Shown here: piece by piece, positions 1-39,737 of the stretch
How the letters are laid out: every line of letters starts with the position of its first letter
Numbering within the stretch: position 1 is the stretch's first letter
Notes under the pieces: generated by a model
Seen by the model: the letters and a program-made list of their open reading frames with translations, nothing else
Database searches by the model: none
Told to the model about the DNA's origin: nothing
NCBI GenBank assembly: GCA_037447655.1
Contig: JBBHKE010001819.1
Span: 1 to 39,737, forward strand
Reading direction: 5' to 3'
DNA from: Zygnema cylindricum
Taxonomy: Eukaryota > Streptophyta > Zygnematophyceae > Zygnematales > Zygnemataceae
DNA length: 39,737 bases
Position numbers and translations under genes: made by a program

Positions 1-2541
1 TAACCTCTTGGAACTTATTCATTAAGATGTGTAAGGACCCTCCAAAATGTGATCCCTTGCTGGCAGCAGATACTTCGTTACATTCACAAATGACTTCTCC
101 AGATTCAATAGGATCTATTTCATTAAGGAGAAAAGGAGGTCTTCACCCACTTCGAACACTTTCGGAATTGGGCAGAGAAACTTCATGGCAAGTGCATTCT
201 TTCCTTAAAATCTGATAATGGAGGTGAATATACTTCCAATGAGTTTGCTTCTTATTTGAGAGAAAATGGCATCTCTCACTAGTTTACAAGCAGAATAAAG
301 TTTGAGAAAGGCTGAATAGAACTCTAACTAGGAGTGTTAGATCTATGATGGCTGATTAGGGAATATACATTAAGTTTTGGGCTGAAGCTTACCAAATTAC
401 AACTTATATTAGGAATTGATTAGAAACTAGATCTGTTCAAGGAAAGACACCTTATGAAGTGTGGAATGATAGTTTACTAGATGCCAGTCACTTTAGAGTT
501 TTTGGTAGCCAGTGCTTTGTACTAGATAACTTACCAAACTAGAAATTGAGTCCGAAGTCTATACATGAAATCTTCATGGGATATGATGATAAGTCTGTAG
601 GATACAGAGTTTATTGTCCTCAAAAACATACCATACAGATTACCAAAAATATTCAGGTGAAGGATGAGAGTGACTCTATAGACGTATGTAGTATGGATAA
701 TTATAAGAAGAAGGAAAATCTATAAGAATATGTCATCTTGGATCAGATTCATTTTTGCGTCTTCGGCAACTTTTACTTCTTCTTCTACTGGAGTGCTAAA
801 TATTGGAGTACCACCAACAACTGAACAACAAAGAGGAGCTGATCATCCTCTTCCTCCACCTCAGAGTCGAAACCTAAATCCAACAGTTCCAGCCACAAAT
901 TTTCCGGGGGGAACAAGACATAGTTCTCGCTTGAGGGGAGAACCAGTTCAGTATGTTTTTTCTACAAGTACTAGGGAGCCTTTTACCATTCACGAAGCAT
1001 TTTCCTGTTTCTGAAAAGGATCACTGGATTGTAGCTACAAATGATTAGATGAAGTGAATGATGGAAGCTCAAACGTGGGAGCTTGTGGAGCTTCCACCAA
1101 ATTGGAAAGCCATTAGCTGCAAGTGGGTCTTCAAAGTGAAACTCAACCCAGACATTACCATTATAAGGTATAAAGCTCGGCTGCTTGCAAAGGGCTTTAG
1201 TCAGAAGGAGGGAATAGACTATGAGGAAACCATCTCTTCGTTGTCAAGCTTCCTACAGTTATTGTCTTGTTGTCTTTAGCTGCAATTGAAAATATAGAGC
1301 TACCTCAAATGAATGTTAAAACAAATTTTTTCCATAAAGACTTAGAAGAAGTGATCTATATGAAACAACCTGAAGGGTAGGCAAAAAAAGGGAAGGAAAA
1401 TCTAGTCTGTAAACTGTTGAAATCGTTGTATGAATTGAAACACACTCCAAGACAATGGAATATGAAGCTAGATGAATTTCTCACCGGTTAGGTTTCACAA
1501 GGATCTGCTCAGATCACTTTGTTTATGTCATGGAAGGAGAGGATGGTGTGATCTACGTAGCTGTTTATGTGGATGATCTGGTGCTTATCACTAAATTTAT
1601 GAATGAGATAAACAAGATAAAAACAACTCTGAATGCCACGTTTGAAATAAAAGACTAAGGTGAGGTAAAGAATATCTTAGGCATTCAAGTAGAGAGAGAG
1701 TTGAATCAGAAGGTGATTAATCTTACTTAGAGAGAAGCTATTGGAAATGTACTTGAAAGATTAGTCATGGCAGAGGCATATTGGAGTGCCACTCATATGG
1801 AGTTCAGGCAAAAGGTGGAAGGAAAGGAGACAGATGGAGAATGATACTCAAGGATGACATGGAACCAAAGGAGTCAAACTTCATGTCCACAATTCCCTAC
1901 CGACAAGTTGTTGGGATTGATATCTACTTCATTAAATGAACACGTCTTGATATTGCAACGGTAGTAGGAGCACTAAGCCGAAGCCTTCATAACCCGAAGA
2001 GATCAGATTGGGAGGCAACAAAACGAGTCCTTAGATATCTTGCAGGAACACGCGTTCTCAGACTTTCTCTTGGAGGAGATGAAGAGAAGATCAGCACCTA
2101 GAGTGATGCGAGTTATGGTGATATGCTAAGCCGACGCTCTACCATTGGATTCATTCTCAAGATTGATGAGAGTGCTATCTGCTCGACTAGCAAGCTCCAA
2201 AAGGTGACTATTTAGTCAACTATGGAAGCTGAATACGTGGCCGCTAGCTCAGTTGTAAATGAACTTCTTTGGGTAAAGTCTCCTTTAGAAGCACTAAAGT
2301 TTTTGCAGTCTTGTCCTCAAGTCGTATGATGTGACAATCAAGCTGCTATTGCTATTCTTTCTAATCGGAATAATCACTTCATATTGATATTAAGTTACAC
2401 TTTGTGAGGGAAAAGGTGATGGCTAAAATTCTGAAGCTTATATACTTACCCAATTTGGAAATATTGGCAGATATGATGAAAAAACCCTTCCCTGCACCAA
2501 AATTGAAATTTTGTAGAGAGGCATGTGGTCTAAGTGGCTAG
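1..2541 (+). pseudogene. Copia-B pol remnant (integrase, RT, RNase H)
   Basis: This is a degenerate Pol polyprotein read in several frames. Visible landmarks, in order, are the integrase core motif SDNGGEY near 216-236, the proline-rich linker and a GG..SSRLRGE segment near 850-945, the RT start CKWVFKVKLNPD near 1120-1155, a YVDD active site near 1566-1578, the RNase H motifs SDASYGD near 2103 and STMEAEY near 2217, and CDNQAAIAI near 2331. Numerous TAG/TAA stops and small indels break every domain. The 5' part (gag, protease, early integrase) lies beyond the window start. The order matches B1. In life it would have supplied integration and reverse-transcription functions in virus-like particles. 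This copy cannot. Confidence 0.85.
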
Positions 2542-2552
2542 AAGAGTCTATT

Positions 2553-2564
2553 GCTTTAGGGGAG
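2553..2564 (+). other. Polypurine tract of the old Copia-B element
   Basis: A purine-rich stretch ending in aggggag lies immediately 5' of the LTR start (tgttgttttg), the expected second-strand primer position. The same motif borders the 3' LTR of B1. Confidence 0.75.
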
Positions 2565-3458
2565 TGTTGTTTTGAAATCTTTAGTCCTCACTAAGTTTCA
2601 TATGTGAGGGTAGTGTCTTTTGGTACTTAGTTTATTTTGTGGAAGTCTGGTTCAGTATGTACCACAATTTGTGTGACAATAAACAATGAGGGAGTACACG
2701 ATGTATCACACTCTTGGGACACGCGTCAGTAAAAGAAGATGAGAAGCTCCACAAGGTTGGGTCTTATAATTCAGATTGGCGTGAAGACCGAGGTGTCACA
2801 CAAAGTTTAATCTTAAACGGAACTTCTGAAAAATGGCCGACGAGATATGCTACGGAAATCCGCTAGTGAATGTGGACCATGTCTATGAATATCTGACATG
2901 TTTTGTACGGTGTAGTGTGACGTTATTATCCGTGTGTTGTACATAAACGTGTTATGTTTGATTAGGAATTGAGTTCAGATTCAATTTACATGACATTACC
3001 TTGATATATTTAGGTATCCTCCTCAGTCCCGGTACATATTATTTGATGTAGGGCTGGTATGCCTCCCTACCTTAGTTAGGGTAGTGAGTGCATGTTAGCT
3101 TTCAGAACAACATATCTTTTAGGTATAAGAGTTGGACTCAGCCATTTCAGAAGGAAAGAACTTGTTGTATAACATTTATGCTTTAACATTTTTTTATATT
3201 TGAGTAAGAGTTTCTCTCAGATCTGTTTGCATGTTTCTGTGAAAATTTGCACTTTTGTTCCTCTTTGTAGTATCTACATTGTGTTTGATTTGTATGCCTA
3301 ATTGGTAGCCTATTTTTTTTTTGGCTGTGTTCTAAAGCTGTATGTTTTTATGATCAACTTTGAGAGTTTCTTGCTTGTCTTAATTCTTTGATGTCTACTC
3401 CAGCTTCATCTTCATGTTCATCTTCATCTTCAATGGGTGTGGTAGCCATAGAAAAACA
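2565..3458 (+). repeat. Diverged Copia-B LTR shared by two internal regions
   Basis: It starts TGTTGTTTTG right after the polypurine tract and ends GAAAAACA, matching both ends of the B1 LTRs at 28193-29032 and 33123-33966 with strong divergence between. It is followed directly by gag sequence rather than a PBS. An ATG at 3391 opens a frame reading M-S-T-P-A-S-S-S and ending E-K-Q at the LTR edge. This corresponds to M-T-T-P-A-S-S-S..E-K-Q in B1, so the LTR end is protein-coding in both copies. Confidence 0.75.
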
Positions 3459-3984
3459 AGCTGCATATGTCCTACATTCAAGTTACAAAAGCATAAGAAA
3501 TAAGGAATGCTTTGAAAGAGACATATTTTGGAGCTAATGCACAGTATGAGATTATTAGTGCTGGGTAGATCTGGAAAAAAAAATATACAGGCGGAAGCAT
3601 GGTAGAGTATTGCTAAAATTCAGACTTTTAATAGCTAAAAATGCATGCTTAGGGGTTTTTTTCTTGTATACCATCAAGCGATGATTATAGTAAGAGGGAT
3701 TCATAATGAGTATAAAGAAGCCTCGGATGAACTGAAAAAGCTCGATAAAATTAACTGGAATCTAGCTACAGCTATAGAGTATAGATGAATAAGCCACTCA
3801 ACAGACATTTAATTTTGGAAAGCCAACAGTAGCTTACAATGCTCAATTTTAGAGAGGTAGCAGATCCTAGGAAATCAGTGTTTTCAGCAGTATGAAAGAT
3901 GTATCTATCACTATAGTAATGGTCATATGTTCAGATTTTGCCATTTGTATGTAAAAACGTGTGAAACAGGTGCTTATCGAAAGA
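3459..3984 (+). pseudogene. Copia-B gag remnant fused to LTR end
   Basis: Translated pieces match B1 Gag from the segment LHMTYIQ onward: ANAQYEI, YTGGSM, and a degraded zinc knuckle near 3900-3945 reading CIYHYSNGHMFRFC, in which the second Cys of CX2C has become His. The PBS and the first part of Gag seen in B1 are missing, so the LTR edge at 3458 abuts a mid-gag codon. Several stops and frameshifts are present. The protease and the start of integrase are also absent downstream. Confidence 0.75.
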
Positions 3985-4055
3985 GTGTTGTTTTTGAAAA
4001 GTTAGTTTCGTGCGTACGCGATGTTTTGTGCGTGCGCTTGTTCACGTCCGTAATT
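3985..4055 (+). other. Unexplained filler between gag and integrase remnants
   Basis: About 70 bases rich in CG dinucleotides and gtgcgt/gtacgc motifs separate the zinc-knuckle end of gag from mid-integrase. They do not match the equivalent part of B1. They begin TGTTGTTTTTGAAAAG, which resembles the start of a Copia-B LTR, so this may be a scrap of LTR left by recombination or filler at a deletion joint. Confidence 0.4.
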
Positions 4056-5111
4056 AATGACCGAAGAAGAAGAGTGAGGTCTTTACACGTTTCAAGCACC
4101 AATCCTTGCTTTGCGATCTGACAACAGTGGAGATTACGTATCACATGCTTTTGCTGATTATTCAAAAGATAATGGAATTTCTCATGAATTTACTGTTCTG
4201 TATACTACTGAACAGAATGGTGTTGCTGAAAGGCTCTATAGGACTTTGACTAAGTGTACTTAATCTATGATAATGAATAAAGGTGTAGATCAAAAATTAT
4301 GGGTGGAGGATTTTGAGTGTGCTTCAAACATTAGAAACATAATAAAAATCAGATCTGTAAATGATAAAACACCGTATGAAATGTGGACAGGAACAAAGTT
4401 GAATGTGAGTCACTTTAGAGTCTTTAAAATCAAATGTTTTATGTTGTATAATCTTCCAAATTGGATGCTCAGTCCGAAATCTATACCTGGCAATTTTTTG
4501 GGTTATGATGATCTGTAGGATAAAGAGTATATTATCCTCAGAAATATACAATATAGATTGGTAAGAATATTCAAATTAAGGAAGAGAGTCAAATTGTTGA
4601 TGTTTTTAGTTTGAATGAGGCAGAAAAGAAAGAAAAAAATGTAGGAATACATCATCTTTTAACAGATTCCTTTGAAGACATCATCTGTTTCCCTTTCTTC
4701 CTCCACAACTGGACTCCCGCATGTTTATGGGCTGCCACATTCCCCTGCTGTTGCACATTCTACTGAACCATCTCCTCCACCTCCTCCTTCTCCTCCTCCC
4801 CTTCCTCTAAGACAAAACAGAGGACCAACAGTCCGCGCTTCAGATTTTACGAGAGGAAAAGATGCTACTAAACATTCTCCTCCACCTCCTCCTCCTCCTC
4901 CTCCTCCCCCTCCTCTAAAATATAATTGGGGATCACAGGTTCTCGCTTCACATTTTCCGGGGGGGAGAAGACAAAGCAGCAGGCTTAGAGGTGAACGAGT
5001 GGACACTACCTATTATGCAAGCACATGGGAACCTTTTACCATTCAGGATGCCTTTTTCTGTTCTCAAAAAGGATCGGTGGATTGCTGGTACTGAAGACGA
5101 TGAGGATGCAC
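4056..5111 (+). pseudogene. Copia-B integrase-linker remnant
   Basis: Integrase core sequence (SDNSGDY near 4118, then QNGVAERL near 4213) runs to the post-integrase region and linker. The linker carries two proline-rich runs (about 4765-4810 and 4876-4915). The two runs are separated by a repeated module (LRQNRGPT / LKYNWGSQ followed by GG..RQSSRLRGE), so the linker seems duplicated relative to B1, which has one run. The frame is open for 140 codons (4672-5094) but lost elsewhere. The sequence ends just after the FTIQ(D/E)AF motif, before the RT, at an inversion joint. Confidence 0.75.
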
Positions 5112-5449
5112 CATGCAATAATCTACCATGTTTCCGCGTGTAAATTTATATTCCCAGATCTGCCCAGCAATTATAATCTCATGTTGTGCATTAGCTCTTG
5201 AATATGTATTTTTTCGACGCATCCCAGATTTTTGATGCTTTGATAGCCTAAATGTAGGATATATGCAGTTCATTTGAGATCATTAATTTTCTACAATGAA
5301 GTTCGTGCTCATTCTTTTGACCAAAACTGGCATCAGTTTGTGCCAAAGATCCATTAACAACAATAAAAAACTTCACTTATACAAAGTAAGACCTGACAAG
5401 TTCTTCCTAATATAAGTATTCTTGCACATCAAAGACCTGAATTTGTGAA
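5112..5449 (-). pseudogene. Copia-B gag 5' fragment, inverted
   Basis: On the - strand this fragment runs from the PBS into Gag in a single frame with a few stops. It begins V-T-G-P-P-S-Q and continues through VFD.QEYLY, LVRSYF, KLMIS and LHISYI to the segment before YTGGS in B1. It abuts the + strand pol remnant at about 5111, forming a head-to-head joint. Because the frame is continuous from the PBS, it shows that the ancestral Copia-B Gag began upstream of the PBS, in the LTR. Confidence 0.75.
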
Positions 5450-5464
5450 GGCGGGCCCGTGACC
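5450..5464 (-). other. Copia-B primer binding site (half-tRNA-like)
   Basis: The - strand reads GGTCACGGGCCCGCC. It aligns with the Copia-A PBS (GGTTATGGGCCCACC) with only three differences, all transitions. About nine bases of LTR-like sequence remain on its upstream side (tgtggtttt at 5465-5473). Confidence 0.55.
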
Positions 5465-5707
5465 TGTGGTTTTAAAACAATTGGTGGTACCAAAAACGTA
5501 TAACTATGTGGCCTCCATTGGCCCATAGAATGTGCAGCTTATGTAAAGCCTCTAGGATAATATTTGCCTTTTTGACTTTCAGACCAAATAGAATTCACTC
5601 GGTCAGGATAGTATTTTGACCAACCTCACACTTGTGAAGGTCGGACTCCTTTAAGTCAAACGAACTAAATATCTCTGAATTTGCTTCCCGGAGTAGTAAG
5701 TTATGTA

Positions 5708-5723
5708 TGGCCAAAGGTGGCCA
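5708..5723 (-). promoter_or_regulatory. U5 hairpin 1 in copy A6
   Basis: The sequence TGGCCA-AAGG-TGGCCA forms a perfect 6-bp stem with a 4-nt loop. It lies at the position where other Copia-A LTRs have GGTCA/TGACC or TGGCA/TGCCA stems, so pairing is kept while the bases change. Confidence 0.6.
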
Positions 5724-6021
5724 ATTTTTACAAAAGGTCATATAGAGAGAGGCGCCTCAAAAATAGCTAAGTCTTTAAACCTTCTACTCATAGCTACCTA
5801 CTATTGAACCCAGTACCAATAAGAGGACTATATATTACAAGAAGGTACAATGGCCAGTGTAGTTTTTGTACAGCCATTGTAGGATATGGCTTTCTGGGTG
5901 AGGCTTGTCAGCTTGGGAGCCATAGTTCCTCCTCCCCTCATCTCCGGCGACTAGTGATATAACGCCACGTGGCATTACGTGACTCCATCTCCGAAAGCTG
6001 CCTAAAGGTCATTTCGGGTTT

Positions 6022-6026
6022 GCGGC
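6022..6026. repeat. Left target-site duplication of A1 (imperfect)
   Basis: gcggc flanks A1 on the left and gctgc (12463-12467) on the right: four of five bases match. A one-base change since insertion is the simplest explanation. Confidence 0.55.
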
Positions 6027-7073
6027 TGCAATTCTGTGTCCTCCATTGGACCACAGAATACAGGAAGCCTCTAGATAGTATTTAACTAACCCACTTTAAG
6101 CCACAACCACTGCTGCACAAGAAGGCAAACTGACAATTTGACTGCACCCCTGTGTAGCCTGGACTCCCTTGAGTCCGTAGAAAAAATAATCACTGAAAAC
6201 GGCCAACCAGGCGATAAGTTATAGGGTGGCAAAGATGCCAATTTATACAAACTCTCTGAGAGAGAGGACTATCTACCTAAATTTTCCTAAGTCCTAGTTT
6301 TTCCTAATTCCCTCTCACAGCTCCTATCTACTGCCTGTACGAACCAATCACAAAACTGTATAGTACTAGAAAGTACTACTGCCGATGTACTTTCTGTACG
6401 GCCTCTGTACGACAAGGCCATAAGTGGACGTGTGTATACTTTCCACTCATCCGTACGTTCCTCAGAATTCCCGCGACCGAATGATGTTTCCCCACGTGGC
6501 GCCAAGTGATGCCACGTCACTAAATGCCAAAGTGACCACTCCGGGATTCCGGCGATGATGTGCGCCGTTGGATTATATGCGAAACGTAATCTTGGCCGGA
6601 ATAAATACTTGCGCGATATTTGTTCCGATGTAGAAATAAAATGCGTGGTATCTGCTTTGAATTAGCGTCGTACGACGTACTTTATAAAACTGTATATATG
6701 TACGCCGTAAACAGTTTTAGTTAGATGAACTTTATCCTTTCGAACTAAATATATATCTATCACATACCATAGCACTTAGCATTGGTCCTAGTCTATTAGG
6801 ATAAAGCTGACGGCTACCGGTCAACTTGACGAACCGAAGGTACCGGGATCAAATCTCTGGTCCGTCAAGTATATTTTTAGTAACCTACTAAAAATAGCTG
6901 TCTGTTGAACTAAGGCAGCCATGGATCAACCTCTCTCTCTTTCCTTCAGTGACTACAGCAAGTATGGGGGCTAGAGAGCGGAGGTGGAGGCAGGCTGTCC
7001 GTCCTTTCCTTTTTCCTTTTATAAAAACATATTTAAACCTAGAAAATACTCTAGAAATCTATAAATTTCAACA
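6027..7073 (-). repeat. 3' LTR of A1
   Basis: It is bounded by TG..CA and borders the polypurine tract at 7074. It holds the U3 CACGTG box (6493-6498), a GTAC-rich stretch (about 6335-6415), the antisense tRNA-like module (6784-6863), U5 hairpins (6161-6176, 6227-6240), and at its very end (6046-6044 on -) the gag ATG, which is non-functional as gag start here because flanking DNA follows. An open frame of 77 codons at 6287-6520, duplicated in the other LTR, has no family resemblance and is probably chance. Confidence 0.92.
6784..6863 (+). promoter_or_regulatory. Antisense tRNA-like module in A1 3' LTR
   Basis: On the strand opposite to the element, an A-box-like motif (ctattaggataaagc) is followed about 50 nt later by a B-box-like motif (gggatcaaatc) and tggtcc. 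Spacing and order fit an internal Pol III promoter of tRNA type. The identical copy in the 5' LTR is at 12173-12252. Confidence 0.5.
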
Positions 7074-7085
7074 CTCCCCTTATTT
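7074..7085 (-). other. Polypurine tract of A1
   Basis: The - strand reads AAATAAGGGGAG directly before the LTR start TGTTGAAATT. It is the plus-strand primer site. Confidence 0.8.
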
Positions 7086-7091
7086 TCTAGT

Positions 7092-10034
7092 CTAATTTAA
7101 TTTTTCTTTCAACCCGCATTTTTCCCGACAATATTTTAGTTTAGGAGAGGGCACAGGTTTGGTCATCATGTCAGCCACCATTTCTTCATCAGGTCTATAC
7201 ACAAGATTTAGAATTTTATTTTCAACTTTTTCTCTTACGAAGCTTAATCTTATGTCCATATGTTTTGCTTTGAAATGGTGTTTTGGATTGGCTGCAATTG
7301 CAATTGCAGCTTGGTTATCGCAAAAGATTTCATGCACTCCCTCCTTCATAAATCCCAGTTCTTGTAACAATGATTTCACCCACATTAGTTCTTTTACAGC
7401 AGAACACGATGCCATATACTCAGCCTCCATAGTAGACTGAGCAACCACCTTTTGTTGCTTACTGCTCCAACAGCAAGCACCTTCCCCCACATACAAAACA
7501 TATCCAGAAGTGCATCTTCTCATAGGTGCATCCCCATAACTGGCGTCACTCCAAGTGGTGATATCAGTATGCTCCCCTCCCAAATGCAACCATAACTCTT
7601 TAGTTCCCACCAGATATCTCATGACTCTCTTGGCTGCCTCCCAATCTCTCTTCCTAGGATCATTAAGACTCCTACTGAGTACTCCAACTGCTGCCGCTAT
7701 GTCCGGCCTGGTACAGTTCATAAAATAGATTAAGCTTCCTACGACCTGTCTATAAGGAATAGACTTCATGAACTCTCTCTCCTCTAGACTCATCTGATCG
7801 TCTAAGATCATCACTCCTCCTTCTACACTCCCATCACTTACTTTTTTCAAGTCCATGGGAGTGGTACAACTGTTAGCATTTTCCATCTGGAATTTCTCAA
7901 GCATATTACCTATTGCTTCTTTTTGAGTAAGTCTGATAATCTTCTTCCCTCTATCTCTCTCCATTTGGATCCCCAAAATATATTTTGCCTCCCCTAAATC
8001 CTTCATATCAAATCTGCCCCTAAGATCTTTCTTTAGCCTATTGATATTATCTAAAGACTTACTTAACACAAGCAGATCATCCACATAAATTGCAATAAAA
8101 ATGACACCATTCTCATCTTCAAACATATAGATAGAATGGTCAGAGCTGATCCGGATGTATCCCAGATCGGTGAGAAACTCATCTAGTTTCTTATTCCACT
8201 GTCGGGGAGCATGTTTCAGTCCATATAAGGACTTTATGAGCCTGCACACTTTGCTCTCTTCTCCTTCTTCCACAAACCCCTCGGGTTGCCTCGTAAAAAT
8301 TTCTTCCTCTAACTCACCATTAAGAAAAGCAGTCTTAATATCCATCTGGTGAATTTCCATGTCTTCCGCTGCGGCTAGACTGAGGAGAATCCTTACCGAT
8401 GGGAACCGAACAACTGGAGCAAAGGTCTCCTCGTAGTCAATCCCCTCCTTTTGGGTGAACCCCTTTGCTACCAATCGAGCCTTATACCTCTCAATTGTAT
8501 TATCTGGGTTCAGTTTTAGTTTAAATACCCATTTACATCCAATAGGTTTTCTGTCTGGAGGGCAATCCGCTAGTTCCCAAGTATTTGCTTCCATGATAGA
8601 AGCCATCTCATCATTTATGGCTCTAATCCATCTTTCTTTCTCAGGACTATTCACTGCCTCTAAGTAAGACTGAGGCTCATCTGGGTGAGATAGCTTAGTT
8701 ACCTTATGGGCAGCTTGTTTTTCCTGTATCCTTTTGCTGCTCCTCCTTCCTCCCTCAAACTCCGAAGCTGGAACGGATGGAAGTCTTGGATTTCTTCTCA
8801 CTGTCTCATCGGCTCCCCTGTCCATAAAAACCGTATCTTGTCCCGCTTCTTCTATTTCTTCGAAGTCCATAGGAGTATGTGAGGTTTCCGGTGAGTCTCC
8901 TGTATCTTCGATCTCCCCTGAATCTGTAATCACAGTTTCACTCATGTCTTTTTCGGGAACGACTGAGTTCTCCTCACTTTCGGACTCAAATCTGATCCTT
9001 ATCTTCTTTGTATATTTGAAGGGGTCAAATGACTTCCCTTCATCCATGACAACTAAGTGTTTGACCAGAATGATATCTTTCTTTGCTAAGTCATAGACTC
9101 TATATCCCTTAACATCCTCATCATATCCCACAAAGTATCCAGGTTTTCCCTTAGCATCTAGTTTCCAGTTTTTCCTATCCGTGTCAAGACTGTAAACTTG
9201 GCTACCAAATACTTTAAGGTGTGAGATATCTGGTTTCCTTCCAACCCATCTCTCATAAGGTGTCACTCCCTTTACAACTGAGGTAAGGACTCTTTTTTTA
9301 ATATAGTTGGCACAGTTCATTGCCTTTGCCCAAAATCTCTTTCCTATTTTCTTGTCTGCCAACATACTACATGCACTATCTCCTAGTGTTTTATTCAACC
9401 TCTCAGCTACCCCATTTTGTTCTGGGTTATATGGTACAGTTTTCTGGTGCTGCACTCCCTCATCTCTCAAATATTCCTCAAACTCGTTAGAGGTATATTC
9501 CCCCCCATTATCACTCCTTATCATTTTAATGGGGGTTTCATGCAACTTCTCACTCCAAGCTTTATATTCTATGAAGTAAGTTGATGTTTCAGACTTTGTT
9601 TTCAGAAAGTATACTCTAGAGTATCTAGACCAGTCATCAGTTATTGTCATCATAAACCTCTTTCCTCCAACCGAAGGTACTTTTGCAAGTCCCCAAATAT
9701 CTGTGTGGACTAAATCTAATACTTTCTCACCTCTATATGTGGCGGCTTTGGGAAAGGGAAGTCTGTGAGCCTTACCTTGAGCACAACCACTACAATCATC
9801 CATCATTTCATTATCCCCAAACTCAATGCCATCTACTACCCCAAGTTTTTTCATTTCCCTTAACCTATCAAAATGTACATGTCCCAACCGCTTATGCCAA
9901 ATCATCACTTTAGGAACACCAACATAGTAAGCATTCTTCTTTTCATTACTCAAGTTAAGTCTAAACATTCCTTGGCTACCCTTATCTGCTGTGAAGTAAA
10001 CTTCATCCCCATACTTAGCTGTAAAGACTCCCTT
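7092..10034 (-). CDS. Copia-A Pol: integrase, reverse transcriptase, RNase H
   Basis: This is the downstream part of the A1 polyprotein, open for about 980 codons to a stop 18 bases before the LTR. Numbering from the Met at 9968: a GAG-pre-integrase zinc-binding region holds WHKRLGH (24-30) and CSGCAQGK (59-66). The DD35E integrase core has D90 (HTDIWG), D153 (RSDNGGEY) and E189 (NGVAERLN), with 35 residues between the last two. An acidic linker follows. RT starts at GCKWVFKLKLNP (477-488) and has D543 (QMDIKTAFL) and YVDD 628-631. RNase H has D807 (WSDASYG), the EAEY motif 847-850, D883 (CDNQ) and D904 (HMDIR). Length and order are normal for copia. The reading frame continues upstream to the TGA at 10037-10035. 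The first Met is therefore not a real start, since Pol would be made as a Gag-Pol fusion and cut by the protease. Confidence 0.93.
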   Translation of the reverse strand, partial: KGVFTAKYGDEVYFTADKGSQGMFRLNLSNEKKNAYYVGVPKVMIWHKRLGHVHFDRLREMKKLGVVDGIEFGDNEMMDDCSGCAQGKAHRLPFPKAATYRGEKVLDLVHTDIWGLAKVPSVGGKRFMMTITDDWSRYSRVYFLKTKSETSTYFIEYKAWSEKLHETPIKMIRSDNGGEYTSNEFEEYLRDEGVQHQKTVPYNPEQNGVAERLNKTLGDSACSMLADKKIGKRFWAKAMNCANYIKKRVLTSVVKGVTPYERWVGRKPDISHLKVFGSQVYSLDTDRKNWKLDAKGKPGYFVGYDEDVKGYRVYDLAKKDIILVKHLVVMDEGKSFDPFKYTKKIRIRFESESEENSVVPEKDMSETVITDSGEIEDTGDSPETSHTPMDFEEIEEAGQDTVFMDRGADETVRRNPRLPSVPASEFEGGRRSSKRIQEKQAAHKVTKLSHPDEPQSYLEAVNSPEKERWIRAINDEMASIMEANTWELADCPPDRKPIGCKWVFKLKLNPDNTIERYKARLVAKGFTQKEGIDYEETFAPVVRFPSVRILLSLAAAEDMEIHQMDIKTAFLNGELEEEIFTRQPEGFVEEGEESKVCRLIKSLYGLKHAPRQWNKKLDEFLTDLGYIRISSDHSIYMFEDENGVIFIAIYVDDLLVLSKSLDNINRLKKDLRGRFDMKDLGEAKYILGIQMERDRGKKIIRLTQKEAIGNMLEKFQMENANSCTTPMDLKKVSDGSVEGGVMILDDQMSLEEREFMKSIPYRQVVGSLIYFMNCTRPDIAAAVGVLSRSLNDPRKRDWEAAKRVMRYLVGTKELWLHLGGEHTDITTWSDASYGDAPMRRCTSGYVLYVGEGACCWSSKQQKVVAQSTMEAEYMASCSAVKELMWVKSLLQELGFMKEGVHEIFCDNQAAIAIAANPKHHFKAKHMDIRLSFVREKVENKILNLVYRPDEEMVADMMTKPVPSPKLKYCREKCGLKEKLN

Positions 10035-10037
10035 TCA
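10035..10037 (-). other. In-frame TGA between protease and integrase of A1
   Basis: It is the only stop in the ~1448-codon gag-pol frame. The equivalent codon in A2 (near 20845) is AGG in T-R-K-G, and A1 reads T-stop-K-G. A nonsense mutation is the simplest reading. A readthrough site cannot be excluded. Confidence 0.8.
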
Positions 10038-11435
10038 GGTGAAGGTATCAAAATCTTTGTCATCTAACACAGACGTAGAGACAAGGTTTTTACTCAGCTG
10101 TGGAATGTAAAGTACATCTGAGAATGTAAGTATAGAAGTCTTACCCTCCACTAAGACTTTCAGATCTACTAATCCCACTAGATCTGTAGTAACCACTCTC
10201 CCATCCCCATACTCTATCTCTACAGTAGGAATCTTTCTTAACTTAGTGAAGAGTTCTTTATCACGACACATATGCATGGATGCACCTGAGTCGATGATCC
10301 ATCCTTCCTGTGGAGCTTCCCGGATGGCTCCAAGGGCACACTTCTGCCTCCGAGGAATCTCCTTCTCCTCCAAACTCTCGTCAAGAAGAAGCTCCCCATC
10401 ATCCTCAGAGGACTCATCCTCGGTTTCTCCAGACACCTTTGTAACCACAAGTGCATTTTTCTTCCCTTCGGAAGAACCCCCTCCACGGTTCTCTTGGAGC
10501 CTCAGCTCTGATAGCTTGACACAATCTGCAATAAAGTGCCCCGGCTTTTTGCAAAAATGACAAAGACCCTTTGGGGGCCTTTGTCCCCCTGAATGATCTC
10601 TTTCCCCTCTATAAGGTTTCTTTGGGTCCTTTCCCCATCGGTCCCCTCCTACTGCTAGAGCTTGAATGCTCTTTCCTCCTCTCCTAATCTCCATTGTGTT
10701 TTCCTGCACAAGTATCATCCTGACTACTGTGTTCCATTTCCATGAACTATCAGGCATTCCCTGTACTCGGTACACTAAGTTTTCGAACTCATTTGGTAAT
10801 TTCATGATAAGGGTGTTAACTTTCATTTTCATTGTACCTATCCACCCGGCACTTTCCATTTCTGTATACAAACAAGAAAGATCATTACAATAATCTAACA
10901 TCTTTCCTCCTTTGTAAGTGTAACTCAATAGCTTTTGCTCAGCCAACTGGAGCTCCTGAATAGTTCCAGCTCTATAAATTTCCACCAAACTCACCCACAA
11001 CTCCTCGGCCTTGTAAATGTGAAGATGAGGAGTGGCCAAACCTTGAGTGAGGTGCCTCAGAATGAAGTTCTTGGCAGCCATGTTTACATCCTCCCACATT
11101 TGAGTATCGTTCTCCACGGTCTTCACGATTGCCACTCCCGATACTATGGCAATAGGAGTAAGGGGTGTCTCCTTCCCTTTCCCCTTTTCGGACACACTGC
11201 TGTCCCCATCATCTGCCTCCTCCGCCGAGGCAGCCGTTGTTGCAGGAAACCTTACTCCTCCAAATCCTGGTGGAGTTCTTGAAGGTGGACGTTTCACTTG
11301 TCCACTGACGATACCCCAGTATCGTTTTTCACACAAAGCTCCCATCATCATGGCTTCCCAATAGATGAACCCAGATCCATTGAAGGTGGGCACCCTAGAG
11401 GGTGGGCCCATAATCTGCAATTCTGTGTCCTCCAT
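10035..11435 (-). CDS. Copia-A Gag-protease, starting inside the LTR
   Basis: This 466-codon frame encodes Gag plus aspartic protease. The ATG at 11435 lies 20 nt inside the 5' LTR, and the next codons cross the PBS (11415-11401). Met9, encoded by the PBS itself, is an alternative start. Gag begins with VPTFNGSGFIYWE (15-27) and has the helical core with YTYKGGKMLDYCNDL (172-186). A CX2CX4HX4C zinc knuckle is at C292-C295-H300-C305, for RNA packaging. The acidic region 336-358 precedes the protease, whose catalytic IDSGAS lies at 381-386. The frame ends at a TGA (10037-10035) between protease and integrase, and the downstream frame continues in phase. The leader is wholly LTR-derived, so any RNA signals must lie in U5 or gag. 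Confidence 0.9.
   Translation of the reverse strand: MEDTELQIMGPPSRVPTFNGSGFIYWEAMMMGALCEKRYWGIVSGQVKRPPSRTPPGFGGVRFPATTAASAEEADDGDSSVSEKGKGKETPLTPIAIVSGVAIVKTVENDTQMWEDVNMAAKNFILRHLTQGLATPHLHIYKAEELWVSLVEIYRAGTIQELQLAEQKLLSYTYKGGKMLDYCNDLSCLYTEMESAGWIGTMKMKVNTLIMKLPNEFENLVYRVQGMPDSSWKWNTVVRMILVQENTMEIRRGGKSIQALAVGGDRWGKDPKKPYRGERDHSGGQRPPKGLCHFCKKPGHFIADCVKLSELRLQENRGGGSSEGKKNALVVTKVSGETEDESSEDDGELLLDESLEEKEIPRRQKCALGAIREAPQEGWIIDSGASMHMCRDKELFTKLRKIPTVEIEYGDGRVVTTDLVGLVDLKVLVEGKTSILTFSDVLYIPQLSKNLVSTSVLDDKDFDTFT
11401..11415 (-). other. A1 primer binding site, half-tRNA-iMet type
   Basis: The - strand reads GATTATGGGCCCACC directly after the LTR end (GAATTGCA). From memory of the plant initiator tRNA-Met, positions 26-40 (end of D arm through anticodon loop to stem) are GGUGGGCCCAUAACC, which is complementary with one mismatch at the second PBS base. 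This is the half-tRNA mode known from Drosophila copia, not the usual 3'-CCA mode. The PBS lies in the gag frame as (Q-)I-M-G-P. Confidence 0.8.
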
Positions 11436-11549
11436 TGGACCACAGAATACAGGAAGCCTCTAGATAGTATTTAACTAACCCACTTTAAGCCACAACCACT
11501 GCTGCACAAGAAGGCAAACTGACAATTTGACTGCACCCCTGTGTAGCCT

Positions 11550-11629
11550 GGACTCCCTTGAGTCCGTAGAAAAAAGAATCACTGAAAACGGCCAACCAGG
11601 CGATAAGTTATAGGGTGGCAAAGATGCCA
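11550..11629 (-). promoter_or_regulatory. U5 leader hairpins of A1
   Basis: Two short stem-loops lie between the predicted promoter and the gag ATG. 11616-11629 is TGGCA-TCTT-TGCCA on the - strand, and 11550-11565 is GGACTC-AAGG-GAGTCC. The first keeps the loop of A2 hairpin 1 but has a different, still paired stem. The middle hairpin of other copies is weaker here (GCC..GGC). Copies in the 3' LTR are at 6161-6240. Confidence 0.6.
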
Positions 11630-12172
11630 ATTTATACAAACTCTCTGAGAGAGAGGACTATCTACCTAAATTTTCCTAAGTCCTAGTTTTTCCTAATTCC
11701 CTCTCACAGCTCCTATCTACTGCCTGTACGAACCAATCACAAAACTGTATAGTACTAGAAAGTACTACTGCCGATGTACTTTCTGTACGGCCTCTGTACG
11801 ACAAGGCCATAAGTGGACGCGTGTATACTTTCCACTCATCCGTACGTTCCTCGGAATTCCCGCGACCGAATGATGTTTCCCCACGTGGCGCCAAGTGATG
11901 CCACGTCACTAAATGCCAAAGTGACCACTCCGGGATTCCGGCGATGATGTGCGCCGTTGGATTATATGCGAAACGTAATCTTGGCCGGAATAAATACTTG
12001 CGCGATATTTGTTCCGATGTAGAAATAAAATGCGTGGTATCTGCTTTGAATTAGCGTCGTACGACGTACTTTATAAAACTGTATATATGTACGCCGTAAA
12101 CAGTTTTAGTTAGATGAACTCTATCCTTTCGAACTAAATATATATCTATCACATACCATAGCACTTAGCATT

Positions 12173-12252
12173 GGTCCTAGTCTATTAGGATAAAGCTGAC
12201 GGCTACCGGTCAACTTGACGAACCGAAGGTACCGGGATCAAATCTCTGGTCC
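12173..12252 (+). promoter_or_regulatory. Antisense tRNA-like module in A1 5' LTR
   Basis: This is the same motif pair as at 6784-6863. It would drive Pol III transcription opposite to the element, toward the start of U3, if active. Confidence 0.5.
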
Positions 12253-12462
12253 GTCAAGTATATTTTTAGTAACCTACTAAAAATAGCTGTCTGTTGAACT
12301 AAGGCAGCCATGGATCAACCTCTCTCTCTTTCCTTCAGTGACTACAGCAAGTATGGGGGCTAGAGAGCGGAGGTGGAGGCAGGCTGTCCGTCCTTTCCTT
12401 TTTCCTTTTATAAAAACATATTTAAACCTAGAAAATACTCTAGAAATCTATAAATTTCAACA

Positions 12463-12860
12463 GCTGCAACAACAACCGTTTGATGAAGGTATTTTATACG
12501 GTGATATTCGCGTCCGTGCATTTTGTTGATTTATATACGCCACTTCTTCCTTTAGTTGAATTAGATGAATTCAACGTCGCGTTACTGTTTAAATAGTTAT
12601 CACAACCCATGTATGTAATGATTCTTCTACGACTGGAAAAATAAGGCGGATGACTGTTTGATCGGCTGTGATTGTGTCGAACAAGAATCAAATCTTGGTC
12701 AGGTCACATATCCTTTTTGTTAGAGGTTAATATGTTTCCTTCTTTAGTGTGTTCTCTTTGACTGCCTGAAGGCAACCATGGCTGCCTAAGTCTCACTGAC
12801 TGCAACTAGTATGTAGACTTAGAGTGGCGACTAGGACAGGTAACTAGAAGTACAATTTCA
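12463..12860 (-). repeat. Copia-A LTR (copy A6), right part
   Basis: This is the continuation of the LTR interrupted at 6026, starting with the A1 target-site duplication gctgc. The segment 12768-12850 (tggctgcctaagtctca, gtgactgcaac, gagtggcg.ctaggacag, taactag) matches the end of the shared A3/A4 LTR at 34090-34165, giving orientation and family. The exact end (tttca at 12860) is uncertain because no polypurine tract or coding remnant follows. Confidence 0.65.
12628..12707 (+). promoter_or_regulatory. Antisense tRNA-like module in A6 LTR
   Basis: An A-box-like stretch (ggaaaaataaggcgg), a B-box-like stretch (gaatcaaatcttgg) and then tcaggtcac are followed by a run of five T (12712-12716), the kind of signal that ends Pol III transcripts. 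Order, spacing and strand match the other LTR copies. Confidence 0.5.
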
Positions 12861-13667
12861 AGAAGACTATCATTGGAGTTTCTATTTTAACATTCTCTCC
12901 TCTCGTAAGTCGCACCATCAATATCATCGACTCTCCAACGCCTGCAACGTCCACGTACTTGACGACCTTATCGCCGCGAAAACCAAAGGTTTTTCCATTT
13001 TCAATATTGACTCTTATATGTGTCTCGTCTATGTTCTCCACCAAGTCCTCGTTGAACCATCTTAACATCCACGAAGCAGTTGAAAAATAAATATAAAATC
13101 CAAAACACAAGTAAATACAATGAAAGAGGCAACAATCTCAAGTTACCTTCAAGACATCTTTAAGGCTAGGGGGATACAAAGACAACAATTAATCTTATTA
13201 CATTTTTTACCCTCAACAAACACGGAAAAGCAAATAACTCATACATTTAATACGACACAAAGCAAAAAAAGGAGCAAAGTACGATGCTTACTTGAGAGAA
13301 ATCCCTTTTTTAGAACTCCCATGTGATATGCCACCGTTTTCTCGATGTGTTCCTCCTTCTCCAAACTTAACTAAAGTTTTCCCTTTTGTGCTCCTGCGAC
13401 AATGTTGTACTTTTCTAAAAAACGTTAAATCGAATGCTTTGTGATCTTTATCTCATACTCAACACCAATATCATCATAAAATTCCGGCTTATACTCTTGT
13501 TTCATTCGACGATTGAGGTGACACGCCATATTTCCCACAATACATGTCGACATTTTTATGCCCGCCTTTTTGTATCGTTGAAATTCCTCCACTAATTCTT
13601 TGTGAACCATTGTAACCCATGGCAACTCTTTTCTTCCCCTCTTTGGTAAAGCCTTTGTCACTACCAC
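12844..13667 (-). pseudogene. DDE transposase remnant with probable intron
   Basis: This is a two-part coding region unrelated to copia. From 13667 down, one frame reads RGRKELPWVTMVHKELVEEF, then FLEKYNIV, then HIEKTVAYHMGVLKKGF, interrupted by two stop codons. It ends at a GTAAGC splice-donor-like site (13291). After about 200 bases of AT-rich DNA, a second part (below about 13065) reads WFNEDLVENIDETHI, TFGFRGDKVVKYVDV and then MILMVRLT and IETPMIVFLK, typical of the first catalytic Asp region of DDE_1/CENP-B-like transposases (D in NIDETH). The rest of the catalytic domain is missing on the 12844 side, where the A6 LTR lies. I recall similar proteins from oomycete genomes but could not search. 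Exact exon limits are inferred. Confidence 0.6.
13072..13291 (-). other. Probable intron in the DDE transposase remnant
   Basis: It is AT-rich and non-coding, with GTAAGC at its 5' end and several possible AG acceptors (best ...GATGTTAAG, near 13065-13073), placed between two conserved coding blocks that are contiguous in related proteins as I recall them. An internal insertion is the alternative. Confidence 0.4.
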
Positions 13668-13764
13668 GCTTCACCTTCTAAAGCCGGAAGAAGATAAGGT
13701 GCGCGTTGTTTCACTTAACTCTTTTAGGGTCGCCTTCCTTTCTATCCAGCACTGCCTTGCTTTC
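13668..13764. other. Non-coding gap after transposase remnant
   Basis: It could be the far upstream part of the transposon. No terminal repeat was recognised. Confidence 0.3.
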
Positions 13765-13870
13765 TGGTATTCTGCAATGGGAGCGGGGAAAAATTAAATA
13801 TAATGTCCAAATGATTATGGTATTCTGCAATGGGAGCGGGGAAAAATTAAATATAATGTCCAAATGAGTA
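13765..13870. repeat. 53-bp tandem duplication
   Basis: Two adjacent copies of a 53-bp unit starting tggtattctgcaatgggag (13765 and 13818) are almost identical, differing only near the end of the unit. It is a recent local duplication with no coding content. Confidence 0.9.
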
Positions 13871-14488
13871 AAGACAGTAACGTAAACGATGAAACAATAA
13901 AGCGTCAGAAGTGTTTCTACGACGACCAACGGTCTTCCTTAATTCAGCGATGACTTCTTTCTTGTTGCTAACTTGTTTTGCGTAGCAGTCTTGTTAAATC
14001 GGCGACGAGCAGCAGTCGTCAATAATAAAGCGATGAACAGTAGCGGTCGCTAATTCAACGACGACCAACAATCATCGCTGTATTAAAGAACTTTGGGCGA
14101 CAAAACGTACAGGGACGAGACAAAGTTGTCACCTGTTTACTGAAAAGGCGAAGTCGTTGCTATGTTAAAGAAAACACCAAAAATTCACAAAAGAACACAA
14201 TGTGGATTAATGGGATAACGATGGGGAGTGATAGAGTGAAGGAAGGGTAAAGTATATGTGACTATACGGGGGGGGGGGTAGGATCAGGAGAGGCATTTAA
14301 AGGAGGAAATAGAGTGGACGAGAGAGTGGGGAGCGGCAAACAATGTAGGTAGTTGGGGTTAGTTATATATAGGTATGGAGGAAAGGAAATAACTCCTACT
14401 TTTATAATACACTCCCGTAAAGTGTTTCGAAAACTTTTTTAAGGTCCTCCGGATAAGGTTCCTCTCTCCATTTGCATGGTGATCTTTT
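13871..14488. other. No gene; degenerate GCGACGA/TCGTC repeats and a poly-G run
   Basis: About 13930-14110 contains imperfect repeats of ttaattcagcgatga / ttaaatcggcgacga / gcggtcgctaattcaacgacga with internal inverted symmetry. A run of about eleven G lies near 14268. I see no protein or RNA gene. Confidence 0.4.
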
Positions 14489-14850
14489 CGTGCATGAGAG
14501 GCAAGCAAAGCGAAAAATGCATTATAACCAACAAACTCATTCTCATAAATATATACAAACGAAAAAATAAACATGGTCGATAGCGAAAAGTATGTACATC
14601 ATGGAAAAGAATAAATATGAATGTGAGGAAAAGAATAAGGGAAGAATACTCCCCTGATATGATATGGACCCGATAAATGCTGTCGTGCATGAGAGGCAAG
14701 CAAGGCAAAGCAGGCATTATAACCAGCAAGTCATGCTCAAAAAAATATACAAACGAAAAATGAACATGGACGAGGGTAAAAAGTATATACATCATGGAAA
14801 AGAATAAATATAAATGTGAGAAAAATGTTAAGAGAAGAATACTCCTTTGA
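14489..14850. repeat. 195-bp tandem duplication
   Basis: The unit starting cgtgcatgagaggcaagcaa at 14489 recurs at 14684, with similarity continuing through tacatcatggaaaagaataaat to gaatactcc near 14850. The copies are perhaps 85-90% identical by eye, so the duplication is older than the 53-bp one. The open frames overlapping it are repeat-derived and not gene-like. Confidence 0.85.
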
Positions 14851-15577
14851 TGTAATAATCAAATTTAGCTAAAAAAATGCTCTTTCGACCTCAAACTAAG
14901 TCACAAGCAAAATAAAAACAAACACCCAAACCGTTCTGCTGCCGTAGAAGGCACAATCGGATCCAGATGCTTCACCATACGACCTCCAATCCACCACTCC
15001 CAAGTAAGACGAGGGAAACCTTTCAGACTTGGCTCTGGGCCGCGTGGATTAAAAAGCTTAGGCAAGAATCAAGGAGAGAAATGTCCTTACACTACCTAGC
15101 CACTACCGCTAGCTAGGAAAAGAAAGGTGAAACACGAGCAATCGGGAGAGAGAGAGAGAGCAAGAGAGACGCTCTACCGCCAAGAGAAAATTGTTGTCCA
15201 AAAGCTAAAATTATAAGTCTGAAAATTAGCTTAATTAGAATCTTCGCTATGGTTATGCCAACCAAACCTACGTCTAAGCTAGTGTATATCAACGAAACTA
15301 CTTATGATGTTAGCCAATAGGAGGCCAACATCGTCTGCTGTACACTTAACAAAATACATCGTCCGAGGGTAAAAACTACAACGTGAATCGTTATTAGACT
15401 TATGTACGCTGTATCGGCACCGCGAAATTTTAACATTGATACCTTAAATATAATAAATTACACTATTTAAGGACGTGGATCATTAGCTACCACGTCTCTT
15501 GGCACTAAATTAGAATGAATGAGGCTATTTTTTTCTTTACACGAATAATTTTTATACGTTAATTACGATTCAAGGTG
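14851..15577. other. No gene recognised
   Basis: This is AT-rich intergenic DNA with a (GA)n microsatellite near 15149-15162. No significant open frame, tRNA or known repeat was recognised. It may be the nearest thing to host single-copy DNA in the window. Confidence 0.4.
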
Positions 15578-16398
15578 TAGTGTTGTGTATCGGTAAAAAA
15601 TTTATCGCGATAACACCGATACTGGTTGTTATTGGCTATTCAATAGTCAGAAGTCCCGATATATCGGTCCGAGACCAACAAATTCCATATTGGCGATAAC
15701 ATTAGAATATTATAGTATGCATCTAATAGTACTTTATACCATAGTGTATTATATTATTCAATTTATATAGCGTGTCATGCCACGTATATCTGTTTAATTG
15801 AAATTTATTATGGAGAGTGCAATACATAAACGTTGACAAATTTAACACAATACTTTATAGTTCTAAAACTATAGTACCAAAACGAAAATATTAAATTACG
15901 TTGTAAATTTGTAAATAAAACTTTTTTGAAAAACAAACAAGCAGACAAACAGACTAAACGAACATATCTGTCAGACTGCTGCCAATTAGTGCCACCATGG
16001 AAGTGATATGAGGGCGTAACAAATCTTGCAAAAAAAAAATAACTGTCAAAACGCCATTCTGGACGGGTATGAGAGCGTGGAATCCAAGTAAAATCCCCTT
16101 TAATTAGAAATAGTTAAAGAAATATCGCAATTTATACCGAAATCAGGGGGAAGAGGGTATGCGGCGCTTCCACGGAATAACACGTACAGTTGAGTGTACT
16201 CGCTGTACATTTATCAGCACGATCTGTACAGCTATCACCGATAGTTATCGTTATCGGTGTTACCGCCGATAAACAACCGATATAATCTGTTACTTATCCG
16301 CAATTACCCGATAGCAATATATCGTACCAATATATATTGGTAAATCGAAAATAGGCCCATATTGGTTATCGTCAAATCCTTACCGATACACAACACTA
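15578..16398. mobile_element. Non-autonomous DNA transposon with 19-bp terminal inverted repeats
   Basis: TAGTGTTGTGTATCGGTAA at 15578-15596 is exactly inverted at 16380-16398. Inside each end are many CCGATA/TATCGG and GATAAC motifs in both orientations, a subterminal pattern typical of hAT-like elements. The 821-bp interior is AT-rich and encodes nothing. I find no convincing 8-bp target duplication: tcaaggtg on the left and gtaaaaat on the right. A TA duplication (Tc1/mariner style) is formally possible because both ends carry TA. Confidence 0.7.
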
Positions 16399-16696
16399 GT
16401 AAAAATCCTCCCTGTCTACATGTGCGAGTGAACCTACATGGGTTCACGACTTCAATGCAAATCGATGAGAAGGCGCCAACGAAACATACATGGTACATGT
16501 AATTCGTACGTCGCGAAAGTTCAATTGAAGTGAAAGTACGACGAAAATAAAGGTACAAATGAAATATCACGTAGGTTCGTCCATCTCGTTTCATACTACT
16601 TCTAAATGATATCCGCTTACGTCATTCAAATCGCATACCAACAAACAAAACAAACAAACGCACTAAATCAGTATTGATTCCATTAGACGCGTGGAC
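16399..16696. other. No gene recognised
   Basis: Short intergenic stretch between the TIR element and the A3 3' LTR. It has several inverted words (cctacatggg, acatggtacatgt, tcgtacgtcgcga) but no recognisable gene. Confidence 0.35.
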
Positions 16697-17703
16697 TAAA
16701 ACTTTGCGACCTCCATAAGTTCTCAGAATAGGCAACTTACACTAAGCTTGTAGGATAGCCCTGCCCCCCTCGTGTTTGATCAAGATTGTTTGCCACCTTG
16801 ACAGACAATAGATTGAACCAACTCAACCAGAGTGAAGGCAAGACTCCTTTGAGTCTACTGCAAAAGAATCAAGCAATTTGCTCCCCTGAGCAGTTAGTTA
16901 TGGATGGTCAAAGATGACATTTTATACAGATGCTCTGAGAGAGAGAGGCGGCTACCTATGAATTGTCTAAGTCCTAAACCTTTTTCTAAACCCCCTTGTA
17001 CTAAAATACGACACTAATCCTATAACTGTGCAGTAGAGAAAGGTACTGGTGTCGGAGTACTTTTTGTACGGCCACTGTACCGCATGGCCAAGAAGTTGAC
17101 GCCTCTCTCAACTGGACTTGTTTTGATGCTCTCCAGAGAAGCCGCGAACCAATGAGACGGTGCCACGTGGTTTTTGGTGTAGTTATGACCGAAAACCGCC
17201 AAAGCGGCCATTACATGATGTTGGCTCGCACTATAGCTGTCCGATCCAAACTGGCTTTTAACACTGGTTGTTGAAACAAATGTTCGAAACATTTTTTTCG
17301 TGCGGTACTTTAATTCGCAATATGTGTTCAACTAGATCTATTCACTAAAGTCCACTTGCTTAGTTAAATGGAATTCTTTACGCGTATATCTTTAAATAGT
17401 TATCACACCCTATATATCTCAGTACAGTTCCTAGACTGTAGGACAAAGCTAATTGCTATCGCCTACTCTGACGGACAGTATTTACCGTCTAGCCTTTTTG
17501 GTAACTCAAACTTGGACTGCTCCCTGTCTCCTTAGACAGCCTATGCAACCATTGCTTTAACTCTCATTCTAGAATTTAGTGTTTGCGACAAGTGTGGAGA
17601 CTTCAAAGAGGAGTTAGAGGTAGGCTGCCTTTGCTTCTTTCCTAGTTTTCTTTTACACAATTTAGACTTGGAAAATACCTACCAAAAACCATTAATTTCT
17701 ACA
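16697..17703 (-). repeat. 3' LTR of A3
   Basis: It is placed between the match to the LTR end (gacctccataagttctcaga, also in the solo LTR) and the polypurine tract at 17704. It has lost the terminal TG (now ta). A CACGTG box (17164-17169), GTAC motifs and the U5 hairpins (16842-16855, 16879-16892, 16907-16918) are present. The tRNA-like module is only faintly visible at about 17425-17500. Confidence 0.75.
16842..16918 (-). promoter_or_regulatory. Three U5 hairpins in A3 3' LTR
   Basis: On the - strand these are GTCA-TCTT-TGAC (16918-16907), TGCTC-AGGG-GAGCA (16892-16879) and GACTC-AAAG-GAGTC (16855-16842). The order, spacing and 4-nt loops are the same as in A2. Confidence 0.6.
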
Positions 17704-18473
17704 CTCCCCTTAATTTCTAGTCATTTTCTAATTTAAGACCACACTTCTCTGTGCAAAAAAATAATTTCGAAGATGGTAAAGGTTGGGTCATCATATCTAC
17801 TACTATCTTACTATGTGGCCTGTACTCTAAACTAACTTTTTTGTTTTCTACTTTCTTTCTATCAAAACTAAGTATAATTTCCATCTCTTTGGCTTTGAAG
17901 TGGTGTTTGGGATTGGCAGCAATGGCAATGGCTGCTTGATTTTCACAAAAGATTTTATGCACACCATTTTGAAAATGACTAAGCTCACGAAGCAAAGACT
18001 TGACCCACATAAATTCTTTTATAGTAGAACAAGAGGCCATATACTCAGCCTCCATGGTTAACTAAGCAATTACCTTTTGCTGATTACTGCTCCAGCAACA
18101 TGCCCCATCTCCCGCATACAACACATTTCCAAAGGTACACCTCTTTATAGGAGCATCCCCATAACTGGCATCACTCCAAGTGGTGATGTTAGTGTTATCC
18201 CCACCCAAATGCAACCATAGATCTCTAGTCCCTATCAGATATCTAAGAACTTTCTTTGCTGCCTCCTAATCCCTTTTAATGGGGGTATTCAGACTCCTAC
18301 TTAACAATCCTATAGTTGCAGCAACATGAGACTGGGTACAATTCATAAAGTTGATTAAGCTGCCTACTACTTGTTTGTACAGAATAGTCTTGATGAACTT
18401 CTACTCTTTAGGACCTAGTTCATCATCCAAAGTTATAACACTCTCTTTCAAACCCCCCTCACTTCCCTTCTTT
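17704..18473 (-). pseudogene. A3 RNase H / RT end remnant
   Basis: This is the C-terminal Pol of Copia-A. On the - strand from 18473 it reads the IPYRQVVGSLI-like region, the TRPDIAAAVG-like region, SDASYGD (about 18165), then MEAEYMASCS (18055), CENQAAIAIAANPKHHFKAK and the end GLK.END near 17717. CDNQ has become CENQ, losing an RNase H Asp. Several stops are present. The remaining RT continues at 24685 beyond inserted A2. Confidence 0.85.
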
Positions 18474-18478
18474 AGTTC
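18474..18478. repeat. Left target-site duplication of A2 (agttc)
   Basis: agttc at 18474-18478 and 24680-24684 precisely flank the A2 LTR ends. Confidence 0.9.
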
Positions 18479-18631
18479 TGTTGAAAAGAGGTAATTAATA
18501 GTTCACTTCCCTATTTTAGTTTTGCTTTAAAGAAAGAGAGTGAGGATTAAAGGCGCGCCATGGCTGCCGCCATATTTAGAAAGTGTCAGTTTTTGAAGTA
18601 AAGGGTATTTTACTAAAATGATGCCTAAATC

Positions 18632-18694
18632 TAGGTTTGAACCTACGACCTCTAGATTCTCTATAGCCTAACGCCTTAACCATTAGGTGTTACG
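18632..18694 (-). promoter_or_regulatory. Antisense tRNA-like module in A2 5' LTR
   Basis: The - strand reads an A box TGGTTAAGGCG (18682-18672), a probable anticodon-arm region and a B box GGTTCAAACC (18643-18634), a tight match to tRNA internal promoters. T runs follow in the downstream direction. No full cloverleaf is obvious, so it is a tRNA-like fossil or a promoter module rather than a tRNA gene. The other copy is at 23942-24004. Confidence 0.6.
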
Positions 18695-18891
18695 AAACGT
18701 TACACGTGACGGGTTTCATAAATATATAAACATTAACGCATTAGCTAATTAACAATAGACTAACAAAAAGGAGCAATTCCTGTATGTACGCGAATCATAA
18801 CCATGTAAAATATGTTTTGATCCGACAGCCGGCATTATAACCGCCACGCAAAGTGAGCTTTTGGCGGCATACGGAGATAGCGAGACAAGGT

Positions 18892-19037
18892 GCCACGTGG
18901 CGCCACATTATTTGATACTGGAGAAGATGGGAGGAGGAACCATGGCTTCCGATTTGACAGGTGTCACCTTGTAGACCTTGTCAAACAATGGTCGTACAAT
19001 AAGTACATCGCCCATTGTACCTACTTGTACTATATAG
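18892..19037 (+). promoter_or_regulatory. U3 promoter of A2: G-box, GTAC cluster, TATA
   Basis: GCCACGTGGC at 18892-18901 is a palindromic G-box. It is followed by cgtacaataagtacatcg, tgtacc and tgtac (several GTAC cores), then ctatatag at 19030-19037. The same order recurs in the 3' LTR and, with changes, in the other Copia-A LTRs. CACGTG is the core of bZIP/bHLH sites and GTAC the core of SBP/CuRE sites in green plants and algae. Function is inferred. Confidence 0.55.
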
Positions 19038-19142
19038 TGTTCCTATTGGACTAGGGTTTAGTAGTCGGTAGTCGTGAGTAGGCAGACCGAGACTTAGTAA
19101 TATTTATGTACCTCTATTTCTAAGAGAGCTTGTAACTATAAA

Positions 19143-19221
19143 GGTCATCTTTGACCAGCCATAACTTACTGCTCAGGGGAGCAAATTCATTATTTCTTTT
19201 TTCGTTTGACTCAGGGGAGTC
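19143..19221 (+). promoter_or_regulatory. Three U5 hairpins upstream of gag in A2
   Basis: GGTCA-TCTT-TGACC (19143-19156), TGCTC-AGGG-GAGCA (19170-19183) and GACTC-AGGG-GAGTC (19208-19221): three 5-bp stems with 4-nt loops in under 80 nt, in the RNA leader. The 3' LTR copy keeps hairpin 3 perfectly (24521-24534). Confidence 0.65.
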
Positions 19222-19346
19222 TTCTCCTCACAAGAGTGAGAGTGGTCAGAATATTTGTGTGCCTGGACGGTGATTATTCAGCGTGAAAGAAGAAGGGGCA
19301 AATATTATCCTAGAGGGTTTACATAGGCTGCTCATTCTTTGGGTCA

Positions 19347-20796
19347 ATGGAGACCACAGAATTTCAGGTTATGGGCCCACCCTCTAGGGTGCCTATATTT
19401 GATGGATCAGACTTTCTTTATTGGGAAATGATGATGGAGGGAGAACTATTTGAGAAGCATCTATGGGGCATAGTATCTGGACAAATTCGATGCCCACCTC
19501 CACCTGGGTTTGGAGGGACACGTTTTTTCAGGCACCTCCGCCTTTACAGTTGGTAGATTAGCTGCCACCATCACCGAGGATGATGATGAGGAAGGAGAGG
19601 AGATTTTCATGGAAGGAGAAAAGGGAGGAGTTGCAACTCAAGTGACACCATTGTTGAAGGCGATACCGACAGCAGCACCACCAAAAACGGCGACAAGGGT
19701 TCAAACCGAAAGATAAGAGTATGAAAAGTGGAACTACAAAGACAAGGTTGCTAAGCTCTTAATTTTTAAAAGTGTAGCAAAGGGCATTGCCATTCCCTTT
19801 ATTCATGTCAAATCTTCATCTCAGATTTGGATATCACTAGTTAACAAATATAAGAGTGGATCATTGCAGTAACAACAGTTGGCCGAAAATAAGATTGGAG
19901 CTTATACTTATAAAGGAGGAAGTATGAATAATTATTGCAATGATTTAGGAGCATTATTTGGAGAGTTAGAGAGTGCAGGTAACTCATGGTCCGAGAGATA
20001 AAGAGTGAACACATTAATGATGAAACTACTTGAAGAGTATAAGAACATCATTAACCAATTGTAGGACATGGGAGATAGCAATTGGAATTGGGATGACACA
20101 GTGGGAATGATTTTAGTGAAAGAAAGCACCATAGAGCTTAGGAGAGGGAGTCCAAGTGTTCAAGCATTGTCTGCAGGAGCTGATTGGCGGAAGCGTGATG
20201 AGGAGAGAGGGAAAGATCCTTATCGAATCTTTGGTGGAAGAGGACAAGGAGGTGGCAGATTTGATAGACAGGGGAGAGGAACTTCTCGAGGAGGATTATG
20301 CCACTTTTGCAAAAAACCGGGACACTTTATGGCAGATTGTGTCAAACTTGCAGATCTTCGACTAAAATATGGTCAAGGAACCTCAAAGGATGAAGGAAAG
20401 AAAAAGGCTTTCCTGATTCAAGTTCATGATGAGGAAGTGGAAGGAAAAACTAACCTGGAAGAGGAGCTTGAGGAGCTTCTTCTTAATCCGAAAAACACTG
20501 AAAAGCATGCCGACATTCCACGGAGACAAAAGTGTGCTTTCGGAGGTAAGAGGGATCCACCCGAGGATGGGTGGATCGTAGACTCAGTGGCTTCAATGCA
20601 TATGTGCAAAGATAAGCGGTGGTTTACTAAACTGAGAAAGATCCCAACAGTTGAGATAGAGTACGGAGATGGTAGAGTAGAAACCACAAGTCTTATTGGA
20701 ACTGTTGACTTGAAGGTTCTAGTTCATGGAAAGGCCTCAATTGTAACACTCTCAGACGTTCTTTACATTCCACAGCTTAGCAAGAACCTAGTCTAA
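19347..20796 (+). pseudogene. A2 gag-protease, broken
   Basis: It starts at the ATG in the LTR (19347) and crosses the PBS in frame (M-E-T-T-E-F-Q-V-M-G-P-P-S). VPIFDGSDFLYWE follows. A frameshift near 19530 and several stops (for example at 19714, 19870, 19998 and 20062) interrupt Gag. From 20068 a 242-codon frame is open with a zinc knuckle CHFCKKPGHFMADC (about 20299-20340) and the protease region, where the catalytic DSG is now DSV (WIVDSVASMHMC). This copy's protease should therefore be dead. The frame ends at a TAA (20794-20796) just before the integrase. Confidence 0.88.
19367..19381 (+). other. A2 primer binding site, perfect half-tRNA-iMet match
   Basis: GGTTATGGGCCCACC follows the LTR end directly. 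It is fully complementary to GGUGGGCCCAUAACC, positions about 26-40 of plant-type initiator tRNA-Met as I recall it. The ATG in it pairs with the CAU anticodon and is in the gag frame. Confidence 0.85.
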
Positions 20797-23776
20797 ACAG
20801 TTGTCCTAGATGAAAAGGAGTTTGAAACAGGAACTAGGAAAGGAATCTTCACAGCAAACTTTGATAATGAGGTTTATTTCATAGCTGAGAAGGGCTGTCA
20901 AGGAATGTTCAGAATTGTTATTTGCAATGAAAAGAGTTTTCTCTACTCATGTGCAAGTGAGATGATGCTTTGGCATAAAAGGTTGGGGCATGTGCATCTA
21001 GATAGATTAAAGAAAATGAAGAAAAAGGGAATAGTGGAGGGTATTACTTTTGAGGATGATGAGACCTTTGATGATTGTAGTGGATGTGCCCAAGGGAAGA
21101 TTCATAGACTTCCATTTCCAAAGGCAACCACATTTAGGAGAGAGAAAGTATTAGATCTAGTTCACACTGATGTTTGGGGACCTGCTAGGTATGTTTCACA
21201 TGGGGGGAAGAGATGGATGTTAACCATCACAGATGATTGATCTAGATACACGAAGGTATACTTTCTCAGACATAAGTCAGAGGTATTAAGATGTTTCAAA
21301 TAGTATAAAGTATAGAGTGAAAAACTACATGAAACCTCAATAAAAGAGATAAGAAGTGATAATGGGAAAGAATACACCTCAAGGGAATATAAAGAATATC
21401 TAAAAGAAGAAGGAATTCATCATGAGAAAACTGTTCCCTATAATCCGTAACAAAATGGAGTAGCAAAAAGAGTGAATAGAACTTTAGGAAATATGTCCTA
21501 AAGTATGTTAACTGATAAGAGGAAAGGGTTGCAGTTTTGGGCGGAGTCTATGAACTATGCTAATTTTATCAAAATAGAGTCTTACCTTCAACAAACAAAG
21601 AGGAAACTCCGTATGAGAGGTGGACAGGAAAAAAGCCTGATTTGTCTAGTTTGAGAGTGTTCAGAAGTCAAGTGTAAAGTTTGGATTTTGATAAGACTAA
21701 ATGGAAGTTAGAGGGGAGAGGGAAGCCAAGATATCTTGAAGGATATGATGAGAGCACAAAAGGATACCGAGTGTATGACTTGAAAAAGAAAGATATAATT
21801 CTGGTAAAACACATAGTGGTGATGAATGAAGAGAAGTCTATTGATCCATTCAAATATAATAAGGAAGTCAAAATCAGATTTGAAACGGATCAATTTTCTG
21901 ACTTTGACTTTGAAAATGAAGAGAAGGAAGAGGGAGAAAAAGAAAAATCTGCAGATCTACCAAAGGAGAAGGAGGAAAGGACAACATCCGAGGCAACACC
22001 ACAATACGAAGTGGAAACCGAAGAGGAACTTGATGAGACACCGGAATTGGGAGATAGGGGAGCTGAAAATCTCCCTAAACGAAACCCAAGAATGCCTACC
22101 ATATTGGCGTCCTATTTTGAAGGGGAAGAAGAAGGAGTAAACGACTTCAAGAAAGACAAGTAAATAACCAACTCAAAAAGATGTCTCACCCAGATGAACC
22201 TCAAACATACTTAGAGGCCATAAACACTCCAGAAAGTAGCCGGTGGATCACAACAATAAATGAAGAAATGGCCTCTATCATGGAAGCCAATACATGGGAG
22301 TTGGTAGATTGTCCACCGGACTGAAAACCGATCGGATGTAAGTGGGTGTTTAAACTTAAACTAAACCCGGATAATACTATTGAGAGGTACAAATCTAGGT
22401 TATTTGCAAAAGGTTATACTCAAAAAGAGGGGATAGACTACGAAGAAGCCTTTGCACCTGTAGTCAGATTTCCTTCTGTTAGAATCCTTTTAAGTATAGC
22501 CGCAGCGGAGGATATGCAAATCCACCAGCTGGATATTAAAACAACCTTTTTGCACAGATACTTGAAAGAAGAAATTTACATGAGGTAACAGAAGGGATTT
22601 GTGGAAAGTGGGGAAGAAAATAAAGTTTGCAAACTGATAAAATCACTCTATGGGCTTAAGCAAGACCCACGACAGTGGAATATAAAGCTAGACAAATCTC
22701 TGACCGGTTTCGGGTATATCAAAATTAGTTCAGATAACTCTATATATTTATTTGAGGATGAGAATGGAGTGATATTTATTGCTATTTAGGCGGGTGATTT
22801 GTTGGTCTTAAGCAAGTCCTTAGATAAAATTAACAAACTAAAACGGGATCTTAGAAGCAGTTTTGATATAAAAGATCTCGGCGAAGCATAGTACCTTTTG
22901 GGAATTCAGATGGAGAGAGATAGAGGGAATAGAATTATAAGACTCAAAAAAAAGCAATCAGTAATATGCTAAAAAAAATTCACATGGAAAAAGCAAACGG
23001 ATGTACTACTCCTATGGATTTGAAGAAAGTGTTTGAGGGGAGTGATGAGAGAGTAATATTAATCATTAATGATGAGATGGGTGAGATAGAAAGAAAATTT
23101 ATGGAAAATATCCCTTATCGGCAAATTGTAGGTAGTTTAAATATTTTATAAACTGTACCCGTCCGGATATAGCTGCAGTTGTAGGTGTGGTTAGTAAAAG
23201 TCTAAATGAACCAAGAAAGAGAGATTGGGAGGCTGCCAAAAGGGTGATGAGGTATCTGGTGGGGACAAGGGAATTATGGTTGCATTTGGGAGGAGAGCAC
23301 ACTGACATCAACACTTGGAGTGATGTAAATTATGGAGATGTGCCTTTAAGGAGGTGTACGACTGGATATGTGTTGCAAATTGGATCCGGTGCATGTTGTT
23401 GGAGTAGCAAGCAACAAAAAGTAGTTGTTGAGTCCACTATGGAGGCTGAATACATGGCTTCCTGTGCTGCCACCAAAGAATTAATGTGGGTTAAATCTCT
23501 TCTTGAAGAACTAGGGTTCATGAAGTTTGGAACTCAAAATATTTTTTGTGATAATCAAGCTGCCATCTCTATTGCAGCTAATCCGAAACATCACTTCAAA
23601 GCTAGGCATATGGATATTAGACTAAGCTTTGTCTGAAAGAAGGTTGAAAATAAAATTATTAAACTGGTTCATAAAACTGATAGAGAAATGATTGCAGACA
23701 TGATGACAAGACCAGTGCCTTCCCCTAAATTGATTTATTGCAGAGAAAACTGTGGATTAAAATTGAAAAGTGACTA
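20797..23776 (+). pseudogene. A2 pol (integrase, RT, RNase H), inactivated
   Basis: Domains follow in normal order. Pre-integrase WHKRLGHVH and CSGCAQGK lie near 20970-21090. Integrase has HTDVWG (about 21163-21180) and RSDNGKEY (about 21354-21376), but the third catalytic Glu is Lys (QNGVAKRVN, about 21450). The linker is at 21826-22160. RT starts CKWVFKLKLNPD near 22337, and the YVDD site has become stop-A-G-D (about 22786-22800). RNase H has SDVNYGD near 23321, MEAEYMAS near 23440 and CDNQAAISIAANPKHHFKA near 23550. At least ten stops or frameshifts are visible. The loss of catalytic residues in integrase and RT rules out autonomous activity. Confidence 0.9.
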
Positions 23777-23778
23777 GG

Positions 23779-23790
23779 AATTAAGGGGAG
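23779..23790 (+). other. Polypurine tract of A2
   Basis: aattaaggggag directly before the 3' LTR. Confidence 0.8.
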
Positions 23791-24679
23791 TGTTGAAAAG
23801 AGGTAATTAATAGTTAACTTCTCTATTTTAGTTTTGCTTCAAAGAAAGAGAATGAGGATCAAAGGCGGGCCATGGTTGCCGCCATTTTTAGAAAGTGGCA
23901 GTTTTTAATGTAAAGGGTATTTTACTAAAATGATGCCTAAGTCTACGTATGAACCAGCGACCTCTAGATTCTCTATAGCCTAACGCCTTAACCAATAAGG
24001 CGTTACGAAACGATACACGTGACGGGTTTCATAAATATATAAAAATTAACGCAATAGCTAATTAACTGCAGACTAACCAAAAGGAGCAATTCCTGCATGT
24101 ACCCGAATCTGAACCGTGTAAAATATGTTTTGATCGGACGGCCGGCATTATAACCCCCACGCGAAGTGAGCTTTTGGCGGCATACGATGATAGCGTCACG
24201 CGGTGCCACGTGGCACCACATTATTTGATACCGAAGAAGATGGGAGGAGGTACCATGGCTTCCAATTTGACAGGTGTCACCTTGTAGACCTTGTTATACA
24301 ATGGTCGTACAATAAGTACATCGCCCATTGTACCTTCTTGTACTATATAGTGTTCCTATTGGACTAGGGTTTAGTAGTCGGTAGTCGTGAGTAGGCAGAC
24401 CGAGACTTAGTAATATTTATGTACCTCTCTCTCTAAGAGAGCTTGTAACTATAAAGGTCATCTTTGACTTGCCATAACTTACTGCTCAAGAGAGCAAATT
24501 CATTGATTCTTTTTGCGTTTGACTCAGGGGAGTCTTCTCCTCATAAGGGTGAGAGTGGTCAGAATATTTGTGGGCCAAGGTGACGCTTATTCAGTGGGAA
24601 AGTAGAAGGGGCAAATATTATCCTAGAGGCTTTACATAGGCTGCTCATTCTGTGGGTCAATGGAGACCACATAATTTCA
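23791..24679 (+). repeat. 3' LTR of A2
   Basis: 889 bp, TGTTGAAAAG..TTTCA, collinear with 18479-19366 and clearly diverged. It includes a G-box (24205-24214), the tRNA-like module (23942-24004, A box intact, B box mutated), hairpins (24457-24470, 24483-24496, 24521-24534) and the ATG 20 nt from the end, which here would read into A3 pol sequence. Confidence 0.92.
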
Positions 24680-24684
24680 AGTTC

Positions 24685-25632
24685 CATTGAGTTGTACAAC
24701 TATTAGCCTTCTTTCACCTAAAACTTTTCGAGCATATTCCGAATGGCCTCATTCTGAGGTAATCTGACAATTCTCTTATCTTTGTCTCTCTCTACCTAAA
24801 TTCCCAAAATGTATTTTGCCTCATTGATATCTTTCATTTTATATATGCTTTTTTGATCATTTTTGAGTTTATTGATTTTTTCCATAGATTTATTTAATAC
24901 AAGCAAATCATCAACATAAATGGCAATAAAAATGATACCTTCCTCATCTTCAAGAAGGCAAATTGAGTGATCTAAGCTGAACTGAATATATCCCAGACCT
25001 GTAAGAAACTCATCAAGCTTTTTGTTCCACTGTCGGGGTGCTTATTTCAGTCTATACCAATATTGGACTAATCGGCATACCTTGTTCACTTCCCTTTGCT
25101 CCACAAACCTTTTGGGTTGTTGAATGAATATCTCCTCATCTAGCTTTCCATGTAGGAAGGCAGTCTTGATTTCCATTAAGTGCACCTCCATGTCTATTGC
25201 TGCCGCCAGAGTGAGAAGAATACGGAGAGAGGGAAACATGACGACTGGGGCAAACATCTCTTTGTAGTTAATTCCTTTTTTGTGAGTAAACTCTTTAGCC
25301 ACTAACAAGGCTTTGTAATGCTCAATGGTGTTATCTTGGCTAAAATTCAATTTGAACACTCACTTACACCCAATTGGCTTTTGGTTTGGTGGACAGTCCA
25401 CCAGCTCCCAAGCATCGGCCGCCATGAGTGAGGCCATCTCCTCATTAATAGCTATCTTTTATCGGTTCTTCTCACGACAAAACATTGCTTCACCATAATT
25501 TTGGGGTTCATCTGGAAGAGACCATTTGGTTACCTTGTTGTTAACTTGTTTATCTAGCACCCTTTTGTCGCTTCTCCTTCCTCCTTCAAAATCTACAGCT
25601 GGAATAGATGGCTTGCTTGTCCGCTCTTTCCT
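24685..25632 (-). pseudogene. A3 reverse transcriptase and linker remnant
   Basis: On the - strand this reads from the linker (SIPAVDFEGGRRSDKR, about 25605-25560) through LPDEPQNYGEA to the RT with FKLNFSQDNTIEHYKA (25359), KTAFLHGKLDEEIF (about 25170-25130) and an intact IAIYVDDLL (about 24930-24904), to the LGIQ region and beyond. It joins RNase H at 18473 when A2 is removed. Stops such as the one at 25042 break the frame. Confidence 0.85.
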
Positions 25633-26382
25633 CCCTTTCAAACATCTGTGATATTCTCTCGGACGAGAATCATCCCTACCACAGAATTTTAGGTCCACTT
25701 GGAGTCCGGTAGATCTTGTATATGGTTGACTATATTCTCATACTGATCGGGTAACTTCATGAGTAAACACTTAACCTTCGCCTTTTCAGTTTCTAACTTT
25801 CCAGCACTCTCTAAGTCCATAAATAGTCTTGCAAGCTCAAAACATAAATCTAACATCTTTCCTCCTTTGTGGACAAATGCATCTATTTTATGATCTGCGA
25901 ACTACTGTTGTTGAATCCTACCACTTTGGTACGTATCTATGAGTGCCATCGGTAGACCGGATGCCCTTTCTATTTGCAAATGAAGAGATGCAAGCCCTTG
26001 AGTGAGATTGCGGAGAATGAAATGCATTGCAGCCATATTATTATACTTTCACGTATCAATATCATTTCTCCTCGTTTCTCAAAACAGGTGACATGATTGC
26101 CGAACCGGTTATTTATTGTGTTGATTCTCTTTTTACTTTCCTTTGTCTATCACTTCCACTTCCTTCGTCTCGTCCAATGGAACTGGATTTGCATCCCTCG
26201 TAAATCTGCTCCCTCCAAATCCTGGAGAGATGCCTAAAATGGATGAACGTCTCATCCGTCCACTAAATATCCCCCAAAACATTTCTCACACACAGCACCT
26301 GTCATCATACTTTCCCTGTATATGAAGCCACTTCCATTAAAGATGGGCACCCTAAAGTGTGGTGTAATTGTGTGACCTCCAT
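25633..26382 (-). pseudogene. A3 gag fused to the RT linker by deletion
   Basis: The ATG (26382) lies 20 nt inside the LTR. The PBS region is shortened (see finding). Downstream, degenerate Gag is visible, including a KGGKMLDLCFELA-like and KLPDQYENIV-like block (about 25880-25715) and GMILVRENIT near 25670. It then jumps at about 25632 directly to the linker before RT. The zinc knuckle, protease and whole integrase are missing, making this an internally deleted copy. Confidence 0.75.
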
Positions 26383-26464
26383 TGGCCCACATAATGTCTA
26401 GCTTATATGAAGACTTTAGAATAATACTTGCCCTTTTGAATTTCCCACTGAATAACTACCACCC
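26363..26464 (-). repeat. A3/A4 shared LTR, piece 1 (U5 end)
   Basis: This is the last 102 bases of a - strand Copia-A LTR, with gag ATG at 26382-26380. It is interrupted by the solo LTR; the sequence resumes at 27525 (aataactaccaccc | tggcacgcaaaa), which together matches the A2 leader near 19255-19290. Confidence 0.8.
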
Positions 26465-27519
26465 TGTAGAAATTAATGGTCTTTTACATTATTTTTTAGG
26501 TCTGAATAGAAATAAGCAAGAAGCCGAGGCAGTCTACCTCTAACTTCTCTCTCAAACTCTCAAACTTGTCGCAGTCACTGAGAAATTTGAGAGGAAGCTA
26601 GAGCCAGGGATACCTAGGCTATCCATAGGTTTACGGGATATATATATTAGTTTATTTATAATTAAGGATATGTTTACTAAAATATATGTGCCATCTCCAG
26701 GATTTGAACCTAGAACCTGCCGGCGTGTAATCCGGCGATAGCTGGTAGCTCTAATCGTTAACTCTAGAGATAGTATTACGTAATATTAGGTTTGATAATT
26801 TTGTAAACATTTATACGTAGGATAGTTCATTTAACTTAAATAGTTTTACGGGAGACATAGATCCAGTAATGTAAAAGTACGGATTACGCTACGGATAAGA
26901 AATGAATACCGTGCATTTATTTCTTACCGAAACGAATACTGCGCATGTATTTATTACTGCTAAGATTAAATGTGTATTTAATCGGACGGCCAAAATTAAA
27001 CGCCGAGATCGCGCAAGGGAATTTCGGTGGTTTTTGATCATAGCCACGTTGGATGACACGTGGCGGAATGGCATTAGATCGTGGCATCTCCGAGGATTAA
27101 TGGAGCGAATCCGGATATACCACGTGTCGACATTTAGGCCATGTCGTACAATATTCGTACAGAAAGTACACGGGCAGCTGTACTTTTGTGTACGGAGGAG
27201 TAATCTGATTGGCTTCGTACATCAGTAGATAGAGTAGATAGGACTTAGAAAAATTAGGAGATAGGACCCTCTCTCCCAGAGAGCTTCTATACAAAAGGTC
27301 AACTTTGACCCTCCATAACTTACTGCTCAGGGGAGCAAATTCAGATATTCTTTTTGCTATCGACTCTAGGAATCTTGCCTTTATAGGGGTGAAGGTGGTG
27401 AGAGTTATTGTCTGCCAGGGTGGCAGTTTCTTTTGCTGAAACACAAAGGGGTTAGGGTTATACTTGAGGTTTCTTGGAAGCAATCCACTCTGAGAACTTA
27501 TGGAGGTCTCAGAGTTTCA
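26465..27519 (+). mobile_element. Solo Copia-A LTR with TSD caccc
   Basis: A lone 1055-bp + strand LTR (TGTAGAAATT..GAGTTTCA) is flanked by caccc at 26460-26464 and 27520-27524. It is the product of LTR-LTR recombination. It holds its own tRNA-like module, CACGTG boxes (27057-27062 and 27121-27126), a GTAC cluster (27144-27220), two perfect U5 hairpins (27297-27310, 27324-27337) and the ATG (27500) 20 nt from the end, followed by GAG GTC TCA GAG TTT CA. It belongs to a third subfamily, closest to A5 at its end. Confidence 0.93.
26701..26772 (-). promoter_or_regulatory. Antisense tRNA-like module in the solo LTR
   Basis: The - strand has an A-box-like GTTAACGATTAGAGC (26762-26748), a perfect 5-bp anticodon-type stem GCCGG..CCGGC around an 8-nt loop (26736-26719) and a B box GGTTCAAATC (26710-26701). 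This copy is the most tRNA-like in structure. The loop contains TAC. Confidence 0.55.
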
Positions 27520-27864
27520 CACCCTGGCACGCAAAATTTTTGACCATCTTCACCCTTGTGAAGGCATGAATCCCTTGAGTCGAACGCAAAAAGAATCATT
27601 GAATTTGCTCCCTTGAGCATTAAGTTATGGCTTGCCAAAGATGGCCTATAAATACAAAAGGTCTCTCAAAGAGAGGTACCAAAAAAAGTCTAAGTCTTAA
27701 ACTCTCTCTTTGAACCCCCTATTACTACTGTACCTAACCAATCATAAGACTATAAGGTACAAGAAGGTACAGGTTTGACTGTACTTCTTATATAGCCATT
27801 GTTCGCATGGTTGTTCGGCACACGCTTGTCAATTCGTGAGCCGTAGTTTCTATCCCCGTAATAT

Positions 27865-27998
27865 CCGCTATCCACTCATGGCTTGCCACATGTCGTCCGC
27901 CACCATTAGCTTGCAAACCGCCAAATGTACACCGCTGTCCACTCATGGCTTGCCACGTGTCGTCCGCCACCATTAGCTCGCAAACCGCCAAATGTACA
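27865..27998. repeat. 67-bp tandem duplication in LTR U3
   Basis: Two adjacent copies start ccgct(a/g)tccactcatgg. They differ at a few bases; the second has CACGTG where the first has CACATG. The duplication sits at the promoter-proximal G-box position. Confidence 0.85.
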
Positions 27999-28162
27999 CT
28001 CCAGTGCGTCTACTCCAATGCGTGTCGTCCGATTTGAAGTCGACAACTAATTGTGTCTGTTTAAATTCAATGTTGTTTTATGTATGTTGTTTCTTTAGTG
28101 AGTATGTAGAATGGTCCCATGTTTAAACAAGAATCATATTCAATATATGTAACTTTTCATGA

Positions 28163-28192
28163 GGACCTAATGGATAAGGCCGACTACTATAT
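28163..28192 (+). promoter_or_regulatory. tRNA-like module, left half, cut by B1
   Basis: ggacctaatggataaggcc contains a near-ideal A box (taatggataaggc). The right half continues at 33972 after B1 is removed. Confidence 0.6.
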
Positions 28193-29032
28193 TGTTGTTC
28201 TGAGACAACAGCCGGAACCGAAGACGATGAGGATGCCGGTGTAGTCATCTCGGAACCAAACCAAGCAAGAAACTTTCACAAAAACCGGTCTGAAAAACAG
28301 AAACTTCAACAGTTGATAAAACCCAAACCAGAGACACAATAGCTCTGAAAATCTTCCACAAAGTAGATAATATCAGGATGAACACATACACAAAATTTCA
28401 AATAATTCTGCCAACAGATCTGTGAGATATCCACAGATGAAAATGCAAAAAACAGGCTGTACAGTTTCTGACTACAAAATGTTCATAACTTCAAAGTTAT
28501 CTAAGTCCTACTAATATACACTGAAGCCTATGCTGCTGAACGTACGGAGGCATACCAGCCGTACAATAAATACCTACGGCTCAAACCGAACAAGGTACGT
28601 CACACAAAAAGATTCCTTTACTAATCAACTAACCACACAAAGACAAAAATCTACTTAACTAGATATTTACAAAGGAGTAGAATTCTATATGCCACGTCAT
28701 TTGTCGTGTATGTGGTTCACACGGACCAGCATTTGTCGGTGGTCTCCCTCAGCCGCGTACATATCACATTCGGCACCGTAGACAAATCTCCATGTGACAT
28801 TTTGTCCTCAAGTATATCTATGCACAAACAATCGGATATTTTGGAGTGTCTTCTTTCTTGTAGTGACTTCTGTCTTGGGAGTGTATACAAAGGTGTACTC
28901 CCTACCGATCTAGTGGAACATCAATTCTGGTGTGTAATGAAACGAACTTACAACCAAACATATGCTAAGTCGTGAAACTCTCTCTCTCTCACAATCGAGG
29001 CATAGAGAGGACTAAAGCTTTCTAAAACAACA
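28193..29032 (-). repeat. 3' LTR of B1
   Basis: 840 bp between tatat and the polypurine tract. Near its U5 end it repeats the in-frame coding segment starting at the ATG seen in the 5' LTR. An antisense 89-codon frame (28706-28975) exists in both LTRs but has no independent support as a gene. Confidence 0.94.
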
Positions 29033-29044
29033 CTCCCCTAAAGC
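29033..29044 (-). other. Polypurine tract of B1
   Basis: The - strand reads GCTTTAGGGGAG before the LTR start TGTTGTTTTAG. Confidence 0.8.
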
Positions 29045-29055
29045 TTTAGACTCTG

Positions 29056-31999
29056 CTAGCCACTTAAGTCACATGCCTCTCTGCAAAACTTTAATTTAGG
29101 TGCAGGCAAGGGTTTAGTCATCATGTCAACAACCATCTCCTCATCTGGTAAATAACTGAGTTTCAGAACTCTTCCCATAACCTTCTCTCTCACAAAGTGT
29201 AGCTTGATATCAATGTGTTTGCTCTTAAAGTGATGGCTAGGGTTAGATGCAATAGCAATGGCAGCCTGATTGTCACAACACACTACCTGAGGTCCAGATT
29301 GCATAAACAAAAGCTCTTGAAGGAGAGACTTTACCCAAAGTAACTCTTTGAGGGCTGCGCTTTCGCTATGTACTCAGCCTCCATAGTAGACTGAGCTGTC
29401 ACCTTCTTAAGTTTGCTACTCCAACAGCATGTCCCACTTCCAATCTTGAGAATGTATCCACTAGTAGAGCGTCGGCTTGGCATATCTCCATAGCTCGCAT
29501 CGCTTCATGTCTGAATTTTTACTTCCTCTCCACTGAGAGAGAGTCAGAGGTTTCGAGTTCTTGCAAGATATCGAAGAACTCTCTTTGCTGCCTCATAATC
29601 TGAATTCTTTGGATTTTGCAAACTTCGGCTTAATGCTCCAACAGCTGCAGCAATATCCGGACGGGTACACTTCATGAAGTAGATGAGGCTTCCGACGATC
29701 TGCCTGTAGGGAATGGAGGACATAAAATCTGCTTCCCCTGACTCCAAAGTGTCATCAATCACAACCCCACCATGTGATTCTTTCCCTTCTATTTTCTGTC
29801 TGAACTCCATGGGAGTAGCACTTCCCTTTGCCTTTGACATGCCGAACCTTTCAAGCATGTTTCCAATGGCTTCCTTCTGTGTCAAATAAATTAGTCTTTG
29901 TTTTCTATCCTTTTCTACTTGAATTCCCAAAATATACTTAGCCTCCCCTAAATCTTTCATTTCGAACCGGGAATTTAGAGCTGATTTTATTTTGTTGATT
30001 TCATTAATGGATTTGCTTAACAACAGCAAATCATCAACATAAACAACAATATATATCACTCCATCTTCCCCTTGCATAACATAAACTGAATGATCTGAAG
30101 TGATTCTAGTAAAGCCAAGATTTGTCAAAAATTCATCCAAATTTAGGTTCCACTGTCGTGGTGCCTGCTTCAGACCATAAAGGGACTTCAACAATTTACA
30201 GACCATATTTTCTTTCCTTTTTTCTACATATCCCTCTGGTTGCTTCATATATATAACTTCCTCCAAATCCCCATGCAAGAAAGTTGTTTTCACATCCATT
30301 TGATGGAATTCCATATCCTCTATTGCTGCTAAAGATAAGAGAATCCTAACAGTAGGAAAACGAACTACAGGTGAGAACGTCTCTTCATAATCAATGCCCT
30401 CTTTCTAGCTATACCCCTTAGCAACAAGCGTAGCCTTGTATCTTTCAATGGTATTATTAGGATTCAGTTTTAACTTGAATACCCACTTACAACCAATCGC
30501 TTTTCGATCCGGTGGAAGTTCCACAAGCTCCCAAGTTTGAGCCTCCATAATTGACTTTATCTCGTCATTTGCCGCAGCAATCCACAGATCTTTTTCCGCA
30601 ACGGAGAAAGCTTCTTGAATGGTAAGAGGCTCCCCTGTGATTGCAGAATAAGCATGATCCACTCGGTCACCTCTCAGCCGGCTGCTTTGTCTTCTTCCCC
30701 CTGGAAAATTTGAAGCGAGAATTGTTGGTTCTCGAGGCAGTCTTGGAGGAGGAGGAGGAGGAGGAGGAGGCGGTCCAATAGTAGTTGCAATAGTAGGTGG
30801 ATCAGGCAGCCCCAAAACATGTGGTAGTTCAGATGTAGAGGAAGAAACCGTTGATACCAGCTTGAAAGGAATCTGCTCAAGGATGACATATTCCTGCAAT
30901 TTTTCTGCCTTTTCTGCTTCATTCATGCTAAAAACATCAACAGATTGACTTTCTTCTTTGATCTGAATATTCCTAGCAATCTGAATTGTATTTTTCTGAG
31001 GATTATACACTCTATATCCTACGGACTCATCATCATAGCCCAAAAATATCCCAGGTACAGATTTCGGACTTAATTTCCAATTTGGAAGGTTATCCAACAT
31101 AAAACACTTACTCCCAAATACTCTAAAGTGACTAACATTCGGCTTTCTTCATGTCCACATTTCATAAGGTGTTTTATCCTTCACAGATCTAGTTTCTATT
31201 CTATTTCTAATGTAAGAAGCACACTGAAAAGCTTCCCCCCAAAATTTCGTATCTACACCTTTATCCATCATCATAGACATAGCACATTCAGTCAAGGTCC
31301 TATTGAGTCTTTCAGCCACACCATTCTTTTCCGGAGTGTAAGGAACAGTAAACTCATGAGAAATTCCATTTTCTTTCAAGTATTCAGCAATGGCATTTGA
31401 TACATACTCTCCACCGTTGTCAGATCGCAAAACAATGATCGATTTCCCGTGAAGTTTCTCCGCCCAGATCCGGAAATGCTTGAAATGTGTGAAGACCTCG
31501 CTCTTCTCCTTCATAAAGTACACTCGGCTGAAACGTGAGTGGTCATCTGTGAAGGTAACAAGGTATTTCCTTCCACCAAGAGAAGGAACTTTGGCCGGTC
31601 CCCATACATCCGAGTGGATAAGGCCGAGAAGATCCTTTGCTCGATAATCTGAAGTCTGTGGTAGGGGAAGCTTATGAAGCTTTCCTAGAGCACAACCATC
31701 ACAAACATGGGATTCCTTTTCACCAAGCTTGACACCATCTATCATATTAGTCTTCACCATCTTTTCAAGCCTTTCATTGTGAACATGCCCAAGCCTTTTA
31801 TGCCACAAAACATTTTCAGATAGGACACAGGAGTACACAAAATCAACTTTATTAACCAAGTCCATCCGATACAACATGTTTGGGCCTCTAGTTCCCACTA
31901 AGGCTACTCTCCCATCCTTGCTTACTATCTTTTTGCCTTTGCTCTGAAGAACATCAAAACCTTTACTCTCTGCAACTGAGGTAGAAAACAAATTTTCTT
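29056..31999 (-). pseudogene. B1 pol (integrase, RT, RNase H), several breaks
   Basis: The first block (31991-31149, 280 codons) holds the pre-integrase WHKRLGHVH and CDGCALGK and the integrase core HSDVWG, RSDNGGEY and NGVAERLNRT (all three acidic residues present), ending at a TGA in PYEMWT-stop-RKP. The second block (31100-30405) covers the end of integrase and the linker with a 10-proline run, and reaches the RT start GCKWVFKLKLNP before a stop after KGYS. The third (30314-29544) has RT with QMDVKTTFLHG and an intact YVDD. RNase H (29540-29056) is shifted but keeps STMEAEY and CDNQAAIAIASNPSHHFKSK. The C-terminus ends at 29056, beside the polypurine tract. Catalytic residues survive; the breaks are single nonsense or frameshift events. 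Confidence 0.9.
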
Positions 32000-33178
32000 A
32001 AATTTAGGCACATATAACACATCATGCAAAGTTCTTTTTACAGCTTTGCCATCTATCTCACAATTCAGATCTATGCTACCCTTAGCATTAGCTTCCACCG
32101 TGGCACCACAAGCATAAAAGATTTGACGAGTAGGGATAGGTGTCATATCCTTGAAATAGGATTTGTTCCAACACATATGGGAGGAACTTCCGGAGTCCAT
32201 AATCCACCCGAGATCTTTCTCTCCCTCTATCATCTTTGCCATTGCAAAGAACTCGGTGTCGTCAGTTTTAGGAAAACTAACAACCTCTGATTTCTCCTTC
32301 TCCATCTCCTTCACCGGTTCCTCTTCCTCCGCTGAAAAAGCTGCGGTTTTGCTCGGAGGTTTCGGTGTAAATGGAGCTCCTCTCACCTTCCATCCTTTGC
32401 GGTAAGAACCTGTTTCACTCGCTTTTATATACAAAGGACAAAACTTGTACAAATGACCATTATTATAGCAATAGACACACCGTTCATATTGCTGGAAGGA
32501 CTGATTTCCTTGAAATCTATTATCTCTCTGAAACTGAGCATTGTAAGCTACAGATGGCTTTCCCGAATTAAATGCCAATTGATTCGCTTCTTTTTCTAGC
32601 ACATACTCTATAGTTGTAGCTAGATTCCACTGTGTCTTATCCAATTTTTTCAGTTCATCATAGGCACCTTATACTCACTAGGAAGCCCCCTCACTAAAAT
32701 CATTGCTTGGTGATACTCACGAAATGAACCACCTGGACATGCATTTTCTGCAACTAGAAGTCTGAATTTATTGCAATATTCTGCCATGCTTCCGCCTGTA
32801 TACTTCTATTCCCAGATCTGCCCAGCAGTTATTATCTCATGTTGTGCATTAGCCCTAGAATATGTCTTTTTCAAAGCATCCCAAATCTCTGATGCTTTAG
32901 AAGCCTGAATGTATGTCATATGCAGCTCCTTAGATATCATTAACTTTATCAAATGAAGAGCCTGCTCATTCTTTTGATCATAGTTTACATCAGTTTCTAC
33001 CATATATCCATTAACAACAAGAAAAAAACATCACTTGTACAAAATAAGACCTTACAAGATCTGCCCAATACAGATATTCTCTCCCATCAAAAACCGGAAT
33101 TCGTGAAGGCAGGCCCGTGACCTGTTTTTCTGAGACAACAGCCGGAACCGAAGACGATGAGGATGCCGGTGTAGTCAT
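31925..33178 (-). pseudogene. B1 gag-protease starting in the LTR, broken
   Basis: The ATG at 33178, 56 nt inside the 5' LTR, opens a frame starting M-T-T-P-A-S-S-S and ending ..E-K-Q at the LTR edge. It crosses the PBS as V-T-G-L-P-S and continues R-I-P-V-F-D-G-R-E-Y-L-Y-W, aligning with Copia-A Gag (M-G-P-P-S-R-V-P-T-F-N-G). A one-base gain in a T run near 33030 shifts the frame. It resumes at 33003 (VETDVNYDQKNEQ) and meets a TAG at 32806-32808 before KYTGGSM, then another frameshift near 32665. From 32644 there is the zinc knuckle CVYCYNNGHLYKFC and the protease with IMDSGSSSHMC. A final frameshift near 31998 precedes integrase. Confidence 0.85.
33108..33122 (-). other. B1 primer binding site
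   Basis: GGTCACGGGCCTGCC on - follows the LTR end directly. It is the same site as the Copia-A PBS with four transitions. The central ATG is ACG, so the PBS cannot initiate gag here. Pairing with initiator tRNA would leave two mismatches and two G-U pairs, or another tRNA half may be used. Confidence 0.65.
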
Positions 33179-33966
33179 CTCGGAACCAAACCAAGCAAGA
33201 AACTTTCACAAAAACCGGTCTGAAAAACAGACACTTCAACAGTTGATAAAACCCAAACCAGAGACACAATAGCTCTGCAAATCTATCACAAAGTAGAAAA
33301 TATCAGGATGAACACATACACAAAATTTCAAATAATTCTGCCAACAGATCTGTGAGATATCCACAGATGAAAATGCAAAAAACAGGCTGTACAGTTTCTG
33401 ACTACAAAATGTTCATAACTTCAAAGTTATCTAAGTCCTACTAATATACACTGAAGCCTATGCTGCTGAACGTACGGAGGCATACCAGCCGTACAATAAA
33501 TACCTACGGCTCAAACCGAACAAGGTACGTCACACAAAAAGATTCCTTTACTAATCAACTAACCACACAAAGACAAAAATCTACTTAACTAGATATTTAC
33601 AAAGGAGTAGAATTCTATATGCCACGTCATTTGTCGTGTATGTGGTTCACACGGACCAGCATTTGTCGGTGGTCTCCCTCAGCCGCGTACATATCACATT
33701 CGGCACCGTAGACAAATCTTCATGTGCCATTTTGTCCTCAAGTATATCTATGCACAAACAATCGGATATTTTGGAGTGTCTTCTTTCTTGTAGTGACTTG
33801 TGTCTTGGGAGTGTATACAAAGGTGTACTCCCTACCGATCTAGTGGAACATCAATTCTGGTGTGTAATGAAACGAACTTACAACCAAACATATGCTAAGT
33901 CGTGAAACTCTCTCTCTCTCTCTCACAATCGAGGCATAGAGAGGACTAAAGCTTTCCAAAACAACA
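33123..33966 (-). repeat. 5' LTR of B1
   Basis: 844 bp, TGTTGTTTTGG..GAAAAACA on -. It contains a (CT)n tract (33909-33924) and the gag start codon 56 nt before its end. Confidence 0.94.
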
Positions 33967-33971
33967 TATAT

Positions 33972-34020
33972 GACCAGCGGTGACTGCGTAGGTTGTTGGA
34001 TCAAATCCTGGTCGGGTCAC
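33972..34020 (+). promoter_or_regulatory. tRNA-like module, right half
   Basis: Continuing from 28192, it holds ggttgttggatcaaatcctg with a B box (ggatcaaatcc, 33998-34008) and an acceptor-like ggtc that could pair with ggacc of the left half. A TTTTT terminator-like run lies at 34028-34032. Confidence 0.6.
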
Positions 34021-34183
34021 AAAATCCTTTTTGTTAGAGTGGCATTTCTGTTCTTCCTTAAAGTGTCTCCTTAACTGCATGAAGCCAGCCATGGCTGCCT
34101 AAGTCTCAGTGACTGCAACAAGTATATACACATAGAGTGGCGTCTAGGACAGATAACTAGGAAATACATTTTCCAACACTCCT
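33972..34183 (-). repeat. A3/A4 shared LTR, piece 3 (U3 start)
   Basis: It ends ttttccaaca (LTR start TGTTGGAAAA on -), directly followed by the A4 polypurine-tract complement ctcctcttatt. This proves it is the 3' LTR of A4 as well as the 5' LTR of A3. Confidence 0.82.
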
Positions 34184-36569
34184 CTTATTTTCTAGTCTGT
34201 CTTTTCTTTTAACCCACATTTCCTTTTGCAAAATATCAGTTTTGGAGATAGGACGGGTTTTGTTATCATATCTGAAACCATTTCTACATCTGGTCTATAT
34301 TTCAATTTTATAATTTTATTCTCAACTCTTCCCCTTACAAAGCTAAGTCTCACATCCATATGTTTTGCTTTAAAATGATGTTTTGGAATAGGAGCTTTGG
34401 CAATTTCAGCTTGATTATCACAAAATACATTCTGAACACCACATTTCATAAATCCAAGCTCAAGGAGCAAGGATTTCACCCACATTAATTCTTTTATAGC
34501 AAAGCAAATGGCCATGTACTCAACCTCCATTGTGGACTGAGCAACGACCTTTTGGTTCTTTCTGCTCCAACAAGAAGCCCTATTCCCAACATAAAACACG
34601 TACGTAGATGTACACCTCTTTATTGGAGCATCCCCATAATTGGCATCACTCCAATTGGTGATGTCAGTATTATCCCCCCCCCAAATGCAACAAGAAATCT
34701 CTCGTTCCTATCAATTACCACATTACCCTCTTAGCCACTTCCCAATCTTTCTTCCTGGGATCATTCAAACTCCTACATAATATTCCTACAGTTGTCGGTA
34801 TATCACAACGGGTACAGTTCACAAAACAGATCAAGCTACTGACACCTTGTTTGTACGGAATATTTTGCATAAACTCTCTTTCCTTTGGTCTTAACTCATC
34901 ATCCAAAATTACAACTCCCCCTTATGAACTCCCCTCATTTCCGTTCTTTAAATCCATTGGAGTTGTACAACTAATTGCCTTTTCCATTTGAAAATTTTCA
35001 AGCATGTTTCCGATTGCTTCTTTTTGAGTTAGTCTAATTTATTTCTACCCTTTATCCCTCTCCATCTGAATTCCCAAGATATATTTTGTTTCCCCCAGAT
35101 CCTTCATCTCAAATCTACTCTTTAAATCCCTTTTGAGTAAATTAATCTTCTCCATGGATTTACTCAAAACAAACAAATCATCAACATAGATTAAAATGGA
35201 AGTTATACCTTCTTTATCTTGAAAGAGATAGATGGAATGATTTGAGCTGATTTGGATATATCTCAAACTTGTCAAAAACTCGTCCCGCTTCTTCTTCCAC
35301 TGGCGTTGAGCTTGCTTTAGTCGATAAAGGGACTTTATCAATCTGCACACGTTACTTTCTTCTCCTTTTTGCACAAACCCTTCCGACTATCGCATGAAGA
35401 TCTCTTCTTCCAATTCTCCATGTAAGAAAGCGGTTTTGATGTCCGTTTGGTGCACTTCCATGTCTTTTGCTGCCGCTAGACTAAGTAGAATCCAGACGGA
35501 GGGTAATCTGACAACCGGAGCGAAGGTCTCCTCATAATCGATCCCTTCTTTTTGTGTGAACCCTTTGGCCACTAATCTGGCCTTATACCGCTAAATGGTG
35601 TTATCTAGGTTGAGTTTCAACAAACACCCATTTGCATCCAATCGGCTTTCTGTCTCGGGGACAATCCACCTGCTCCCATGTGTTTTTTTCTATAATAAAA
35701 GCCATCTCATCATTAATGGTTGCCATCCACCTACTCTGTTCCGGACTATAAATTGCTTCCGAATAAGTTTGGGTTTCACTCAAATGTTACAACTTAGTTA
35801 CCTTCACTTTTTTTTCTTCAAGTCTCTTGCTGCTTCTCCTCCCTCCTTCAAAATGCGAAGCCTGAATGGAGGGTAATCTCGGATTTCTCCGAATGACTTC
35901 ATCTTCTCCCCTATTCGTGGAGTCCATCTCCTGCCACTCTTCATCTATTTTTGCTCTTTCCTTGTTTTCTTCCTCGGTTTGAGGTCAAAATTGTGGCTCC
36001 AAGAGAGAGTCATTCTTGGTCAGTTTTTCCTCTTCATATGTAAAGTCTAGTTGAACCAAAGTTCAGTTAAAAGAATTTGAATCTAACTCACTTACGGATT
36101 CAATTCTAATTCTGACCCGTTTAGTATATTTAAAGGGATCTACTGACTTTCCATCATCCATAACTACCAAGTGTTTACTAGATGTTTTCGTTTTGGAGAT
36201 CATAAACTCTATATCCTGTAACATTTTCATCGAATCCAAGTAAGTACCCCGACTTTCCCCTTGCATCTAACATCCAATCAGATTTTTTTGTTTTCAAACT
36301 AAAAACTTGACTCCGGAACACCTTTAAGTGGGAGATATATGGTTTTCTCCCAGTCCAACATTTATAAGGTGTTTGACCTTTCACTACCAAGGTGAGGACC
36401 CTTTTTTTAAGGTAATTAGCAAAATTCATAGCTTCTGCTAGGAATCGTTTTCTTATCTTTTATTTTTGGATAGCATACTATGGGCACTATCACTTAATGT
36501 CAGATTTAGTCTCTCGGCTACAGCGTTTTGTTTCGGATTCTTTGGGACAATCTTTTGGTGTTAAACCCA
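34184..36569 (-). pseudogene. A4 pol remnant (integrase to RNase H)
   Basis: This is - strand Copia-A Pol cut by A5 at 36569; the 5' part lies beyond the window. Visible on - are the third integrase Glu in QNAVAERLN (about 36530-36500), FANYLKKRVLT and the PYKCWTGRKP block (36429-36340), the linker (36130-35850), RT with DYEETFAPVVRLPSV (35540-35495) and an intact ILIYVDDLFVLSKS (about 35190), RNase H (N/S)DANYGDAPI near 34640, MEVEYMA near 34525, CDNQAEIAKAPIPKHHFKAKHMD (34420-34350) and the C-terminus at 34192. Stops and frameshifts occur roughly every 200-300 bases. Confidence 0.88.
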
Positions 36570-36677
36570 TGTTAAAATTTGTGTTTTTTCTAGGTCTGAA
36601 TTTATTATATGTGTGTGTTTGATGGTCTTATCTAAGTCACCCATACTTGTCATAGTCAGTATAAGACAGAGATAGCT

Positions 36678-36780
36678 ATGGCAGCTCCATTAGTCAAAAA
36701 GATACAGGAAAACAGACAGGCTGCTCCACTAGTCAAAAAGATACAGGCAAACAAACAAGCAGAACAAACAAGCAGACAGG
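36678..36780 (+). repeat. Short repeat in A5 LTR
   Basis: The words gctccattagtcaaaaagatacag and gctccactagtcaaaaagatacag (36684, 36723) form a 39-bp tandem repeat. They are followed by acaaacaagcag repeats. It is a local expansion within U3. Confidence 0.7.
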
Positions 36781-36832
36781 CAAAAAAACTAACAGTTGAC
36801 CAAAATGTTGCCTTGGGATGTTGCCTTGGGCC

Positions 36833-36893
36833 GAATTTGAACCTGGGTCCAACGAAATTGATGTAGGGTGACGCCTTAACCATTAAGATGTTA
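36833..36893 (-). promoter_or_regulatory. Antisense tRNA-like module in A5 LTR
   Basis: The - strand reads an A box TTAATGGTTAAGGCGTCA (36887-36870) and a B box AGGTTCAAATTC (36844-36833), with order and spacing as in A2. Confidence 0.6.
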
Positions 36894-37711
36894 CCGGAAG
36901 GATACACGTGACGGATTTCAAAGGTATACAAACATTAACAAGACCGCTAATTAACACCAAACTAACAAAGAGGAAATAATTCATGCATGTACGTGAATAT
37001 AAACCATGAAAAATATGTTTTGATCAGACAACCAATATTGTAGCCGCCACCCGAAGTGAGCTTTTGGCGGCGTTTGGAGATTGCGTCACGCGGTGCCACA
37101 TGGCGCCATATTTCTTGATACCGAAAAAGATGGGAGGAGGAAAGATGGCTCCCGATTTGAGAGGTGTCACCTTGTATACCATGTCGTACAATGGACGTAC
37201 AATAAGTACATCGCCCATTGTACCTTCTTGTACTATGTAGTGTTCGTGTTGGACTAGAATTTAGTGATGGGTAGTCGTGAGTAGGCAGACCAAGACTTAG
37301 TGATATTTAGGTACATCTTTGTAAGAGACCTTGTAACTATAAAGGTCCTCTTTGACTAGCCATAACTAACTGCCCAGGGGAGCAAATTATGTGATTCTTT
37401 TTGCTACATACTCAGGAGAATCCAAGCTATACAGAGGTGAATTTTGTCGAAGTTTTTGCTTGCAAAGGTGGATGCATTTATAAGGTAAAGTCAAAGTGGG
37501 TGAATGTGTCCAAAACTCATATTCTAACTTTGCATTCTGTGATAGAACTAAGCACACAGAAAGTCTTATTTTACAAGGGTGAAGTTGTATTCGGGTTTTG
37601 ATTGTCAAGGGGTCAATCATTTGGGTTTATATAAACTTAGAGTCGTCACTATCTAGAAAAGCTTCTTGTGAGTTGCCTAGTTTGAGGACCGATGTAGGTC
37701 TCAGAGTTATA

Positions 37712-37726
37712 GGTTATGGGCTCACT
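37712..37726 (+). other. A5 primer binding site, two mismatches
   Basis: GGTTATGGGCTCACT matches the half-tRNA-iMet site of A2 at 13 of 15 positions. Both changes are C-to-T. Confidence 0.75.
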
Positions 37727-38860
37727 ATATAGTGTGCCTATGTTTGATGGAACAAACTTCACTTATTGGGAGTTCAGGATGGAGGGATTGCTTTTTGAAA
37801 AACACTTATGGGAAATTATTTCGAGACAATTGAGGTGTCCGCCACCAGGCTTTGGAGGAACTCACTATGGAGAATCATCTGGGGCTTTCTAAAAAACCAA
37901 CCGGATTAAGGATGCAACGAAAGGTGAAGGGAAAATAGTTACCATGGATAGGGGAAAATGTTAGAAGGATAAAGGGACACCGATGGTGAGGGGAGCAAGG
38001 CTCTCGGCTACGCTTCCACTTGTGGGGGTTATAATTGAACCAAAAATTGAAGAAAATGATAGAAAATTTTGGGAATATAAAAACACTAAAGCTAAAAATG
38101 TTATAATTAGATATGTGTCTAAGTCCATAGCTATCACTCTTTTAAATCTAGCCAGGTCTTCAGAAATCTGGGAAACACTAATTCAAATTGATAAGTGTGA
38201 GACAACAAAGAGGCAACCGTTAGTAAAACAAGAAATCAAGGCCTATGTTTATAAAGGCGGTAGCATGATAGAGTTTTGCAATGATATTGTTGCGTTATAT
38301 GTTGAGCTTGCTAGTGTAGGTTATGTAGAATTTGAGGTGAGAAAGATTAACACACTAATCATGAAAATTGCAGATGACAGGCAATGGATCGCTCATCATG
38401 GACTTGGAGCATTACCATAGGGATGATTCTTGTGAGGGAAAGCACTTTAGAGCTTCGTAGGGAAAGTAACAAGGTGAATGCATTTACTGCTGGTGGTGAC
38501 TGGCGGAAACGTGATGAGAAGAATGGTGGTGACGAGTGGAAGCGTGATGAGAGTAAGAAAGACAAAGGTAAATCTTATCGAAACTTCGGTGGAAAGAGAG
38601 GGAGAGGGAAAAAAATAGGAGATTTAAAAAAAAAGGGTTTGTTTCGCTTGTAGGAAACCGGGTCACTTTATCGAGGAGTGTCGTTATTTGGAAGAACTTA
38701 TAAGTTGGTATTTTGATGAGGAGGAAGAAAAGGAAGAGGAAAAAGAGGATGAAAAAATATTAGAGCTTTTTCACATCAGTAAAATGGAGAAGAGAGAAAA
38801 GTACACAGAAATTCCACGGAAGCAACAATGTGCTTTTGGAGGTATAAGGAAAGTAAAAGG
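37716..38860 (+). pseudogene. A5 gag, broken
   Basis: From the PBS ATG it reads M-G-S-L, then VPMFDGTNFTYWEF and MEGLLFEKHLWEIIS, to a TAA near 37892. A second frame (37983-38420) has the Gag core with YVYKGGSMIEFCNDIVALY. After a small deletion and shift, MILVRESTLELRRESNKV follows (38384-38653). An intact zinc knuckle CFACRKPGHFIEEC lies near 38642-38683 after a poly-A frameshift, and the IPRKQQCAFGGIR segment near 38811-38848 normally precedes the protease. The protease DSG is absent. Confidence 0.82.
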
Positions 38861-39320
38861 AAGGGAGGTACTTGAGGGAGTTAGAAATAATGAGGATAAT
38901 TTTATACTTATGTTGGAAACCAAAAACTGGTTGGATAGGGAGACTTCAACGGATTCCGAGGAAAGGGGAGAAGTAAAACTAGAGAAGGTTTTAAAAGATA
39001 AGGGAGAAGAGGAATATTTAGTGAAAGGTTTAGGGGAGGAGAAATGCTTATTGGGAATAAAAATAGAAAGTGATAACGGAAAGAATTCCATGGGAGAGAG
39101 TGAGGAAAGTTCAAAAAATGGGGTAATTATCATGGATAAATTTGACATCACTACTTTGTGTGATGTCACTTCTGAAAATGTGCCTGTAAAAGGGTTAGCA
39201 TCTGGTTATGTGTTGCAGATTAGAGATGGGGCTGGCTGTTAGAACTGCAAAAGGAAGATTAGATTTTGCTCGGATGAAAAATGGATGAGGTTGTTTCAAG
39301 AGCTCGGATTTATGAATGAT
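38849..39320 (+). pseudogene. A5 collapsed pol: slices of RT and RNase H in one frame
   Basis: The open frame 38688-39242 continues from gag without a stop. After about 65 residues of highly charged, unrecognised sequence come LGEEKCLLGIKIESDNGKNS (compare LGEAKYILGIQMERDRGKKI of A1 RT). GVIIMDK and DITTLCDVTSENVP then ASGYVLQIRDGAGC (RNase H start, with the catalytic SD now CD) follow, and past a stop FQELGFMND. Protease, integrase and most of RT are missing, so it cannot be enzymatically active. Confidence 0.65.
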
Positions 39321-39737
39321 CTAACTATCACTACTGGAAGTGTATGCTTCAGGGTTATTTTGAGATGATGGAGCTAGTAGATGTGGTGGATGGGACTTTG
39401 GCCGAAACATCAAGTGGATGGGAAAAAAAGAACCGTGAGTGTCTAAGGGTTATGAAGAACTCCTTGACATAAAAACTGGTAGTGACATACCTTAAGTTGA
39501 AAAGTGCTAATGAAATATGGAAATTTCTAGAATGTAGGTATTTAGAGACTTCTTTATATCACTGGTTAGTAGTGCCACTAAACTTTTTGGATATAAGTAT
39601 GTAGGTGGAAGCATGGTGAAATATTGTACCTGTATAGAAAGATTGTTTGCTGATAATGCTTAGGCTGGAGGAAGCTTTAGAGATGCACAACAAGTTGTCT
39701 TATTAATGAGAGGCTTACCTAGTGATCATAGAAATGC
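39321..39737 (+). pseudogene. Copia-B-like gag joined to A5, incomplete
   Basis: The frame reads NYHYWKCMLQGYFEMMELVD, then SANEIWKFLE, YVGGSMVKYC, AGGSFRD and LLMRGLPSDHRN. It aligns with B1 Gag blocks (SEIWDAL, YTGGSMAEYC, GGSFREY, LVRGLPSEYK). Several stops and shifts are present, and it runs past the window end. No LTR or PBS separates it from the preceding Copia-A sequence. Confidence 0.75.

Follow-up and report, generated by a model that had tools for sequence, protein, structure and literature searches.

Introduction

Elements with LTRs must divide one RNA between translation and reverse transcription. In BARE, a copia element of barley with an untranslated leader between its LTR and gag, the split between the translated and the replicated RNA has been studied (PMC3735527). 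A gag start inside the LTR combined with a coding primer binding site (PBS) is a known arrangement, that of Ty1 of Saccharomyces cerevisiae (genus Pseudovirus). The 5′ UTR of Ty1 comprises nt 1-53, its R region starts at 241 and its LTR is 334 bp long (PMC5454406); because the 5′ UTR is counted from R at 241 of the 334-bp LTR, the GAG AUG falls inside the LTR. The Ty1 PBS lies inside the GAG frame (PMC5454406, PMC4974528), and mutations of it have been designed to keep the Gag residues (PMC5454406). Priming proceeds from the 3′ end of the whole tRNA, and the Ty1 PBS has been described as lying within U5 (PMC5371799).

The hemivirus type is characterised by half-tRNA priming (PMC8515867). Copia, Ty5, Osser, Bryco and part of Gymco-II are primed by a part of a tRNA, half of tRNA-Met where this is stated (PMC8515867, PMC6317226, PMC5371799), and for plants half-tRNA priming has been described in Osser, Bryco and part of Gymco-II (PMC6317226). 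The text cited here from PMC8515867, PMC6317226 and PMC5371799 makes no statement on the position of the hemivirus gag start. Stem-loops in U5 beside the priming site have been cited for Rous sarcoma virus and Tf1 (PMC5445492), and in fungal GalEa copia elements the LTR end, at which priming takes place, has a conserved hairpin (PMC5445492, PMC3601003).

Here we analyse copia-type elements of Zygnema cylindricum, starting from a stretch of 39,737 nt (contig JBBHKE010001819.1, hereafter the window). In the main family, family 1, the start of the gag frame falls in the LTR and the PBS is part of that frame, a Ty1-like architecture. Unlike that of Ty1, the family 1 PBS matches the anticodon arm of a tRNA and brings its own in-frame ATG, and the LTR ATG is located in the loop of a U5 hairpin. 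Family 1 resembles the hemiviruses in its predicted priming by part of a tRNA; the ORF of Ty5 may exceed its internal part, in which case Ty5 could share the trait of a gag start in the LTR. As with the retroviral U5-IR and the GalEa hairpin, the hairpin of family 1 stands at the LTR end, the site of priming; unlike them, it lies wholly within the LTR, the loop contains the putative gag AUG, and the 3′ arm is in frame with gag. A PBS, which family 1 has, is lacking in fungal GalEa elements, and BARE differs from family 1 by its untranslated leader. What is new is the half-tRNA PBS, the covarying U5 hairpin with an ATG in its loop, the in-frame ATG of the PBS and a second family with a 52-codon leader in the LTR. 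In the open-licence literature searched, no report of a half-tRNA PBS combined with such a hairpin was found, which does not establish that none exists.

Results

Copies in the window

The copy A1, on the reverse strand, is complete and recent: its 5′ LTR (11416..12462) and 3′ LTR (6027..7073), each of 1047 bp, differ at 4 of 1047 positions. A check for a target site duplication found the flanks GCGGC and GCTGC alike at 4 of 5 positions. The gag ORF (10035..11435, 466 aa) encodes a copia-type gag domain (Retrotran_gag_2) and a Pol_BBD domain, with a zinc-knuckle-like stretch scoring below the Pfam cut-off, and in the pol ORF (7092..9968) the integrase (rve, 84-182) precedes the reverse transcriptase (RVT_2, 462-705). 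This gene content and order, together with LTRs that begin with TG and end with CA, places A1 in the Ty1/copia superfamily (Pseudoviridae). Between 9969 and 10034 the gag frame stops and the pol frame opens further on; A1 is probably broken here, because its relative P0006 has one continuous frame.

Upstream of gag, a TATA-like box recognised by sequence only (11631..11636, reverse strand) lies 201 nt before the gag ATG. No ATG occurs between this box and the LTR ATG (11433..11435), which is the first possible gag start; the nearest upstream ATG is at -375. The LTR ATG is enclosed in a hairpin (11420..11448) that ends 4 nt before the LTR end and consists, as in family 1 generally, of 8 bp, one bulged nucleotide, 3 bp and a 6-nt loop, NATGGA, that holds the ATG; in A1 the 40-nt fold has an energy of -18.5 kcal/mol and a z-score of -4.15. 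Directly after the LTR, the PBS GATTATGGGCCCACC (11401..11415) is read in frame, has one mismatch to the complement of nt 26-40 of the host initiator tRNA and contains a second in-frame ATG (11409-11411).

An ATG placed 20 nt before the LTR end had been proposed for six LTR ends of the window, and it is present at all six: A1 (11435, reverse strand), A2 (19347, forward), a solo LTR (27500, forward), A3 (26382, reverse), A6 (5518, reverse) and A5 (37692, forward). Of these, A1 and A2 alone have a gag frame that stays open through the PBS. The PBS adjoins the LTR end in three of the six, the 5′ LTR ends of A1, A2 and A5. In A2, a hairpin at 19334..19362 (forward), whose fold is weak (z -0.59), is followed by the PBS GGTTATGGGCCCACC (19367..19381), a perfect complement of tRNA nt 26-40. 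In A5, the hairpin (37679..37707, forward) holds an ATG that is directly followed by TAG as codon 2, and the PBS (37712..37726) has 2 mismatches. The solo LTR (hairpin at 27487..27515, forward) and A6 (5503..5531, reverse; codon 5 is TAG) likewise carry the ATG in the hairpin loop, and their LTR ends continue into other DNA with no PBS there. In A3 (hairpin with ATG in its loop at 26367..26395, reverse), the LTR end leads directly into gag at 26363 and below, and the PBS is mostly gone. The six hairpins fold at -8.0 to -18.5 kcal/mol; at gathering scores the window had no match in Rfam.

A half-tRNA primer binding site

In sequence, the PBS complements the anticodon arm of host tRNA-Met, nt 26-40 in the standard numbering that we assigned. 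Among 12 scanned loci found with TGGGCCCATAACCCA, five distinct tRNA-Met genes were present (one locus, L041, repeats L040), and we take them to be initiator tRNAs, judging from features of the anticodon stem. By its complementarity to an internal part of a tRNA the site is of the half-tRNA, hemivirus type, and initiator tRNA-Met is the predicted primer. Complementarity to a CAU anticodon means that such a PBS always includes an ATG, which here lies in the gag frame. The exact 15-mer GGTTATGGGCCCACC occurs at 5,974 places in the 353-Mb genome, the tRNA genes themselves included, against 6 for the reversed control, and the form ATTATGGGCCCACC at 148. Elements with this half-tRNA site thus seem hugely amplified, 40 of the 5,974 places having been inspected.

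At one place (L163, the same as L116), the tRNA complement continues for 26 nt, whereas at the other 98 of 99 sites of sample 1 (defined below) it stops at 13-16 nt; these 26 nt, complementary to tRNA-Met, stand just after the PBS ATG and are followed by a second LTR and gag. The structure looks like a fossil of a copied half-tRNA primer. In seven copies of sample 1 (L076, L106, L109, L134, L136, L142 and L143), the LTR ATG is shifted out of the gag frame by single-base or otherwise short changes in length, which cluster close to where LTR and PBS meet; this clustering may reflect imprecise priming. A rewriting of the LTR end by a longer tRNA (TGGG for CAGG in L039, L044 and L046-L049) at first seemed strong. 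We dropped it because two transitions are expected by chance, on a rough estimate, among some 6,000 PBS places, and because the paired 3′ LTRs of these copies are uncertain.

Conservation of the frame in family 1 and its relatives

Two samples were drawn from the genome. Sample 1 comprises 99 of the 148 places with ATTATGGGCCCACC; sample 2 comprises 40 of the first 100 listed places with GGTTATGGGCCCACC, hand-picked to spread over contigs C1-C44. In sample 1, an ATG stands at -24 from the PBS ATG at 73 of 99 sites, of which L111 and L131 are unrelated, and 63 have an open frame from the LTR ATG to the PBS ATG; the misses include three copies of family 2, unrelated sites and the seven copies with a length change near the LTR/PBS junction. 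In sample 2, 39 of 40 places belong to family 1, of which 37 have the LTR ATG and 33 the open frame. Among 84 LTR triplets, the LTR ATG ranks third in conservation (73 of 85 rows, 17 of 102 having been dropped as unrelated or out of register; the median triplet reaches 39%). An LTR ATG at this fixed distance is thus more than chance. ATGs upstream of the leader are scarce, not absent, with 90 in 86 copies over 180 nt.

Three relatives that are 42-67% identical in pol, the predicted proteins P0006, P0007 and P0008, start in frame upstream of the same QVMGP; known at the protein level alone, they begin MGSSMETIESQVMGP, MAESDDENSQVMGP and MATDEDETQQVMGP, with leaders of 11 or 7, 10 and 10 codons, respectively. 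In a set of 239 proteins, QVMGP among the first 60 residues is confined to these three; a different V/L/I/F-M-G occurs in that stretch in four more, including P0141, which has QVMGV. A protein search of IMG/VR gave no relatives, and none of the 29 IMG/VR stretches that hold CAGGTTATGGGCCC carried a relative of P0006-P0008 by tblastn. Five GTDB contigs encode copia relatives, none with such a PBS at the gag start on the one strand searched.

A covarying hairpin at the end of U5

Pairing in the hairpin was compared with that in shuffled copies. In sample 1, 88.1% of cells are paired, versus 75.0 ± 0.8 in shuffles, over 78 distinct copies (those left of 102 rows after removal of L131, of identical 42-mers and of 15 rows that match ATGGAG in place at fewer than 4 of 6 positions). 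Cells changed on both sides number 121, versus 43 ± 6; the pairs with a double change (7) and the pair types (19) showed no excess over shuffles in this sample, and controls in which the structure was slid gave 26-48% pairing. In sample 2 (35 distinct rows, that is, 39 less L234, which has a shifted stem, and identical rows), 91.7% are paired versus 79.7 ± 1.2 when shuffled, and double-sided changes number 57 versus 21 ± 6. The median fold z-score of the hairpin window is -1.88, with 39 of 85 rows below -2, and those of three control windows in the same rows are 0.59, -0.35 and -0.06. RNAalifold on A2 gave only the 3 inner pairs, and direct counting took its place in the test of the structure with 11 pairs. 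On a weakly supported tree, standard pair types change 6-9 times at the four pairs with the strongest covariation; such changes would not be independent events if whole hairpins were swapped by recombination, which is possible. Conservation in family 1 thus follows the RNA structure of the hairpin, a covarying, U5-IR-like stem-loop in U5 beside the PBS that was found in family 1 and not in family 2.

A second family without the hairpin

In family 2, a different gag (MGPPPKLPIFDGTDYLYWED...) follows the same PBS as in family 1, and the frame is open for 52 codons upstream into the LTR, beginning with MSDNGS or similar. A DNA search, in which the best 40 of 949 candidates were scored and which leans to close relatives, underlies a set of 43 rows: 39 near full-length matches plus L164 (itself the 40th match), L050, L165 and L166. 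Because only these best 40 of 949 were scored, the family is larger than the sampled set. The leader ATG is kept in 40 of 43 rows, the leader length is in frame in 39, 26 of these 39 are open with the ATG, and 27 of the 43 rows match the 13-nt PBS core exactly. The ATG is only moderately conserved (rank 45 of 230 triplets). No hairpin was found at this place in family 2, in which the median fold z is 0.79 at the U5 end and 0.5 at the ATG. Both LTR copies of a variant, L163, carry a leader of 32 codons that is shorter by 60 nt and still in frame.

No amino-acid constraint in the LTR leader

The sequence-only reading had named a lack of codon-level constraint at the LTR end as the finding that would speak against it, and such constraint is lacking: pN/pS in the leader is near 1. 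In sample 1, it is 0.88 (bootstrap 0.78-1.00) in the LTR leader versus 0.47 (0.41-0.51) in gag just after the PBS; the corresponding values are 0.87 (0.68-1.17) versus 0.31 (0.26-0.36) in sample 2 and 1.08 (0.94-1.24) versus 0.47 (0.34-0.64) in family 2. For the 33 copies of sample 1 without a stop in 90 codons, the leader has 0.85 and gag 0.39 over the same stretch, and gag 0.69 over +15 to +270, a stretch in which the comparison used unaligned rows. The leader resembles non-coding sequence in this measure, because the non-coding LTR just upstream, in the same phase, gives similar values of 0.89 (family 1) and 0.74 (family 2). Selection on the residues of the leader thus left no sign in either family. 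The family 1 values are confounded, because changes in the paired arms force residue changes; family 2 is free of that. With values near 1, we rejected pN/pS as proof of leader translation. A value of 0.41 in frame 2 of the family 2 leader was put down to codon make-up and mutation bias and discounted, because stops abound in this frame (220 in 39 rows).

Stops in the leader are not more frequent than in gag: 11 of 602 codons versus 341 of 6020 in family 1, where the gag figure includes frame-shifted copies, and 8 of 1813 versus 6 of 481 in family 2. The comparison is weak, because codons differ in their nearness to stops.

Discussion

Where does Gag start in these elements? The sequence-only reading held that gag starts in the LTR and that the PBS is coding. 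The continuous frame, its retention in several lineages and the ATG-free interval behind the TATA-like box of A1 agree with it, and the missing codon constraint does not. Its contrast with usual copia elements is too strong, given the arrangement of Ty1. It had also overlooked the second in-frame ATG, that of the PBS, and initiation at the LTR ATG remains putative. Starting from what is directly observed, namely the frame, the identity of the PBS, the hairpin with covarying arms and the absent amino-acid constraint in the LTR part, we lean, with modest confidence, towards a gag that begins at the LTR ATG, some ribosomes leaking on to the PBS ATG. A scanning ribosome would meet the LTR AUG, in the loop of the U5 hairpin, before any other; initiation would occur partly there and partly, by leakage, at the PBS AUG 24 nt further on in the same frame, and both forms of Gag would be made. 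In a translated RNA the hairpin and the PBS would be opened, and an RNA with the hairpin folded and the half-tRNA annealed to the adjacent PBS would be withdrawn from translation and committed to reverse transcription. Ribosomes and primer would in this manner compete for the same ~50 nt, and selection would maintain the hairpin, the PBS and the reading frame, whereas the residues of the leader would not be its target. In favour of this reading we count the open frame with ATG in 63 of 99 and 33 of 39 copies, the place of the LTR ATG in the best-conserved block of the LTR, the leader of family 2, the starts of P0006-P0008, the match of the PBS to host tRNA-Met genes and its abundance over the control, the covariation and fold scores of the hairpin, the ATG-free interval in A1 and the precedent of Ty1. 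Counted against it are the leader without amino-acid constraint, the weak context of the LTR ATG in family 1, with a C at -3 in 56 of 85 copies and in 29 of 39, the moderate conservation of the family 2 ATG, the weak fold of A2 and the ATGs upstream of the leader. A switch between translation and reverse transcription that depends on the hairpin cannot be general either, because family 2 lacks it.

Alternatively, Gag may start mainly at the PBS AUG, which complements the initiator anticodon; the LTR ATG would then be passed over and the leader hardly translated. The constraint on gag begins right after the PBS, and the PBS ATG has the better context, with A or G at -3 and G at +4; the search pattern imposes this context on both samples of family 1 and leaves it free in family 2, where G or A stands at -3 in 42 of 43 rows and G at +4 in 43 of 43. 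Moreover, an otherwise open gag lacks the LTR ATG or has a stop in the leader in 4 of 33 copies, and the leader is out of frame in L076, L109, L124 and L136. We nevertheless consider this alternative rather unlikely, if serious: an in-frame ATG with an open upstream frame is found in five lineages (by a rough estimate, a chance of about 1 in 4 for each), ATA replaces the PBS ATG in 5 of 43 copies of family 2, which may be dead, and a scanning ribosome reaches the LTR ATG first. The covarying arms and the absent codon constraint would also fit an LTR end conserved for reverse transcription or integration alone, as a U5-IR-like stem-loop plus LTR terminus, with the ATG a mere loop motif and its gag phase incidental; in keeping with such a role, stem-loops have been cited in the U5 of Rous sarcoma virus and Tf1, next to the site of priming (PMC5445492). 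Because the gag frame crosses the LTR end in family 2 as well, which lacks this hairpin, and because three relatives start upstream of the same PBS codons, we find this decidedly improbable. Most improbable of all appears an action of the inverted repeat as DNA, in recombination or in integrase binding: the repeat does end 4 nt from the LTR end, and a DNA and an RNA role look alike in sequence, yet G-U pairs are tolerated in the arms (20 of 78 copies at columns 17/24 and 15 of 78 at columns 11/29), which fits RNA better.

A more far-reaching version of the preferred reading, in which gag begins at the LTR ATG with leakage, would make the hairpin and the PBS AUG a switch by which one initiator tRNA species both reads the RNA, as the intact molecule, and primes it, as a half-molecule. 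Should progeny DNA derive its PBS from the primer, a Gag start codon would also be written into each new copy by the tRNA of the host. We regard this version as quite unlikely.

Thousands of natural copies bring the candidate start codons, the conserved hairpin and the site of priming together within about 50 nt, so that the conflict between translation and reverse transcription can be tested here with reporters. For annotation, the elements are a warning that the start of a frame can be missed when gag is predicted from after the PBS or when the LTR is treated as non-coding. At one further place in the genome (L215), a third type of gag (MGPPPWLPIFDGSNYHY) follows the same PBS, and there a stop is located 8 codons upstream.
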